Shown piece after piece: positions 1-64,000 of a stretch of 64,000 bases of DNA. Source of the DNA: Solibacteraceae bacterium (GTDB taxonomy: Bacteria; Acidobacteriota; Terriglobia; Bryobacterales; Bryobacteraceae); the NCBI GenBank assembly GCA_026984795.1, contig JALSRK010000031.1, forward strand, positions 124,001 to 188,000, given 5' to 3'. Every line of letters begins with the position of its first letter. Positions within the stretch are counted from its first letter, which is position 1. The position numbers were made by a program, and so were the translations under genes. The notes under the pieces were generated by a model, which worked only from the letters and a program-made list of their open reading frames with translations, was not told the DNA's origin and made no database searches.

Positions 1-506
1 GCCTCGCTGGCCATGTCGCGGAGGTGCTCCAGATCTTCGGTGGAAGCTCCGCCGGCTTCCTCGACGGCCACCGTCTCCGGCTGCTCGGCCTCCCCGTAGT
101 ACTTGTCGATGGCCTCGAGGATCTCGCTTTCGGCCGCCAGCTCGGTCTTCACCTTCATTCCGGTGACGTTCTTGACCACGGCGATAGTCTCGAAGTCCAG
201 CGGGTCGGCCATCGCCAGGCTGAGCGTGGAGTCGCTCACCGCCACCGGGAAGCACTTGAACTGGCGGAGAAACTTCGCGGTAAGCCCTTCGGTCTCCGGG
301 GTGACCGGCGGAGGGCTGTCCAATTTGGCCAAGGGAATCTCGAGCTGGTCCGAGAGAGCGGCCATGACGTCGCGCTGGGCGACGAAGCCGAGATCGATGA
401 GGATCCTGCCGATCTTCTCGTTGCGCTCCTTCTGGATCTCGAGAGCTTTCTCGAGGTCTTCGGGGGTGAGCAACCGACGCTCGATGAGGATCTCGCCGAG
501 TCGCAT
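1..506 (-). CDS. GspE/PilB-type secretion or pilus ATPase, N-terminal part (cut by window edge)
   Basis: Reading the minus strand from ATG at 506 gives an open frame of about 168 residues that runs off the window start. It opens MRLGEILIERRLLTPEDLEKA and continues with a second half-repeat around residues 45-130. This is the pattern of the MshEN/T2SS-E N-terminal domain that precedes the ATPase core of GspE/PilB proteins. The ATPase core itself (Walker A/B) lies outside the window, so the exact system (type II secretion or type IV pilus) cannot be decided. Residues after about 140 are acidic and linker-like. It is the last visible gene of the sigma / anti-sigma / exported-protein series, starting 3 bases after the stop of the gene at 510-1061. 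Confidence 0.8.
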   Translation of the reverse strand, partial: MRLGEILIERRLLTPEDLEKALEIQKERNEKIGRILIDLGFVAQRDVMAALSDQLEIPLAKLDSPPPVTPETEGLTAKFLRQFKCFPVAVSDSTLSLAMADPLDFETIAVVKNVTGMKVKTELAAESEILEAIDKYYGEAEQPETVAVEEAGGASTEDLEHLRDMASE

Positions 507-509
507 GGC

Positions 510-1061
510 TCAGTACTCGGTGTAGCGGATTCGGGCGAGCAGTTCGTCCGGTTGAAGCTTGCCGGCTTTGAAGTCGAGCAAAGCCCGCCGGCTGGCCTCC
601 ATCAGAATCTGCCGCGGCAGGCCCCGGGAGTCCTCCCAGGAGAAGCGGAACAGGGAGACGCCGACGGCGATCTTCTGCCCGGGGGAAACACCCTGCAAGG
701 CCACGGCGCATTCGATCATCATGTCGCGCATCATGCGCTTGAGATCTTCCAGGCGCCGGAGTTTCTTCAGCCGGAGCTGTTCGATCTGCTCCCGGGTGAA
801 AGGCGGGCGGAAGGGGGTGACGACGGCGGCGGCCACCAGGTTGATCTCGGCGGTGAAGACGACGCCGTAGTCGGCCAGATAGACGCCGCGGGTGTTGCCG
901 AGCAGGTGAAACGGATCGTTGATGTCGTAGCTCTGGATGCGCCGGTCGAACTTGCGCTCCAGGGCGGCGAGACTCTCGCGGCTGACGCGCGGGTGAGGCG
1001 TGGCGGCCGCGGCCACGACACCCAGAGCCAAGGGCAGCAACAGGACGCGGACCGGCTTCAC
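510..1061 (-). CDS. small exported protein of unknown function
   Basis: 183 residues. The N-terminus is a clear signal peptide (MKPVRVLLLPLALGVVAAAA, then a polar segment), so the product is probably periplasmic. The mature part is mixed alpha/beta with a basic, helical middle (about residues 95-115, with EQLRLKKLRRLEDLKRMMRD) that may be a coiled coil. I recognise no catalytic motif or named family. Its start overlaps the stop of the anti-sigma factor gene (ATGA at 1058-1061), so it is translationally coupled to it. Context suggests it belongs to the regulon or sensing arm of the sigma/anti-sigma pair, but that is inference. Confidence 0.8.
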   Translation of the reverse strand: MKPVRVLLLPLALGVVAAAATPHPRVSRESLAALERKFDRRIQSYDINDPFHLLGNTRGVYLADYGVVFTAEINLVAAAVVTPFRPPFTREQIEQLRLKKLRRLEDLKRMMRDMMIECAVALQGVSPGQKIAVGVSLFRFSWEDSRGLPRQILMEASRRALLDFKAGKLQPDELLARIRYTEY

Positions 1062-1642
1062 GGCTCACCCTCCCGGTAGACGCTGGCGACCTGCAGGACG
1101 TTCACCCGCTTCAGAAGATATTCGAAGTTTTCCTGGATGGTGACCATGTCGGCGCGCCGCTGGAGCTCGAAGCGCTGCTCGGCGGCGGCCAGCAGCCGCG
1201 CGGTCTCTTCGCGGTGGCGCTGCTCGGCGGCGGCCAGGGCCTGGGAAACCGCCGCGTCGAGGCGGGCGGCCACCTGCTGGTCCACGACTTGCCGGATCTC
1301 GGCGCGGTCCAGCGCCGGAGGAGGGACCGGGGCCGGCCGGGTGAAGGCGTGGACCAGGATGGCCACCGAGAGCATCGCCGCGGAGGCGAAACCCAGCCGG
1401 GGCGCCGACTGCCAGAAGCGCTGCCACCAGGAAGGTTCCAGCACCTTGTCGGAGACGAAGGCGATCCGCTGCGGGACCGGCTCCTCGCGCACGCTGAGCA
1501 GGGCCGTCCTGGTCAGCTCCAGCCGTTCCAGCTCCTGGCGGCACGCTTCGCAGGCGGCGAGGTGGCGTTCCACCGCCCGGCGCTCGGCGGGCGGAATCTC
1601 TGCGAGGAAGTAACCCTTCAGATCGATATTCGAGCAACTCAT
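1058..1642 (-). CDS. zinc-finger anti-sigma factor, single transmembrane
   Basis: 194 residues. The N-terminal cytoplasmic part carries the ZAS-type motif H-x3-C-x2-C (ERHLAACEACRQEL, about residues 26-39), the hallmark of membrane anti-sigma factors that hold ECF sigma factors. One hydrophobic segment (about residues 83-101, GFASAAMLSVAILVHAF) should span the inner membrane. The periplasmic part (about 110-190) is rich in Ala, Glu, Arg and Gln with heptad character and probably forms a coiled coil. It sits 45 bases downstream of the ECF sigma gene on the same strand, the usual arrangement. How it is released (regulated proteolysis or direct sensing) cannot be seen. Confidence 0.88.
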   Translation of the reverse strand: MSCSNIDLKGYFLAEIPPAERRAVERHLAACEACRQELERLELTRTALLSVREEPVPQRIAFVSDKVLEPSWWQRFWQSAPRLGFASAAMLSVAILVHAFTRPAPVPPPALDRAEIRQVVDQQVAARLDAAVSQALAAAEQRHREETARLLAAAEQRFELQRRADMVTIQENFEYLLKRVNVLQVASVYREGEP

Positions 1643-1687
1643 GCGTCACCCCATGATCCAGTCTGCGGCGCACCACCGCGGAAGACC

Positions 1688-2254
1688 TCAATGAAGATTC
1701 TTCCGCGCCGTCCCGCCGGTCCGCTGGATGGGAGCCAGGGTCTGCTTCAGCGCATCGAGCGCCGTGTAGACCCGCGACTTGACCGTCGATGCCGGGCAGT
1801 CCAGGATCTCGGCGATCTCGTCGAACTTGAATCCGTGGTAGATTTTCAGCACCACCGCCTCGCGCTGGTCCGGCGACAGGCGCCGGAGGGCGCTCGCCAC
1901 GGCGATCGAAGTCTCCACCGGGAGCATGTCCGAGGCCGGCCTGGCAGGCGGCGGCGAATCTTCCACCTCCGTTTCCGGCTTCTTCCGGCGCAGCAGCGAG
2001 TAGGCCTCGTTGTGCGCGATGCGGAAGAGCCAGGCAGAGAAGCGGGCCGGATCTTCGAGCCTCCGGAGGCTCTGGTAAGCCTTCAAGAAGACGTCCTGGC
2101 TGAGGTCGAGGGCGTCATCGGGGTCGGCCACCAGCTTGAGCAGGTAGTTGTAGACCCGCTTCTCCCAACGGGAGACGAGGCGGTTGTAGGCCTCGACGTC
2201 GCCGGTCCGCGCCTGGAGCACCAGGTCACGGTCCTCAACCTCCCGGAAGATCAA
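1688..2254 (-). CDS. ECF-type RNA polymerase sigma factor
   Basis: 188 residues, typical of group 4 (ECF) sigma factors. Region 2 spans about residues 20-90 with the conserved DLSQDVFLKAY and FSAWLFRIAHNEA blocks. Region 4 spans about 125-180 with LSPDQREAVVLKI followed by the helix-turn-helix DEIAEILDCPASTVKSRV. There is no region 1 or 3. The start is a TTG at 2254 preceded by a GGAG at a suitable distance. The next gene on the strand is its zinc anti-sigma factor. The signal and regulon are unknown. Co-transcription with an exported protein and a GspE/PilB-like ATPase suggests an envelope-related response. Confidence 0.92.
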   Translation of the reverse strand: MIFREVEDRDLVLQARTGDVEAYNRLVSRWEKRVYNYLLKLVADPDDALDLSQDVFLKAYQSLRRLEDPARFSAWLFRIAHNEAYSLLRRKKPETEVEDSPPPARPASDMLPVETSIAVASALRRLSPDQREAVVLKIYHGFKFDEIAEILDCPASTVKSRVYTALDALKQTLAPIQRTGGTARKNLH

Positions 2255-2363
2255 AGCTCAGGCTCCGTTCCAATGAGATGACGCGGCCAGACGGCAAAAA
2301 GACGAAGCGTCCGGCGCCCCTCGGCACATGTTCGCAAGCCGGCGCCACGGGGCGCAAGCCCGC

Positions 2364-2840
2364 CTAAGCCGCCGCCATCCGGGCGAAGCGGACCACCGTG
2401 GGCCGGGCCAGGCGCCGGTAGTCGGCCATGTCGAGGTAGACGACGTCGCGGTGCGTCCCGGCGTTGAAGGCGATCCGGCGCTCGCCGGCGAGGCTCGAGT
2501 CGAGGAACGTGGGCATGCCGTACAGGTTGCCGAAGGGCGGCATCGCCCCGAGTTCACAGTCCTCGAAGAGATCGGCCAGCTCTTTCTCGGTGGCCAGGCG
2601 GACCCGGCGGAGGCCGAGAGCGGCCCGAAGTTCTTGCAGGTCGATCACGTAGTCCGCCGGCAAGACCGCCATCCCATAGCCCTCGTCACCCGAGTAGACG
2701 ACCGTCTTGGCCACCCGGCGCTCGGGCACGTGTTCGATGGAAGCCACCTCACGCGCCGTGTAGGCGGCTGGATGTTCATGGTGCGTGTAGGCGGCGCCCT
2801 CCACCTCCAGCAGCTCTCTCAAACGGGGAAGAATCGCCAT
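2364..2840 (-). CDS. YbaK/ProX-type aminoacyl-tRNA deacylase (free-standing editing domain)
   Basis: 158 residues. It matches the YbaK / Cys-tRNA(Pro) / ProX deacylase fold: an N-terminal HHEHPAAYTAREVA stretch, VAKTVVY, then the small-residue loop GAMPPFGNLYG (about residues 100-110). Such proteins hydrolyse mischarged tRNAs in trans. The longer frame reaches 2996, but the ATG at 2840 has a good GAGGAG ribosome site and matches the family start. Divergent from folC. Which amino acid it clears (Ala, Cys or other) cannot be told from sequence alone. proS in this window also carries an inserted domain of the same family, so the substrates probably differ. Confidence 0.85.
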   Translation of the reverse strand: MAILPRLRELLEVEGAAYTHHEHPAAYTAREVASIEHVPERRVAKTVVYSGDEGYGMAVLPADYVIDLQELRAALGLRRVRLATEKELADLFEDCELGAMPPFGNLYGMPTFLDSSLAGERRIAFNAGTHRDVVYLDMADYRRLARPTVVRFARMAAA

Positions 2841-2994
2841 GGCGCCCTCCTCGCGGGGCTGGGGCCCCTCCAGCCCAAGTGTACGGGAAGAAAGCAGCCC
2901 CGCCAAGAGGAATCGGGCGGTTCCCAGTGCGGCGGCGCTGGAGAGCCGGGGGGATAGAATGGAGGGTGGCGCACGGGACTCGCCCACCACTTTC

Positions 2995-4269
2995 ATGACC
3001 AGCTACCCGGAATCGGTCCATTTTCTCTATTCGCTCGGCAATGAGATCCGCACAGTGAAGCTGGGTTTGGAGCGGATCCGGGATTTGCTGGCGACTCTCG
3101 GGAATCCGCAACGAAGCTTCCGGACCGTCCACATCGCGGGAACGAACGGGAAAGGCTCGGTGGCGGCCATGGTCGCATCGGCTCTGCGGGCCGCCGGCCA
3201 CCGGACGGGACTCTACACCTCGCCGCACCTGGTCGAGCCGACCGAGAGGATCCGCGTCGATGGGAACCGGATCTCCGAGGAGCACTTCGCCCGCACCTTC
3301 GACGCCGTGCATCACGCGGCGTTGCGGATGCAGCGCCTGGGCGACCTGGAGTTCCACCCCACGTATTTCGAGACGGTGACGGCGATGGGGTTCCACGCCT
3401 TCCGGGAACTCGGCGTAGAGATCGCCGTCGTCGAGACAGGGCTCGGCGGCCGCCTGGATGCGACCAACGTGATCGAGCCGGAGCTGGCCATCGTCACCCG
3501 GATCGATTACGATCACGAGGCCTGGCTGGGCAACAGCATCGAAGCGATCGCCTGGGAGAAAGGCGGCATCCTGAAATCCGGAACGCCGGCGGTCTTCGGC
3601 CCACAGCGGCCCGAGGCGCTGGGGATCTTGCGGCAGCGGGCGGCGGAATTGGGAATCCACCCGGTGGAAGCCGCGTCCTGGACGATTCACGACTTGGAAT
3701 TACGCCCGGACGGCAGCCGGTTCGTGCTGCGCCGCAACGGCGAGGAGATTCCCATCGTCTGCCCGCTGGCCGGCGCCCACCAGATCGAGAACGCGCTGAC
3801 GGCGGTTACGGCCCTGAAGGAGCTGGGCCTCAGGGCCGAAGAGATCCGCCGGGGGATCGCGCGGACGCGGTGGCCGGGCCGGCTGGAGCGGGTGCGCGAG
3901 GAGCCGGAGGTGATCCTCGACGGGGCGCACAACCCGGGCGCCATGCGGGAGCTGGCGGCTCACATCCGGCGGTTCTACGGCGGCCGGAAAGTTTGGCTGC
4001 TGTACGGTTCCATGCGGGACAAGTCGCTCGATGAGATCGCCGGTATCCTGGCCCCCGTCGCCGACCACATCGTCCTTACCCAGATCGACTCGGACCGGGC
4101 GCTGCGGCCGGTGGTGCTGAAGAAATTGTTCGACCACGGGGCGGTGGAAATGGCCGAGGACATCGAGGATGGGCTGGAGATCGTCCTCGAAGCGGCGCCC
4201 GAAGACGTGGTGTTCGTCACCGGCTCGCTGCTGCTGGTGGGGGAAGTCCGCAAGCGCCTCGTCGGGTAG
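2995..4269 (+). CDS. folC: bifunctional folylpolyglutamate synthase / dihydrofolate synthase
   Basis: 424 residues, normal for FolC. It adds glutamate to dihydropteroate and to reduced folates using ATP. The N-terminus (FLYSLG, then LGLERIRDLLATLGNPQ) is the family signature, followed by the P-loop HIAGTNGKGS (residues 46-55), GLGGRLDATN, the metal/ATP-site TRIDYDHEAWLG, and the C-terminal Mur-ligase part with ILDGAHNPGAM. The frame extends upstream to 2839, but the ATG at 2995 gives the canonical N-terminus; 2959 is an alternative. Its stop is 10 bases before the acyltransferase gene, so the two are probably co-transcribed. Confidence 0.95.
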   Translation: MTSYPESVHFLYSLGNEIRTVKLGLERIRDLLATLGNPQRSFRTVHIAGTNGKGSVAAMVASALRAAGHRTGLYTSPHLVEPTERIRVDGNRISEEHFARTFDAVHHAALRMQRLGDLEFHPTYFETVTAMGFHAFRELGVEIAVVETGLGGRLDATNVIEPELAIVTRIDYDHEAWLGNSIEAIAWEKGGILKSGTPAVFGPQRPEALGILRQRAAELGIHPVEAASWTIHDLELRPDGSRFVLRRNGEEIPIVCPLAGAHQIENALTAVTALKELGLRAEEIRRGIARTRWPGRLERVREEPEVILDGAHNPGAMRELAAHIRRFYGGRKVWLLYGSMRDKSLDEIAGILAPVADHIVLTQIDSDRALRPVVLKKLFDHGAVEMAEDIEDGLEIVLEAAPEDVVFVTGSLLLVGEVRKRLVG

Positions 4270-4279
4270 AATCGGGCTG

Positions 4280-5011
4280 ATGGTCAGGCGGTTCCTGCGC
4301 ATTGCGCTCATCACGGATCCGGTGGCGGCGGTCCTGGTGCCGCTGATGGGGATCACCAGCGGCGTGGCGGACCTGCTCGACCGACGGGGGCACTGGGGAC
4401 ACTGGGTGGCGGCCTTCTGGTCCCGGGCGCTGCTGCGGGTGGCCGGGGTGGAACTGGAGATCTCCGGCGCGGAAAAGGTTCCCCGGCGACGGCCGGTAGT
4501 CTTTGCGGCGAATCACCGGAGCATGATCGACATCCCGGTACTCATGAGCGCGCTTCCGGTCTCGCACCGCTACCTGGCCAAGCGCTCGCTCGTCTGGATG
4601 CCGTTCATCGGCTGGCACCTGGTGCTGGGCGGGCACGTGCTGGTTCACCGGGCGACGAAGGCCGGGGCGGTGAAGACCTTCTCGGCGGCGCTCGAGCGGC
4701 TGAAAGAAGGGGTATCGGTGGTGGTCTTCGCCGAGGGCGGGCGGTCGGCCGGCCGGCTACGCAGCTTCAAACAGGGGGCTGCGCGACTGGCTCTGCGGGC
4801 CGGCGTGCCGGTGGTCCCGGTGGGCATCACCGGATCGGCTCCCGTGCTGCCCAAGGGCTCCTGCCACGTGCGCCCGGGCCATATACGCGTCCGGATGGGG
4901 GAGCCGATCGAGACACAGGGAATGACGAAGGCCGACGCCGAGCCCCTGACGCGCAGGATGGAGGCGGCGGTGGCGGCGTTGATTGCGGAGCCGGCCCCGG
5001 AGGCGGCATAA
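4280..5011 (+). CDS. plsC: 1-acyl-sn-glycerol-3-phosphate acyltransferase (PlsC family)
   Basis: 243 residues. It transfers an acyl chain to lysophosphatidate to give phosphatidate at the inner membrane. The catalytic H-x4-D motif is NHRSMID (residues 78-84), and the glycerophosphate-binding block is FAEGGRS (about 150-156) where many homologues have FPEGTRS. The hydrophobic N-terminus (about residues 5-35) can anchor it in the membrane. The ATG at 4280 was chosen because the frame upstream lies inside folC in another reading frame. Co-directional with folC. Confidence 0.9.
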   Translation: MVRRFLRIALITDPVAAVLVPLMGITSGVADLLDRRGHWGHWVAAFWSRALLRVAGVELEISGAEKVPRRRPVVFAANHRSMIDIPVLMSALPVSHRYLAKRSLVWMPFIGWHLVLGGHVLVHRATKAGAVKTFSAALERLKEGVSVVVFAEGGRSAGRLRSFKQGAARLALRAGVPVVPVGITGSAPVLPKGSCHVRPGHIRVRMGEPIETQGMTKADAEPLTRRMEAAVAALIAEPAPEAA

Positions 5012-5078
5012 TCTGAGAACACTCAGGGGGCGCCGGCCGGCAGGGGAGCACCGGCGGCGGCGGTCCTGGAGATTTCCG

Positions 5079-6155
5079 ATGAAGGTTGCCATAGCAGCGC
5101 TGCTCTGCGTGTCCGCGGCGGCGGCCCAGACGATGTCGATCGAAGAGTACGAGCCGCGATCGACCCTGGTGGTGCCGCAGCACATCGTCAAGCGCGCCCG
5201 CTACCCGTTCATCGACGTGCACAACCACCAGCGGCGCCTCGGCACGCGGGAGGACGTCGAGCGGCTGATCCGCGCCATGGATGGGATCAACATGCGGGCG
5301 ATGGTGAACCTGAGCGGCGGCTCCGGCGAGCGGCTGAAACAGGGCATCGCGCTGCTGGGTCCCTACTACGGCAGGCGCATCGTGACCTTCGCCAACATCA
5401 GCTTCCAGGGCATCGACGAGCCGGGATACGGCGAGCGCATCGCCCGCCGGTTCGAGGCCGACGTCCGCAACGGGGCCCGGGGCCTGAAGCTGTTCAAGAA
5501 CTTCGGCATGACGGTGAAGGACAGCCGGGGGCGGCGCGTGCCGGTGGACGACCCGCGCTTCGACAAGCTGTTCGAGACCTGCGCCCGGCTGGGCGTCCCG
5601 GTGCTGATCCACACCGCCGAGCCGAAGCCCCTGTTCGAGCCGATGGACAAGTACAACGAACGCTGGCTCGAGCTGAAATGGTACCCGCACCGCGCCCGCC
5701 CGCCGGACCGGTACCCGCCGTGGGAGACCCTGATCGCCGAGCAGCACCGGCTCTTCGCCCGGCACCCCAAGACGATCTTCATCAACGCCCACTTGGGCTG
5801 GCTCGGCGGCGACCTGGCCCGGCTGGGCAAGCTCCTCGACCGGCTGCCGAACGTCTACACCGAGTTCGGCGCGGTGATCGAGGAGCTGGGGCGGCAACCG
5901 CGCTTCGCCCGGCAGTTCTTCATCCGCTACCAGGACCGCATCCTCTTCGGCAAGGACACCTGGCGCCCGGAAGAGTACGCCACCTACTTCCGGGTGCTCG
6001 AGACCGCCGACGAGTACTTCCCCCACGACCGAAAGCACCACGGGCTCTGGCGGCTCTACGGCATGGACCTGCCCGACGAGGTACTCAAGAAGGTCTACTA
6101 CGAGAACGCCCTGCGCATCATCCCCGGCATCGAACGGGAGGGGGAGGGCCGGTGA
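5079..6155 (+). CDS. exported amidohydrolase-2 family metal-dependent hydrolase
   Basis: 358 residues with a signal peptide (MKVAIAALLCVSAAAAQ). The mature protein is a TIM-barrel amidohydrolase of the Amidohydro_2 type: the H-x-H pair is FIDVHNH (H48, H50), then GLKLFKNFG, LIHTAEP, INAHLGW and the late Asp in LFGKDTW. These match the metal ligands of ACMSD/gamma-resorcylate-decarboxylase-like proteins, although exported acidobacterial and planctomycete members have unknown substrates. The start at 5079 is preceded by a GGAG site. Nothing nearby fixes its substrate. Confidence 0.85.
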   Translation: MKVAIAALLCVSAAAAQTMSIEEYEPRSTLVVPQHIVKRARYPFIDVHNHQRRLGTREDVERLIRAMDGINMRAMVNLSGGSGERLKQGIALLGPYYGRRIVTFANISFQGIDEPGYGERIARRFEADVRNGARGLKLFKNFGMTVKDSRGRRVPVDDPRFDKLFETCARLGVPVLIHTAEPKPLFEPMDKYNERWLELKWYPHRARPPDRYPPWETLIAEQHRLFARHPKTIFINAHLGWLGGDLARLGKLLDRLPNVYTEFGAVIEELGRQPRFARQFFIRYQDRILFGKDTWRPEEYATYFRVLETADEYFPHDRKHHGLWRLYGMDLPDEVLKKVYYENALRIIPGIEREGEGR

Positions 6156-6221
6156 GTCCCTTCCGGGGGCGCCGCGTCACGAAGCGGCCGGGCCTGCATC
6201 TATCATGAAGGGGGAACCTCT

Positions 6222-6386
6222 GTGGAGATTGTCTGGATCATCCTGATCGCCGCCGTCTGGCTTCTGCTCACCCGCTTCGGCTATGGTTGAGGGCCGGCCT
6301 GGCCCGGCCGTGAGCCGGGCGGCTCGTGCCACTGGACGCCGGAGAAGCGGGAGGGCGAAGCGCCGGAAGACGAGCGCAAGAAGTGA
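6222..6386 (+). CDS. candidate small membrane selenoprotein (in-frame TGA at codon 23)
   Basis: A GTG start at 6222 has a strong ribosome site (AAGGGGG, seven bases upstream). The first 22 codons encode one hydrophobic helix, MEIVWIILIAAVWLLLTRF, then GYG. Codon 23 is TGA (6288-6290). The same frame then stays open for 31 more codons with G/C-rich third positions, encoding a Gly/Pro stretch, GSCHWTP and a charged tail EKREGEAPEDERKK, and stops at TGA 6384-6386, one base before the end of the convergent aminotransferase gene. The shape (one membrane helix, Gly-rich Cys-containing loop, hydrophilic tail) resembles small membrane proteins with Cys after the helix, so the TGA may encode selenocysteine. 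Alternatives: a true 22-residue peptide, a nonsense mutation, or a base error. No sel genes are in the window. Confidence 0.5.
6309..6328 (+). promoter_or_regulatory. candidate bacterial SECIS stem-loop
   Basis: An 8-bp stem (6309-6316 with 6321-6328, including two G-U pairs) closes a four-base loop GGGC (6317-6320). The loop begins 27 bases after the TGA at 6288-6290 and starts with G, which fits the known bacterial SECIS pattern (short stem-loop in the coding sequence shortly after UGA, G early in the apical loop). A second perfect 6-bp hairpin lies at 6292-6309 but sits very close to the TGA. In such GC-rich DNA hairpins arise by chance, so this supports the selenoprotein idea only weakly. 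Confidence 0.35.
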
Positions 6387-6387
6387 C

Positions 6388-7563
6388 TCACCCGCCGGCG
6401 AAGAAGTTCCCCAGGCGCTCGACGGCCTCTTCGAGGATGGAGCGTTCCGAGGCGTAGCAGATCCGCAGCGAACCCTCGCCCCCGGCGCCGAAGGCCACTC
6501 CGGGGGCCAGACCCACCTTCGTTTCGAGCAGGATTCTCTTGGCCAGGGCGAAGGAGTCCGCGCACCCTTCGATCTTCAGGAACAGGTAGAAGGCCCCGTC
6601 GGGCTGGGGCACCTGGACGCCGGGCATCCGGTTGAACCGGTCCACGCAGAAGTCACGGTTCTCGCGCAGCCGGGCCACCATTTCGCGGACGAACGGCTCG
6701 CCGTCGCGCAGGGCGGTCTCGCCGGCCTTCTGAGTGAAACTCGGCGCATGGGAGACGACGAACTCGTTGAGCTGCGCCGCCCTCTCGGCCAGGTCCCGGC
6801 GGGCGGCGATCCAGCCGAGCCGCCAGCCGGTCATGCAGTAGCTCTTCGAGAACGACTGGACGACGATGACGGCGTCCCCACGGGCAGCCTGGCGCAGGAT
6901 CGACGGGGCCGGGCCGCCAGGGTCCGGACTCCGGTAGTAGATCCGCTCGTAGACCTCGTCGGCCAGCAGCCATAGCCCGTGGCGGCGGGCGAAATCGAGC
7001 AGACCCGCCTGTTCCTCTTCGGTGGCCACCCACCCGAGGGGGTTCGACGGCGAGGTGTAGACGAGCAGCCGGGTCCGGGGCGTGACGGCGGCCTCCAGGG
7101 CGTCGAAATCCACCACGTAGCGGCCGCCGGAGAGCGGGTGAGGGATCTCCACCGGCGTGGCGTTCGCCAGCCGCACGATGGCCGAGGCGTTGGGCCAGGC
7201 CGGGGTGAGCAGGATCGCTTCGTCGCCCGGGTCGAGGGTGCAGCGGATGGCCAGATGCAGCGCCTGGACGCCGGAGGCGGTGACGACGATCTCGGTCTCC
7301 GGATCGAGCTCCACCCCATGAAGCCGGCGGCAGTGGGAGGCGATCGCCCGGCGCGTCGAAGGCAGCCCGGCGTTCTCGGTGTAGAAGGTGAAACCGTCTC
7401 GCATCGCCTGGATGGCCGCCCGCTTGATGAACTCCGGCGTCGGGACGTTCGATTCCCCGAAATAGAGGCGCAACACCCCGTCCATACTCATGGCGATGTC
7501 GGCCAGCTCGCGGATGCGGGAGCGGGGCACGGCGGCGGCCGACGGAGAGACTCGGGCAGGCAC
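6388..7563 (-). CDS. class I/II pyridoxal-phosphate aminotransferase
   Basis: 391 residues from a GTG at 7563, five bases past the purF stop. Fold-type I aspartate-aminotransferase-like enzyme: LYFGESNVPTPEFI at the N-terminus, TASGVQALHLAI, the SPSNPLGW block, LLADEVYERI with the Asp that contacts the cofactor, SFSKSYCMTGWRLGW with the PLP lysine, and a late Arg in GSLRICYA that binds the substrate carboxylate. It has about the usual length for the family. Co-transcription with purQ-purL-purF is likely from spacing. The amino-acid substrate cannot be assigned; aspartate/aromatic or alanine-type activity are all possible. Confidence 0.88.
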   Translation of the reverse strand: MPARVSPSAAAVPRSRIRELADIAMSMDGVLRLYFGESNVPTPEFIKRAAIQAMRDGFTFYTENAGLPSTRRAIASHCRRLHGVELDPETEIVVTASGVQALHLAIRCTLDPGDEAILLTPAWPNASAIVRLANATPVEIPHPLSGGRYVVDFDALEAAVTPRTRLLVYTSPSNPLGWVATEEEQAGLLDFARRHGLWLLADEVYERIYYRSPDPGGPAPSILRQAARGDAVIVVQSFSKSYCMTGWRLGWIAARRDLAERAAQLNEFVVSHAPSFTQKAGETALRDGEPFVREMVARLRENRDFCVDRFNRMPGVQVPQPDGAFYLFLKIEGCADSFALAKRILLETKVGLAPGVAFGAGGEGSLRICYASERSILEEAVERLGNFFAGG

Positions 7564-7567
7564 GGGA

Positions 7568-8986
7568 CTAAATGCGCCGGAGCTTGGGCTCGGAGAGTTC
7601 GTCGATGTTGACCAATTCCGTAGGGTAGTTGCCGGTGTAGCAGGCGTAGCAGTGTTCCTGCTTTTCGTCGTCGTCCACCGCTTTGCGCAGGGCCGAGAGC
7701 GAGAGGTAGCCCAGGCTGTCGGCCTCGACGTAGCGGCAGATGTCCTCAACGGAGTTGTTGGCGGCGATCAGCTCGCGCTTGCGCGGGGTATCGACGCCGT
7801 AGTAGCAGGGCGAAACCGTAGGCGGGCAGGAGATGCGCAGGTGAACCTCCTTAGCGCCGGCCCCGCGCACCATGCGGACGATCTTGCGGCTGGTGGTGCC
7901 CCGGACGATGGAGTCGTCCACCAGGACCACGCGCTTGCCGGCCAGCAGCTCCCGCACCGGGTTCAGCTTCAGGCGCACGCCGAAGTCGCGGATCGCCTGG
8001 GACGGCTCGATGAAGGTCCGGCCCACGTAGTGGTTGCGGATCAGCGCCTGGCGGAAGGGGATGCCGGACTCGTCGGCGTAACCCAGCGCCGCCGGCACAC
8101 CGGAATCCGGCACCGGGACCACGATGTCGGCGTCCACCGGGTGCTCGAGCGCCAGCAGCCGGCCCATCAGCTCGCGCGAGAGCTGGACGGACTTGCCGAA
8201 GACGATGGAATCCGGCCGCGAGAAGTAGACGTGCTCGAAGACGCAGTGGGCTCGCGGCTTGGGCACCGTGTAGCGCTGCCGGACCATGCCCTCGGGGCCG
8301 ACGATCACCATCTCGCCGGGCTCCACTTCGTTCATGTAGACGGCGCCGATCAGGTCGAAGGCGCAGGTCTCCGAGGCGAAGCAGTAGCACATCTTGCCGC
8401 CGGAAAGCTCCATCAGCCCCATCGACATCGGCCGGAAGCCGTAGGGGTCGCGGGCGACGATGATGCGGTCCCGCGCCAGCAAGACCAGCGAGAAGGCGCC
8501 GTCCAACTGCAACAGCGCCTCGCGCAAAGCTCCGGCGATGTTGCGCTCCCGGGAGTGGGCGATCAGGTGGAGGATCACCTCGGTGTCGCTCGAGGCCTGG
8601 AAGATAGAGCCGTCCTGCTCCAGTTCCCGCCGCACCTCGGAAGCGTTCGTGATGTTGCCGTTGTGGGCCACGGCGATGGGGCCCTTGTTGCACATCACGT
8701 AGAAGGGCTGGGCGTTGCCGAGCACCGTGTCGCCGGCGGTGGAATAGCGGGTGTGCCCGATGGCCATGTGCCCGGGCAGCCGGCCGACGACTTCCGGCGT
8801 GAAGATGTCCGCCACCAGCCCCATGGCCTTGTGGCAGCGGATCTCCCGGCCGTCGGAGGTGGCGATGCCGGCGCTCTCCTGGCCCCGGTGCTGGAGCGCG
8901 TGCAGGCTCAGGTAGGCGAGGTTGGCCGCCTCAGGATGGCCGTGAATGGCGACGACGCCGCATTCTTCACGAAACCCGTCGAACAT
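7568..8986 (-). CDS. purF: amidophosphoribosyltransferase
   Basis: 472 residues. It catalyses the first committed step of purine synthesis, PRPP + glutamine to phosphoribosylamine. The start MFDGFREEC leaves an eight-residue propeptide before the nucleophilic Cys, as in the Bacillus-type enzyme. The class II amidotransferase domain (to about residue 230) is followed by a phosphoribosyltransferase domain with the PRPP motif [14 protein letters not shown]. Cysteines in ETCAFD, PCYYG and CYACYTG match the positions that bind the 4Fe-4S cluster of the oxygen-sensitive B. subtilis enzyme. The frame upstream to 9082 lacks family similarity. Confidence 0.96.
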
Positions 8987-9088
8987 GGCTCCTCCACGCC
9001 CCCTGCCACTTAGATTTGACGTCTCCCGCCCCCGAAAGGGCGTCGAAAAAACCGGCTCTCGCTGGCAAGGCCCGTTCTCCAACCTCCG

Positions 9089-11320
9089 TTACACGGCCAC
9101 ATGGGCGCCCAACTTCGAAGGCAGCGCCTCTTCCCACTGCTCCCGCAAACGCCGGACGTCCTGGTCGATGAGCCGGACGCCGCGGTTCTCGATGGTGAGC
9201 CGCCCCGCGACCGTCGCGCCGATCACCGGCGCCGGCACACCATGCTTTTCGGCAATCCGGCGCACTTCGTCCACCTGAGCCGTGGAAACGAGGACGCGCG
9301 AGGGCCCCTCGTGGAACAGCAGCAGCTCCGGCCGCAGCGGCGAATCCAACCGGATCTCGGCGCCGGCGGCCGACGGCCCGAAGGAGCACTCGGCCAGCGC
9401 CATCGCCAGACCGCCGCCGCTCAAATCGTGGGCCGACTCCGCCAGGCCCGTGCGGACGATCTCCCGCACCGCCGCCTGGACGCGCCTCTCGAACTCCATG
9501 TTGAGCGCCGGCGGCAGGCCCCAGAGCTTCTTCAGCACCGCCTTGGCGTACTGGGTGCCGCCGAACCGCGTCTCGTCGGCTTCGCCGAGGCCGCCGACGA
9601 GCACCACGCTGAGGCCCGCCTCGGGAAACTCGGTAGCCACCGGCAGCCCCGTCTCCATGAGCCCGACGATGCCCACCACCGGCGACGGGCGGATCGGCTC
9701 ACCCAAAGTCTCGTTGTAGAGGCTCACATTGCCGCCGGTGATCGGCGTCTCGAAGAAGCGGCAGGCCTCGCCGAGCCCCTCGATGGACTCGACCAACTGG
9801 GCCATGATCTCCGGCCGCTCCGGGTTGCCGAAGTTCAGGTTGTTGGTGGCCGCCACCGGCAGCGCCCCCACGGTGGCGAGATTGCGGCAGCACTCGGCGA
9901 CGATCAGCTTCGCTCCTTCCCGCGGATCAAGGTAGCAGTAGCGCTCGTTGCCGTCGAGGGACATGGCGATGGAGACGCCGGCCTCCTTGATCCGGATCAC
10001 CGCCGCGTCGCCGCCCGGGCCGCGCACGGTGTTGGTGCGGACCATGTAGTCGTACTGCTCCCAGATCCACCGCTTCGAGCAGAGGTCGCCCGAGGTGGCC
10101 AGCGTGACGAGGTCGGCGTCTAGATCCTGGCTCGAGAACTCCGGCGCCTCCATGGGCGCGGTGCGGTAGGGCGGCACATCGTGGGGGCGGTCGTAGAGGG
10201 GGGCTTCGTCGGCCAGCGCGCGGCTGGGAATCTCGGCCACCACCTTGCCGTGGTCCTTCACCCGCAACATGCCGTCGCCGGTGACATGGCCGATGGCGAC
10301 GGCGTCGAGGCCCCACTTCTTGAAGACGTCGAAGACCTCCTGCTCCCGGCCCTTCTCGACCACCAGCAGCATGCGTTCCTGGGACTCGGAGAGCATGATC
10401 TCGTAGGGCGTCATGCCCGTCTCGCGCTGCGGCACATACTGGAGGTCTATCTCCACGCCGGTGCCGCCGCGGCTGCCCATCTCGCAGGTGGAACACGTGA
10501 GCCCAGCCGCGCCCATGTCCTGGATGCCGACGATGGCGCCGGTCTTCATCGCCTCCAGGCAGGCCTCGAGCAGCAGCTTTTCGAGGAACGGGTCGCCCAC
10601 CTGAACGTTCGGCCGCTTCTGTTTGGAGTCCTCGGTGAACTCGGCCGAGGCCATCGAAGCGCCGTGGATGCCGTCGCGGCCCGTCTTCGCCCCGACGTAG
10701 ATCACCGGGTTTCCCAGGCCGCAGGCCCGCGCCAGGAAGATCTCGTCCTGCTTGAAGACGCCCAGGGCGAAGACGTTCACCAGCGGGTTGCCGTTGTAGC
10801 ACTCGTCGAAGACCGTCTCGCCGCCGACGGTGGGCACGCCGAAGCAGTTGCCGTAGTGGGCGATGCCGCCGACCACGCCCTCGAGGATGCGGCGGTTCCG
10901 CGGGCCGGCTTCGGGATCGTCCAGCGGGCCGAACCGCAGGGCGTCCATCACCGCGATGGGCCGGGCGCCCATGGTGAAGATGTCCCGCAGGATGCCGCCG
11001 ACGCCGGTGGCCGCCCCTTGGAACGGCTCGATGAAGCTGGGGTGGTTGTGGGACTCGATCTTGAAGGCGACGGCCCAGCCGCCGCCGATGTCGATCACCC
11101 CGGCGTTCTCGCCCGGGCCCTGCAAGACGCGCGGCCCGCTGGTAGGCAGCTTCTTCAGATGCAGGCGCGAGCTCTTGTAGGAGCAGTGCTCGCTCCACAT
11201 CACGCTGAAGATGCCCAGCTCGGTAAGCGTGGGCTCGCGGCCCAACAGGGCGACGATGCGCTCGTACTCTTCGGGCGTGAGCTGGTGCGCCTCGATGATC
11301 TCCGGGGTGATTTCGCTCAT
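9089..11320 (-). CDS. purL: phosphoribosylformylglycinamidine synthase, PurL subunit (small type)
   Basis: 743 residues, the length of the small PurL that works as a PurL-PurQ-PurS complex converting FGAR to FGAM with ATP and glutamine. The N-terminus [22 protein letters not shown], then [20 protein letters not shown] and [10 protein letters not shown], are typical. The second half repeats the AIRS-like ATP-binding fold ([19 protein letters not shown]). The frame is open upstream to 11995 inside purQ, but the ATG at 11320 overlaps the purQ stop by four bases and gives the proper N-terminus. Confidence 0.96.
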
Positions 11321-11988
11321 GGTTGCGTGGCCATGGCGGCGACCATGGACCGGAAGATGGCCAGACCGTCGGTCGAGCCCATCAAGGGATCCGTCGCCCG
11401 CTCCGGGTGCGGCATCATGCCCAACACGTTGCGCCCGCGGTTCAGGATGCCGGCGATCGAGCGCTGCGAGCCATTGACATTCTCCAGGTAACGGAAGGCC
11501 ACGCGGTCCTCGGCCTCGAGCTCGTCCAGAGTGCGCTCGTCGGCGACATAGCAGCCCTCCCCGTGGGCGATGGGCAGCCGCAGCACCTGGCCTTTCTCGG
11601 CGGCGGAGGTGAACGGCGAGTTCGTGGTCTCCACCCGGAGCGGAACGTGCCGGCAGATGAACTTCAGATTGCGGTTGCGTACCAAGGCCCCGGGCAGCAG
11701 GCCGGATTCCACCAGGATCTGGAACCCGTTGCAGATGCCGAGCACGAGGCCGCCCTCGGCGGCGAACTTCTTCACCGCGGACATCACCGGGGAGAACTTG
11801 GCGATCGCCCCGCAGCGGAGATAGTCGCCGTAGGAGAAGCCGCCGGGCAAGATCACCGCATCGACGTCGCCGAGATGGGGATCGTCGTGCCAGAGAAACA
11901 CGGCTTGCTCCCCCAGGTTGGCGGTGACGGAGTACCAGGCGTCGTGATCGCAGTTGCTCCCGGGGAAGACGACGACACCGAACTTCAT
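11317..11988 (-). CDS. purQ: phosphoribosylformylglycinamidine synthase, glutamine amidotransferase subunit
   Basis: 223 residues, class I glutamine amidotransferase. The N-terminal block [26 protein letters not shown] and the nucleophile elbow LGICNGFQ are those of PurQ, and the catalytic His/Glu sit in MPHPERA near residue 200. It supplies ammonia to PurL. Its stop overlaps the purL start (11317-11320), so the two are coupled. No purS gene is found in the roughly 220 bases upstream or between the other genes. Confidence 0.96.
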
Positions 11989-12150
11989 GGGGCAATTTCA
12001 GTGTAGCAAATCCGCTTCAGCGGGCCGTTTCCCGCTCCCGGGCGGGGGCGCGGCGAAAGCCGCGGGATTCCGGCAAGGAAGGCCGCGGAGCGCCGTAAGA
12101 ATCCACGGGGCGCGACACCCCTTGCAGGATGGCCTGAGAGGGAGAAAGAG

Positions 12151-12192
12151 TTGCGCCTGTTATATCGAAGTGATATCATCTAGATATCGAAG
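12151..12192 (+). promoter_or_regulatory. promoter with three 11-bp direct repeats, candidate RHH operator
   Basis: A -35-like TTGCGC (12151-12156) and a -10-like TATCAT (12174-12179) are separated by 17 bases. Overlapping the -10 and the region after it are three copies of an ATATC-cored unit starting at 12162, 12173 and 12184, exactly 11 bases apart. The first and third share nine bases (ATATCGAAG). Direct repeats spaced by one helical turn are typical sites for ribbon-helix-helix repressors, and the second gene downstream encodes one. A ribosome site (AAGGAGG) follows before the ATG at 12211. Confidence 0.6.
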
Positions 12193-12210
12193 AAGGGCAA
12201 GGAGGTTCTC

Positions 12211-13089
12211 ATGATCAAAGAAAAGCAGCGCTCAGCGATTCCCGGCATCCCGGTCCTCTTGCTGTTGCTCGCCTTCATGGTGTTGGACATCGTGAGCTTC
12301 GTCAACATGATCCGCATTCAGCCCGAGGGCCTGGCGATCGCGATCATCGCCCGGATCGTGCTCCTGGTGGCGGCCATCATCATGCTGGCCGGCCTGTTCA
12401 CCGTCCAGCCGAACCAGGGCGTGGTGTTGACGCTGTTCGGAAAGTACGTAGGCACGGTGCGCCGGACCGGTCTGCGATGGGCCAATCCCTTCTACTCGAA
12501 GCAGAGGATCTCGCTGCGGGTCCGGAACTTCGAGACCAGCAAGATGAAGGTGAACGACCGCGATGGCAACCCGATCGAGATCGCCGCGGTGGTGGTCTGG
12601 AAGGTGGTGGACACAGCCGAGGCCGCCTTCCAGGTAGACGACTACGAGAACTACGTCCAGGTGCAGAGCGAGGCCGCGGTGCGGAACATGGCCACGGCCT
12701 ATCCCTACGACACTCACGAAGAGCACCAGCTCTCGCTGCGGGGCAGCACGCAGCAGATCGCCGAGCATCTGCAGAAGGAGGTCCAGGACCGGCTGATGGT
12801 TGCCGGCGTCGAGGTGATCGAGGCGCGGATCAGCCACCTGGCCTACGCCCCGGAGATCGCCGCGGCGATGCTGCAGCGGCAACAGGCGGCGGCCATCATC
12901 GCGGCCCGGCAGAAGATCGTCGAAGGGGCCGTGGGCATGGTGGAGATGGCGCTCGAGAAGCTGAAGCAGAGCAGCGTGGTGGAGCTGGACCCCGAGCAGC
13001 GGGCGGCGATGGTCAGCAACTTGCTAGTGGTGCTCTGCGGCGAGCGGGCGACCCAGCCGGTGGTGAACACCGGGACCATTTATCAATAG
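12211..13089 (+). CDS. SPFH/Band 7 domain membrane protein (stomatin-like)
   Basis: 292 residues. Two hydrophobic segments at the N-terminus (about residues 10-35 and 43-65) anchor it in the membrane; then comes the stomatin-type entry [20 protein letters not shown] and the SPFH domain (about 70-230), ending in an Ala/Gln-rich helix ([20 protein letters not shown]) that oligomerises in this family. Such proteins form large membrane assemblies tied to membrane microdomains or protease control. No NfeD partner is adjacent. Instead the next gene, 60 bases downstream on the same strand, encodes a ribbon-helix-helix protein, so the pair is probably one transcription unit controlled by the upstream repeats. 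Confidence 0.92.
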
Positions 13090-13149
13090 GGACCGGCACC
13101 GCCGCGGCAGCGGGGCGCGTTCTGGTGCGAAACGACCGGGAGCTCGGCG

Positions 13150-13353
13150 ATGGGCAAGCGCAAGCCATTCCTGCTGCGGATCGACGAGGAGGTGCTCGAG
13201 GAGCTCAAGAAGTGGGCCGACGACGAGCTGCGCAGCCTCAACGGCCAGATCGAGTTCCTCCTGCGCAGGGCGCTGCGGGAGAGGCGCAGGGGCGGACGCC
13301 GGACGGCGGAAGGCGGTCCGGGCGAAGCCGGTGCGGCGGGCAAGGAAGAATGA
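13150..13353 (+). CDS. Arc-type ribbon-helix-helix DNA-binding protein
   Basis: 67 residues. The first 48 fit an Arc-like ribbon-helix-helix: beta strand KPFLLRI, helix A from DEEVLEELKKWADDE, then the turn RSLNGQIEFLLRRAL as helix B. The C-terminus is a disordered Arg/Gly/Ala tail. It would bind DNA as a dimer of short strands inserted in the major groove. It follows the SPFH gene on the same strand and is the likely reader of the 11-bp repeats at about 12162-12192, giving autoregulation of the pair. That link is inferred from position and repeat spacing. Confidence 0.85.
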   Translation: MGKRKPFLLRIDEEVLEELKKWADDELRSLNGQIEFLLRRALRERRRGGRRTAEGGPGEAGAAGKEE

Positions 13354-13378
13354 GCGCGCCGGAGAGTGGGTCAGCGGC

Positions 13379-14026
13379 TCAGGAGGGCTCGTCGAGGATG
13401 GCCACCGCCCGGACCGGAGGCCCGTCCCGGCCCTCGAGCTTCAGCGGAAAGGCGGCGAGGGTGAAACGCCGGGGCAGCGCGGCCAGGTTCGCCACCGCTT
13501 CGAGCAGCAGGACATCGGCGCCGAGCAGCGCCTGGTGCGCCTCGGCGGGGTCGGCCGCCGGCGAGGGCATGTCCATGCCCAGCAGGCCGATCTTTCTGGC
13601 GGCGATCCAGCGGGCGGCTTCGATGGTGAGCGACGGGTAGCCGTCGAAGAAGGCCGGCGAGCCGAACTGCTCGTGCCAGCCGGTGCGCAGCAGCACGCGG
13701 GCGCCCGGCTCGAAGGCCGAAGCGTGGAGTTGGAGCATCCCAGGGGTGATGACCGCCCCTTTGCCGAGGGCGCCGCCCGGAGCGAGATCGACCAGCGTGG
13801 CCGGACCGTAGAGGCGCTCGAGGGGGATGCGGTCCACCGTGCCGCCGTCGCGGAGGAAGTGGAACGGGGCGTCCAGGTGGGTACCCTGGTGGGAGCCCAT
13901 GGCGAAGCGGGTGAGGTTGTAGCCGTTCTCGGCCAGGGTGGCGAAGGGCCGGATGCGGGGGACCGGGTCGCCGGGAAAAGCGGGCTGGCCGTCGGTGAGC
14001 GGATGGGTCAGGTCGATGAGCTTCAT
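13379..14026 (-). CDS. cyclase / kynurenine-formamidase-like metal hydrolase
   Basis: 215 residues. Contains the defining H-x-G-T-H-x-D-x-P-x-H motif (SHQGTHLDAPFHF, about residues 45-57), which binds zinc or manganese, plus IDLTHPL at the start and a C-terminal segment with a conserved Glu (LLEAVANLAALP). The family includes KynB, isatin hydrolase and polyketide cyclase-like enzymes. No kyn genes are nearby, so the substrate is unknown. The start overlaps the stop of the membrane glycosyltransferase gene by four bases, making it the last gene of the 22.6-13.4 kb minus-strand series. Confidence 0.85.
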   Translation of the reverse strand: MKLIDLTHPLTDGQPAFPGDPVPRIRPFATLAENGYNLTRFAMGSHQGTHLDAPFHFLRDGGTVDRIPLERLYGPATLVDLAPGGALGKGAVITPGMLQLHASAFEPGARVLLRTGWHEQFGSPAFFDGYPSLTIEAARWIAARKIGLLGMDMPSPAADPAEAHQALLGADVLLLEAVANLAALPRRFTLAAFPLKLEGRDGPPVRAVAILDEPS

Positions 14027-15705
14027 TCCCCGCCTCGGTCCTTCCTGAGATCATACACATAGATGGCCCAATCGATGCGGGCATCGGGCCGGCGCTTGCG
14101 CAGCCAGGCGAGCGCCGGCGAGTCCCGATAGACGCCCAGCAGGTTGGTGACGCTGACGGCCACCACGGAGTCGATCTCGCCGATGCGGCAATCTGCGCAG
14201 ACTTCCTCGAGCACCCGGTGCTTGCCCAGGTAGTAGTTGAGGTCCGTGACGCCGAAGTAGCTGACGACGAGGTCGTCGAGGCCCCGGGCGCGCTTCCAGG
14301 CGGCGAGATGCTTCACGGCCTGGCCCCAGTCGATGTTCGAATCAGCCAGGTATCGTGGTCCCGCCGCCGGTCCGCCGGAGACGGTGTTGAAGAACGCCAG
14401 GTGGTGCGGGTGGATGCGGGTAGTCTCGGCGACCTGAAGCCCGAGCAAGAGGGCGGCCAGCACCCAGGCCCGTCCCCGCGCCAGCTTCGCGAAAGCGGCG
14501 CCCGCGGCCGCATACAGGAACGGGTAGACGGGCAGGATGTGCCGCAGGCCGAGGTTCAAATTGCCGGCCATGGCCAGGGCGAAGTACGCCAGCGGCGGGA
14601 TGAGCAGGGCGAACCAGGCGAACGGGACGGCGTCGCGGCGGCGCGCCCGCAACCACGAGAGTCCCAGCCACACGCCCGCTCCGAGAAGCAGCAGAAGCGC
14701 GGTGGGAGTCTTGACGGCGAAGGCGACGGGGAAGTACAGCCAGCGGCCTTCTTTGCTGACCTCGCCCAGCAGGTAGGCCGGATGGCCCCGCTCGATGTGC
14801 GCGGCGACGATGTTCAGCCCCAGCAGGTAAGGGTGCGCCGGCAGGTGCATCGTCTCGCCGGCCCAGCGCAGCGTGCGGCTCACGAGGTTCTGCTGGCGGG
14901 CGTAGACCGCCAAGGGGGCCGCCTCGCCCCGGACGATGGTGCGCCAGGTGGCCGGGCCGTAGGCGGCGGCCAGCGTAACCAGCGCCAGCGCCGCGGCAGC
15001 GAGGTGGGTTCCGGCGAAACTCCGCCAGCTAAAGCGCTCCGGGCGTCTCTTCCAGTAGGCGAGCGAGAGCGCGGGCAGCAGGCCGAGGAGAAAGAGCGTC
15101 GAGAACTTCGCCGTGAGCGCCAGGCCCACCGCCAGACCGGCCAGCGCCAACGCGCCCCGGCCGCGGCGCTCGAGCCACCGCTCCCAGGCGGCTACCGCCA
15201 GGAAGACGGTGAAGGCCGCGGCGACGTCGCTCGCCACATAGTGGCCGTGGGCGATGAAGTTCGGATCCGTGGTGTAAAAGAAGAGCGCCGCGAGCCCGGC
15301 CACGGGTCCGAAGCGCCGCTTCGCCCACAGCGCCAGCACGGCGCCCAGCAGCAGCGCCAGCCCGATCATCGGCAGCCGCGCCAGCAGGAGCATCGTGTCC
15401 GGCGGCGCTTCGTTGCGGTAGAGAAACACCGCGCCGAAGAGCACCGCGTCGCCCTTCCGCCAGCTCTCATGCTCCAGGGGGAGCCGCAGGTCGAGCGCCA
15501 GCAGCGGCAGGGCCGCAAGATATTTCGCCAGCGGGGGGTGCTCGCGGTTCAGGCGGTGGGCGCCCAGGACAAGGTCCGTATAGCCGGAGACCAGGTGCAC
15601 GCCCTCGTCCCAAGTCTGGTTCTCGCCCAGGGCCGCGGTCACCATCGCCACGCCCATGGCGGCGAGCAGCAGGGCGGCGGCGATCCACCAGGCCTTTCCG
15701 TTCAT
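14023..15705 (-). CDS. GT39/PMT-like polytopic membrane glycosyltransferase
   Basis: 560 residues with about ten or more hydrophobic segments. The first extracytoplasmic loop carries the acidic pair in NQTWDEGVH (about residues 30-38), the catalytic position in protein-mannosyltransferase/ArnT-like enzymes that use polyprenyl-phosphate sugars. A second loop with EHPPLAKYLAALP is also typical. The C-terminal about 130 residues lie outside the membrane and contain SNIDWGQAVK. It probably transfers a sugar to lipid, protein or polysaccharide on the periplasmic side; the acceptor is unknown. Start at 15705 overlaps the stop of the upstream gene (ATGA). Confidence 0.82.
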   Translation of the reverse strand: MNGKAWWIAAALLLAAMGVAMVTAALGENQTWDEGVHLVSGYTDLVLGAHRLNREHPPLAKYLAALPLLALDLRLPLEHESWRKGDAVLFGAVFLYRNEAPPDTMLLLARLPMIGLALLLGAVLALWAKRRFGPVAGLAALFFYTTDPNFIAHGHYVASDVAAAFTVFLAVAAWERWLERRGRGALALAGLAVGLALTAKFSTLFLLGLLPALSLAYWKRRPERFSWRSFAGTHLAAAALALVTLAAAYGPATWRTIVRGEAAPLAVYARQQNLVSRTLRWAGETMHLPAHPYLLGLNIVAAHIERGHPAYLLGEVSKEGRWLYFPVAFAVKTPTALLLLLGAGVWLGLSWLRARRRDAVPFAWFALLIPPLAYFALAMAGNLNLGLRHILPVYPFLYAAAGAAFAKLARGRAWVLAALLLGLQVAETTRIHPHHLAFFNTVSGGPAAGPRYLADSNIDWGQAVKHLAAWKRARGLDDLVVSYFGVTDLNYYLGKHRVLEEVCADCRIGEIDSVVAVSVTNLLGVYRDSPALAWLRKRRPDARIDWAIYVYDLRKDRGGE

Positions 15706-18482
15706 CGCACGCGGACCACGTAGTAGGGCGTCGTCTTTTCCGGATCGGGGTAAAACCAGCCGGCGCCGGATTCGCCGAGGATTTCGAAGTAGTAGAGCAG
15801 GTCCCACTTCGGCGTCAGCTCCTCGGCGGGGATCGTGAACCGGGCCCGCGAGGCGGGCGCTTCGAGGGTACGGAACTTCTCGAGGGCGTTCAGCGGACGG
15901 TAGTGCAGCCGGACGGTCTTGGCCCGCGTGTGCGGCACGACGATCAACGAGAGCCTCAGAGGACGGCCGGCGTGTACGCGCCGCGGAACGTAGTGGCGGA
16001 AGACCGGCGGGTCGGGCTTTTCGGCCTCGCGCCACTCGGCCGGCGCCGGCTCGCCGCCCTCGGTGTAGAGGATGAGCCCGGAGACCCTCCATTCGTTTTC
16101 GGGAAAGCGGACATCCACGACGCCGTCGTGCACTTCGAACGGGGCGGCGACCCGATTCCCCTCCGGCAGCAGGAAGTAGGCGGCGTACGCCTCGCCGCCC
16201 ACGCGGACGCGGAAGACCTGGGCCCCGCGGCCGGTGATCCAGTCGCCGAACAGGGCATTCTCCGGCAGGTCGCGCCGCGTCGGATGGAGCAGCGTGGCGC
16301 GGATCACGCGCCGGGGAGCGTCGGCGAGTGCGTGGGCCCTCCGCTCACCGGAGGTCGCCCAGCCGTAGCCGCGCTCTTCGGCATATTCGGTGGCCGGATC
16401 CACCGGAGCGAAGCCCGGCTCGACGCTCGTCCGGATGCGCAACCGCCGTCCCCGGCCCGCCGCCCCGAAGTCGAAGCCCCGGTAGAAGCGGCCGAAGCGC
16501 TCGAGCAGCCACTCGCGCTCGCGCAGCGTCACCAGGTCGTGCTCCAGGTACGGCAGCTTGTCCTTCCAGTGACCGGCGTCTTCGGGGCCGAAGACCATGT
16601 GGGGCGGATAGAGGCCATCGGTGAAGGCGGCCAGTTGGCGCCAGACGGCCAGTGCCGCTTCGGCCTCTTTCCTCGCCTGCTCGATGGCCTCGCGGGCGCC
16701 GGTCCGGTAGAAGTGGACGAGATGGAGCGCGGCCATCTGCCGGTGGGCGTGGAAGCGGGCCAGATAGGCGAGGACGCGGAAATCGGGCTCCGTGCCGGCC
16801 CATTCCCGGTGGCCCGGCTCGAGCTTTTCGGAAACCGCCGCGAGGGCGGCCTCGATCCCATCGGCCATCTCGGTGAACTTCCGCGCCGTCTCTTCCGGCG
16901 TCTGTTTGGCTGAAGCGAGCCCGTCGAGCCGGAACTGAACCGCCTGCCGGATCGAGGCCACGAAGCGGCGGCTCCCGGCGGGCGCGGCGGCGTAGTAATC
17001 GAGCAGTCCGCCGGGGTTGATCTCCGGCCAGAGGTACATATTCGGATCCGGCAGGTGCACCGCGACGAGTTCGTTGAGCACGTGGCTGGCCTGCCGGTAC
17101 GCCTCGGCGGCGTCGCCGGCGGCGTCGCCGAAGCGGCGCTTCAGCTCGTCCATCCAGACGCGGTCGGGAACTTTGGGGTCATAAGTGATGCGGCCCCAGA
17201 GGCGGTAGAACATCCAGTAGCGCTCGAACTCCCAGCGCCAGAACCGCCGGCGCTCGCTGCCCGGCGCGAAGATCCCCCACTTGCCCGGCTGGTTGCCGAA
17301 GCCCTTTTGGGCCAGCGGCTCGTCGATCTCGAAGCCGATGGAGTCCGAGAGGGTGAGCGTGCGGGCGGCGCGGCGGACGTAATCCGGATCGCCCCACAGC
17401 AACAGCCGGTGCGAACCCAGCGCCCAGATCTCCCAGAAGAAGTCATAAGGACGCGGACGCCCGCCGGGCAGCCCCGGCCAGCGCCGCAGGAAGTCGATGT
17501 AACTGTAGTTCGGGTAGGTCTCCGCCGGCTGATACGGGCGGCCGAGGTGCTCGGCCCAATACTTCGCCGAGAGGCGCAGCGGGACGCCGGCAGAGATCGC
17601 CGCTTCGAGCATCCCTTTGCTCATGAGCCAGCCGCGCAGGTCGAGGGTGACCAGGCGGCCCGCCTCGCGCAGGGCCTTGTAGACGTAGTCCCGGAAGAAA
17701 GAGACCTGGCGCTCCGGCGGGATGCCCGACTCCCAGTTCGTGCGCACCTGGACGCTGCGGATCGCCGGGCAGGCGGCCAGGACCTTCTTCAAAGCCTGGT
17801 AAGTGTACGGGCCGAGGTTCTCCTCAGTGAGCCCCTGAACGGTGGGCTGCTGGCGGCCGTGCTGGATGTCGTGCTGCCAAATGCCCAGGGTGAAGTCGAT
17901 GGCGTGGTCGGCGGCCGTCTGGGCGATGAAGCAGAGCATCTCGAGGTTGCGTTTGCGCTGCTCGGGGGAAAGGCCGGGGACGCGGACCTCGGGAAAGTCC
18001 TCGACCTCGACCCAGTAGGGGTAGGGCGGGGCCAGATAGTTCGTCTGGTGGGCGAAGACCAGGTTCAGGCGGTTGAACCGGTTGCGCGCCAGCATCTGAA
18101 TGTAGGCGGTCCAGTAGTCCCGCGAATAGAACCAGTCCTGCTCCAGATCGCGGTTGTGCAGGAACCGGCGGATGCCGCGCAGCTTGACGGCCGGCTTGCC
18201 GGATTCCGGATAGAGACGCCCGCGGCGCCGGATCTGGTCCGCCGCCGCCACCAGCCCGTACATCAGCCCCCGCAGATCGCCCCCGGAGACGCGGTAGGAG
18301 GAGATGCGGTAGCTCTCCGGGGCGGCCGAGGTAATCTCGGTGCGGATGCGGATCTTGATGCCGCGTTCTCTCAGGGCGGCGCGCAGCTCGTTCAGGCCGA
18401 ACTCCACCGGCGGCGCTTCGGCCTTCACAGCGGGTGGGAAAACGAGCGCGAAGAGCGCCGCGAGCGCGCACAGCCCCCTCAT
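15702..18482 (-). CDS. large exported protein, putative TIM-barrel glycoside hydrolase
   Basis: 926 residues with a signal peptide (MRGLCALAALFALVFPPAVKA). Residues about 25-90 look like the small alpha/beta domain that precedes the barrel in hexosaminidase- and alpha-glucuronidase-type enzymes. From LRGIRRFLHNRD (about 100) a (beta/alpha)8 barrel seems to follow (NRFNRLNLVFAH, TLGIWQHD, VQVRTNWESG). The middle is helical, and the last 200 residues are beta-rich (Ig-like). No exact GH family can be named, and the acid/base residues are not certain. Coupled by overlap to the membrane glycosyltransferase, and in a block with a fucosidase, so polysaccharide breakdown is a fair guess. Confidence 0.7.
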   Translation of the reverse strand: MRGLCALAALFALVFPPAVKAEAPPVEFGLNELRAALRERGIKIRIRTEITSAAPESYRISSYRVSGGDLRGLMYGLVAAADQIRRRGRLYPESGKPAVKLRGIRRFLHNRDLEQDWFYSRDYWTAYIQMLARNRFNRLNLVFAHQTNYLAPPYPYWVEVEDFPEVRVPGLSPEQRKRNLEMLCFIAQTAADHAIDFTLGIWQHDIQHGRQQPTVQGLTEENLGPYTYQALKKVLAACPAIRSVQVRTNWESGIPPERQVSFFRDYVYKALREAGRLVTLDLRGWLMSKGMLEAAISAGVPLRLSAKYWAEHLGRPYQPAETYPNYSYIDFLRRWPGLPGGRPRPYDFFWEIWALGSHRLLLWGDPDYVRRAARTLTLSDSIGFEIDEPLAQKGFGNQPGKWGIFAPGSERRRFWRWEFERYWMFYRLWGRITYDPKVPDRVWMDELKRRFGDAAGDAAEAYRQASHVLNELVAVHLPDPNMYLWPEINPGGLLDYYAAAPAGSRRFVASIRQAVQFRLDGLASAKQTPEETARKFTEMADGIEAALAAVSEKLEPGHREWAGTEPDFRVLAYLARFHAHRQMAALHLVHFYRTGAREAIEQARKEAEAALAVWRQLAAFTDGLYPPHMVFGPEDAGHWKDKLPYLEHDLVTLREREWLLERFGRFYRGFDFGAAGRGRRLRIRTSVEPGFAPVDPATEYAEERGYGWATSGERRAHALADAPRRVIRATLLHPTRRDLPENALFGDWITGRGAQVFRVRVGGEAYAAYFLLPEGNRVAAPFEVHDGVVDVRFPENEWRVSGLILYTEGGEPAPAEWREAEKPDPPVFRHYVPRRVHAGRPLRLSLIVVPHTRAKTVRLHYRPLNALEKFRTLEAPASRARFTIPAEELTPKWDLLYYFEILGESGAGWFYPDPEKTTPYYVVRVR

Positions 18483-18572
18483 GAGTCCACATAGTAGCAG
18501 GGAGCCGGTGCGGCGGCCGCGGCCGGCGCCATCCGGGCGGCGTCAACGAGCGGGCGCGCCGCCGAAACCAGA

Positions 18573-21506
18573 TTACTCGTAGGTCACCCAGATCGGGCTG
18601 GACCAGGCCAGTTCGCCGTCGGCTTGCTCGAGGCGGACGTAGTACCAGTGGTCGCCGGGGCCGGCCTCGGCGTCGAAGTACTCGAGATCGACCTCGCGGC
18701 TGCCGGGGCGGGCTTCGTAGATGAAGGAGCCGTCACGGATCAGGCGGACGGCGGCGATCTCACCCGTGCCGAGGGCCCGCACCCGGATCTTCTGCTTCTC
18801 CCGGGCGCGGAACTTGTCGCCCATCATCCGGTCGCCCAGCCAGAACTCGAGGACGATGTTGTCGGTGGCCCCGTAGGTGTGGCGCGCTTTGATCGCCTCG
18901 AAGATCTGCTCGCGCAAGGTTCCCGGCGCGTAGACCATGGCGTAGGAGATGTGAGTCGAATAATGGTCCGAGCTGGCGATCACGCCCAGGCGGTAGCCCT
19001 TCTTCCAGGCGTTCCACACCAGGCCCGCTTCCTGGAAGCCGCCGGGGGCCTTCTTCTCCTCGCCGTCGCGGATGCCCCGGGGAGCGTTCTTGTGCTCGTA
19101 GTTCTGGCGGTCGCCCTGGTAGATCTCGACGACCCTGTCTACCTCGGGGTCGCTGTAGTGCCAGTCGGTGCCCATCGAGTTCGTCGCCGTGGTGTGGGGG
19201 ATGGCGATGCCGCCGCTCGAGCGCAGTGACTCCATCAACAGCCGCGTGTCGTTGCGGATCGTCGAGCCGAAGCTCATCGAGTTGAAGGTGAGCAGCTCGC
19301 CGTCGGGCGAGTCCGGCAGCATGAACCGCTTGTCGATGCGCTGGAAGAAGGGGACGACGGCGTAGTCGCGCGTGAGGTGGAGGATGTTGCGGTGGCCGTG
19401 AGGGTTGCCGGGGTTGCGCTCGTAGCCGTAGAGCGGGGTGAAGCGCCGCGGGAAGTAGTACATGTCGGCTAGCTTCTGGGTCATCGTCAGCCAGTAGTCG
19501 TGGCCGCCGGCCTGGTGGTCGGTGGAAGCGCCGAAGTCCATGTCGGCGGCGTCGATCATGTAGCGGTAGAACTCGATGATGGTGCCGTCGTCGATGTTCG
19601 AGTCCGGTGAGAGCTCGGTATGGCGGTGCAGGTCGCCGCGCAGGATGCGCAACGTGCGGTTGCCGTACTTGATGCGGTGGGCCCGGGCGGCGGCTACGTC
19701 CTCGGCTTCGCGGGGATGGACCACGGGAGGCTCCACCGGCTCCGGGCGGAACTCGGCCAGCCGGGGCGCCGGACCCGGGCCGGGCAGCTCGAGCGAGCCG
19801 GCGATGACGCGGTTCTCGAACGGCCGGCTGGTGAAGTCCCAGCGGCGGTTCTCGCTCGGCCAGAAGATCCAGAGCCGCCCGTCCGCGGCCGTGATGCCGT
19901 GGCGGATGCTGCGCCGCGTGAGGCTGTAGGGCAGCAGGATCGGGTCCGTCCAACGGTCCCCGGCAAGCCGCGTAAGGAAGCTCTCCCAGTGGGCCATCGC
20001 CCGCCACCCTCTTCGGGCGTAGCGACGCACGAAGGCGAGCCAGATATTGCCGTCGGGATCGGTGAACAGGTGCGGCACGCCGGTCTCGGAGACGCCGAGG
20101 GCCAGCGTGTCATCGAAGTCGAGCTTCGGCGGGGTCTTCCAGCGGCCTCCGTCGAGGACGGCGATCTCGATGCGGCGGCCGCGGCCGAGGGGCGTGCCGG
20201 GGGACTTCTGCCCCAGGAACCAGCCCAGGTCCTTGCCCCAGTTCACGTCGCCGCGCTCCCAGGCCACCCACGGGCGGCCCTGGCGGTCCACCGTCACGCT
20301 CGCATGGGCCTCGAAACGAGGGGTGGCCACCACGGTGTGGATCTCACCGAGGCCGCGCTCGGGGGAAAACGAGCGGCAGAGGACGTCGTAGCTCGCCGTG
20401 TACCGGTCCCAGGCGATCCAGGCCGTGCCGTGGGGGCCGGCGGCGATGGACGGCTCCCACTCGTTGCGCTCGGTCTCGGTGACGGCGATGGTGTCGGACC
20501 ACTCGCCGTCCCGCAGGTACTTCAGCCGGATCTGCGACCAGCGGCCGCGCAGGGCCTGCCAGGCGACGTAGATCGTGCCGTCCGGGGCCCGGGCGACGGC
20601 CGGTTCGATATCGGGCAGGGGGTCCCGGGTGAGCCGGTGCAGCTCGCCCCACTCGTTGTCCTCCCAGGGCATGGCGTAGAGGTCCCAGTTGCCGTCCGCC
20701 TGCTGGGACCAGATCAGCCACGGCTTGCCCGCAGCGTCCACGGCCACGTGCGGCCGCCATAAGTCTTCCTTGGCTCGGGAAACCGGGATCAGCCGCGTCC
20801 ACTCTTCGTCCTTGTAGCGGCGCAGATTGAGTTCTTCGCGGCGGTCGTGGTAGCTCATCCAGGTGATCCAGAGCGTGCCGTCGGGGGCGCCGGCGATCGA
20901 AGGGAAGTCATGGTGGCGCAGCCGCGTGCCGGAAAGATCGGTCGCCGAGACCAGGCGCGTGACCTCCACCCGCCCGTTCAGAAACCGCCGCCGCTCGCCC
21001 ACCGCCAGGCCCATCGGCTCGAAAGCGAAGCGGCCGTGGTTCGTCTCCACCGTCACCCGCGTGGCCGGAGAGCCCGCTCCCCTGAGCAGCAGGCCCTTGG
21101 GCAGCAGCAGCGGCTTCATCACGCCGAAGATCTGCTTGTGGAACAGGACGTTCTCCACCTTCGGGGCGAGCCGCCAGCCGCCCTGGGGCAGGATCCGGTC
21201 ATCGGGAAGCTCGAAGCGGTAGCCGTCGAGAGCGTGGAGATCGCCGGCGGCGACGCGGACACGTCCTTTCCACCGCGAGGGCTGGCGGTCGCCGGCGCCG
21301 AACAGGACGAGCGCCTGCCAGAGCTTGCTTTCCGGAGTGCCCCCGGGTTCGGTGGTGCGGGACTTGGTGTAGGCGATGTCGCGTTTCGCCCCGGCGGCCA
21401 GCGCCTCGGCCCCGCCGGCGGACTGATCGGGCAACTGGGCAGCGGCGGCCCCGGCGAACACGAGAACGGCGAGGCAGCCCCCCGCCCGCAGAATGCTTGC
21501 GCGCAT
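18573..21506 (-). CDS. exported beta-propeller + PHP-domain (DUF3604-like) protein
   Basis: 977 residues. A signal peptide (to about residue 23) is followed by a long beta-rich region (about 180-600) with repeating W-x-A/T-W units such as GTLWITWMSYHD and GKPWLIWSQQ, which reads as a sialidase-like propeller. From residue 624 a PHP metal-hydrolase domain starts with GDLHRHTELS (H627, H629) and continues with FGASTDHQAGG, GYERNP and GVIASSDHYST, matching the metal ligands of DUF3604-type PHP proteins. The end is an Ig-like domain. The real substrate is unknown. It lies four bases after the fucosidase gene on the same strand. Confidence 0.8.
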   Translation of the reverse strand: MRASILRAGGCLAVLVFAGAAAAQLPDQSAGGAEALAAGAKRDIAYTKSRTTEPGGTPESKLWQALVLFGAGDRQPSRWKGRVRVAAGDLHALDGYRFELPDDRILPQGGWRLAPKVENVLFHKQIFGVMKPLLLPKGLLLRGAGSPATRVTVETNHGRFAFEPMGLAVGERRRFLNGRVEVTRLVSATDLSGTRLRHHDFPSIAGAPDGTLWITWMSYHDRREELNLRRYKDEEWTRLIPVSRAKEDLWRPHVAVDAAGKPWLIWSQQADGNWDLYAMPWEDNEWGELHRLTRDPLPDIEPAVARAPDGTIYVAWQALRGRWSQIRLKYLRDGEWSDTIAVTETERNEWEPSIAAGPHGTAWIAWDRYTASYDVLCRSFSPERGLGEIHTVVATPRFEAHASVTVDRQGRPWVAWERGDVNWGKDLGWFLGQKSPGTPLGRGRRIEIAVLDGGRWKTPPKLDFDDTLALGVSETGVPHLFTDPDGNIWLAFVRRYARRGWRAMAHWESFLTRLAGDRWTDPILLPYSLTRRSIRHGITAADGRLWIFWPSENRRWDFTSRPFENRVIAGSLELPGPGPAPRLAEFRPEPVEPPVVHPREAEDVAAARAHRIKYGNRTLRILRGDLHRHTELSPDSNIDDGTIIEFYRYMIDAADMDFGASTDHQAGGHDYWLTMTQKLADMYYFPRRFTPLYGYERNPGNPHGHRNILHLTRDYAVVPFFQRIDKRFMLPDSPDGELLTFNSMSFGSTIRNDTRLLMESLRSSGGIAIPHTTATNSMGTDWHYSDPEVDRVVEIYQGDRQNYEHKNAPRGIRDGEEKKAPGGFQEAGLVWNAWKKGYRLGVIASSDHYSTHISYAMVYAPGTLREQIFEAIKARHTYGATDNIVLEFWLGDRMMGDKFRAREKQKIRVRALGTGEIAAVRLIRDGSFIYEARPGSREVDLEYFDAEAGPGDHWYYVRLEQADGELAWSSPIWVTYE

Positions 21507-21510
21507 CAGC

Positions 21511-22635
21511 TCATCCTTTCCGGCGCAGCCGCTTGCCGACCTCGCGGAGGGTCTTGACGTCCTCGGGGTGGATGGAGCCGTCCGGGAGCGGGCCGGTGTT
21601 GAGCAGCAGGTTCGCGTTGAGCTTCCCGGCCTCTTCGAGCGCCCGCATCACCCAGTCGGCGTCGCGGTGCTTGCGGTCGTTGTCTTTCCGGTAGCCCCAA
21701 CTGCGCTCCTGCAGCGTGTCGCAGATCTCGCCCGGCTTGCCCTTGTTCAGCTCCCAGGCGCGGCGGCCAACCTCCCCGCCCCGGCGGTGGGCCCGCATGG
21801 TGCGTTCCGGCGCCACGAAGTCCTCGTCGCCGTTGGCCCCCTGTTTGAAGCAGATCAGGCAGCCCGGCTGGGTGGAGCGGATCAGCGCGTAGGTCTGCTC
21901 GATGGGGAAGAGGTCCGGCCGGGCGTAGTAGCCCATGATCGGGTCGAGCCACAGGCCCTGGATCGGGCCGTACTGGGTGAGCAACTCCTTCATCTGGGCA
22001 TGGACGAAGTCGATGTAGTGCTTGAAGTCCTCGTCCTTGCGCCACTTGTATTCCGGCTGCGGCTCGGGGTAGTCGGGCCGGGCGGCGCCCCAACGCGGCA
22101 GACCGGCTTGGCGCGAATAAAAGTAAGGATGCCGCCAGTCGAGCGCGTAGGAATAGTAGTAGAAGATGCCGAGGCCCTTCTTCTGGCAGGCCTCGGTGAG
22201 CTCGCCGATCAGGTCCCGGCGGGCCGGCGAGTTCACGCTCTTGAAATCGGTCTGCTTCGTCTCGAACAGGCAAAAGCTGTCGTGGTGCCGGGAGGTGAGG
22301 TTGACGTACTTCATCTCGGCCTCGAGGGCGAGATCGGTGATGAAGTCGGCGTCGAAATTCCTGGCCGTGAACTGGTCTTTCAGTTTGGCGTACTCGGCCA
22401 CCGGGATCTTCTCGCGGAGCTGCACCCACTCGCCGCGGCCGAGGATCGAGTAGACGCCGTAGTGCATGAAGAGGCCGAAGCGGGCCTTGGTGAACCATTC
22501 GAGGGTCTTCTCGCGGGTGCGGTCGGGGCCGCTCGGGGGCGGCAACGCCCGGGGATCCGCGGCCGTGGAGACGAACGTGGCGGCCAGGCCGGCGCCGGCG
22601 GCGTGGAGGAAGGAGCGGCGGTCCATCGTGCGCAT
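21511..22635 (-). CDS. exported alpha-L-fucosidase-like enzyme (GH29)
   Basis: 374 residues. A twin-arginine signal (MDRRSFLHAAGAGLAAT) suggests export of the folded protein. The GH29 barrel is clear: WFTKARFGLFMHYGVYS, AKYVNLTSRHHDSFCL-like block, FYYYSYALDW, and the nucleophile strand GLWLDPIMGY, where the Asp is the expected nucleophile although the usual following Gly is Pro. LNTGPLPDGSI near the end is also typical. Two Met codons three residues apart can start it. First gene of the carbohydrate block that runs down to 13.4 kb. Confidence 0.88.
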   Translation of the reverse strand: MRTMDRRSFLHAAGAGLAATFVSTAADPRALPPPSGPDRTREKTLEWFTKARFGLFMHYGVYSILGRGEWVQLREKIPVAEYAKLKDQFTARNFDADFITDLALEAEMKYVNLTSRHHDSFCLFETKQTDFKSVNSPARRDLIGELTEACQKKGLGIFYYYSYALDWRHPYFYSRQAGLPRWGAARPDYPEPQPEYKWRKDEDFKHYIDFVHAQMKELLTQYGPIQGLWLDPIMGYYARPDLFPIEQTYALIRSTQPGCLICFKQGANGDEDFVAPERTMRAHRRGGEVGRRAWELNKGKPGEICDTLQERSWGYRKDNDRKHRDADWVMRALEEAGKLNANLLLNTGPLPDGSIHPEDVKTLREVGKRLRRKG

Positions 22636-22743
22636 GTCGCTACTAGTCTATCGCTGGAAGGCCGGTTCGTTAACGTTTCAGGCAGAAAACAGCGAAGGCG
22701 GCGGACCCGTCGGGCCGCCGCCTCGCGCCGCACCCATGCGTTC

Positions 22744-23316
22744 TCACGCCGCCCGCCGCCACGGCCGCACCGGGACACGGTCCGGTGTTTGAGGTGGCAA
22801 GGGCCTGGAGACAGGTTTCACGCCGCGCACCGTGGTGGAGAAGTACTCCCTCAACGGATAGAGGCTGTAGGGCTCCAGTTCGTGGAACACCCGCCCCAGC
22901 TTGTGCATGATCCGGTAGACCATGTGGAAAAAGTTGCCCCGGCTCAGGCCGAACTTCCGGGAGCACAGCTTCCAGTCCGCCCCGAGAAGGAAGTGATACT
23001 TGAAAACCTTATATTCCGTCGGGGTCAGCGAGCGGCGGCTGACGAGGATGAAATCGGCGATGTACTCTTCGTCCTTGCGCCCCCAGGTGAGCCGGCGGTC
23101 GGTGCCGCGGGTGAACTGCAGCGACACCTTGGACATGTACTTTTCTTTCTCGACGCAGTAGCGGAAGCGAGCGTAACAGGCTCGAAAGATGGCGCGCAGC
23201 ACGCAGTTGCAAGGATTCGACTTGCCCCGTTTGCCGAAAACCAGGCCCAGGCCGTGACAGGAGGTGCACCGGTTCGAGGCAAGCGCCAGTGTGTCTGATC
23301 GGGTCCATTCCTTCAT
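22744..23316 (-). CDS. zinc-finger + sigma-4-like helix-turn-helix protein, unknown function
   Basis: 190 residues. The N-terminus has four cysteines in a C-x2-C / C-x-C arrangement (RCTSCHGLGLVFGKRG, then NPCNCV), like a small zinc ribbon. The middle (about residues 95-150) contains LTPTEYKVFKYHF followed by DWKLCSRKFGLSRGNFFHMVYRI, which has the spacing of a sigma region-4 / LuxR-like helix-turn-helix. The last 40 residues are Pro/Arg rich. I do not recognise a named family. It faces an AT-rich gap and an XRE-type regulator, so a DNA-binding regulatory role is likely but unproven. Confidence 0.75.
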   Translation of the reverse strand: MKEWTRSDTLALASNRCTSCHGLGLVFGKRGKSNPCNCVLRAIFRACYARFRYCVEKEKYMSKVSLQFTRGTDRRLTWGRKDEEYIADFILVSRRSLTPTEYKVFKYHFLLGADWKLCSRKFGLSRGNFFHMVYRIMHKLGRVFHELEPYSLYPLREYFSTTVRGVKPVSRPLPPQTPDRVPVRPWRRAA

Positions 23317-23383
23317 CTGTTTTGCCTTTCTTCAAGTGGGTTTCTCTCCAGCAGCCCGGCGGAACAACCAGGCTGCCCCTAAG

Positions 23384-23416
23384 CCTGAAATCATGATAAA
23401 TAAATGATCATTCAGG
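23384..23416. promoter_or_regulatory. imperfect dyad in AT-rich intergenic region
   Basis: CCTGAA (23384-23389) and TTCAGG (23411-23416) form perfect outer arms, and ATCAT/ATGAT pair inside them with a two-base bulge, leaving an AT-rich loop. It sits 68 bases upstream of the zinc-finger/HTH gene. A second perfect 6-bp dyad (GCAGCC/GGCTGC) lies at 23351-23376. They may be operators for one of the two flanking regulators or a transcript hairpin. The rest of the gap 23317-23595 is clearly richer in A+T than its surroundings and probably holds the divergent promoters. Confidence 0.4.
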
Positions 23417-23595
23417 TCAATACCAAAGGAGAACGGAGGCTCATCCAAGCCCGGGCGCAGCGCGCCAGAACAGCTACAAATTATTGTAGAGCAACAGGTT
23501 ATGGAAGGACTCGAAAGCGCCGCCCCGCCGGCGCGGGGTGGAATATATCGGAGATTTGATGGGAAATATTTACACGTATTTCAAAAAGAAATATA

Positions 23596-23889
23596 ATGGA
23601 ACGCGGGATGACATTCGAACAGCTTCTCGACCGCCTGACCGCCCGGCTGCGCGCGATGATGCGGAACGGTGAGCTCACGGAAAGAGGCTTCGCCCGGCGC
23701 GTCGGACTCTCGCAGCCTCACCTGCACAACGTGCTCGCCGGCGCGCGCGCCATGACCCCGCGCGTGGCGGACCAGATCCTGGAAGAGTTGGATCTGTCAG
23801 CGCTCGACTTGTTTACCGAGGAGGAAAAGTCGGCCGGGGCGGCAGCCGACGGCAATCACCGCCCGGAACCGCCACGGGCGACTTCATGA
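23596..23889 (+). CDS. XRE-like helix-turn-helix protein
   Basis: 97 residues. Residues about 8-65 form a lambda-repressor-like helix-turn-helix: FARRVGLSQPHLHNVLAGARAM is the recognition block, followed by RVADQILEELDLS. The C-terminal 25 residues are a charged, probably disordered tail. The start is the ATG at 23596, with a second Met four codons later as an alternative. Divergent from the zinc-finger/HTH gene across an AT-rich gap. Its last 34 bases overlap the 3' end of the convergent glycosyltransferase gene. No toxin-like partner is next to it. Confidence 0.8.
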   Translation: MERGMTFEQLLDRLTARLRAMMRNGELTERGFARRVGLSQPHLHNVLAGARAMTPRVADQILEELDLSALDLFTEEEKSAGAAADGNHRPEPPRATS

Positions 23890-25028
23890 TAGGTTTCGAT
23901 GACTTCCCGGGCCGTCTTCCGCCAATTGAAACGCCGCAGTTGCGCGCGGCTTTTCTCGATGAGTTCGTTCCGCAGCTCTTCGTCGAGCAGGGCGTCGCGC
24001 AGGCCGCGCTCGATGTCGAAGACGTTCTCCGGATTGACGATTACCGCCGCGTCACCGACCACCTCGGGCAGCGCGCTGACATTGGAGGTCACCACCGGGG
24101 TGCCCGCGGCCATGGCTTCGAGCGGTGGCAGTCCGAAACCCTCATATAAGCTCGGAAAGGCGAAGACGCTGGCCGCCTCGTAGAACACTCGGAGTGTGTC
24201 GATCGGGACGAAACCGAGGAAGCGGACGGCGTCCTCGACGCGGCTGCGCACTACGGCCTGCCGCACGGCCGGGTAGCGGCCGATTTCATCGCCGATGACA
24301 ATCAGCCGCAAGTCCTTGTACCTGGGATGGTCCGTGAGCTTCGAGCGCAGCACGGCGAAGGCTTCGATGAGCCGCGGCACGTTCTTCTGAGGCCGGATGT
24401 TGCCGACGTATAGCACGAAAGGATAGGAGATCTGGTACCGCTCGAGAATGCGGCGGCGGAACCGTTCGGCGGCGCCCGCCTGGCCGGCGTGGCCGTCGGA
24501 ATTGGGCGGTTTCAAGAAGCGTGGGTCGGGAGCGTTGTAAATCAGGCGGATACGCTCCGGTGGCACCCCGATCACGCGCATGACGTCCCGGCGCGTCGCC
24601 GATGAAACGGCAATCACTTTGGCGGCCCGCAGAAGCCCGTGGCGGATCTGGTACTCGAGGAGCTTCTGGCGCCAGCCACTCCGGCGCGGGAAGAGGAACT
24701 CGGCGAGGTCGTGCACTGTAACGACGTACGGTCTGGGGGTGAGAAACGGCACGCGGTTCAGAGGGATGTGGCAGACATCCGGCGAGTGACGCCGGGCGAA
24801 CAGCGGAAACCGGAGGCTTTCCCGCACCAAAGACTCGGGTATGACGCAAGTGACGATCACGAAGTTCGAGGGCAGCCCGCTGAGCTCCGTCGCGTCCTCG
24901 GGCCGCAGGAAGACGATGAAATGATCTTCCCGGTCTATCTCCGCCAGCGCCCGGGTGAGGTTCCGGATATAAGTGCCGACGCCGAAATCCTTGAGGTGCC
25001 GGCCGTCGATCAGGATTCGCAGGGCCAT
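23856..25028 (-). CDS. GT4-family glycosyltransferase
   Basis: 390 residues, GT-B fold. The N-terminal domain begins LRILIDGRHLKDFGVGTYIRNL, and the C-terminal domain holds FVLYVGNIRPQKNVPRLIEAF, the donor-binding PSLYEGFGLPPLEAMAAGTPV (E-x7-E) and SNVSALPEVVGDAA. These are hallmarks of retaining mannosyltransferase/RfaB-like GT4 enzymes. The ATG at 25028 lies one base before the glyA stop, so it is coupled to glyA. Likely used in cell-surface polysaccharide assembly; donor sugar not predictable. Confidence 0.9.
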   Translation of the reverse strand: MALRILIDGRHLKDFGVGTYIRNLTRALAEIDREDHFIVFLRPEDATELSGLPSNFVIVTCVIPESLVRESLRFPLFARRHSPDVCHIPLNRVPFLTPRPYVVTVHDLAEFLFPRRSGWRQKLLEYQIRHGLLRAAKVIAVSSATRRDVMRVIGVPPERIRLIYNAPDPRFLKPPNSDGHAGQAGAAERFRRRILERYQISYPFVLYVGNIRPQKNVPRLIEAFAVLRSKLTDHPRYKDLRLIVIGDEIGRYPAVRQAVVRSRVEDAVRFLGFVPIDTLRVFYEAASVFAFPSLYEGFGLPPLEAMAAGTPVVTSNVSALPEVVGDAAVIVNPENVFDIERGLRDALLDEELRNELIEKSRAQLRRFNWRKTAREVIETYHEVARGGSGR

Positions 25029-25029
25029 T

Positions 25030-26328
25030 TCAGGCGGTGCTGCGGCTGAGTTTCCAGCCGTAGAGCGGGAACTTCTCCACCAAAGCGGCAACGCGCTCCC
25101 GTACCGACTCGATGCTCCGCCCCAGGCCCTTTTCGTCGCCTGCCGCCAGCCGGTCCAGTATCTCGGCGATCCAGGCGCCCACCTGTTTCATTTCCGGCTC
25201 GCGGAACCCCCGGGTGGTCACCGCGGGCGAGCCGATACGGATGCCGCTGGGATTCAGAGGAGGGTTGACGTCGAACGGGATAGTGTTCTTGTTGACGGTG
25301 ATGCGGGCACGGTCGAGGGCGTTCTCGGCATCCCGGCCCCTCACGCCGCGGCAGAACAGATCCACCAGGGCCAGATGCGTGTCGGTGCCGCCGGAAACGA
25401 TGCGCCAGCCGGCCTCCGCCAACGTTCCGGCGAGAGCCTGTGCATTCGCCACCACCTGCCGCGAATAGGCGGCGAACTCCGGCGTCATCGCCTCCTTGAA
25501 GCAGACCGCCTTGGCGGCGATGACATGGCAGAGCGGACCGCCCTGGGTGCCGGGGAACACGCTGCGGTCCACTGCCTTGGCAAACTCTTCCTTGCAGAGA
25601 ATCAGACCCGCCCGTGGTCCGCGTAGAGTCTTGTGCGTGGTGCTCGTAACGATATCGGCGTACTTGCAGGGATTCGGATGCACCCCGGCAGCGACCAGCC
25701 CGGCGAAGTGGGCCATGTCGACGACGAACACAGCGCCCACCGAGTCGGCGATCTCGCGGAACCTCTGGAAGTCGATCACGCGGGGATAGGCGCTGCCGCC
25801 GGCGATGATCAGCCGAGGCTTGTGCTCCTCGGCGAGGCGGGCCAGCTCGTCGTAGTCGATTACCTCGTCGTCCTTGCGCACGCCGTAAGGAACGACGTTG
25901 TAGAGCTTGCCGGAGAAATTCAAGTGGTGACCGTGGGTGAGGTGGCCGCCGTGGGCCAGATTCATGCCCAGAATGGTGTCGCCGGGCTTGGCCACGGCGG
26001 CGTAGGCGGCCTCGTTGGCCTGCGAGCCGGAATGCGGCTGCACGTTGGCGTGCTCGGCCCCGAAGAGCTTCTTCGCCCGCTCCCGGGCCAGGGACTCGAC
26101 GACGTCCACGTTCTCGCAACCGCCGTAGTAGCGCCGGCCGGGGTAGCCTTCGGCGTACTTGTTGGTGAAGACGCTGGCCGTGGCCTCGAGTATCGCCTCG
26201 GTGGTGAAGTTCTCGCTGGCGATCAACTCCAGCCCCGAGTGCTGGCGCTCGATTTCCGCCTGGATGGCCGAGTAGACCTCCGGATCGACCTCGGCCAGCG
26301 GCCGCGCAAGCCTTTCCTGCTCCGTCAT
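25030..26328 (-). CDS. glyA: serine hydroxymethyltransferase
   Basis: 432 residues. Interconverts serine + THF and glycine + 5,10-methylene-THF with PLP. Family blocks: [10 protein letters not shown] at the start, [57 protein letters not shown] with the PLP lysine, and NKNTIPFD. The start at 26328 overlaps the rpiB stop (ATGA), which fixes it over the upstream Met at 26352. Operon rpiB-glyA-glycosyltransferase. Confidence 0.96.
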
Positions 26329-26801
26329 TTCTTCCCCTTCTCGTTCGTGCAAGCCGAGCCCGCCTTTCGCTCCATTTCGGCGATCTTGCCGACGCGCCGC
26401 GCGTGCCGACCGCCGTCGAACGGCGTCTTCAAGAACAGATCGATGAGCCCGGCCGCGGTCTCCGGATCCGTGTACTTGGCCCCGAGGGTGAGAATGTTGG
26501 CGTTGTTGTGAGCCCGGCTCAGGATGACTTCGTCTTCATTCACTCCCAGGGCGGCGCGGATCCCCGGGATCTTGTTGGCCGCGATCGACATGCCCACGCC
26601 GGTGGAACAGACGAGGATCCCGCGCTCGGCCCTGCCTTTCGATACCGCGCACGCCACGGCGGCGGCGTAGTCGGGATAGTCGGTGGATTGAGGACTGTCG
26701 GTGCCCAAGTCTACAACTTCATGACCGAGGCCCGTGAGGCGCCGGCGCAGCTCTTCTTTGAGCCGGAAGCCAGCATGGTCGGAGCCAATAGCGATCTTCA
26801 T
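26325..26801 (-). CDS. rpiB: ribose-5-phosphate isomerase B
   Basis: 158 residues. RpiB/LacAB-type isomerase linking ribose-5-P and ribulose-5-P. Seen: [10 protein letters not shown] at the N-terminus, the base Cys in [14 protein letters not shown] (about residue 65), and [13 protein letters not shown] with the His used for ring opening. It precedes glyA and is divergent from proS across 71 bases. Its ribose-phosphate product feeds PRPP, matching the purine genes elsewhere in the window. Confidence 0.95.
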
Positions 26802-26872
26802 GCGGAGGATAACCCCTCATCTTAACATGCTAGAATTGTCCTCTTGCCTGTTCCTTCCCGGCGAGGAAGTCT

Positions 26873-28585
26873 ATGTACTGGAGTAAGTTATTCATACCCA
26901 CGCTGCGCGAGACGCCGGCCGAAGCCGAAGTCGTCAGCCATGCCCTGCTGCTGCGCGGCGGCTACATCCGCCAGCTCGCGGCCGGCATCTACAGCTACCT
27001 GTTCCTCGCCCAGCGTTCCCTGCTGAAGATCATGCGCATCATCCGCGAAGAAATGGACGGCATCGGCGCCCAGGAGATGTTCCTGCCGGCCCTGCACCCG
27101 GCGGACCTGTGGCGCGAGTCCGGGCGCTGGGACGTGATGGGCGACAACATGTTCCGGCTCAAGGACCGCTTCGAGCGGGAGCTTTGCCTTGGAATGACGC
27201 ACGAAGAGGTGATGACCCACATCGCCCGGGGCGAGCTCCGCAGCTACAAGCAGTTGCCGCAGATCTGGTACCAGATCCAGACGAAGTTCCGCGACGAGCC
27301 GCGGCCGAAATCGGGATTGCTGCGGGTGCGGCAGTTCCTGATGAAAGACTCCTATTCGTTCGATCTCGGCCCGGAAGGCCTCGATGCAGCTTACGAGAAG
27401 CACTACCAAGCCTACTGCCGGATCTTCGACCGCTGCGGTCTGGAGTACATCGTCGTCGAGGCCCACTCCGGGGCGATGGGCGGCAGCCAGTCCCACGAGT
27501 TCATGGTCAAGGCCGACGCCGGCGAGGACTACGTGGTCCAGTGCACCGGCTGCGACTACGCGGCGAACCTCGAGAAGGCGGCCTCGAAGCCGGTCCCGCC
27601 GCGGGGCCCGGACCCGGAGGGCGATCTCGAACCGGAGAAGTTCCCTACCCCGGGGCGGAAGACGATCGCCGAGATCGCCGACTTCACCGGGTTGCCGGAA
27701 AGCTCCCAGATCAAGAGCCTCGTCATGGTGGCCGACGGAAAACCAGTGCTGGTCTTGCTGCGGGGGGACCACGCTTTGAGTGAAACCAAACTTCAAGCGG
27801 TAACGGGCGCTACTGAAATCCGTCCCGCGCACCCGGACGAAATCCGGGAGTGGTTCGGCGCCGACGCCGGTTCCCTGGGTCCGGTAGGCGTCACCAACAT
27901 GCCCGTCCTGGCCGACGAGGCCCTGAAGGGCCGGCGGAACATGATCTGTGGAGCCAACGAAGACGGCTACCACCTTCGTCACGTGACGCCGGACGAGGAC
28001 TTCCAAGCCGAATACCATGATCTCCGCGAGGTCGCCGACGGCGACACTTGCGCCTCCTGCGGGGCCAGGCTCGGGGTGATCAAAACCGTCGAGGTCGGCC
28101 ACATCTTCAAGCTCGGCTACAAGTACTCGGAGTCGATGGGCCTGAAGGTGCTCACCGAAGACGGCAAGGAGATCCCCGTCATCATGGGCTCCTATGGCAT
28201 CGGCGTGGAGCGGATCCTGAGCGCCGCCGTCGAGCTCTACCACGACGAGGACGGCATGGCGCTGCCGGCGGCGATCGCCCCCTTCGAGGTCGTAATCACT
28301 CCGGTGAACAAGTCCAACGACGACCAGCGCAGTGCCGCCGAGCAGCTCTACGCCAGGTGCAAGGCGGCGGGTCTCGACGCCCTCTACGACGACCGCGACG
28401 AGCGCGCCGGCGTCAAGTTCAAGGACGCCGACCTGATCGGCATCCCCTACCGCATCACCGTCGGCAAGAAGCTGGCCGGCGGCAAGGTGGAGATCGTCGA
28501 GCGCCGCACGCGGCAGTCTGAAGACGTGGCTCTGAGCGAGGCCGTGGACTACCTGGCCGAGAAGATCCGTCAAGCGAAACAGTGA
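26873..28585 (+). CDS. proS: proline--tRNA ligase with inserted editing domain
   Basis: 570 residues, the bacterial-type (long) ProRS. Class II core motifs: [51 protein letters not shown]. Between about residues 225 and 385 is the YbaK-like INS domain that clears Ala-tRNA(Pro). Motif 3 is [16 protein letters not shown], and a C-terminal anticodon-binding domain follows. A GAGGAA ribosome site lies five bases before the ATG. A free-standing relative of the editing domain is encoded at 2364-2840. Confidence 0.96.
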
Positions 28586-29712
28586 ACCTCGATTGGGAAA
28601 GCGTCCGCGCCCAGTTCCCGCCGCTCGAGCGGTGGACGTTCCTCAACACCGCCACCTTCGGGCAGCTTCCCAGGCGGGCCGTCGAAGCGGTGGCGCGCCA
28701 CTTCGCCCGGCGGGACCGCGAGGCCTGCCGCGACTTCCTGGAGTGGTTCGCCGATGCCGACCGCATCCGCGGCAAGCTGGCCCGGCTGATCCACGCCTCT
28801 GCCGAGGACATCACCTTCGTCCCCAACGCCTCGACGGCCTTGGCGAGCCTGATCGGCGGGCTCGAGTGGAAGCCGGGCGACCGTATCGTCACCTTTGAGG
28901 GGGAATTCCCCAACAACATCTACGTCGCCGAGGTCCTCGCCACCCGGGGCGTCGAAGCCGTGCAGACGGACTGGGATTCTCTCGAGACCGTGCTGCGCCA
29001 CGGCGCCCGGCTCGTGCTGCTCAGCACGGTGAACTACGTCACCGGCTTCCGCCTGCCCCTGGAAGAGGCCGCCGCGCTCTGCCGGCGATACGGCGCCCTG
29101 CTGTACTTGGACGGCACTCAAAGCGTGGGCGCTCTCCGCTTCGACGCCGCCCGCATCCGCCCGGCGGCGCTCTTCGTGGATGCCTACAAGTGGCTGCTGG
29201 GGCCGACCGGCTCGGGCTTCCTCTACGTCGACCCGGAGCTGCGGACGCGCCTGCAGCCGGCGGTCATCGGCTGGCGCAGCGACCGCCGCTGGCGGCAGGT
29301 GGACAACCTCCACCACGGAGCCCCGGACTTCTCCGGCGCCGCCGAGCGGTTCGAGGGCGGGATGCTGCCCTTCGCTCCTCTATACGGGCTGGAGGCGTCG
29401 GTTGACCTGATGCTCGAGCTGGGGCCGGAGCGAATCGAGCAGCGGGTGAGGGAACTCGCCGAAGCCGCCCGCGCCGTGCTGCGGAGGGCCGGCGGGCGGC
29501 TGCTGAGCGACGAGGCCCCGCATTACGACTCTCCGGTGATCGCCGCCCGCTTCCCCGGCCGGGATCCGGCCCGGCTCGTCCGGGAACTCTACGCGCGCCG
29601 CATCCTCGTTTCGGCGAGGCACGGTTTCTTGCGCGTCTCGGTCCACTTCTACAACAACGAAGCAGACCTGGAGCGGCTCGAGACGGCTCTGGGCGAGCTG
29701 CCCGGGCGGTGA
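28582..29712 (+). CDS. class V aminotransferase (cysteine-desulfurase-like fold)
   Basis: 376 residues starting at GTG, overlapping the proS stop (GTGA). Fold type I PLP enzyme of class [17 protein letters not shown] at the N-terminus, [26 protein letters not shown] with the PLP-contacting Asp and Gln/Ser, and [17 protein letters not shown] with the PLP lysine. No active-site loop Cys typical of IscS/NifS is evident, so it is more likely an isopenicillin-epimerase-like or other class V aminotransferase. Substrate unknown. Convergent with the oxidoreductase gene, three bases apart. Confidence 0.85.
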
Positions 29713-29715
29713 AAC

Positions 29716-30888
29716 TCAGACGACCATCTGCTTCTTGCGCGGGTCGTAAGTGACCCGGCGGCCCTTGCGCAGCGCCTCCATCGCCATGCACAGCGTCACC
29801 GTGGTCCACAGGCCCATCTCGACCGTCGCGTTGGGATCCTCGCGCGACTTGACGCAGGCCAGGAAGTTCCGGATGTGGTCGATGGTGGCCCCGCCGAAAC
29901 TGCCCGGGCGTTCCACGTCCACGCTGGGCTTCAGCTCGAGCTCCCGCGACTGGGGATAGAGCTTGTACCATTCGCGGCCCACGTCCAGGCGGGCCCGGTT
30001 GCCGTGGAACTGCTTCAACTGGTCGTGGAACGGATTGTACTTCATCGCCCGGTAGCCGCAGGTGAAGATCGCCAGAAACCCTTCCGGGTACTCGATGGCC
30101 ATCGAGGTCGTTTCCGGAACCTCGGCGCCTTCGAGCTGCGGCGGAGCCGCCGCGCAGGTCACGGCCGCCGGGAACGAGGCGTCCATGAACCAGTTGATAG
30201 CGTCCACGATGTGGGCGGCCTGGCCCACCATCAGGCCTCCGGAGTAGTCCCAGAAATAGTACCAGTTGAAGAAGCGCACGGGATCGAGGGGCCGCTTCGG
30301 GGCCGGCCCGAGCCAGCGTTTCCAGTCGAGCTTGCCTTTCAACTCGCGCTGCCGCAGCGAAGCCTGGTAGTTGAGCCAGTGGGAGGTGACCAGGCGGACC
30401 TCGCCGGTCTCGGGCATCAGGCGCTGGGCCGCCTGGAACAAGGACGAGCTGCGCCGCTGGGTGCCGATCTGCACGACGCGCCGCGTGCGCCGGGTCGCCT
30501 TGACGATGTCGAAGCCCTCGGCGATGGTGTGGGCCATGGGCTTCTCCAGGTAGACGTCCTTGCCCGCCTCGACGGCGTCGATAGTCATGCGGGCGTGCCA
30601 ATGGTCCGGCGTAGCGACGATGACGAAATCGAGGCTGTCGTCCTGTAGCATCTCCCGGTAGTCGTGGTAGCCCTTGGCCCCGGGAGAGGCCTGCTCGAGC
30701 CCGGCCTGGAGGTTGGGCTCGTAGATATCGCAGACGGCGGCCATCTCGGCCCCGAGTTCCTTGAACTGGGTTGTCAGGAACCGCCCGCGGCCGCCGCTGC
30801 CGATCACCGCGCCGCGGAGGCGCTCATTGGCTCCGGAAACACGGGCGGCCGAAGCCGCCGTCATAGCAAGAAACGATCGCCGCTTCAT
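29716..30888 (-). CDS. Tat-exported Gfo/Idh/MocA-family oxidoreductase
   Basis: 390 residues. The N-terminus MKRRSFLAMTAASAARVSG is a Tat-like signal, then the NAD(P)-binding Rossmann start RGAVIGSGGRGRFL, FVIVATPDHWHARM and the catalytic-region motif VYLEKPMAHT. Exported members of this family are common in Acidobacteria and Planctomycetes and act on sugars or inositols, with bound cofactor carried across by Tat. Stand-alone position; lies downstream of purN on the same strand (gap 14 bases), though it has its own signal and need not share function. Confidence 0.88.
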   Translation of the reverse strand: MKRRSFLAMTAASAARVSGANERLRGAVIGSGGRGRFLTTQFKELGAEMAAVCDIYEPNLQAGLEQASPGAKGYHDYREMLQDDSLDFVIVATPDHWHARMTIDAVEAGKDVYLEKPMAHTIAEGFDIVKATRRTRRVVQIGTQRRSSSLFQAAQRLMPETGEVRLVTSHWLNYQASLRQRELKGKLDWKRWLGPAPKRPLDPVRFFNWYYFWDYSGGLMVGQAAHIVDAINWFMDASFPAAVTCAAAPPQLEGAEVPETTSMAIEYPEGFLAIFTCGYRAMKYNPFHDQLKQFHGNRARLDVGREWYKLYPQSRELELKPSVDVERPGSFGGATIDHIRNFLACVKSREDPNATVEMGLWTTVTLCMAMEALRKGRRVTYDPRKKQMVV

Positions 30889-30902
30889 CAGGGATCCTCC
30901 TC

Positions 30903-31505
30903 TCAGTCGTCGAACACCACTCTACGGCCCTCGAGATGGAATTTGCCGGAAAGTACGATATTGATGGCTTCGGAATAGATCCGGTGCTCTTCTTTCAGGA
31001 TCCTCGCCGCCAGCGTCTCCGGGGTGTCGTCGTTCAGCACGGGGACGGCGGCCTGGACGATGATGGGGCCGGCGTCGAGATGCTCGTCTACGAAGTGCAC
31101 CGTGCAGCCGCTGATCTTCACCCCATGCTCCCAGGCCTGGTGCTGGGCGTCGAGGCCGGGAAACGCCGGCAGCAGCGAGGGGTGGATGTTGAGGATCTTC
31201 AGCGGGAACTCCCGGATGAAGTAGGGCGACAGCAGCCGCATAAAGCCGGCCAGACAGACCAGGTCCACCTCGCGCTTGCGCAGTTCGGCCACCACCAGGC
31301 GGTCATAGGCCTCGCGCTCCATGCCCTTTGAGGGGATGCAGACGGCGTTCAATCCCCGCTGGCGGGCGACCTCGAGCCCCCTGGCCGAGGGCCGGTTGGA
31401 AATCACGACCGCGATCTCCGCCGGGATCCTGCCGGCGGCGACGTTGTCGGCGATGGCCTCGAAGTTCGATCCCCTTCCCGAGAGCAGGATTCCGAGTTTC
31501 TTCAT
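30903..31505 (-). CDS. purN: phosphoribosylglycinamide formyltransferase
   Basis: 200 residues. Transfers formyl from 10-formyl-THF to GAR. Seen: LGILLSGRGSNFEAI, ISNRPSARGLE, LAGFMRLLS, then the catalytic NIHPSLLPAFPG (Asn and His) and DEHLDAGPII with the Asp. The frame runs upstream to 31901 inside purM, but the ATG at 31505 overlaps the purM stop (ATGA) and gives the usual N-terminus. Operon purM-purN. Confidence 0.96.
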   Translation of the reverse strand: MKKLGILLSGRGSNFEAIADNVAAGRIPAEIAVVISNRPSARGLEVARQRGLNAVCIPSKGMEREAYDRLVVAELRKREVDLVCLAGFMRLLSPYFIREFPLKILNIHPSLLPAFPGLDAQHQAWEHGVKISGCTVHFVDEHLDAGPIIVQAAVPVLNDDTPETLAARILKEEHRIYSEAINIVLSGKFHLEGRRVVFDD

Positions 31506-32548
31506 TCGTAGATCACCCTCTCTTTCGCCTTCTCCGGCAACCGGATCACCTCGCCGATCTGATAGTAGCTCTCGCCGGCGCGATCCAGCACCAACTGGGC
31601 CGCTTTTTGCAGTCGTGGCGAGACGACGAGGATCATGCCGATGCCCAGGTTGAAGGTCCGGCGATAATCGTCCAGCGGGATCCGGCCGAGCTTCCTGAGG
31701 AAGGGAAAGATCGGCGGGACCGGCCAGGCCGACGTGCGGATCCGGGCTCCCAGTCCTTCCGGCAGCACCCGGGGCAAGTTGTCCGTAACGCCGCCGCCGG
31801 TGATGTGCGCCGCGCTCTTGACCAGGCGTGACTCGAGCAGTCCGGCCATCGCCTTCGCGTAACTGCGGTGCACCTTGAGAAGCTCTTCGCCTACGGTGCA
31901 CCCCAGTTCTTCGACGTAGGAGTCCACCGTGTAACCGGCCACATCGAAAAGCAACGTCCGGGCCAGCGAGTAGCCGTTGGTGTGGAGCCCGCTCGACGGG
32001 AGTCCCAAAAGGACGTCCCCCTCTACCACCCGCGCCCCCGTCACCAACCGGTTGCGTTCCACGACGCCGACGATGAAGCCGGCGAGGTCATATTCGCCGG
32101 GGGAGTAAAGGCCGGGCATCTCGGCGGTCTCGCCCCCGATCAGCGCGCAACTGTTCGCCGCGCAGCCTCTCGCCAAGCCCTCGACGATCTGCGCCACGAC
32201 GTCAGGGTTCATCTTGCCCATCGACAAGTAGTCGAGGAAAAACAAGGGGATCGCCCCTTGGACGAGGATATCGTTGACGCAGTGGTTCACCAGATCCTCG
32301 CCGATCGTGTCATGCCGCCCGGCGAGGAAAGCGACCTTGAGCTTGGTTCCGACGCCGTCAGCCGAACTCACCAGCACCGGATTGCTCCAGCCGCGCAGCC
32401 GGTAACCGGCGCCGAAACTCCCAATCGAGGTCACCACATCCCGGGTGAAAGTCTTACGGGCCAGTTCCTTGACTTTGTCCAGGGCCTTATTGGCGGCATC
32501 GATATCGACCCCGGCGTCTTTGTAACGGTACGAGCGCTTGCGTGCCAT
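31502..32548 (-). CDS. purM: phosphoribosylformylglycinamidine cyclo-ligase (AIR synthetase)
   Basis: 348 residues, normal for PurM. Closes FGAM to AIR using ATP. Family blocks: YKDAGVDIDAANKAL, SADGVGTKLKVAF, HCVNDILVQGA, LIGGETAEMPG, ITGGGVTDNLPRVLP. Coupled to purN. It supplies the step after PurLQ, whose genes lie 20 kb away on the same strand; purine genes are therefore split in this genome. Confidence 0.97.
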   Translation of the reverse strand: MARKRSYRYKDAGVDIDAANKALDKVKELARKTFTRDVVTSIGSFGAGYRLRGWSNPVLVSSADGVGTKLKVAFLAGRHDTIGEDLVNHCVNDILVQGAIPLFFLDYLSMGKMNPDVVAQIVEGLARGCAANSCALIGGETAEMPGLYSPGEYDLAGFIVGVVERNRLVTGARVVEGDVLLGLPSSGLHTNGYSLARTLLFDVAGYTVDSYVEELGCTVGEELLKVHRSYAKAMAGLLESRLVKSAAHITGGGVTDNLPRVLPEGLGARIRTSAWPVPPIFPFLRKLGRIPLDDYRRTFNLGIGMILVVSPRLQKAAQLVLDRAGESYYQIGEVIRLPEKAKERVIYE

Positions 32549-32612
32549 GAGGTGCAGACACTATGATACTGCGACCCGCAAGCGTAGGAAAACACGGCAG
32601 GATTGGAGGATT

Positions 32613-32897
32613 TCAGTCCAGGAAACCGCGCCAGGTGTTGCCGAATTCATCCCGGAGCGTGACCCCGTAGGAATCGGACACGCCGGAGATCCGGCGCCCT
32701 TCGGGATCGCGAAAAATGAAGCGCACGGTGTTGTCGTCGCTCTCTTCGGCAATCCCCTGCCAGATGTTGCCGAACTCGTCGCGGAGACGCACGAAATCCC
32801 CATCGCCGTAGCCGAACATATGGCGCCGTTGCTGGCTTTCAAAGCGATAGAATCCGGGGCGGATAACACTGCCCCGGCGCCGCCTGCGATAAATCAT
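32613..32897 (-). CDS. small protein with two RLRDEFGN-x-W repeats, unknown
   Basis: 94 residues from the ATG at 32897 (an ATG at 32966 would add 23 residues). After an Arg-rich start come two copies of a beta-hairpin-like unit: VRLRDEFGNIWQG and VTLRDEFGNTWRG, about 38 residues apart, separated by a stretch with FIFRDPEGRRISG. This looks like a small beta protein made of a duplicated repeat. No family recognised and no signal peptide. It sits between purM and the GHMP-kinase gene, all on the minus strand. Confidence 0.55.
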   Translation of the reverse strand: MIYRRRRRGSVIRPGFYRFESQQRRHMFGYGDGDFVRLRDEFGNIWQGIAEESDDNTVRFIFRDPEGRRISGVSDSYGVTLRDEFGNTWRGFLD

Positions 32898-32990
32898 CCC
32901 GTGGAGTATTATCGGCTGCAGCGGCGGCCGGGCAAATCGCCCGATCACCCTAGTTCCCATCGGCAATCGACCTTAGGACCGGCCGGAGCA

Positions 32991-33986
32991 CTAAGGTGTT
33001 ACCCGCGGCTTGACGATGCCCACGCCGATGGCCCGGAAGGACCGTTCCAGATCCCGATACATCTGCTCGTCCCGGTAGGTGCCGACAATCGCGCCGCCCG
33101 ATCCGGTGAAGGTGGCGGTAGCGCCGTGGCGGCGAGCCGTTTCGATCATCTCCAGGTTCTCGCGGCTGATCCGGTAGAGTTTGCGGCGCAGGTCGAAGTT
33201 GGCGTCGATGAGCCGGCCCAGGGTCTCGTAGTCCCGGGCAAGCAGAGCGTTGCGCCCCTGTTCGGCGTAGGAGGCCCAGGTCTTCATCGCCTCGATCACC
33301 TCCGGATCCCCGGCGTTCCACCGCTGTCGTATGTTGTTGTGGAAGACTTCGGTACCCTCGCTCAAACTGGTGCGGTAAGCGAGATAGAGTTGGGGAAGCA
33401 GCCCGGGGTCCAGGCGTTCGTATTCGCCGTAGCCCCGGGATTCCATCAGTTCCCTCGCAAAGTCCATGTAAACGAGTCCTTCGTAGACCTGGATGACCCG
33501 GTCCTGGGGACCGGCCGGAACATTCAGCTCCTTGGTTTCCGTCTCGAGCACGAGATTCGCCTGAACAGGCAGCGGAATCTCGACGCCATAATACCGGCAC
33601 AAAGCGCGGAGGGCGGCAGTGATAATCGAACTCGACCCGCCGAGCCCTAAACGCAGCGGGATAGTGGACTCGTACTCTATCGTGAAGTTCCGGTTCTCCA
33701 GTGCGACGCCCCGCTCGCGGCAGTAATCGATGAAGCGGACGATAAGAGCCTGAATGATCCGGATGCCGCCGTAGTAACCGCGCCAGCGGGTGGTCGCGTA
33801 CAGGTCGTCGAGGCTCTCAAAGACCGGCATGTCGGCCTTCGAAGGTTTGATCTCGAGGCGCGCACTAGGGTAGAGTAAGACTCTCGCCCTGAAGTTCCGG
33901 ACGATCAGGGCGATAGTCTTGCCGTAGAAGCCGTCGCTCGGATTGCCGAGCAGCCCGGCGCGGGCGTATGCGTAGGTCTCGATCAT
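32991..33986 (-). CDS. GHMP-family sugar kinase, glucuronokinase-like
   Basis: 331 residues. GHMP kinase pattern: substrate loop at the N-terminus (ARAGLLGNPSDGFYGKTI), the phosphate-binding motif RLGLGGSSSIITAALRAL (about residues 114-131), and a late FTGSGGAIVG. The spacing and the N-terminal NPSD resemble plant glucuronokinase and related bacterial sugar-1-kinases rather than galactokinase or homoserine kinase. It would phosphorylate a sugar at C1 with ATP. Divergent from dtd across 32 bases. Confidence 0.8.
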   Translation of the reverse strand: MIETYAYARAGLLGNPSDGFYGKTIALIVRNFRARVLLYPSARLEIKPSKADMPVFESLDDLYATTRWRGYYGGIRIIQALIVRFIDYCRERGVALENRNFTIEYESTIPLRLGLGGSSSIITAALRALCRYYGVEIPLPVQANLVLETETKELNVPAGPQDRVIQVYEGLVYMDFARELMESRGYGEYERLDPGLLPQLYLAYRTSLSEGTEVFHNNIRQRWNAGDPEVIEAMKTWASYAEQGRNALLARDYETLGRLIDANFDLRRKLYRISRENLEMIETARRHGATATFTGSGGAIVGTYRDEQMYRDLERSFRAIGVGIVKPRVTP

Positions 33987-34018
33987 TTCGTGTTCCCGTG
34001 ATCCACTTCTTATAGCAT

Positions 34019-34468
34019 ATGCGAGCGGTAATTCAGCGCGTCAGCAGAGCGGAGGTCCGAGTGCAGGGCCATCCCACCGGGGCTATCGGGCGCGGCCTGG
34101 TCGTCCTCCTCGGCGTCGAGCGCGGCGACGAAACGGCTGACGCCGACTACCTCGCCGAGAAGATTCTCGGCCTCCGCATTTTTCCTGACGTGGAAGGTAA
34201 GATGAACCTTTCGGTGACGGATATCGGCGGCGACCTTCTTGTAGTCTCCCAGTTTACGATCTGCGGAGACTGCCGGCGGGGACGCCGGCCCAGTTTCGAC
34301 CGGGCCGCCCCTCCGGAGCATGCCCGCCGGCTCTATGACTACTTCGTGGAGAGCGTGCGGCGGCGCGGCTTCCGAGTTCCCACGGGCGTCTTCCAGGCCT
34401 ACATGGAGCTGGAGCTAGTCAACGACGGACCGGTAACCATCCTGCTGGACTCGAAAAAAGGCTTCTGA
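34019..34468 (+). CDS. dtd: D-aminoacyl-tRNA deacylase
   Basis: 149 residues. DTD recycles D-aminoacyl-tRNAs (and Gly-tRNA(Ala)). It begins [13 protein letters not shown], the canonical N-terminus, and has the active-site motifs LLVVSQFT (about residues 76-83) and the C-terminal NDGPVT (about 136-141, normally N-x-G-P-x-T). No clear ribosome site precedes the ATG at 34019; the AT-rich CTTATAGCAT just before it may be promoter, so a leaderless or very short-leader transcript is possible. Confidence 0.94.
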
Positions 34469-34567
34469 GGTCCGGGACGGGTTCGGAGCCGGCAGCGGCC
34501 GCCGGGTAAGTTTTGTATTCATGTTCAGGTTCTGATACACTTAGGTCTTACTTCAGGAGAAGCTACC

Positions 34568-34852
34568 ATGCCCAGACCAAGAAAGCTGAGTCTCGACGAA
34601 GAAACCTTACTCAAGGCTGCTCTGGAAGGCCTCGAACTCCAGCGACAACGCCTCGAGGACCAGATCCAGGAGATCCGGCAACGGCTGGGCGGCGCGTCCG
34701 CCCGGCGGCCCGCCAGAGCCGCCGCCAAACGGGCCCGCCGCAAGAGGACTCTCAGTCCCGAAGCCCGCAAGCGTATTTCCGAAGCCCAAAGGAAACGTTG
34801 GGCGGAGTACCACAAGAAAGCGGCGAAGGAACGGGGCGGCGAGAAATCCTAA
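34568..34852 (+). CDS. small basic coiled-coil protein, unknown (possible nucleic-acid binder)
   Basis: 94 residues. Residues about 8-45 form an amphipathic helix (LLKAALEGLELQRQRLEDQ) likely to dimerise; 46-65 are Ala/Arg rich (ARRPARAAAKRARRKR); the end carries LSPEARKRISEAQRKRWAEY, a short motif found repeatedly in small basic acidobacterial proteins and similar to NUMOD3-like DNA-binding helices. Good ribosome site (AGGAGA). Strong net positive charge suggests nucleic-acid binding, which is inference. Preceded by a possible promoter with TGATAC near 34533. Confidence 0.7.
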   Translation: MPRPRKLSLDEETLLKAALEGLELQRQRLEDQIQEIRQRLGGASARRPARAAAKRARRKRTLSPEARKRISEAQRKRWAEYHKKAAKERGGEKS

Positions 34853-34860
34853 CTTCCCTT

Positions 34861-34885
34861 GGCGGACGAAAGGCCCGGGTCCGCC
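34861..34885. terminator. hairpin between convergent genes
   Basis: Perfect 7-bp arms GGCGGAC (34861-34867) and GTCCGCC (34879-34885) with an 11-base loop, placed just after the stop of the small basic protein gene and before the end of nikO on the other strand. It has no T-run on either side, so it is at best a weak or Rho-assisted terminator. Nothing else was seen in the 126-base gap. Confidence 0.4.
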
Positions 34886-34978
34886 GCCCGGAGAGGTAAA
34901 ACAGCCGCTTCTCTGCCACCATGGCCGGATTCGTTACCCGCTCCGCGGCGCCCCACGCGCTGGAGGCCTGCTGACACC

Positions 34979-35704
34979 TCAGCCTGTCTGGGCTCCGGAG
35001 AAAAAGCGACGCTGGTTCACCGTCCACTGGTGTTTCCGGGCGACTTCGGCCACGGGACCCTCGCCGACGATCCGGCCTTCTTCGAAAAAGACAGCCCGCC
35101 CGGCGAGCGCCAGGGCGAACTCCACGTCGTGAGTGACCAGGAACTTCGCCTGCGGCAACCCCTGGAGCAGTGACAGCAGCGCCTCCCGTCCCGGCGGGTC
35201 GAGAAACGTCGTGGGCTCGTCCAGAATCAGGATCTCGGGCTCCATCGCCAGGACGCCGGCCAGGGCCACCCGGCGCTTCTCCCCGGCGCTCAGGTGATAA
35301 GGAGCTTTCTCCGCCGCCCCGGCCATCCCCACTTGCTCCAGCGCCCGCCTGGCCCGCCGTTTCGCCTCGGCCTCCGGAAGCCCCAGATTCAGGGGGCCGA
35401 AAGCGGCGTCCTCGAGCACCGACGGCATGAAGAGCTGCACGTCCGCATCCTGGAACACGATGCCGACGCGGGACCGGATCGTCTTCAAATGCTCTTTCTC
35501 CACTGGAAGTCCACAGATGCGGATCTCGCCCTCTCCCCGCAACAGCCCGACCAGGTGCAGAACGAACGTCGTCTTGCCGGAGCCGTTGGGCCCGAACAGC
35601 GCCACGGTCTCCCGCCCTTCCAAGCGGAAGTCGACCCCCCGGAGCGCTTCGGTACCGTCGGGATAACGGAACCGCAGGTTGTGGACTTCGATCAGAGCGG
35701 CCAT
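34979..35704 (-). CDS. nikO: nickel/cobalt ECF-type ABC transporter ATPase
   Basis: 241 residues, CbiO/NikO family. Walker A GPNGSGKTT (about residues 38-46), Q-loop GIVFQDADVQLF, signature LSAGEKRRVALAG, Walker B ILILDEPTTFLD and the H-loop VTHDVEFAL. It powers uptake together with NikM and NikQ encoded just upstream. The ATG at 35704 overlaps the nikQ end by 13 bases. The divergent nikR and a candidate NikR site argue for nickel as the metal. Confidence 0.92.
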   Translation of the reverse strand: MAALIEVHNLRFRYPDGTEALRGVDFRLEGRETVALFGPNGSGKTTFVLHLVGLLRGEGEIRICGLPVEKEHLKTIRSRVGIVFQDADVQLFMPSVLEDAAFGPLNLGLPEAEAKRRARRALEQVGMAGAAEKAPYHLSAGEKRRVALAGVLAMEPEILILDEPTTFLDPPGREALLSLLQGLPQAKFLVTHDVEFALALAGRAVFFEEGRIVGEGPVAEVARKHQWTVNQRRFFSGAQTG

Positions 35705-36438
35705 GGGAACTCCATCCGGTGGGCCAGGCGGATCGCCACCGCCACCAAAGCCGCCGCTGCGGGCAACCACCATCCCGTCGCACTCCCCGCCGGCGGCGCC
35801 AGAGAACGAATGCGGCCGTCGAAACCCCGCGCCAGCATCGCCTGATGGATCGCCGCGGCCCGCTCATACGACCGGCCGAACAAGACGGCCAGGGCTCCGG
35901 CAGCGGCCCGAAACCGGGCCCGCCATCCCGCAGAGCGCCGGCGCGCCAATTCCCCGCGGCACCGGGCGGCTTGCCGCATGTGCTGGGCTTGCTCCGAAAT
36001 CACAAAAAGATACCGGTAGAGGAACTGGACCACGACGATGACCATCCGGGGCGCCCCCAGCCGCTCCGCCGCCCGAAGCAATCGGGGGAGCGGGGTCGTC
36101 GCCACCAGCAGCAGCACCGCCAGGGCCGAAACATAGCTCTTGACCACCACCGCCATTGCCCGGTCGGTATCGCCGGCCACGGCGCTCATCACCGCGAACA
36201 CCCCGGAAAACGGCAGTACTACGGCTGCCCGCGCTATCACGGGGACCACGGGCAGCTTCGCCAGGCTGATGCCGGCAAGCACCAGCAAGAGATAGCCGCC
36301 AAACTGCGGGACTTCGATCCGGGGAGCCGTGGCCACGCAGACCAGGAACGCCAGGGCGCCCAGGAGTTTCCCTCTCGGCTCGGCCCGGTGAACCGGGCTC
36401 GTTCGTCGGCTCCATTCATCCAGAACGACGTGGTGCAC
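35692..36438 (-). CDS. nikQ: nickel/cobalt transporter transmembrane protein
   Basis: 248 residues from a GTG at 36438, which shares a base with the nikM stop and has a perfect AGGAGG ribosome site. Five or six hydrophobic segments. The CbiQ/NikQ family is shown by the N-terminal DEWSRRTSPVH, the long cytoplasmic helix with RAAERLGAPRMVIVVVQFLYRYLF, and the coupling motif FGRSYERAAAIHQAMLARGFDG. It connects the NikO ATPase to the NikM substrate-binding component. Confidence 0.9.
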   Translation of the reverse strand: MHHVVLDEWSRRTSPVHRAEPRGKLLGALAFLVCVATAPRIEVPQFGGYLLLVLAGISLAKLPVVPVIARAAVVLPFSGVFAVMSAVAGDTDRAMAVVVKSYVSALAVLLLVATTPLPRLLRAAERLGAPRMVIVVVQFLYRYLFVISEQAQHMRQAARCRGELARRRSAGWRARFRAAAGALAVLFGRSYERAAAIHQAMLARGFDGRIRSLAPPAGSATGWWLPAAAALVAVAIRLAHRMEFPWPL

Positions 36439-37346
36439 TAAACCCTCCTGCGGCGGCCAATCACCCGCGCGAGCGCCCAGCCGAGGGCCCCGGCCAGCGC
36501 CAGCCCTACCAGCCCCGCCCCGGCCTTCGCCGCCCAGGACCCCGAAAAGAACGCCACCTCGTAACCGGCCAACGGCGTTTCCATCAGCGCCCGCGCCCGC
36601 TCGTTGATTCCGGCTCTCACGGCCAGTTTCTCCAGCCCGTCCGGAGCGGCGGAGGCGAACAGCACGCCCACCGTTACCAGGACCACCGAAGCCAGCGCCA
36701 GCAGTCCCATGGCCGGGCGGGCCTGCCCGGGGCGTGTCTCGACCCAAGACGGATTGATCCTCTCCAGCGCTTCGAGCACGGCGACGGTGATCGTACCCTC
36801 TATGAGGGCCGACACGGCGAACACCAGCAAGGACGCACCCAACGCCGCCCCGGGAATCCGGATTCCGGACAGCAACAGCTCCGTGATCGCCAAGGTTGCG
36901 GCGACGAAGACCGACAAGGCCCCGCCCAGAAAAACCGCCGCCCGCCGGAGCCTGCCGGCGCCCCAGTACCGGTAAGGCAGGTAGCCGGCAAGCACGCCGC
37001 ACACCGCCATGTTGAAAACGTTGGCTCCGAGGGCAAGCAGGCCCCCGTCTTGAAACACCAGCGCTTGCAGCGACAGCACGGCCGTCATCACCACCACCGC
37101 GGCCGCCGGCCCAACGGTGAAGGCTAGCAATGCCGCCCCCAACAAATGGCTGCTTGTGCCGGGCGCCACCGGGAAGTTGATCATCTGGGCGGCAAAGACG
37201 AACGCGCCCATCAGCCCGAGCAGAGGCGCTTTGGATTCGTCGGTCCCGGCTTGCGCCCGCCGGCCGCACCAGCCCACCACCGGTACGGACACGACATCGA
37301 GTGACAGCCACAGCGGCGTCGTGAGGAAGCCGTCCGGGATATGCAT
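36438..37346 (-). CDS. nikM: nickel/cobalt transporter substrate-specificity component, NikM-NikN fusion
   Basis: 302 residues. Starts MHIPDGF, where the N-terminal amine and His2 bind the metal in CbiM/NikM proteins, with further conserved [17 protein letters not shown]. About six membrane segments to residue 205, then a second part with the PDGLEKLA motif and a last membrane helix (about 275-292), which is the CbiN/NikN-type module fused at the C-terminus. First gene of nikM-nikQ-nikO, divergent from nikR. Confidence 0.92.
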
Positions 37347-37362
37347 GAGATTCGGTTACACC

Positions 37363-37390
37363 GTAGCACGGAATTCGGGATTCGTGCCAC
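37363..37390. promoter_or_regulatory. candidate NikR operator
   Basis: A 28-bp dyad GTAGCACG-N12-CGTGCCAC (arms 37363-37370 and 37383-37390, one mismatch). The total length equals that of the known E. coli NikR site (GTATGA-N16-TCATAC), and the outer GT...AC is shared. It lies between the divergent nikM and nikR starts, 17 bases upstream of the nikM start codon, where a bound repressor would block nikM transcription. Confidence 0.6.
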
Positions 37391-37452
37391 CAGGACCGAC
37401 TGTACCGGGGCTGCTTGCCCCGAGCGTCCCGGCTCCGGTAGCCTGCAATCAA

Positions 37453-37869
37453 ATGGGACAGTTGAGCCGCATTGGCGTCGCCATCGACTCCGACCTGTTG
37501 GAGAAGTTTGACGCCTTGATCCAAAAGAGGGGCTACCCAACGCGATCGGAGGCTTTCCGCGACCTCATCCGCCACGAACTGGTCGAGCAGGCCTGGGCAT
37601 CGAGCGACCGCCAGGTGGTGGGGACGGTCACGCTCGTCTACGACCACCACGTCCGCCAGCTCAGTGACAAACTGATCGATCTGCAGCACCAGCACCACCG
37701 CCGGATTCTCTCGACCCTGCATGTTCATCTCGACCAGAATCACTGTCTCGAAGTGCTGGTGGTCAAGGGGAAAGCCTCGCAGGTGAGAGGCATCGCCGAC
37801 GCCCTCATCAGCACCAAGGGCGTCAAGCACGGCCGGCTCACTCTTACCGCTACAGGTACGGAACTGTGA
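37453..37869 (+). CDS. nikR: nickel-responsive transcriptional regulator
   Basis: 138 residues. N-terminal ribbon-helix-helix ([32 protein letters not shown]), then an ACT-like nickel-binding domain. The high-affinity Ni ligands of NikR (His76, His87, His89, Cys95 in E. coli) are present with identical spacing as His79, His90, His92 and Cys98. With nickel it should repress the divergent nikMQO genes. The frame extends upstream to 37117, but the ATG at 37453 gives the family start. Its stop overlaps the acpS start. Confidence 0.95.
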
Positions 37870-38243
37870 TCGTCGGCTCCGGCGTCGATCTCTGCGAAGT
37901 GGAACGCATCCGGAGGGTGGCGGCGCGGTTCGGACGGCGGTTCCTCGAGCGCATTTTCACTCCGCAGGAGATCGCCTACGCCGAGCGGAAGGCGTCGAAG
38001 TTCGAACGCTACGCCGCCCGCTTCGCCGCCAAGGAGGCCGCGATGAAGGCCATCGGCACCGGCTGGCGGAAGGGCGTCCGTTGGAAAGACTTCGAGGTAG
38101 TGAATCTGCCCACGGGCAAGCCGACGCTCGTCTTCCACGGCAAGGCCGCCGAATTCGCCGCCAGGCTCGGCGTGCGCAACGTCGCCCTCTCCATTACCCA
38201 CACAAGAGAGACGGCCCTGGCCCACGTAATCCTCGAGAACTGA
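37866..38243 (+). CDS. acpS: holo-[acyl-carrier-protein] synthase
   Basis: 125 residues from GTG, overlapping the nikR stop (GTGA). Transfers 4'-phosphopantetheine from CoA to ACP. Motifs: [14 protein letters not shown] with the metal Asp near residue 8, [10 protein letters not shown], and [15 protein letters not shown] with the metal Glu. C-terminal [14 protein letters not shown] is typical. Coupling to nikR appears incidental. Confidence 0.95.
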
Positions 38244-38300
38244 GGCCCCGCTTCGTGTACGATCAAGACGTAACGTACACCCCTCTCAGAGGAGGCCGTC

Positions 38301-39236
38301 ATGACGGGAATCACACGCCGGGGACTGGGACTCTCCGCCCTGGCCGGAAGCGCGCTGGCGGCGGCTTCGAAACCGCTGCCTCGCCGGAAATTGGGAAGGA
38401 CCGGACTCGAGGTGAGCATCCTGGGTATCGGCACCGGCTCGCTTGGCCGGCCCGGAGTTTCGGAAGAAGAGGTGGCCCGCGTGCTCGATACGGCCCTCGA
38501 GGCCGGGATCGACTACATCGACACCGCGCCCATTTACGGGATGGCGGAACGCCGCCTGGGCGAGGCGCTGCAGGGGCGGCGGGAGAAGTTCGTTCTCGTC
38601 ACCAAGAGCGAGGCGACTTCGGCGCGAGACGCGAACTGGTACGTCCGCGAAAGCCTCATGAAGCTCAAGACCGACTACCTGGACGTGGTTCACATCCACA
38701 ACGTCGGCCTCACTGACCGGTATCCCAGCATCGATTCCCTGCTGGGGCCCAGCGGCGCCTTGTCGGCGCTCATCAAGCTCAGGGAAAAGGGCGTCGTGCG
38801 GCACATCGGCATGACGACGCACCTCAGGCCCCGCCGGGCCTATCCGGTGATCGCCACCGGGGAGATCGAGGTCGTCATGTGCGCGGCGAACTTCGTGGAC
38901 CGCCATACCTACAACTTCGAGGGGACGGTTTTCGAAGAGGCCCGCAAACGCGGTCTGGGCATCGTGGCGATGAAGATCCTCGGCGGCCGCCGGGGTGGCG
39001 GCGCCCGGCTGTCGGCGCCGGAACATTACGAAGATGCGGTGCGCTACGCCCTGAGCATTCCGGGCCTCTCGGTGGCGATCATGGGGGTCAAGAGCGCCGC
39101 CGAGTTGCGGCAGGCCGTGGAGACGGTGAAACGCTACCGGCCGTTCTCCCCCGAAGAGCTCACGCGCCTCGAAGAAAAAGGCAAACGGATGGCGGCGCAA
39201 TGGGGCGAGCTACGGGGCCCTGTCGCGGGGGACTGA
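38301..39236 (+). CDS. aldo/keto reductase with Tat-like leader
   Basis: 311 residues. The start MTGITRRGLGLSALAGSALA resembles a Tat signal; the mature enzyme is an NADPH-dependent aldo/keto reductase barrel. Catalytic set: GIDYIDTAPIYGMAE with Asp and Tyr, LVTKSE with Lys, and VVHIHNVG with His. Shorter than the usual AKR because the C-terminal loop is reduced. The AGAGGAGG ribosome site before the ATG is strong. Substrate unknown. Confidence 0.87.
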   Translation: MTGITRRGLGLSALAGSALAAASKPLPRRKLGRTGLEVSILGIGTGSLGRPGVSEEEVARVLDTALEAGIDYIDTAPIYGMAERRLGEALQGRREKFVLVTKSEATSARDANWYVRESLMKLKTDYLDVVHIHNVGLTDRYPSIDSLLGPSGALSALIKLREKGVVRHIGMTTHLRPRRAYPVIATGEIEVVMCAANFVDRHTYNFEGTVFEEARKRGLGIVAMKILGGRRGGGARLSAPEHYEDAVRYALSIPGLSVAIMGVKSAAELRQAVETVKRYRPFSPEELTRLEEKGKRMAAQWGELRGPVAGD

Positions 39237-39242
39237 CCGGCC

Positions 39243-39929
39243 TCAAGTTGCGGGCGATTCCTGCCGGCGGGCCGCCTTTTCATTCCCGGTGCGCCCGGGC
39301 GCCGGCGGATCTGCCGCCGCCGCCGGCTGGAGAGACTCCTCCGCCTCCAGCCGGCGCGTCTCCTGCCACGTGTAGATCATCCGGTGAATCACCGTCAGGT
39401 TGCCGAGTACGGCGATCACCCACAGCACGGGAGCCATGCGGTCGAAGAGCGCACCGATGATCAACAGCACGATCCGCTCCGGCCGCTCCATGAAACCCAC
39501 CTTGCACTTGGGGATCACGTTCTCGGCCCGGGCGCGCGAGTAGCTGATCATCACCGTGGCGACCATCGCCATCGCCGTCAGCACGATGTAGAAGAACCGG
39601 TTGATCGAAGCGTAATAGACGAGGAGCCCGATCAGCAGGAACAGGTCGGAATAGCGGTCCATCACCGAGTCGAAGAAGCCGCCGAAGCGGGTGACGCGGC
39701 CCGTGGTGCGTGCGACGCGTCCATCCACCAGATCGAAAACCGCCGCGCAGACGATCACCACTCCGGCGACGCGGAAGTTCCCCGTGGCCAGGATGGCCGC
39801 GGCGGCCACATTGATGAGGACGCCGATGAAGGTGAGCGTATTCGGATTGATGCGCGCGACCGCCAGGGCGCGGACGATGATTACGACGATCTTGTCCGCC
39901 GCCGCGCCGATCGCATGGGTGAAGCTCAT
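39243..39929 (-). CDS. CDP-alcohol phosphatidyltransferase family membrane enzyme
   Basis: 228 residues with about six membrane helices. The diagnostic D-x2-D-G-x2-A-R-x8-G-x3-D-x3-D motif is complete (DLVDGRVARTTG and GGFFDSVMDRYSD, about residues 66-95). Such enzymes displace CMP from CDP-diacylglycerol or CDP-alcohols to make phosphatidylglycerol-phosphate, phosphatidylinositol-phosphate or similar lipids. Which alcohol is used is uncertain; the N-terminal INPNTLTFIGVL is shared by PgsA and PIP-synthase types. The C-terminal 30 residues are a polar cytoplasmic tail. Confidence 0.88.
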   Translation of the reverse strand: MSFTHAIGAAADKIVVIIVRALAVARINPNTLTFIGVLINVAAAAILATGNFRVAGVVIVCAAVFDLVDGRVARTTGRVTRFGGFFDSVMDRYSDLFLLIGLLVYYASINRFFYIVLTAMAMVATVMISYSRARAENVIPKCKVGFMERPERIVLLIIGALFDRMAPVLWVIAVLGNLTVIHRMIYTWQETRRLEAEESLQPAAAADPPAPGRTGNEKAARRQESPAT

Positions 39930-40032
39930 CGGAATTGTCCTCGAATCCTGGCGTCCCGGCGGGCGGACCGCTACCGCCTCTGCCCGTGACGCGGCTGACG
40001 AAGGCTATGCCACTCGTTTCCAGCCTTTCAAC

Positions 40033-40500
40033 CTAGCCCCGTTCGTGGATCGTGGTCAACTCGATGATCTCCATTTCCCGCAATCCGCCCGGGCTCCGGA
40101 CTTTCACTACGTCGCCCACTTCCTTTCCCAGAAGCGCCCGGCCGATCGGGGATGTCGTGGAGATCTTGCCGTTGGCCACGTCGGCTTCTTCGCTGGTGAC
40201 GAGCTCGTAGGTGATCTCCTCGTCCCGGTCCATATCGAGGACGACAACCCTGGACCCCAGACCGACACGGTCAGCAGGGATCCGGGAAAGATCGACCATG
40301 GAAAGATCCCGAAGCCGCTTGTTCAGTTGGGCGAGCCGCGCCTCCACCAGCCGCTGGCGCTCCTTGGCGGCGTGATACTCCGCATTCTCGCTCAAGTCCC
40401 CGTGGGCGCGGGCCCGCCGGATCTCGCGCGGCAGCTCGGTGCGCAGCTCGTATTCGAGCGCGGCGATCTCGTCCTTCAGTTTCTTGAGCAGATCTTGCAT
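40033..40500 (-). CDS. greA: transcription elongation factor GreA
   Basis: 155 residues. N-terminal coiled coil with the catalytic acidic tip GDLSENAEYHAAKERQ (about residues 34-49), which enters the RNA polymerase secondary channel to stimulate cleavage of stalled transcripts, and a C-terminal FKBP-like domain ending in TSPIGRALLGKEVGDVV and a PGG loop. Slightly shorter than E. coli GreA. Single gene between the lipid enzyme and the subtilase. Confidence 0.94.
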   Translation of the reverse strand: MQDLLKKLKDEIAALEYELRTELPREIRRARAHGDLSENAEYHAAKERQRLVEARLAQLNKRLRDLSMVDLSRIPADRVGLGSRVVVLDMDRDEEITYELVTSEEADVANGKISTTSPIGRALLGKEVGDVVKVRSPGGLREMEIIELTTIHERG

Positions 40501-40565
40501 GCGGGCCCAGAGGCGTCCCTCAGTCCGCTATTATAGTGGACTGCGCCTGCGCCGCGCCGCGGTCG

Positions 40566-43500
40566 TCACTCCCCGACGTACAGCAGAACCGGTTTCGTCT
40601 CGATGCCGCCGATCGTCAGGACGACCTCGTAGAGGTCCGGGCTGAGTCCCTCCGGAACCACGACGTTCACCTGATAGAGGCCCACGTTGCCCGGAGCGAG
40701 CCCGCTGAACTGCACCGCCGCGTCCCATCCGCCGATCGTCACCGTTGGCATCTCCGTCGTCTCCGACAACGGGCTTGCCGGGCTGATCTCACCGCTCGGC
40801 GGCGTGTTCGTTACCGGCCCGAGGCCGTTGGCGAACAACTGAACGACGTGCCCGCGCTGCACCGGGTTCGTGGAGCTGACGATCTTGAAGCTCTCGTCGA
40901 GCGCGGCCACCACCTGCCGGCCGGTGCCGCCCAGATCGGGGATCTCGAAGAAGGCCGGGGAGTAGTTGTTCAGAGGCAGCGTGTAGAGGGCGCTCTCGGT
41001 AAGAGGCCCGGTGCTCACCTTCACCAGCACCGAAGTGCGCCCCTGCACCTCCCACGGAATCTGGACATTGATCTGATTGTCGCTGACGAAGTGCAGGCGG
41101 CCCGGGTAACTGCCCTGGCCGTCCACCCGGTCGAAGCTGACGCTCACCCCCGCCAGCGACAGCGGCAGGTACGGGGTACTGAATACCCGGAGCGCGTCGC
41201 TGAGGTTGGCGCCGAAGATCGAGACGTAGGAGCCCGGCGCCAGGCCGTTGCCGATGCTGCCGTCGGCGGCGTTCACGATGCCGTTCGTATTGATCGCCGG
41301 GCGCAGTTTGGCGCGGCCCCGGAAAAAGATGCGTGTTTCGGGCTGGCCATCGATTTCAGCGGTGAACTCCTGCTCGCCCGGTGTCGGGCCGATGGTTGCC
41401 GTGGCCGCGGCGATGCCCAGGGCGTCCGTGTTACCCGTCGCTTCTTCGATCGCTCCGCCCCCGATGGTAGCCCGGAACAGCACCGGTACGTCCGGCACCG
41501 GCGCGCCGAAGCGGTCCACGATCTTCAGGTTCAGGTTGAAGCTGCGGCCATCGACCCATTCGTTCACGTTGCCCACGAAGTCCACCCCGCTCAGCGGGAT
41601 CAGGTTGTGCGGCACGCCGTCGCTTTTCAGGTAGAGGAACGGCACGCGCAGCGGCACGGGCCCGCCGGTGACCACCACGTCGCCCTCATAACGGCCTGGC
41701 GGAGGAACCTCGGTCAAAGTCACGTTAACCTGCGCGGAGGCGCCCGGGGCGAGGTTGAACGCCGTTTGACTCAGCGCCAGCCGGGGATCCGCCGGCTCAA
41801 CAGTGAGGGTCAAGGCCACCGGGTCGTTCCCATGATTCGTGATCGTCAGGGCCTGGACCGGCAGGCTGTCCGTGACGACGCCGAGCGAGATGGTCGCCGG
41901 CGTCACGGTGACGGCGGTCTTCGCCGCGTTCTCGGCGTTCAGGCGTCCGGCGCCGGCGGCGGTCACGCTTACCGGCACCTGGGTCCCGTTCTCGTCGAAG
42001 TCAGCCAGTTGCGAGCGTGGCGTGGCCGTGTTCACCACCGCGGACTTCAACTGCCCCGGTGTGAAGTCCGGGTGCTGCTGCAAGACCAGCGCCGCCGTCC
42101 CGGCGACCATCGGAGTCGAGAAACTGGTGCCCTGGGCGGCCGTGTAGCGGCTCGGGTCCCACATATCGCTGTTGGGATCGTAATCTTGGGTCGCCATGTA
42201 GAGATCCGTCCCCACGGCGACCACCTCCGGCTTCACCAGGCTGCCGCCGATCGACGGGCCCCGCGAGCTGAAATAGGCCATGTCATCGGCGAAAGCGTCG
42301 CGGGGCTCGAGCGCAGGATCGAGGGCGGCCTGCCGGCCCGGATGTCCGGCGAGGAAGTTGCGGAGGTTCGCTCCGTCGGTCTTGCCGATCATCACCGCCG
42401 GGATGCCGGTGTCGGTCAACCCGGTCATGGGAAAGATGACGTCGGAGTCGGTGCGGACGACGATCACCCCGACGGCGCCGCCCTTCTGGATATTGTTCAC
42501 TTTGGTGGCGAAGGCGCAGTCGCCGCGGTCCACGATGGCGATGGCCCCGGTGAGGGTGCCGGCTCCCACCGGACTGCAGGCCTTGGCGTTCACCGGCGGC
42601 TCGGTCTGGGCGACATCCTTGAGCGGGGCTGTCACCGGGCCCGGCGGCCGGGCGCCGTCGCCGAACAAAGCGGGAATCGACTGCAGATTCGCCGGCACGC
42701 CCCCACCCGTGACTCTTACGGAATTGAAGAAGATGTGAGAATTCGTCGTGGCGCCGACGGTGATGGCTGACGGCGCCGTGCCAGGCGTGTTGATCGAATT
42801 GAGCGCCGGGAACTTCGCCCCGGCTCCGCTCATATTCCCGTCGTTGCCCGCCGGGACGACGACAGCCACTCCCGAAGCGATGGCGTTCTCGACCGCTTCC
42901 GTGCGCAGGTCGCAAGCTTCCTGGCCGGGCTTGTTGCAAACGCCGCCGCGGTCGCCCGGCGCCCACTCGGCTCCTCGCCCGACCGGCAGGACGACGATGT
43001 CCATGCCGTCGAGCACCGCGTCTTCCAGCGCCTGAGCGATGACGTCGTCGAACGTCACATCGTTGACGCCCGGCGAGCCGAAGATTTTGTAGTTGCCCAG
43101 GAAAGCTTTCGGGGCCACGCCGGAGACGGTGGCCGCCGGTCCGGTGGTCCTCACGCCGGCCGCCACCATGGCCACGGCCGTGCCGTGCCCGACGCGATCT
43201 CTGGGGCTCGTATCGTCGGGACGGGACAGGTCCGGCCGGTCCGCCCAGACCAGCATGTCTACGTAGCTGCGGGCCACGATGATCTTGTTGTTCGTGTAAT
43301 CCGTCTCGCCTTTGGGGAAGCCGGGGGGCGGCTGGAGCGAGGAATCTTGAAAGGCGGGATGCGTATGGTCGATGCCCGTGTCGAGGATGCCGATCTTGAC
43401 GCCCGCGCCGGCATTGTCGAAGCCGCCGACCTCATTCCACGCCTGCTGGGCCCGGATGATCTCCACCGCCCGGTCCATGGCCAGTTTCACGGGCATCATC

Positions 43501-43826
43501 CGGACGACCCGGGCCACGCCGGGCAGCCGGGCGAGAGCCTCAGCCTCCTCGCGGCCGGCTCGGACGTAGACGGCGTTCAGGATCCATTGGTTGGCGCCGA
43601 GGACGGCCACATCCCGCTCGCGCAGCGTTTCGCGCAGGCGCTGCTGCTCGGCCCGGATCCGGGCGATCTCGCCGGCGACAGCCGCCCGTTTCTCGAATCC
43701 GGCCGCCTTGGCCGCTTTCTGGGCGGCGGGAGGATCTTCGAGCACCAGGGCCCAACGGTCGAATCGGCTCTCCGCCCGGACAGTGGAAGCGGCCAGCAAC
43801 AGGACCGCAATGAGACAACGGAACAT
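40566..43826 (-). CDS. large exported subtilisin-like serine protease with PA insert and TIGR03437-type C-terminus
   Basis: 1086 residues. A signal peptide (MFRCLIAVLLLAASTVRA) and a propeptide-like region come first. The S8 catalytic triad is Asp149 (ILDTGIDH), His214 (VGHGTAVAM) and Ser568 (GTSFSTPMVAGTA). The wide His-Ser spacing is due to a PA domain at about residues 400-490 (AIAIVDRGDCAFATK). Then an Ig/FixG-like region, a Big-1-like segment and, from about residue 850, the module INTNGIVNAADGS, PGSYVSIFGANLS, YSPAFFEI, ANGLGPVTN, typical of TIGR03437 proteins of Solibacter/Bryobacter. It is secreted and probably degrades proteins outside the cell. Confidence 0.93.
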   Translation of the reverse strand: MFRCLIAVLLLAASTVRAESRFDRWALVLEDPPAAQKAAKAAGFEKRAAVAGEIARIRAEQQRLRETLRERDVAVLGANQWILNAVYVRAGREEAEALARLPGVARVVRMMPVKLAMDRAVEIIRAQQAWNEVGGFDNAGAGVKIGILDTGIDHTHPAFQDSSLQPPPGFPKGETDYTNNKIIVARSYVDMLVWADRPDLSRPDDTSPRDRVGHGTAVAMVAAGVRTTGPAATVSGVAPKAFLGNYKIFGSPGVNDVTFDDVIAQALEDAVLDGMDIVVLPVGRGAEWAPGDRGGVCNKPGQEACDLRTEAVENAIASGVAVVVPAGNDGNMSGAGAKFPALNSINTPGTAPSAITVGATTNSHIFFNSVRVTGGGVPANLQSIPALFGDGARPPGPVTAPLKDVAQTEPPVNAKACSPVGAGTLTGAIAIVDRGDCAFATKVNNIQKGGAVGVIVVRTDSDVIFPMTGLTDTGIPAVMIGKTDGANLRNFLAGHPGRQAALDPALEPRDAFADDMAYFSSRGPSIGGSLVKPEVVAVGTDLYMATQDYDPNSDMWDPSRYTAAQGTSFSTPMVAGTAALVLQQHPDFTPGQLKSAVVNTATPRSQLADFDENGTQVPVSVTAAGAGRLNAENAAKTAVTVTPATISLGVVTDSLPVQALTITNHGNDPVALTLTVEPADPRLALSQTAFNLAPGASAQVNVTLTEVPPPGRYEGDVVVTGGPVPLRVPFLYLKSDGVPHNLIPLSGVDFVGNVNEWVDGRSFNLNLKIVDRFGAPVPDVPVLFRATIGGGAIEEATGNTDALGIAAATATIGPTPGEQEFTAEIDGQPETRIFFRGRAKLRPAINTNGIVNAADGSIGNGLAPGSYVSIFGANLSDALRVFSTPYLPLSLAGVSVSFDRVDGQGSYPGRLHFVSDNQINVQIPWEVQGRTSVLVKVSTGPLTESALYTLPLNNYSPAFFEIPDLGGTGRQVVAALDESFKIVSSTNPVQRGHVVQLFANGLGPVTNTPPSGEISPASPLSETTEMPTVTIGGWDAAVQFSGLAPGNVGLYQVNVVVPEGLSPDLYEVVLTIGGIETKPVLLYVGE

Positions 43827-43952
43827 CGGTTCATCCTTTCTGAATCAGCGACGCGGCGCAATCTCTCGCAGTTACAAGAGGTTACGAGCCCGCTTCGCTC
43901 GACAGCCCGATGGCTGTTTTGCTAACCTGTAAACAAGAGGCATTTTAACTCC

Positions 43953-44201
43953 ATGGCACCTAAGCCCGCTTTCGCCCAAAACGCCCAAATCGAACATCCC
44001 AAGTTCGGACCTGGCACGGTACTTGCTTGCGACGATCATTACACAGTCATCAACTTCGACGATTACGGCGAGAAGAAGTTTATCTCTTCGATCGTGATTC
44101 CCAATCTGAAACGGCTCGACCGCAAGCCGCCGGAGAAGAAGACCCGCGCCCGCCGCACGCGCACGAAGGCCGCGAGAAAGACCGCCAAAGCGGCAAGCTG
44201 A
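43953..44201 (+). CDS. UvrD/PcrA-type Tudor-like domain with basic histone-like tail
   Basis: 82 residues. Residues 12-50 (IEHPKFGPGTVLACDDHYTVINFDDYGEKKF) closely follow the C-terminal Tudor-like domain of UvrD/PcrA helicases, which binds RNA polymerase. Residues 55-82 are a Lys/Arg/Ala tail (PEKKTRARRTRTKAARKTAK) like histone H1-type nucleoid proteins. The helicase itself is not here, so this is a stand-alone domain. A role at RNA polymerase or on DNA is inferred. Divergent from the subtilase. Confidence 0.75.
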   Translation: MAPKPAFAQNAQIEHPKFGPGTVLACDDHYTVINFDDYGEKKFISSIVIPNLKRLDRKPPEKKTRARRTRTKAARKTAKAAS

Positions 44202-44214
44202 CGCCCGCCGGCCT

Positions 44215-44272
44215 GGAGCCATGGTCGCCCCGGTCGCGCAGCGTCGATACGCCCTGAAACCGGGGAGGCTCC
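44215..44272. terminator. long imperfect dyad between convergent genes
   Basis: Nested arms GGAGCC (44215-44220) / GGCTCC (44267-44272) and CCCCGGT (44228-44234) / ACCGGGG (44259-44265) can fold into one bulged hairpin in the gap between the Tudor-domain gene and the YwiC-like gene, which converge here. There is no T-run. It may act as a bidirectional terminator. Confidence 0.35.
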
Positions 44273-44285
44273 GCCGCCACGAGCC

Positions 44286-45098
44286 TTACGGCCGCGCCGC
44301 AGCGGTGGCGGCGAAACCCGCTACGGCGAACACGAGGAACCACAGCGAATAAGCCACTTCCTGGACGCCGACCCGCACCAGCGCGAGTTCCCGGGCCGGG
44401 CGGACCACGTGCCAGCCCGCTCTCCAGAGAGCGGGAATATAGCCGAGCAGGAACCAGAACCCTCCCGGGGAAGAAACGGCGCAGGCCCCCAGCGCCACGG
44501 CCAGAGCGGCATGGTAAGCGGCGCAGCGGCGGCGCACCGTCTGCTTCTGGGGCCGCCGTTTGCCGCGCGCGTCGAGCACCCGCAAGCGCACGTAAAAGAC
44601 ACGGCCGAGAAAGTAAGAGGCCGAGACGGCCCAGACGGCCCAGGCTTCCACGGTCCAACGGCCCGCCGCCGCGTAATGCGCCGCCGGCCCGGCCAGCGTA
44701 AGACCGGCAACGCCGATCATCTCCGTCGCCAATGTCCGCTCCTCACGCCGCGCCGCCTGACGGGCGTTCCAGATCAGCAATCCGGCCGCCGCCAGCCCGA
44801 TGGGAACCATTCCCCACAGACGGTGGACGACCAGCAGAGGCAGGCCGCTGAGAGCCGCGAGCGCCAGGTAGATCTCCAGGGCGGTGAACGCCCCGCCGAC
44901 GGGACGGCCCCGGAGCCGCCCCCGCCACCACGCCAAGAGCGGCTCCCGGGCGGTGAAGAAGAACAAGGCCGCCAATGCCAGCCACAGCACCCGCCAGCCC
45001 CCACCGCCGGCGCTCAGAGCCCCCAGGCCCAGGGGCACGGCGAACATCGCCCAGGCGCCATGCTCCTTAGGCAGCCACAGCCGTTTCCGGATTCGCAC
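44286..45098 (-). CDS. YwiC-like membrane protein
   Basis: 270 residues with about eight membrane helices. The N-terminal LPKEHGAWAM (about residues 9-18) is the signature of the YwiC-like family, whose function is not established although in some bacteria it lies near nitrate or anaerobic-respiration genes. A cytoplasmic basic loop (LDARGKRRPQKQTVRRRC, about 175-192) separates the two halves. It is divergent from the Nramp-like transporter across 91 bases. Confidence 0.8.
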   Translation of the reverse strand: MRIRKRLWLPKEHGAWAMFAVPLGLGALSAGGGGWRVLWLALAALFFFTAREPLLAWWRGRLRGRPVGGAFTALEIYLALAALSGLPLLVVHRLWGMVPIGLAAAGLLIWNARQAARREERTLATEMIGVAGLTLAGPAAHYAAAGRWTVEAWAVWAVSASYFLGRVFYVRLRVLDARGKRRPQKQTVRRRCAAYHAALAVALGACAVSSPGGFWFLLGYIPALWRAGWHVVRPARELALVRVGVQEVAYSLWFLVFAVAGFAATAAARP

Positions 45099-45189
45099 CG
45101 TGCTTCTTCATTTTACGGGCGCCCGGCCGCTGAGGCAGTGATCGGGATCACGTGTTGAACACCGTCTCTGGAACAGGTACAGTGGCAGG

Positions 45190-46581
45190 GTGTCTCGAGG
45201 CGAAAACAAGAGCCCGGAAGCGCTAAAAGATCTTTACGCGTACGACGCCGCGGAAGTCGCCGATCCGCCCCGCACGTTCGTCCAGATCCTGCGCAAGATC
45301 GGCCCGGGCATGATCCTGGCCGCCTCGATCGTCGGCTCCGGCGAGCTGATCGCCACCACGACGCTCGGGGCCGAAGTCGGCTATGTCGCCCTATGGGTGA
45401 TCCTCCTCTCCTGCGCGTTGAAACCCGCCATCCAGGCTGAACTGGGCCGTTACAGCATCGCCACCGGCGAAACCGGACTGGCGGGCTTCAACCATTTCCC
45501 GGGCCCCCGGCTCAAAGTCAACTGGATCGTCTGGGGCTGGGCCCTGATGATCCTGATGACGCGATTCCAGATCGGCGCCATGTTCGGCGGCGTCGCCCAA
45601 GCGCTCAACATGGCGTTTCCGTCCATCACCGTCAACGTTTGGGTCCTGTTGCTGTACGGTTTGACCCTGGCGCTATTGCTCGGCGGGGCTTACGAGCGGA
45701 TCGAGAAGCTGGCCACGCTGAAGGTCGCGTTCTTCACCTTACTTACCTTCATGGCCGCCCTCCTGCTTACCCGGCATCCCCAGGACTTCTCCTGGGGGCG
45801 GGTGCTCGACGGCCTCAAGTTCCAGCTTCCCGCCGGCGGGCTGGCGAGCGCCGTGGCGGTCTTCGGCATAACCGGCGTCGGCGCCTCGGAACTGTTCATG
45901 TACCCGTACTGGTGCGTGGAGAAAGGCTATGCCCGCTTCTCCGGGAAACGGGATTCGTCCCCGGCGTGGCGTTGGCGCGCCCTCGGCTGGACCAAGGTGA
46001 TGCACGTGGACATCCTGGCCTCCATGATCATCTACACCGTGGCGACAATCGCCTTCTATCTGCTGGGTGCAGGCATCCTTCACAGCCGCGGCCTGGTGCC
46101 GAACGCCACCGAGATGATCCCCCGGCTCTCGCAAATGTACACCCAGACCCTCGGCCCTTGGTCCGTGTACCTGTTCTACCCCGGAGCTTTGATCACCCTG
46201 TACGGAACCATTTTCGCCGCCACCGCCGCCGAGAGCCGCATCGCCTCCGATCTCGTCAGACTGGCAGGGGGATTCCGGGCCGGCGACTACCAGACCCGCC
46301 TGTGGTGGCGCAACCTCTTCATTTGCATCCTGCCCGGCATCGGCGCCCTGCTGTTCATCATCTTCCAATCCCCGGTGACGATGGTGAAGGTCGGGGGAGT
46401 GGCTCAGGCTTTGATGTTGCCCGTGATTTCGGTCGCGGTCCTTTACCTGCGCTACAAGCGGCTCCCCAGGGAGGTCATACCCCGAAGGTGGATCACCGTG
46501 GCGCTGTGGGCCGCTTGCACGATCACGATCTGCCTGATGGCCTATTATGCCATGCTCACCCTCAGGCAACTAGTACCTTAG
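45190..46581 (+). CDS. Nramp-family transporter lacking the canonical metal-site motifs
   Basis: 463 residues from GTG with about eleven membrane helices. The scaffold is Nramp-like (KIGPGMILAASIVG in helix 1, SCALKPAIQAELGRY). However, the DPGN of helix 1, whose Asp and Asn bind the metal, is replaced by GSGE (residues 49-52), and the MPH motif of helix 6 is replaced by a GASELFMYPYW segment (GASE at 231-234). So it probably does not carry Mn or Fe in the standard way. The glutamates in both replaced motifs could form a different site. Substrate unknown; there is no metal regulator next to it. Confidence 0.85.
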   Translation: MSRGENKSPEALKDLYAYDAAEVADPPRTFVQILRKIGPGMILAASIVGSGELIATTTLGAEVGYVALWVILLSCALKPAIQAELGRYSIATGETGLAGFNHFPGPRLKVNWIVWGWALMILMTRFQIGAMFGGVAQALNMAFPSITVNVWVLLLYGLTLALLLGGAYERIEKLATLKVAFFTLLTFMAALLLTRHPQDFSWGRVLDGLKFQLPAGGLASAVAVFGITGVGASELFMYPYWCVEKGYARFSGKRDSSPAWRWRALGWTKVMHVDILASMIIYTVATIAFYLLGAGILHSRGLVPNATEMIPRLSQMYTQTLGPWSVYLFYPGALITLYGTIFAATAAESRIASDLVRLAGGFRAGDYQTRLWWRNLFICILPGIGALLFIIFQSPVTMVKVGGVAQALMLPVISVAVLYLRYKRLPREVIPRRWITVALWAACTITICLMAYYAMLTLRQLVP

Positions 46582-46664
46582 AGCCCAAAGTACTGAACTG
46601 GAGCCGCTCTCGAAGATCGTCGCGCAAAATGTGCAGACCTGTGGTATGGTGAGTCTAATTACCA

Positions 46665-46688
46665 GGCTCCGGTGGATGCTTCGGAGCC
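46665..46688. terminator. hairpin between convergent transporter and methyltransferase genes
   Basis: Perfect 7-bp inverted repeat GGCTCCG (46665-46671) / CGGAGCC (46682-46688) with a ten-base loop in the 193-base gap between the Nramp-like gene and the FkbM gene. No T-run on either side. The rest of this gap shows nothing I can name. Confidence 0.4.
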
Positions 46689-46774
46689 GGCACAGGGCTC
46701 AACTCGAGCAACTCGTGCGCGCCGGTGAGCGCCCAAACTCCTCCAGGTGCTCGCCGGCGAACTCTTTGAGGGGA

Positions 46775-47680
46775 TCACCAGAACAGCAATACCTTGGGGC
46801 GGATCAGTGAATCCACATGCTCGCAAGCTCCGCAGCGCATCCGGTAATCGGGTTGAGCGGAGTGGACGGCGGCGGGGATGGTGCGGGGATCGTCAGGCAA
46901 GTGATAGGCCGAGATGGCGAGACGGGGCCGCCAACGTTTCAGAGTCCCGGCCGCTCCATGCAAGGCCCGCGTCTCAGCGCCCTCGATGTCCATTTTGATG
47001 TAATCCACGCGGGGCAGGTTCAGTTCCTCCACCAACCGGTCGATCGTGGTGAGCGGCACACGGGTGATACTCTCCCAACCGTTCGCGCCCATTACGAAGG
47101 ACGCGGCGGCAGTGTTGGCGGGATTGATACGCAGCGTAAGCATGTCCTCGCGGTCCCACACGCCCTTCGGGTAGACGATCACCCGGCCTTGTTCGATCTC
47201 CCGGGCGAGGTTCCGCCGCAGGCAACGCAGATTTTGCGGCGCCGGTTCGATCGCCACCACCAGCCGGGCCCCGCGGGCCAGCGCTTTGCGAGTAAACAGG
47301 CCCACGTTCGCGCCGCAGTCGAGAACAACATCTCCCGGGCGGACGCGGACCGCGCCCACCTCGTAGATGTCCAGCTCCTGTTCAGCAAGATTGAACGCGA
47401 TCAGGAACTCGTTTCCAGTGGGAAGCCAGACCAGTCCGTCAGGGGTAGACCAGAGTTCGGAGCCCTCTGTGTCCTTCCCCGTCCGGCGCATCCCGGCTAC
47501 GATCCGGTCCTTGGCCTCCTCCAGCATGTGGGCATGGACGGCGGCTCCCAGGGCATTGCCCCACGGGCAGTAAGGACTGCCGCCGGTGACCGACAGCCAG
47601 GCCAGCCCCGCACCCCCAGGCGCCTGCAGCGCAACGAACGCCGCCGCCAGCAGCCCACTGATTGCCACTACCTGAATCAT
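46775..47680 (-). CDS. FkbM-type methyltransferase with N-terminal membrane anchor
   Basis: 301 residues. N-terminal hydrophobic helix (MIQVVAISGLLAAAFVALQA), then about 80 residues of unknown fold, then an FkbM class I methyltransferase: SAM motif VVLDCGANVGLFTRKAL (about residues 120-136), AIEPAPQNLRCLRRNL, and LPRVDYIKMDIEGAE, the FkbM signature. It probably O-methylates a sugar or surface molecule. The frame extends upstream into the deacetylase gene, but the ATG at 47680, five bases past its stop, is the sensible start. Confidence 0.85.
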   Translation of the reverse strand: MIQVVAISGLLAAAFVALQAPGGAGLAWLSVTGGSPYCPWGNALGAAVHAHMLEEAKDRIVAGMRRTGKDTEGSELWSTPDGLVWLPTGNEFLIAFNLAEQELDIYEVGAVRVRPGDVVLDCGANVGLFTRKALARGARLVVAIEPAPQNLRCLRRNLAREIEQGRVIVYPKGVWDREDMLTLRINPANTAAASFVMGANGWESITRVPLTTIDRLVEELNLPRVDYIKMDIEGAETRALHGAAGTLKRWRPRLAISAYHLPDDPRTIPAAVHSAQPDYRMRCGACEHVDSLIRPKVLLFW

Positions 47681-47685
47681 GCGCT

Positions 47686-48432
47686 TCAAAAGCTTCTCAC
47701 CCCCATGGCTACGATGTCGTCCACGCACAGGACCTCCTTCACCACGAACGGCTCGCCGTAGCGCACGCCGATCTGCTGCCCGTAGAACCGCGCGACAGCG
47801 GCGAGCCGCTCCCGGACCTCTTGCTCCGACGGAAACAGATCGGCCGCTCCCCCCTGGGTCCCGTACTGGGAGCGGTAGCAGAGCAACGCCTCCATGCGCC
47901 GGTCGAATTGCCGTGAGATATCGACGATGAACGACGGCCGTACGTCGGCGTAAAGCGACGAGTAGATCACCTTGTACGGGCGATGAGGCGGCGTCGCCTC
48001 GTCGAGCTTGCGCAAACCGGCCAGAAAAGCCGCCTCGTAGCCGAGTTCGCAGGCGCGGTAGTGGTCCGGATGGCGCGCCTCCCAATACGGCAGGATCAAC
48101 GTGCGCGGGCGCAAACGGCGGATCTCGCCGGCCAGGCTCATCCGGGCGGCGATGTTGTTCTCGAGCCGGGCGTCGGGAAACCGCATATTGCCGCGCCACC
48201 GCAGCCGGAGCACCCTGGCGGCCGCCTCGGCCTCCTGCAACCGGATCTCCGGCGCGCCGCGGCTCCCCATGTCGCCAGCCGTCAAGTCGAGTACGCCGGT
48301 GCGGTAACCCTGCTCGGCCATGCGGATCAGCGTGCCGCCGCAGGTCTGTTCCACGTCGTCCGGGTGGGCGGCGACGGCCAGAACATCGAGTTCGGGAACT
48401 TCCTCCGCGTCCGTATATGGGTTCCGGATCAT
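47686..48432 (-). CDS. LmbE/PIG-L deacetylase, BshB1-like
   Basis: 248 residues. Zinc-dependent deacetylase: AVAAHPDDVEQTCGGTL with zinc ligands His and Asp-Asp, LDLTAGDMGSRGAPEIR, and the later PYWEARHPDHYRACEL. The length, the EIRLQEAEAAARVL block and PYWEARHPDH strongly resemble BshB1, which makes GlcN-malate in bacillithiol synthesis. A BshA or BshC gene is not in the window, so the assignment is by similarity. Followed closely by the FkbM gene and preceded by the rhomboid gene. Confidence 0.85.
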   Translation of the reverse strand: MIRNPYTDAEEVPELDVLAVAAHPDDVEQTCGGTLIRMAEQGYRTGVLDLTAGDMGSRGAPEIRLQEAEAAARVLRLRWRGNMRFPDARLENNIAARMSLAGEIRRLRPRTLILPYWEARHPDHYRACELGYEAAFLAGLRKLDEATPPHRPYKVIYSSLYADVRPSFIVDISRQFDRRMEALLCYRSQYGTQGGAADLFPSEQEVRERLAAVARFYGQQIGVRYGEPFVVKEVLCVDDIVAMGVRSF

Positions 48433-48439
48433 GAGGACC

Positions 48440-49108
48440 TCACCAGTACAGCTCCCGCCGGGTGCGGTAGGGCGCCCGGGTGCGGAACAGGTGGATCAGC
48501 GCCGCCCCGGCGACAAAACCTCCCACGTGGGCGAACCAGGCGATGCCGCCGGTCGTGGCCGATGAGTAGCCGATCGAGCCGACCCCGCTGAACAGTTGGA
48601 TCACGAACCAGTAGCCGAGAATCACCGCCGCCGGCAGCTCGATGGTGGTGATGAAAACGAAAATGAAAATCAGCGTCACGATCCGCGCCCGCGGGAACTT
48701 CACCAGGTAAGCCCCCATCACTCCCGCGATGGCGCCGCTGGCGCCGATCGTAGGAACGCGCGCCTCCGGGTTCAGCAGCACGTGGAGGAGCGCGGCGAGA
48801 ACCCCGCATAGCAGGTAAAAGAGCAAGTACTTGCCATGGCCGAGGATGTCCTCGACATTGTCGCCGAAGATCCACAAGAACCAGACATTGCCGATCAGGT
48901 GCAGCCAGCCGCCGTGCAGAAACATCGACGTGACGAGCGTGAGCGGGTCCAGCCGCGAGGGCACGATGCCGTAGGCGGCGATGAGGTGATTGGCGGAGAA
49001 CGGGTCGAGAGAAACCTCGTAGAGGAAGACGAGCACGTTCACGGCGATGAGGGCGAAGGTAACGACGGGCGTGGACCGGCTGGGTTGAGAATCGCGCAAA
49101 GGGATCAT
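48440..49108 (-). CDS. rhomboid family intramembrane serine protease
   Basis: 222 residues, six membrane helices. Rhomboid core: FLHGGWLHLIGNVWFLWIFG, catalytic Ser in TIGASGAIAGVMGAY (about residue 107), and catalytic His in IAWFAHVGGFVAGA near the end. It cuts membrane-spanning substrates. It follows the PfkB kinase gene on the same strand by four bases and precedes the deacetylase by seven. The natural substrate is unknown; the single-span anti-sigma factor at 1058-1642 is not specifically implicated. Confidence 0.93.
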   Translation of the reverse strand: MIPLRDSQPSRSTPVVTFALIAVNVLVFLYEVSLDPFSANHLIAAYGIVPSRLDPLTLVTSMFLHGGWLHLIGNVWFLWIFGDNVEDILGHGKYLLFYLLCGVLAALLHVLLNPEARVPTIGASGAIAGVMGAYLVKFPRARIVTLIFIFVFITTIELPAAVILGYWFVIQLFSGVGSIGYSSATTGGIAWFAHVGGFVAGAALIHLFRTRAPYRTRRELYW

Positions 49109-49112
49109 CGGC

Positions 49113-50063
49113 TTACACCGTCTCCGCCCGCCGGGAATAGCGGCGGTTCCCCCGGCGTTCCCCCTCCGCCATCAGCCGTTGCGCCTCGCTCAGCGTAGCG
49201 ATCCCTCCCCGGGCGCCGAGGGCGGTGCAGTTGAGAGCCGCCATGGCGTTGGAAAACTTGAGCGCTTCCCCGAGTCCCATGCCTTGGAGCACAGCATAGC
49301 AAAAGGCCCCGTGGAAGACGTCTCCGGCTCCGGTGGTGTCGATGCAGTCCACCACGAAACCCGGCGAGTAAACGTATCGCCCGTCCGCTCTCGCCAAGGC
49401 CCCCTCGGCGCCGAGCGTCATGGCCGCCACCTTCATGCCGTGCTCCTTCTGGATGATCTCCAAAGCGCGGAAAGGATCCTGCACGTGAGTCCAGTTCGAC
49501 GGGAATTCGGCGCTGGCGATCAGGTAATCGACCAGCGGCAACACGTCTTCGAACCCGGCATAGATCGTGTCCACGTCCACGGCGACCGGCATGCCGTGCT
49601 CGCGCGCAATCCGCGCCGCGCGTTCCACGGCCGGCGTGTCGTGTCCGTCGATGTGGAGCATGCGGGCGCAGGTGATCTGTTCCGGACTGATCTCCTCGGG
49701 GGTGATCCGCAGGCACTCCGGCCGGCTCCAGAGCACGGTCCGCTCCCCGGTCGTCTTGTCCACGAGAATGTAGGCGGACTGGTTCGGGCAATTGGAACGC
49801 ACCTGGACGTGATCCAGGTTGACGCCGGAACTCTTCAGGCTCTCCATCTGAACCCGCCCCCGGTAGTCGTCGCCGATCGTACCGATATACTTGGCCCGGA
49901 GCCCGAGCCGGGCGCAGGTAACCATCGCGCTGGCGACCTGTCCGCCGGGACTCAGGATCTCTTCCTCGAAGGCGACCTTGCCCCCATAGGCAGGAAACTT
50001 GGGAAGCAACAGGAGTGTGTCGGTGGCGTTCAGGCCGACGCCGACAATGTCGAATTCGGGCAT
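49113..50063 (-). CDS. PfkB-family carbohydrate kinase
   Basis: 316 residues, ribokinase fold. N-terminal GVGLNATDTLLLLPKFP and GGQVASAMVTCARLG; C-terminal signature DTTGAGDVFHGAF with the catalytic Asp (about residue 250). Many members of this family phosphorylate ribose, fructose, sulfoquinovose-derived sugars or nucleosides. The sugar here cannot be named. Confidence 0.9.
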   Translation of the reverse strand: MPEFDIVGVGLNATDTLLLLPKFPAYGGKVAFEEEILSPGGQVASAMVTCARLGLRAKYIGTIGDDYRGRVQMESLKSSGVNLDHVQVRSNCPNQSAYILVDKTTGERTVLWSRPECLRITPEEISPEQITCARMLHIDGHDTPAVERAARIAREHGMPVAVDVDTIYAGFEDVLPLVDYLIASAEFPSNWTHVQDPFRALEIIQKEHGMKVAAMTLGAEGALARADGRYVYSPGFVVDCIDTTGAGDVFHGAFCYAVLQGMGLGEALKFSNAMAALNCTALGARGGIATLSEAQRLMAEGERRGNRRYSRRAETV

Positions 50064-50086
50064 CTAGCGCCGGGTCGCCTCCCTCT

Positions 50087-50647
50087 TCACTTGGACGCCG
50101 GCCACTCGTAGACGTAGATGCTGTGGATCCGGCCGTGAGCCTCGGCCTGCACCACTCGAACCGGGTTCCACTCGCGGATCTCGAAATCGTGGGAGACCAC
50201 CCTGGCGCCGGGCTTGAGCGACCGCTCGAGGCGCGGCCGCAACAGCTCGTTGGAACTCGTCAGCAGGTACAGGACGACCACGTCGGCGTCGCTCAAATCC
50301 ACTTCCCGAAGATCCCCCTGGATCACCCGGCATCTGTCTTCCAGTCCTTCCCTCTTGATGCGCTCACGGGCTTCCTTGACGAGCCGAGGCGAGATCTCGA
50401 CCCCCACCGACCGCGCCTTGAACTTCTTCGCCGCCGTGATGATCACCCGGCCGTCGCCGGAACCGAGATCATAGACCAGTTCTCCGGGCTTGACCTCCGC
50501 TGCCTCAAGCATCTTCTCGACGATCTCCTGCGGCGAGGGGACGTACGGGGCGAGGCTCTTGGAGTAGTCTTTGGACTGGCCCCAGACAGGCCGGAGCGCC
50601 GCCGAACCTAGTATGAGAACCAGACCCACAAACGCTACGCGTCTCAT
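50087..50647 (-). CDS. exported SAM-dependent methyltransferase-like protein
   Basis: 186 residues. A signal peptide (MRRVAFVGLVLILGSAALRPVWG) precedes a class I methyltransferase: VYDLGSGDGRVIITAAK is motif I, VGVEISPRLVKEARERI the second strand, then DLREVDLSDADVVVLYLL. The fold and length resemble the FAM173/ANT-lysine-methyltransferase group. SAM is not expected in the periplasm, so the segment may be a membrane anchor with the enzyme inside, or the protein has another role. Lies three bases downstream of the exported protein gene at 50651. Confidence 0.82.
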   Translation of the reverse strand: MRRVAFVGLVLILGSAALRPVWGQSKDYSKSLAPYVPSPQEIVEKMLEAAEVKPGELVYDLGSGDGRVIITAAKKFKARSVGVEISPRLVKEARERIKREGLEDRCRVIQGDLREVDLSDADVVVLYLLTSSNELLRPRLERSLKPGARVVSHDFEIREWNPVRVVQAEAHGRIHSIYVYEWPASK

Positions 50648-50650
50648 GGC

Positions 50651-51895
50651 TCACTCCGAAGAAGCCGTTGTGACGCCACGCCGGCGCTTCCAGTTGACCA
50701 CCTCCGTGATCATGTCGCTGACGGCGTGATACAGATCCCGCGGCCTGGTGATGGTGAACTCCCGGCCCGCCAGCGATTTCACCGCCAGCCCGATCGTATC
50801 CCGCCAGGGGATCTGATACGGATACAGGTTGTAGTTCATATAGAAGACCGGGAACGGCAACTCGCCGAGCACTTTGAGTTCCGCCGCCGGGACTTTGTGG
50901 TCCAGCATCGCCTTGGGACCCGCAAACACCAACGCATCCGGCGGTTCGCCGGTGCTGAGTTCCCGCTGAATCAGTTCGGTCAGGAACCGCGTCTCACCCT
51001 GCTTGTCGCCAAGCCGGGCCAGATCGATCGTCCCGAGCTCGATCTTGTCCAGCGAGGCGCCCAACGCCGGAAAATCGATCTGGTCGGCGTCGTCCTGCCG
51101 GAACAGCACCCGCCGCTCGTGCAAGTTGAACGCAACCACCGAGAACTTGGAGATGCGCGGCTCCCGCGAGATCGTTCTGAGTATCGCCACTAGAGCAGAC
51201 GTATCGATCGGCTGGAGGGTTGCCGCGTGCTGGTTCTGGGGCGCGAAATTGACGAGAACCTTGATCCGCAGGCCGTGCTCCCCGCCCGTCCTCAGCACCG
51301 GCGGTTCTTCTTTGAACTGCTGGAATTCCGCCGCCGTGACCACGCCCGGCCGGATCATCAAGCTGATGTCGGCGTCCCTGCCCTTCAGGTGCACATCCAC
51401 TTCCCAGAACGCGGAACAAACGCGGCCGGCGTGATCGCGCATCAGCCAGTCCACCTGGTAAGTCCCCTCGCCCACATCAAAAACGCCATGCAGGTAGGAA
51501 TCCCCCCGCGCCTCCGGCTCGATTTCGGGCACCCGGATCCGCTGGCGGAAATAGACCGGTTCGCCCGGGGGATCTTTCGGGATCACCCGGAACAATACAT
51601 TGAGCATATTCGCCCCGCCGGCCAACTGTTTCAATGGGATCGCCACCTCGTAGCTGGCGTGGAACTTCAGGTCGAAACCCAGCATGGGCTTGTTTGGACT
51701 CACCGAGCACGGCAGATCCCGGCGCTGCTGGTGGGCGACGAAAATCGCCATGTCGCTGGTGTGGATCCGCACGCGGCTGTCGGGACCGGAGCCGGGGAGC
51801 ACGATCTGGGCCGCAAGCGGGCCGGGACACAGCATCAACAACGCCACGGCGGCGATCCCCGTCCGATCCCGGGTTGGTGGGCCGCTACTGGTCAT
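50651..51895 (-). CDS. exported protein of unknown function
   Basis: 414 residues from the ATG at 51895. Hydrophobic signal (IAAVALLMLCPGPLAAQ, about residues 13-29) then a beta-rich mature domain. I recognise only a general likeness to exported VWFA-related proteins of Solibacter-group genomes: the second half alternates beta strands and helices (FSVVAFNLHERRVLFRQD, PDALVFAGPKAMLDH), as in a Rossmann-like/VWA fold, but the metal-site DxSxS is missing. Divergent from ssb. Confidence 0.65.
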   Translation of the reverse strand: MTSSGPPTRDRTGIAAVALLMLCPGPLAAQIVLPGSGPDSRVRIHTSDMAIFVAHQQRRDLPCSVSPNKPMLGFDLKFHASYEVAIPLKQLAGGANMLNVLFRVIPKDPPGEPVYFRQRIRVPEIEPEARGDSYLHGVFDVGEGTYQVDWLMRDHAGRVCSAFWEVDVHLKGRDADISLMIRPGVVTAAEFQQFKEEPPVLRTGGEHGLRIKVLVNFAPQNQHAATLQPIDTSALVAILRTISREPRISKFSVVAFNLHERRVLFRQDDADQIDFPALGASLDKIELGTIDLARLGDKQGETRFLTELIQRELSTGEPPDALVFAGPKAMLDHKVPAAELKVLGELPFPVFYMNYNLYPYQIPWRDTIGLAVKSLAGREFTITRPRDLYHAVSDMITEVVNWKRRRGVTTASSE

Positions 51896-51990
51896 CGCGA
51901 ATCCACCTGGCTGGCGACTCTGTCTAGTGTACTCTACCCGCCATATCGGCGGTCCGCCACTCCAACGATTATGATACAGTGCAGGTAAAC

Positions 51991-52464
51991 ATGGCATCGC
52001 GCAGCGTAAACAAAGTGATCCTGGTGGGGAACCTGGGCAAGGACGCCGAGACTCGCTTCACGCCCACCGGAGTCGCCCGCACGACTTTCCCCGTGGCCAC
52101 CAGCCGGCGCTGGAAGGACCAGCAGACCGGCGAGTGGCGGGAAGAGACCGAATGGCACAACGTCGTACTGTGGCGCCAGGAAAACGTCGCCAACTACTTG
52201 ACGAAAGGCCGGCAAGTCTATGTGGAAGGGCGTTTGCAGACGCGGTCCTGGGACGACCAGGACGGCAACAAGCGCTACATGACCGAAATCGTCGCCGACC
52301 AGGTGATCCTGCTCGGCGGCCGCGGCGACTTCCCTCCGGACGAGTCCGCCGGCCAGCCGGTCTCCATGCCCCGGAACGCCCAGCGCCAGCAGACCGGCCG
52401 GGAACCGGAAAGCAGCGGCCCGGCTCTCGACCAGGGAATCACCGACGACGACGTCCCCTTCTGA
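51991..52464 (+). CDS. ssb: single-stranded DNA-binding protein
   Basis: 157 residues from the ATG at 51991 (GTG at 51979 is an alternative). One OB fold: ASRSVNKVILVGNLGKDAE, WHNVVLWRQ, KGRQVYVEGRLQTRSW. The disordered Gln/Pro linker ends in the acidic tip DDDVPF that recruits repair and replication partners. A -10-like TATGAT lies about 10 bases upstream of the GTG alternative start. Confidence 0.95.
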   Translation: MASRSVNKVILVGNLGKDAETRFTPTGVARTTFPVATSRRWKDQQTGEWREETEWHNVVLWRQENVANYLTKGRQVYVEGRLQTRSWDDQDGNKRYMTEIVADQVILLGGRGDFPPDESAGQPVSMPRNAQRQQTGREPESSGPALDQGITDDDVPF

Positions 52465-52491
52465 GGGCCGCCGGAAGCGGGCGCGGCCCAC

Positions 52492-52806
52492 TCAGTCCAG
52501 GGCGGCGAGCGCCTCTTCGATCTCTTCCCGGGTGTGGCTGTCGCCCGCACGTTCACAGGCCTCGATGCCTCTTCGGTAGACTTCCCTCGCCTCGTCGGTA
52601 CGCCCCAGCCTGGCCAGCGCCTGGCCGCAATGAAAGTAGGCCGGGATGTAGCCGGCATCAGCCTCGATGATGGCGCGGTACTCGGCGACGGCCCGTTCCA
52701 GGTTCCCGGTGTTAGCCAGCTCCATCGCCAGCATATACCGGGTCCGGCTGTCGCCGGGATTCTGATTGACGAGATCCGTCAAGATCTCGAGGCGATTCGC
52801 AGGCAT
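52492..52806 (-). CDS. small TPR protein
   Basis: 104 residues made almost entirely of two to three tetratricopeptide-like helix pairs (RLEILTDLVNQNPGD, RYMLAMELANTGNLERAVAEYRAII, AYFHCGQALARLGRTDEAREVYRRGI). It likely acts as a protein-binding adaptor in the cytoplasm; there is no signal peptide. Convergent with ssb and divergent from the thioesterase. Confidence 0.8.
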   Translation of the reverse strand: MPANRLEILTDLVNQNPGDSRTRYMLAMELANTGNLERAVAEYRAIIEADAGYIPAYFHCGQALARLGRTDEAREVYRRGIEACERAGDSHTREEIEEALAALD

Positions 52807-52865
52807 CGACCTTCATTGTAGTGGATGCCCGCCGGCGCGGGCCGGTCCGCGTTATCCTGGAATCC

Positions 52866-53363
52866 GTGAACGAACCGCTCCAAGGCCGTCCGGTCAGCGA
52901 ATCAATGTCGGAATACTCCGAGATGGCGCTGCCGAACGACGCCAACCCTCTCGGCGACTTGCTGGGCGGGCACGTGATGCACCTCGTGGACATGGCCGGG
53001 GCGCTGGCCGCGATGCGGCACGCCCGCCGGCCGGTGGTCACCGCCGCAGTGGACCACATGACGTTCCTGCATCCCGTAAGGATCGGACAACTTCTCGTAC
53101 TGCGGTCGTCGGTAAACCGGGCCTTCCGGACTTCGATGGAAGTGGGGGTGCGGGTTGAAGTCGAAGACCTGACCACCGGCGAAATCCGCCACACATCATC
53201 GGCCTACTTGACGTTCGTGGCGTTGGACGACGAGGGAAAGCCGGCGCCGGTTCCTCCCGTCATCCCGGAAACACCGGAACAGAAGCGCCGCTACGAAGAA
53301 GCCGGACGCCGGCGCACCTACCGCCTCGAGATGAAAGAGAAAGCCCGGTTGAAACAGACCTAG
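52866..53363 (+). CDS. acyl-CoA thioesterase, hotdog fold (YciA/BFIT type)
   Basis: 165 residues from the GTG at 52866 (the frame opens at a GTG at 52821). Hotdog thioesterase with the catalytic segment [19 protein letters not shown], where the Asp and Asn/Gly loop bind the thioester, plus [17 protein letters not shown] and [16 protein letters not shown]. It hydrolyses acyl-CoA of medium or long chain. Its stop overlaps the hfq stop on the other strand by two bases. Confidence 0.88.
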
Positions 53364-53605
53364 GCCTTGTACATGTACTTGATATTGGGCTTGTAGATCA
53401 ACAGGTTCGGCTGATCCTGGCGCGACAGCTTCAAGCAGGACTTGTCGTACCATTCGATGACACCGTGGAGCTCCTCACCGTCCTTGAGGACGATCACCAT
53501 CGGCGTCTTGGCCTGCATCTGCTTGACGTAATAGAAGTTTTCGGCGTTCGTGTGTTCCGGGGGCACCGGCTTCTTATGGTTATTCTGGTTCCGGCGAGCG
53601 TTCAT
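53360..53605 (-). CDS. hfq: Hfq-like RNA chaperone
   Basis: 81 residues from the ATG at 53605, which has an AAGGGA ribosome site six bases upstream; a GTG at 53662 would add 19 residues. The Sm1 part is [20 protein letters not shown] and [14 protein letters not shown], and the Sm2 strand is [15 protein letters not shown], where most Hfq have a YKHA-type motif. An Asn/Lys/Arg-rich arm of about 20 residues precedes the core, and the usual C-terminal tail is absent. Confidence 0.82.
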
Positions 53606-53964
53606 TTGTTCCCTTATCTGAGCCAATGACGGACGGATGAGCTTTCGGTTTGCGGCCTCCACTCTGCCACCTCGATTCTCTTGAGAAGTAAGCGACCTCG
53701 GACCTCGGGCACGGATTGCTGAGGCCGATCCACAGATGGGTGAAGTATCCGGGTACTGCTATATATGTACCACACCGTCCGAAACTCCGGCAAGCCGGGA
53801 TTGTCTTCCCAGGGCAGCGCCGCCGGGCCACCGGTTCGCATCCCGCGGGCCGGCTGTTATGATGAGTTTTTTGCCAATCCCGGCCTGGGGCGGTTCGGAG
53901 CTTCCGCTCCCCCCGGACAGATCCGCCGGGGGCCGCTCAGGGCGGGGATACCGAGGAGCAACCC
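53606..53964. other. intergenic region between hfq and the OPT transporter gene
   Basis: About 360 bases between two divergent genes. It holds a possible hfq promoter near 53764-53793, a TATGAT hexamer at 53858-53863 that could serve the transporter, and a GAGGAGC ribosome site before 53965. The overlapping open frames here have no family likeness. No RNA gene or repeat was recognised. Confidence 0.5.
53764..53793 (-). promoter_or_regulatory. possible hfq promoter
   Basis: On the minus strand TTGCCG (53788-53793) and TACATA (53764-53769) are separated by 18 bases, about 160 bases upstream of the hfq ATG. Sequence around the -10 is locally AT-rich (a run of alternating TA). Only a partial match, so a weak call. 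Confidence 0.3.
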
Positions 53965-55989
53965 ATGAGCGAACACTCTCACCGCCCCTATGTCCCCGAA
54001 GACGTCCAGATGACGGAACTGACTCTGCGGGCGGTTCTCATCGGTCTGGTGATGACGATCGTCCTCGGCGCCGCCAACGCCTATCTTGGCTTGCGCGCCG
54101 GCATGACCGTCGCCGCCACCTATCCCGCGGCTGTCATCGGCATGGCCGCCCTGAGACTCTTCCGCGGCAGCATCCTGGAAGAGAACATCACCCGGACAGC
54201 CGGAACGATCGGCGAGTCGGTAGCCGCGGGGGCCATCTTTACCCTGCCTGCCTTCGTCATCGCCAAAGCGTGGCCCAGCTTCAATTTCGCCGACGCTTAC
54301 TGGAAGTCCACCGCCCTGATGGTGACCGGGTCGGTGCTCGGCGTGCTCTTCATCTCGCTGGTGCGGCGGGGCATGGTGGAGGATCCCGAACTCCCCTTCC
54401 CGGAATCGGTCGCCGCCGCCGAGATCCACAAAGCCGGCCAGATCGGCGCCAGCGCCGCCAAGCACCTGTTCCTGAACATGGGCGTCGGCGCCCTGGTCTA
54501 TCTCGGCTCCATGTTCCGGTTCTTCTCCATGGACAAGGACATCCTGTTCCGGATCGGGGACCTCGGCAAGAGCTTTGTCCGCGTGGGCGGCACCGGCAGC
54601 AAGGAGATCGTCAAGACCGGCGGCATTACCATGGCCTCCGGGCCCTCGATCAGTCCCGCCTATCTCGGCGTCGGTTACATCATCGGGCCGGGCCTGGCGG
54701 CCCTGAACTTCTCTGGAGGAATGATCGCCTGGGGACTCCTCATTCCGCTCATCATCTTCTTTCTGGGGCCGGACCTGGCGGCCTACGTTCCCGAAGCGGC
54801 CAACGCCGAGAGCTGGACCGACATGGCCTATAAGGTCTGGCTGAACATTGTGCGGCCCATCGCCGTCGGCGGCATGCTGGTGGGCGCCGCTTACACGCTG
54901 TTCAAGATGCGGGACAGCATCTGGAGCGGCTTGAGCCGGACCTTCAAGGACATCCGCCAGGGCGAAGCCCACCCGGAACAGCTCAGCCGCACCGAGCGCT
55001 ACATGGCCTCCAAGACCGTCGTCTCTCTCATCGGCCTCACCTTTCTCGCCATGCTCGCCATCTACGTCTATTTCTCCGGCGACGTCGTCGCCGGCTTCAT
55101 CGCTGCGGGGGTGATGCTGGTGGCGGGCTTCTTCTTCGCCGTCGTCTCGGGCAGTCTGGTCGGCCTGATCGGCTCCTCCAACAACCCGATCTCCGGATTG
55201 ACGCTCTCCACCCTGATCATCGCGGCCCTGCTGATGGTCACTTTCGGCGTCTCGGGCCTCAGCGGGGTGGCGACGGTGCTGGGAGTCGCCGCGGTCGTCT
55301 GCGTCTCCTCGGCGGTGGCCGGCGAGCTGCTTCAGGATTTCAAAGTCGGATACATCCTCGGGGGCACCCCGCGGAACATCCAGATCGTTGAACTGATCGC
55401 CGTGCTCTGCGCGAGCCTGGTGATGTATTTTCCGCTGCTGATCCTCCACCAGGGCAACATCAATGCGGGCGGCATCGGCTTCGGCGACCGCCGGCTCCCT
55501 GCTCCCCAGGCCGGCCTCATGGCCTCCCTGGCGGACGGGATCGTCGGCGGCGAGATGGCCTGGCCCCTGGTGGTGGTCGGCATCATGATGGGCCTGGCGA
55601 TGATCCTGCTCCAGGTGCGCAGCCCGATGCTCGTCGCCGTGGGGATGTATCTGCCCCTGGGCACGACCTTCGCCATCTTCGTCGGCGGACTGCTGCGCTG
55701 GGTGGGAGACGTACTCGCCCGGGGCCGGAATTTGAATGAAGCCCAAATGGCCCGGGTGGTGAACGTCGGGGTCCTCACGGCCTCGGGCCTCATCGCTGGA
55801 GAAGCTTTGATGGGGCTGGTCGAGGCCGCCTTCAACTTCTTCGAATGGCCGATACCGGCGTGGACGCAGCACCCGTCTTATTCGGCCGGCCTGATCGTGC
55901 TGGCGGCTCTGGCTTTCCTGATGATCCGGAATCCGCTGGCCAGCGCCGGCCGCCCGGACGAACCGGCCCCTCCGTCGGCGATGATGTAA
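53965..55989 (+). CDS. OPT-family oligopeptide transporter
   Basis: 674 residues with about 15 or more membrane helices. Bacterial OPT pattern: QMTELTLRAVLIGLVMTIVLGAANAYLGLRAGMTV at the start (residues about 16-50, quoted in part), IGESVAAGAIFTLPAF, LPFPESVAAAEIHKAG, SNNPISGLTLSTLI and the late LPLGTTFAIFVGG. The family moves peptides or metal-chelate complexes with protons. No peptidase gene is adjacent. Followed after 58 bases by the UlaG-like hydrolase. Confidence 0.92.
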   Translation: MSEHSHRPYVPEDVQMTELTLRAVLIGLVMTIVLGAANAYLGLRAGMTVAATYPAAVIGMAALRLFRGSILEENITRTAGTIGESVAAGAIFTLPAFVIAKAWPSFNFADAYWKSTALMVTGSVLGVLFISLVRRGMVEDPELPFPESVAAAEIHKAGQIGASAAKHLFLNMGVGALVYLGSMFRFFSMDKDILFRIGDLGKSFVRVGGTGSKEIVKTGGITMASGPSISPAYLGVGYIIGPGLAALNFSGGMIAWGLLIPLIIFFLGPDLAAYVPEAANAESWTDMAYKVWLNIVRPIAVGGMLVGAAYTLFKMRDSIWSGLSRTFKDIRQGEAHPEQLSRTERYMASKTVVSLIGLTFLAMLAIYVYFSGDVVAGFIAAGVMLVAGFFFAVVSGSLVGLIGSSNNPISGLTLSTLIIAALLMVTFGVSGLSGVATVLGVAAVVCVSSAVAGELLQDFKVGYILGGTPRNIQIVELIAVLCASLVMYFPLLILHQGNINAGGIGFGDRRLPAPQAGLMASLADGIVGGEMAWPLVVVGIMMGLAMILLQVRSPMLVAVGMYLPLGTTFAIFVGGLLRWVGDVLARGRNLNEAQMARVVNVGVLTASGLIAGEALMGLVEAAFNFFEWPIPAWTQHPSYSAGLIVLAALAFLMIRNPLASAGRPDEPAPPSAMM

Positions 55990-56047
55990 GCGGGAAAGCC
56001 GTGGCGGTGCGCGCCAGCGGCCGGATCAAGGCGAGAGGAAGGCTCCT

Positions 56048-56827
56048 ATGTCGTTGATGCAGGAAATTCGAAACTTCCCCGTAGACACGGGCTCAGTCGC
56101 CATGTGGTGGCTGGGACAAAACAGCTACATCTTCAAGAGCCCCGGCGGCACGCTCACCGGCGTCGACCTCTATCTCACCGACAGTTGTAACGGGCTCTAC
56201 CCAGGCTTGAACCTCGCCCGCCGCGTGCCCGTCCTGATCCCGCCCGAGGAACTCGACGTCGATCTGTTCCTTTGCACCCACAATCACCAGGACCATACGG
56301 ACCCGGAAACCATCGGCCGGCTGCGGAACAAGGACACGGCCCTCTTCATCGGTCCGCATCCCTCTTGCCGCGTCTTCCGGGCCAAAGGGATCGAGAGCGG
56401 CCGCATCCAGCCTTCCTGGCCGGATTGTGAGATCGAGCAGGAGGGCGTCACCATCCGGGGCGCTTTCGCTCTGCCTACCGACGACACCGACCTGAACCAC
56501 ATGGGCTTCGTGCTCGAGTTCCACCGCGGCCCGCGCATCTACATCACCGGCGACACGGACTACCACGACCTGCTCGCCTCGGCCGGCCGCCGCAAACCCG
56601 ACGTGATGATCACCTGTATCAACGGCGGCTTCAACAACCTCTCCCATTTCGAGGCCGCCGCCCTGGCGGCCAAGATCCGGCCCAAAGCGGCGATCCCCTG
56701 CCACTACGACATGTTCCCCGACAACGCCGCCGACCCGAAGCAGTTCGAGGCGGCTCTCAAAGTGGGGGCCCCGGACGTCCGTTACCAGGAACTCGTTCAC
56801 GGTCGGGTTCTGCTGTTTCCCGGCTGA
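56048..56827 (+). CDS. metallo-beta-lactamase fold hydrolase, UlaG-like
   Basis: 259 residues. Metal site: CTHNHQDHTD (H-x-H-x-D-H, about residues 77-86), GDTDYHD as the later Asp region, and PCHYDMF near 218. The start VAMWWLGQNSYIFKSPGG, GVDLYLTD and the overall size are those of UlaG (L-ascorbate-6-phosphate lactonase) and relatives. No ascorbate PTS genes are present, so the substrate may differ. AGGAAGG ribosome site before the ATG. Confidence 0.85.
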   Translation: MSLMQEIRNFPVDTGSVAMWWLGQNSYIFKSPGGTLTGVDLYLTDSCNGLYPGLNLARRVPVLIPPEELDVDLFLCTHNHQDHTDPETIGRLRNKDTALFIGPHPSCRVFRAKGIESGRIQPSWPDCEIEQEGVTIRGAFALPTDDTDLNHMGFVLEFHRGPRIYITGDTDYHDLLASAGRRKPDVMITCINGGFNNLSHFEAAALAAKIRPKAAIPCHYDMFPDNAADPKQFEAALKVGAPDVRYQELVHGRVLLFPG

Positions 56828-56893
56828 ACGGCGGCCCCGGGCGCCGAATCCGGTAACAGGCGGCGGCCGCCGGCCGTCTAAACCGAGGGCAAC

Positions 56894-56921
56894 CCACCGC
56901 TCCCGGCCACAAGGGCGGTGG
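56894..56921. repeat. 28-bp dyad upstream of the membrane spermidine-synthase-like gene
   Basis: CCACCGC (56894-56900) and GCGGTGG (56915-56921) are perfect 7-bp arms with a 14-base spacer, 14 bases before the TTG start at 56936. It could be an operator or a leader hairpin; in this GC-rich DNA chance is also possible. Confidence 0.3.
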
Positions 56922-56935
56922 CGTAGGATAGTATC

Positions 56936-59281
56936 TTGTCGTCCATTTCGTCGTCCGGAACGAGCGGAGGTGTGAGCTGGCCGCTTCTGTATCTGGGCGT
57001 GGCGTTCACGACGCTCGCTACGATCCTTCTCGAGCTCTCGCTGACGCGGATATTCTCCGTCGTTTTCTACTATCATTTCGCCTTTCTCGCGATCTCCATC
57101 GCTTTGTTCGGCCTCGGCGCCGGAGGCTTGTTCTCCTATGCCGTCGCCCGAGGCCATCCCACTGTATTCCGGAAGCTGGGCGTCCTTTCGGTAGCCGCGG
57201 CCGCCTCCGTGCTCGCCGCCCTGGGCTACATCCTCGCTCAGCGCGGCGGCGTAGGCGGGGGAACCCTGGCCCTGGTCTACCTCGCGAGCGCGCTGCCGTT
57301 TCTGCTGGCCGGGACCGTCGTCGCCACGGCGATCGCCGAGACAGTGGTCCGGGTGGAGCGGGTCTATTTTTTCGACCTCGTCGGAGCCGCGGCCGGCTGC
57401 TTGCTGCTGGTGCCGCTGCTGGACATCACCGGAGGTCCGAACACCGTCATCGGCGCTGCCGTGATGTTCGCCGCCGCCGCCGCCATCTGGTTCACTCTCG
57501 GGGCCTCCTGGCGGGGACGCACACTGGCCGTCGCCCTGGCCCTCGGCCTGGTCGGCCTCATCGTTCTCAACACGAAGAAGCCTTTGGTTGACGTGCGTTA
57601 CGCCAAGGGTGAGCGGCTCGCCCACGAGCTGTTCGTCAAGTGGAACGCGTTCTCCCGGGTGGCGTTGGTCGAGGACTCCAGCGGCGTCCCCCGGATCCAG
57701 TTGGATGCCGATGCCAGCATACCGATCGCCGTACAGAAGCCCGACACCCTTTCGCCGCACCAGCGGGACCAACTGCTGGCGACCAGCGCCGGCCTCGCGC
57801 ATTTGCTGCGGCCCGCCGCCAGGACTCTCATTCTGGGCGCCGGCGGGGGCCAACCGGTGCTGCTGGCGCTGATTTCCGGCAGCCGGGAGATCGTCGCGAT
57901 CGAGACGAACCCGATCATCGCCCGGGCTATCATGCAGGAGCGCTTTGCCGAGCTGAGCAGCGCCCTCTTTGCCCGCCCGGAGGTTCGCGTCATCGTCGGC
58001 GATGGACGCAGCTTCCTGCGCCGCACTCACCAGCAGTACGACGTCGTCCAGCTCTCGGTCCCGGAGACCCGGGCGCCGGCCTCGGCCGGCGCCCATGCCT
58101 TCACCGAGACGGCCCTCCTGACCCGGGAGGCGTTTGCCGACCTCCTTTCCCGCCTGATGCCCACCGGCATACTGAGCGTCATCCATTGGGCCTCCGATCC
58201 GCCGGTAGTCTCCCTGCGGATCGCTGCCACCGCGGTCGCAGCGCTGCGGGAACGCGGAGAGCAGGAGTTTCAACGCCACTTGATCGTCGTCCGGCAGACA
58301 CGGGCCCGCCACACCACCGATGCCGTCCTGGTGGCCCGCTCCGGCTTCCGCCCCGAGGACGTCCGGCGGGTGAAAGCCCTCGTCCGGGAGGGAGCCCTCC
58401 AAACGCTGTACCTGCCGGGCGACAACTCCGGCAACGCTTTCTCGCGCCTGCTCCACCCGTCGGCTTTCGAAGATTTCCTGGCACGGTACCCCCAGGACAT
58501 CTCGCCGGTGGACGACAATCGCCCGTTCTTCTATTACACCGAGCGTCCCGCCGCCGTCCTTGCCTGGTTGGCCGACGACCCCGCTGCGCGCAGCTCCGTC
58601 CGTCCGAGCTCCCCTCTTTGGCTGCTCATCCGCTTGATCGGCATCGGCCTGCTGGCCACCGCGATCCTCCTCCTGCTCCCGCCGCTGTTTCTGGGCCAGT
58701 GGCCCCGCCGGCGCGGAACCATGCGCTGGCTCTGGTACTTCGTGTTCATCGGCGCCGGCTTCCTGCTGGTGCAGGTGTCGCTGATTCAGAAGTTCGTCCT
58801 CTTCCTCGGCAATCCCACTTACGCCCTCACCGTGATCATCTTCTCCATGCTTGTTTCGAGCGGTGCGGGCAGCTTCTTCAGCCGCCGCGTGATCGGTTCC
58901 TCCGAAGAGGGGCTCCTGGGGGCTCTCGCCACCGTAGCTTTACTCATCGCTCTGATGGCCGTGCTGATCCCGCCTCTGACCCGGACGGCGGCGGGCTGGC
59001 CGATGCCGGTGAAAGTGCTGCTGTCGGTCTCCTTGATCGCTCCCGCCGGTTTTGTGATGGGGATGGCATTCCCCTCCGGAATGGCGCGGCTGAATCAGAT
59101 CAACCCCTCGACCGTACGCTGGGCGTGGGCGGTGAACGTGGCGGCGAGCGTCCTGGGTTCTGTCGTGGCTGTCTTCCTGGCCCTCCACGTCGGATTGCGG
59201 GAAACGCTGCTGTTTGGAGGCATCATGTATTTGGGGGCGCTCATGTCGATCGGCGCCCGGAAGGCACCCGCTGCGGACTGA
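56936..59281 (+). CDS. polytopic membrane protein with spermidine-synthase-like domain
   Basis: 781 residues. The first half has about six to seven membrane helices (LYLGVAFTTLATILLELSLTRI onward). Residues about 225-520 form a soluble Rossmann domain of spermidine-synthase type: LILGAGGGQPVLLAL, IVAIETNPIIARA, EVRVIVGDGRSFL, YDVVQLSVPE, and SPVDDNRPFFYY. A second membrane block of about six helices follows. Such fused proteins are common and mostly uncharacterised; real polyamine synthesis is not implied. Start is TTG at 56936, GTG at 56972 is possible. Four bases before the methyltransferase gene. Confidence 0.83.
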   Translation: MSSISSSGTSGGVSWPLLYLGVAFTTLATILLELSLTRIFSVVFYYHFAFLAISIALFGLGAGGLFSYAVARGHPTVFRKLGVLSVAAAASVLAALGYILAQRGGVGGGTLALVYLASALPFLLAGTVVATAIAETVVRVERVYFFDLVGAAAGCLLLVPLLDITGGPNTVIGAAVMFAAAAAIWFTLGASWRGRTLAVALALGLVGLIVLNTKKPLVDVRYAKGERLAHELFVKWNAFSRVALVEDSSGVPRIQLDADASIPIAVQKPDTLSPHQRDQLLATSAGLAHLLRPAARTLILGAGGGQPVLLALISGSREIVAIETNPIIARAIMQERFAELSSALFARPEVRVIVGDGRSFLRRTHQQYDVVQLSVPETRAPASAGAHAFTETALLTREAFADLLSRLMPTGILSVIHWASDPPVVSLRIAATAVAALRERGEQEFQRHLIVVRQTRARHTTDAVLVARSGFRPEDVRRVKALVREGALQTLYLPGDNSGNAFSRLLHPSAFEDFLARYPQDISPVDDNRPFFYYTERPAAVLAWLADDPAARSSVRPSSPLWLLIRLIGIGLLATAILLLLPPLFLGQWPRRRGTMRWLWYFVFIGAGFLLVQVSLIQKFVLFLGNPTYALTVIIFSMLVSSGAGSFFSRRVIGSSEEGLLGALATVALLIALMAVLIPPLTRTAAGWPMPVKVLLSVSLIAPAGFVMGMAFPSGMARLNQINPSTVRWAWAVNVAASVLGSVVAVFLALHVGLRETLLFGGIMYLGALMSIGARKAPAAD

Positions 59282-59284
59282 CCG

Positions 59285-60073
59285 ATGGACGCTCTGCTGC
59301 GCCGACTTCCGCCGGGCACCCTCGTTCTCGACGTCGCCGCCGGAAAGGGCAGCTTCGACGCCCGCCGCTACCCTCAACTGCGGATCGTCAGCGTGGACCT
59401 GGAACCTGCGGCCTCCACTGCCCACGCCGCCCGTGTGAGGGCGGATGCCGCCGCCTTGCCCTTCCCTGACCGAACCTTCCACGCGGTGATCTGCAACCAC
59501 GGCCTGGAACATTTCGTGCGGCTCCAGATGGCGGTCGGAGAACTGGGACGCGTTCTGCGCCAAGGCGGGGGTCTGTTCGTCGCCGTGCCGGACGCGCGTA
59601 CCCTCACCGACCGGCTCTACCGCTTCCTGGCCCGGGGCGGCGGCCACGTGAACCGCTTCCGCTCGCCCGGCGAAGTCGAAGAGCTCTTCGCCCGCCTGGC
59701 CGGCCTCCCGTGCCGGGCCCGGCAGACTCTTCATACCTCGCTGTCTTTCCTGCACCCGGACAACCGGGGCCGGCGGCGGAACCGGCGCTTGTGGCTGCTG
59801 CTGGGAGCGGGCGTTCGCACGCTGCGGTGGGCCACGTGGCTGTTCCGGCTGATCGACCGTGGGATCGGCACCCGCCTGAGCGTCTACGGCTGGTCCTTCC
59901 ACTTCGGGGCTCTCGCTCCCCGCCGCCGCGAACCCCCGTGGACCAATGTCTGCATACGCTGCGGCTCCGGCCACCCCGCCGCGGCGCTGCAAAAAGAGCG
60001 GGGCTGGCCGCCGTCCTACCGGTGTCCGGTGTGCGGAGAGCGGAACTTCTTCACGCCCGACGCGGGCCGTTGA
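59285..60073 (+). CDS. class I methyltransferase with C-terminal zinc ribbon
   Basis: 262 residues. SAM motif LVLDVAAGKGSFDARRY (about residues 14-30), then VSVDLEP, DAAALPFPDRTFHAVIC, LEHFVRLQMA and LRQGGGLFVAVPDA as in UbiE/Methyltransf_11 enzymes. After a basic helical stretch, the end holds CIRCGSGH and YRCPVCGERN (four cysteines in two C-x2-C pairs, about residues 221-252), a zinc ribbon not usual for these enzymes. Next to the membrane spermidine-synthase-like gene and probably co-transcribed. Confidence 0.82.
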   Translation: MDALLRRLPPGTLVLDVAAGKGSFDARRYPQLRIVSVDLEPAASTAHAARVRADAAALPFPDRTFHAVICNHGLEHFVRLQMAVGELGRVLRQGGGLFVAVPDARTLTDRLYRFLARGGGHVNRFRSPGEVEELFARLAGLPCRARQTLHTSLSFLHPDNRGRRRNRRLWLLLGAGVRTLRWATWLFRLIDRGIGTRLSVYGWSFHFGALAPRRREPPWTNVCIRCGSGHPAAALQKERGWPPSYRCPVCGERNFFTPDAGR

Positions 60074-60086
60074 AGGCGACGCGGGA

Positions 60087-61217
60087 TCAGATTCTCCGCA
60101 AGGCCAGTTCCAGCGCCTCGACGAAGAAATATTCCCCCCACATCACGCTCTCGTTGACGCCCAGCCCTTTGTGGATGTGGTAGACCCCGCCTTTCAAGAT
60201 CCCCTCCCAAGAGGGATCGTCCTGGGCCAGATGCTTCTCGCACAAAGCCTGCAGGATCCGGATCCCAGTGGACCAGTAGAAGTGTCCCTTCACCGGGTCC
60301 GCCAGCAGGCGGCACAGGCGCAAGAACCCGGCGGCGGCAATGGCGGCGGCGGAAGTGTCGAGCTGTTTCTGCTGCTCCGGCGGGGCCTTGAAGTCCCAGG
60401 GCGGCACGCCGTCGCTCGGCGCGTGGGTGATGTAGTAGTCGGCGCAGGCCTCGGCCGTCTCGAGCAGGCGCGGATCCAGACTCCACTCGTAGGAGGCCCC
60501 GAACCCATAGAGCGCCCAGGTCAGTCCCCGCGACCAGCACGAGTCCCCTCGGTAGCCCTGGTGCGTCGTCTGTTTGAGAAACTCGCCGGTCTCCAGATCG
60601 AAAATGCCCTCATGCGCCGTCGAGCCATCGCCCCGCACGAGCACCCTGCGGGTGGTGTAGCAATGGCGCAATGCGATCTCCCGCAGGCGCTTATCCTTGG
60701 TTTCGTGCGCCGCGTAGAAAATGATGCCGACGTTCATCATGATGTCGATGAACAGGGAGTTCGCGGCGATGAAGGAGCTCAGGTACTGCCCTTTTTCCTG
60801 GTAACGAAGCGCCAGCGTCCGGCCTGCCTGGATCAGCACGTCCTTCAGTTTCGGCTCCTTGGTGAGCCGGTACCAGCGGTAGTAACTGGAGAGGAAGATG
60901 AAACCGAGATCGTGAACCTCCCGGTCCAGTTTCCGGGGCTCCAGAGGCTCCGTATATCGCACCGCGCTCTGGAACCAGAACTTCTTCTCCGGATGATCGT
61001 CGGGCAGGTAACGGTGGAAAATCCACATCATCCCCGGCAGGAAGCCGTCGCACCAGTGAGTCCAGGCCTGCCCCTCGTGTTTCCATTTCCCGTTCTGGGT
61101 GTACAGCGGGTAGTAGCCGGGGTGGATCTCCATCAACGACCGCACCTGCTTCTGGGCGAACTCCAGCGCGCTCTCGAAAAGTCTGCGATCTGCACTGACC
61201 AGCTCGAACTGAATCAC
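60087..61217 (-). CDS. glycoside hydrolase family 88 (unsaturated glucuronyl hydrolase-like)
   Basis: 376 residues, (alpha/alpha)6 barrel. REVHDLGFIFLSSYYRW and ANSLFIDIMMNVGI hold the two Asp residues that match the catalytic pair of the Bacillus UGL enzyme (Asp88 and Asp149). GDSCWSRGLTWALYGF and the final GLGVNESVMWGEYFFVEAL are also typical. It removes unsaturated uronic acid from oligosaccharides made by polysaccharide lyases. No signal peptide: probably cytoplasmic. Coupled to the exported-protein gene upstream (ATGA at 61214-61217). Confidence 0.9.
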   Translation of the reverse strand: MIQFELVSADRRLFESALEFAQKQVRSLMEIHPGYYPLYTQNGKWKHEGQAWTHWCDGFLPGMMWIFHRYLPDDHPEKKFWFQSAVRYTEPLEPRKLDREVHDLGFIFLSSYYRWYRLTKEPKLKDVLIQAGRTLALRYQEKGQYLSSFIAANSLFIDIMMNVGIIFYAAHETKDKRLREIALRHCYTTRRVLVRGDGSTAHEGIFDLETGEFLKQTTHQGYRGDSCWSRGLTWALYGFGASYEWSLDPRLLETAEACADYYITHAPSDGVPPWDFKAPPEQQKQLDTSAAAIAAAGFLRLCRLLADPVKGHFYWSTGIRILQALCEKHLAQDDPSWEGILKGGVYHIHKGLGVNESVMWGEYFFVEALELALRRI

Positions 61218-62509
61218 CGTGTGTCCCCGTCATCAGCCCCCGCGGCGACTTGCCAAACCATCCGCGACCCCGCGGGAATGTGTAACTTTCCACCTTTAAC
61301 ATAAAAGACGCCCGCGCCGGGAAGCGTCTCGAGCTGCGGCAGGCGGACCAGTTCCCAGTTCCCCATGCGTTGCAGGGTCCCCGAAGCCACCAGGGGCCGC
61401 TGCCCGCCCCCGACGTAAGAAGGGAACCGGATCAGCCGCGCCCTCAACTCCGCCCGTTTGCGCCCGAACTCGACGCTCTCCAGACCGACGGCTACGACGA
61501 AGTACCCCGAGCCGCCTCCGATCTGCTCCAAGTGCAACAGCCGGCCCGTGACGCGCGCCCCCTTCGGCAGAATCACACGCCTCTTCCGCTTGGCGTCGCG
61601 GGTTAGCCGGGCCTGAAGGATCGTGCCCACCGGCGTCGTCTCTTCAATTCCGGTCTCCAGGGCGATCTCGAACCGGAGCCCGACCGGCAACTCCACCGTC
61701 TCGGGCGGCGGCGCGGGAGCTGGAAGGTCTTTCGGAGGCGGAGCAAACGACAAGAACGATTCACCGGTGTACTGCCGGCAGTCGGCGAACAGCGTCTCGT
61801 TACGGTTCTCGTCGCCGTTTGTCTGGGTCAGCGTCGTGACCGCCCGCCGGGGCAACAAGAAGTCGTGGCCGCCGATCGGTACGCGGCCATACTCGAGAAT
61901 CGTGTGCACCGCCTCGAGTCCGAGCGATGCGGGGATCTGTTCGGCATGAATGTCGAGGCGGACGAGATCGTAGGTCTTCGCGTCGGCCCAAAACGATCCG
62001 GAATAGGCCACGATGGCGCTTCTGTCGCCCACCCGCAGCCGGTAGCCGCTCCACATCAGCGGCACGCTGTAGTCGAATCGCTCGCACAACCGCCCGCCGA
62101 TCTCCTCCCGGCCCACGTAGGTGAACCGGGCCACGTTGGAGACGAACACCGCCCGGGCGTGCAGGGCGAAGTACCCGGTGCCGATCGTCCCCGACGGCAC
62201 CATCTCCCGGGGGTCCGTAGTGCGGAACTCGCGCGCTCCGGGCCAGGAGAACATCTCCTTACCCTCGACGATGGCCACCTCCAGCCGGAGCGTGTCGATC
62301 AGCCGGTAACGCCGCGCCGGCGCCCGCCGCACGGAACGCTGGATCGTCTCCATACAGGTGTAGTCGGGCTGCCGGCGCAGTGTCTCCTCCATCTTCAGCT
62401 TGACCCGCGCCAGCAGCAACACTTCGGGTTTCAAGCCGGTCTCGGAAACCGGCTGGGCCCCGGAAGAAAGGGCCGCTGCCAACAAAGCGGCTGCCGCCCG
62501 CTGTTTCAT
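61214..62509 (-). CDS. exported protein of unknown function
   Basis: 431 residues from the ATG at 62509 (upstream frame to 62623 is not plausible). Signal peptide MKQRAAAALLAAALSSGA, then a beta-rich domain: LKMEETLRRQPDYTCMETI, a segment FTYVGREEIGGRLCERFDY, and later a TrbI/VirB10-like beta unit (TTPVGTILQARLTRDAKRKRRVILPKGARVTGRLL). The PKGA/GRLL segment resembles acidobacterial proteins with a bacterial SH3-like fold. No catalytic motif seen. Confidence 0.7.
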   Translation of the reverse strand: MKQRAAAALLAAALSSGAQPVSETGLKPEVLLLARVKLKMEETLRRQPDYTCMETIQRSVRRAPARRYRLIDTLRLEVAIVEGKEMFSWPGAREFRTTDPREMVPSGTIGTGYFALHARAVFVSNVARFTYVGREEIGGRLCERFDYSVPLMWSGYRLRVGDRSAIVAYSGSFWADAKTYDLVRLDIHAEQIPASLGLEAVHTILEYGRVPIGGHDFLLPRRAVTTLTQTNGDENRNETLFADCRQYTGESFLSFAPPPKDLPAPAPPPETVELPVGLRFEIALETGIEETTPVGTILQARLTRDAKRKRRVILPKGARVTGRLLHLEQIGGGSGYFVVAVGLESVEFGRKRAELRARLIRFPSYVGGGQRPLVASGTLQRMGNWELVRLPQLETLPGAGVFYVKGGKLHIPAGSRMVWQVAAGADDGDTR

Positions 62510-62516
62510 AGTCAGG

Positions 62517-63344
62517 TCACGGAGCCGCCGCGGTGTGGCGCACCCTCGGCGCGCCTTCGAGCCACTCCGAAGAACGCCCCATTTCCGCCAGCACCAGCCG
62601 GGCGCCTTCGCGGATCCGGTCATGCAGGGCCGGGTGGAGCGGCTCGAGCCGTTGCAACAAAGACCGGAAAGCCTCCTGCTGTTCGGGCTTCTCCGGGCTG
62701 TGCCACGACCGCCGCCCCGCTTTCAGGAACGCCCGCAGCGAGCGCTCCACCAGGTGCTCGATCACCGGCGCCGCGCCGCTTGGCGTCAAGCCCGCCGCCC
62801 GCAAGCATAGTTGCACCGTCTCCAGGTGGGGAATCAGCAGCCACGTCCCGGCAGCGATCGCCGCCGCCGCCGCCGTCTCGGCCCCCGAAGGGAGTTCTAT
62901 CACTCTGCCGCCCGCCCCTTCGATCAGCCGCCGGGTGTCCCGCACCGGCCGCCGGCCGCCGATGGCAAAACACCGGACTTCGTCCGGATCCTCGATCGGG
63001 ATCAGCGACACGACTCCCGCACCCAGCCGCACGAACCCTTCCGGGGGCGGCTCCCCGCTCGCCTGCCAGATCACCAGCTTGTTCTCCCAGGCGGGCCCGG
63101 CCTCCAACAGTACGCTCAAGAAAGGATCTCCGCTCCGGGCGGCGATCCAAACAATGTCCGCACCTGAAAGCCACTCCCGCCCGGACGCAGGCGTTCCCGC
63201 CCGGAACGTATTCACGACTCGACTCGCCTGCCGCCGCGTCGGCGCCGCCACCGCCGTCAGCCGGTTCCGCAGGTTCGGCAACCTGCTCAGCAGACAGTCA
63301 CTCGCTTTCGCCGTGATCACCAGCGCCAACCGGCGCGACTTCAT
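62517..63344 (-). CDS. Rossmann / DUF2520-like protein, uncertain
   Basis: 275 residues overlapping the 3' end of uvrB by 47 bases. The N-terminal part ([47 protein letters not shown]) resembles the oxidoreductase-like domain of DUF2520 proteins but lacks the usual GxGxxG. The second half is helical, with [19 protein letters not shown] and an Arg-rich end. It may use a cofactor or only keep the fold. Precedes the exported protein gene by seven bases. Start could be later, as the overlap with uvrB is larger than usual. Confidence 0.6.
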
Positions 63345-64000
63345 CGAAAACCTCCCGCTGCCGTAGCTTCTTGATGCGGTCCCGGTACTCGGCCGCCTTC
63401 TCGAACTCGAACTTCCGGGCCGCCTCCCGCATCTTCTCTTCCAGTTCTCCGATGTAACGCCGCAGCTGCTCCGGCGACAGCGCCTCCACCTCTTCCTCCT
63501 CCTCCACGGGCACCGTCACGTAATCGCCCTCGGCCACCGCCACCAGGCTCATATCGATCGGCTTGATGATCGTCTGCGGCGTGATGCCGTGTTCCTCGTT
63601 GTAGGCCATCTGGATCCGCCGGCGCCGCTCGGTCTCGTCGATGGCCGCCTTCATGCTCTCCGTGATGGTATCGGCATAGAGGATCGCCGTGCCGTGAAGG
63701 TTGCGCGCGGCCCGGCCGATCGTCTGGATCAATGATCCCGTCGAGCGCAGGAACCCCTCCTTGTCCGCGTCCAGGATCGCCACCAGCGAGACCTCCGGCA
63801 GGTCCAGCCCCTCCCGCAGCAGGTTCACTCCGATCAGCGCGTCGAACTCGCCCCGGCGCAGATCCCGGAGGATCTTCACCCGCTCCAGCGTGTCGATCTC
63901 CGAATGCAGATACCGGCACCGGATCCCGGCCTCGCTGAAGTATTCCGCCAGATCCTCGGCCATGCGCTTGGTCAGCGTCGTCACCAGCACCCGCTCGTTA
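63298..64000 (-). CDS. uvrB: excinuclease ABC subunit B, C-terminal part (cut by window edge)
   Basis: About 234 residues of the C-terminal end. Helicase motifs V-VI are present: [63 protein letters not shown], and [10 protein letters not shown] (each quoted in part), then the Tyr/Ile-rich segment and the UVR motif with [20 protein letters not shown] that binds UvrC. The 5' end lies beyond base 64000. It is a core nucleotide-excision repair protein. Confidence 0.96.

Follow-up and report, generated by a model that had tools for sequence, protein, structure and literature searches.

The segment at positions 6222-6386 of the window, the whole 64,000-nucleotide stretch of Solibacteraceae bacterium DNA analysed here, is very probably a selenoprotein gene, in which an in-frame TGA is predicted to be read as selenocysteine (Sec). 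The first-pass annotation had put forward this segment as a selenoprotein candidate, a proposal that is now supported: the runnable tests that it named came out in its favour. The best explanation, and a highly probable one, is a micro-selenoprotein whose UGA would be decoded through a bacterial SECIS (bSECIS) hairpin. The window was placed in a 5.2-Mb assembly (G000), and its features are as follows.

4983-6155, plus strand: amidohydrolase gene (Pfam PF04909), upstream, context only.
6208-6214, plus strand: AAGGGGG, ribosome-site-like, 7 nt before the GTG, by direct reading.
6222-6386, plus strand: predicted selenoprotein gene of 54 residues, with a GTG start, a Sec TGA and a second TGA as stop, from the translation, the TGA homologues and the coding test.
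6222-6287, plus strand: N-terminal membrane helix and R-F-G-Y-G linker; residues 2-20 are helical in the model, and the orientation is probably N-out/C-in.
6288-6290, plus strand: in-frame TGA at codon 23, predicted to be read as Sec; TGA in 47 of 48 accepted genomes and TGT in the other.
6302-6320, plus strand: bacterial SECIS-like hairpin with a 7-bp stem, whose loop (CGUGA) begins 18 nt behind the TGA, within the limits given in PMC13188914.
6327-6329, plus strand: codon for the C-terminal Cys (residue 36), the putative redox partner of Sec; homologous tails also have Cys.
6388-7749, minus strand: class I/II aminotransferase gene (Pfam PF00155), convergent, context only.

Direct translation gives VEIVWIILIAAVWLLLTRFGYG before the TGA at 6288-6290 and GPAWPGREPGGSCHWTPEKREGEAPEDERKK between it and the second TGA at 6384-6386, which ends one base before the aminotransferase stop codon at 6388. 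Read directly, the coordinates agree with the original description of a GTG start (6222-6224) with a ribosome site (AAGGGGG, 7 nt upstream) and of a TGA as codon 23, followed by 31 codons to a second TGA beside the convergent gene. The GSCHW segment described in the tail is present, with its Cys codon at 6327-6329, and the third-codon-position excess persists behind the TGA, as had been claimed. A separate observation concerns the region upstream of the gene, where TATCAT at 6201-6206 is -10-like and has a similar counterpart in relatives. In 22 of 44 members a TANNNT begins 14-24 nt ahead of the start codon, whereas 500 base shuffles give 4.0 such members on average (maximum 12); the range was picked after inspection of the data. 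This element could possibly reflect a promoter of the gene's own and a very short leader.

Members of the family were accepted in 48 of 237 Bryobacteraceae genomes by profile search and locus reading. They are one-helix membrane proteins of about 30-54 residues with the consensus ..RF-GGG-U-GPxRPGRGPGxSC behind the helix. The codon behind the helix, rechecked singly, is TGA in 47 of the 48 genomes, the window's own included, and TGT (Cys) in the remaining one, G410. The homologue comparison proposed earlier thus found relatives that keep both the TGA at the corresponding codon and the tail, and one with Cys. The reservation that chance could not be excluded falls away, since the same arrangement, with TGA at that codon, is seen in each of the 47 genomes. 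A chance open frame, or an assembly error in one genome, would fit the shortness of the frame, the GC-rich DNA and the weak fold signal of the single sequence; the presence of the same codon in 47 genomes refutes it and leaves it a vanishingly small probability.

The family was assembled through several searches. When 61 relatives were searched with the product (C for Sec), eight further genomes gave matches (E 2.7e-9 to 4.2e-5), all of which run across a TGA; reading of the loci showed that this TGA occupies the corresponding codon, after the helix and Gly-rich turn. Some match at E <= 1 was found in all 61; 16 loci, including the window's own, were read and 12 kept, with three weaker matches also proving to be members and L013, L014, L015, L020 and L023 rejected or left aside. 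A search with the aligned family matched 46 of the 237 genomes at E <= 1e-3, and a 45-row profile matched 73 at E <= 0.05, from which G429 and G858 were added after reading. Besides the 48 accepted genomes among these 73, 10 of the other 25 were read: four share a 38-residue frame and six were rejected. A frame in G030 with TAG at the Sec place (E 6.5e-4) was rejected because it belongs to DUF5670 (E 1.2e-11). The aminotransferase was found in 108 of 150 genomes in a neighbourhood search, and a regex scan of its neighbourhoods (30 loci and 40 of 78 other genomes with the aminotransferase) yielded one then-new member, L154; four regex matches (L110, L122, L237:2003 and L275) were removed on visual inspection ahead of the tail counts.

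No convincing member was found outside Bryobacteraceae among the best 18 candidates per genome scored in a class sample of 399 genomes and a phylum sample of 396. In the class sample, 34 of 399 genomes matched at E <= 0.01 among those best 18; new loci with sequence were read, five listed matches without a locus were left out, and L083, L084 and L086-L094 were rejected on reading (L092 belongs to the 38-residue-frame group). The phylum sample gave the window's own genome and one weak match among the best 18 candidates per genome. This weak match, in G684 (L166; E 7.8e-4), has no stop within a 640-residue open frame and was taken as chance. Because scoring covered the best 18 candidates per genome in both samples and the best 30-31 in the family searches of 237 genomes, divergent members may be missed. 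A scan of public genomes with a DNA pattern derived from the family returned 14 contigs, of which 12 were taken as members already found; the Micromonospora and Thermoleophilia contigs lack a helix, as does the single viral contig matched. Plasmids and phages searched for the family gave no match.

Two groups of loci lie at the margins of the family. In four genomes of genus g25 (L286-L289) a frame of 38 residues is conserved, which has a helix and SGGG and ends in DSGGGRRGRVPVV. It contains neither Sec nor Cys, scores weakly and was left out of the counts; among these genomes, G136, G284 and G874 have weak SelB-family scores, and G367 is absent among the matches listed. The frame is possibly a Sec-less remnant of the family, or unrelated. 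G430 carries a second gene copy (L252:1934-2026, minus strand) about 4 kb from the first, with the tail GPTCKPGS and no start codon in the stretch examined; this copy may be decaying, or may start further upstream.

The sequence behind the TGA varies in a manner that looks protein-coding. Among 45 distinct TGA sequences, the G430 second copy included, the first stop after the Sec codon is TGA in 21, TAG in 13 and TAA in 10, with one frame open in the stretch read; one of the 21 terminal TGAs is the second TGA of G269, which is taken as Sec. The internal codon is always TGA, while the terminal stops vary. The tail contains Cys 4 to 13 residues behind Sec in 43 of the 45; the two tails lacking it are L012 and L085, which has TGA there. 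Both members added later (G429 and G858) also have a tail Cys. This Cys is encoded by TGC (37) or TGT (5), and all six Ser codons are used across the family for the Ser that precedes it. In 106 pairs of similar tails, which are not phylogenetically independent and for which no p-value is claimed, differences at codon positions 1, 2 and 3 number 274, 161 and 424, and the synonymous share of changed codons is 0.44 in frame and 0.27 and 0.16 in the other frames.

These patterns bear on the possibility that the TGA is a true stop, ending a 22-residue membrane peptide that is followed by a conserved RNA hairpin acting as a terminator or regulatory element. The head alone is plausible as a membrane peptide, and the hairpin is indeed conserved and GC-rich. 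However, a true stop does not account for frame-specific substitutions, a kept Cys and varied Ser and Cys codons behind the TGA, nor for an internal codon that is TGA only where the final stops vary. The Cys orthologue in G410 reads straight through, and no T run follows the window hairpin. A true stop is accordingly very improbable, and Sec insertion at codon 23 is the reading that is retained.

The stem-loop described in the first-pass annotation is present, but the distance of 27 bases given for it was wrong, as the loop begins 18 nt after the TGA. Its stem pairs 6302-6308 with 6314-6320 around the loop at 6309-6313 (CGUGA). According to the review PMC13188914, the bSECIS model comprises a loop of 3-9 nt, an upper stem of 4-16 bp, a G in the first two loop positions, a distance of 16-37 nt from the UGA and an energy of -7.5 or lower. 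The window hairpin, at -14.4 kcal/mol and a spacing of 18, agrees with this model. In a hairpin scan written for this analysis with those limits (PMC13188914) and with a spacing of 15 admitted, 43 of 47 sequences conform (42 of 47 strictly) and four do not. The SECIS check suggested at the outset was therefore passed by the window and by 43 of 47 family sequences. Of the 43, 25 have a spacing of 19 and 15 have one of 16-18. Controls passed at lower rates. For 3000 TGAs picked at random from these loci the rate is 9%, as it is for 318 TGAs that end long frames; when the tails themselves are recoded synonymously (2820 recodings), it is 35%.

Taken alone, the window hairpin does not differ significantly from its dinucleotide shuffles (z -1.61, with 15 of 200 folding as well); this fold signal is weak, and the case rests on the family. 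With synonymous shuffles of the whole fold the shift was only modest (mean z -0.68, with 33 of 45 below 0), and the hairpin-specific test was made after them. Two members deviate in the tail: G862 (GPGRSCR) and G430 (GPTCKPGR) have their Cys elsewhere and the stop codon inside the hairpin. Their hairpins still lie 19 and 22 nt behind the TGA and the Cys is kept, so the RNA signal and the protein tail are apparently maintained separately. A search of Rfam over window positions 5000-8000 gave one match, far below the cut-off.

The genome of the window encodes components of the machinery for Sec insertion, as the check for selA, selB and selC showed: SelA (420 bits), SelB (373 bits) and a tRNA-Sec (79 bits, anticodon TCA) are all present. 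Two weaker SelA-family matches elsewhere in this genome (L002, 47.5 bits; L003, 27.1 bits) are perhaps other PLP enzymes. No clear second selenoprotein emerged when about 60 kb around selA, selB and the tRNA-Sec gene were scanned crudely for frames. SelB is present at E <= 1e-80 in 41 of the 47 TGA carriers, and SelA in the six that remain. SelB is above the cut-off in 187 of the 237 family genomes, so its co-occurrence with the gene is uninformative, indicating permissive conditions and not association; as proof of a selenoprotein it was dropped. With the best 150 candidates per genome scored, the best tRNA-Sec-like match in the TGA carriers G010, G017 and G025 is a tRNA-Ser, and tRNA-Sec was not found in G862. 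Neither G010 (about 50 contigs, 96% complete) nor G025 (about 60 contigs, 92% complete) is heavily fragmented. SelA is present in G010, G025 and G862, the first two of which also have SelB, and G017 has SelB and no SelA match. That no tRNA-Sec was recognised in these four carriers may reflect search misses or assembly gaps.

Readthrough of the UGA with Trp or another near-cognate amino acid, in place of Sec, could draw on the four carriers without a recognisable tRNA-Sec among the best 150 candidates per genome. A hairpin behind a stop codon can also promote readthrough, and the conserved stem-loop counts to that extent for this alternative. Against it, the hairpin has the spacing and loop of a bSECIS element, all 47 TGA carriers have SelB (41, E <= 1e-80) or SelA (six), and the sole orthologue without TGA has Cys, the usual substitute for Sec. 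Decoding of this kind is about as improbable as a true stop, and insertion of Sec by SelB and tRNA-Sec remains the preferred reading.

Replacement of Sec by Cys where the Sec machinery is absent is a classical signature of selenoproteins. The frame in G410, VEILWVVLVLVGVLWLARWGGFG-C-ACSACPPEP.., starts with GTG and has TGT in place of the Sec codon. The gene order around it, folC-plsC-ORF-<purF-<purL, with a gap of 48 bp to the upstream gene, is that of the window minus the amidohydrolase and the aminotransferase. In this genome, which is 91% complete, SelA was not found at E <= 1e-20 and SelB was not found at 1e-40; of three tRNA-Sec-like matches, the best two are tRNA-Ser and the third is below the cut-off. 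G410 is thus a Cys orthologue in a genome without detected SelA or SelB, a single case in a genome 91% complete. A converse exchange is seen in G269 (L085), where TGA stands at the Cys place, 12 codons behind the first TGA, and is followed by GKK and TAG; the GKK ending resembles the basic tails of some relatives. This second TGA has its own 7-bp hairpin with the loop GGC, starting 18 nt behind it, at -13.7 kcal/mol. Of the 21 second TGAs in the family, two besides that of G269 pass the hairpin test, at -7.9 and -7.7. The G269 product is predicted to contain two Sec residues.

The AlphaFold model has a helix at residues 2-20, and its tail blocks have a mean pLDDT of 48-54. Across 45 aligned members, the Cys form included, one basic residue precedes the helix and 167 follow it. 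By the positive-inside rule, this distribution places the Sec tail in the cytoplasm, and an N-out/C-in orientation is probable. The proposed protein would have an acidic N-terminus outside the cell, one membrane helix and then a cytoplasmic Gly-rich turn, with Sec as residue 23 and a short tail, rich in Pro, Gly and Arg, that contains Cys. SelB and tRNA-Sec would decode the UGA via the bSECIS hairpin inside the coding sequence of the tail. The placement of Sec and Cys on a flexible Gly/Pro loop suggests that an attacking Sec and a resolving Cys could form an internal, reversible selenenylsulfide. The protein may then act in thiol/selenol redox chemistry on the surface of the membrane, where it could perhaps exchange electrons with a partner in the membrane. 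The odds for such a Sec/Cys redox pair are judged to be even.

The main other function, binding of soft metals (Hg, Cu, Cd, Zn) via Sec and Cys without redox chemistry, is considered rather unlikely. In its favour, the Cys form in G410 contains G-C-A-C-S-A-C, which resembles the clusters of metal sites, and one species has TGA replacing the Cys. However, the distance between Sec and Cys ranges from 4 to 13 residues, and an informal look at the listed neighbour clusters turned up no recognisable metal-resistance gene. Frames resembling folC, plsC and amidohydrolase occur in 11, 11 and 10 of 41 neighbourhoods; the amidohydrolase homologues lie upstream in the same direction in those 10, the window's own among them. 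A BrkB-like gene lies upstream in six of the 41 (Pfam check in one), and a gene recognised by eye as Fe-alcohol-dehydrogenase-like occurs in four. No gene is common to all 41, and this variable neighbourhood points to no reaction and names no partner. A redox pair is the favoured function.

The family has no close counterpart in the databases searched. The window product has no Pfam match, and neither a PDB profile search nor PHROGs returned any. Searches of NCBIfam 20.0 (12, then 45 aligned members) and Pfam-A (45) gave weak matches only, the best at E 0.0036. That match, seen in four of the 45 members, is to YoaK-type proteins (NF033821), which are likewise very short membrane proteins, whereas the window's own member has no match; it likely reflects helix composition only. 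YoaK is not known to carry a tail with Sec or Cys. Table 1 of PMC13188914 comprises 119 bacterial selenoprotein families and subfamilies. In common with the present family, they have a bSECIS directly following the Sec-UGA, the Sec machinery and a Cys homologue, but none has the helix-GGGU-Pro/Gly/Arg-Cys layout, as judged by the names and motifs in that table. In the literature searched, which is thin on subscription journals, no report was recognised as describing this family, the available part of PMC12013277 included. It is apparently an undescribed family of bacterial selenoproteins, set apart from those of PMC13188914 by the names and motifs in its table.

A probable selenoprotein family is thereby added from raw sequence. 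Ordinary gene finding halts at UGA and loses a short tail, which suggests that small selenoproteins are under-counted. With one helix, one Sec and one Cys, the family would offer a minimal system for membrane Sec chemistry. Variants of it occur naturally as well: one with Cys in place of Sec, one predicted to carry two Sec residues, and others in which the Cys has moved and the hairpin spans the stop codon.

The eukaryotic selenoproteins SelS and SelK are also membrane proteins with Sec in a C-terminal tail, and SelK shares with this family a single helix and a GGUG setting. Both use the eukaryotic SECIS, a difference from the present family, and none of the 45 members matches the SelS or SelK Pfam families at E <= 0.1; the resemblance is taken as one of analogy only, although a distant homology is conceivable. 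In SelS, a protein of 189 residues, a selenosulfide between Sec188 and Cys174 has been proposed, a spacing of 14 that is close to the common 13 of this family (PMC3628699). The full picture, given slightly less than an even chance, is of membrane-anchored micro-selenoproteins, among the smallest known, with a Sec...Cys switch (Sec...Sec in one species) on the cytoplasmic side of the membrane and a hairpin that lies within the Pro-Gly-Arg tail, partly dictates its sequence and co-evolved with it. If true, it would make these proteins a bacterial functional parallel to SelS and SelK.
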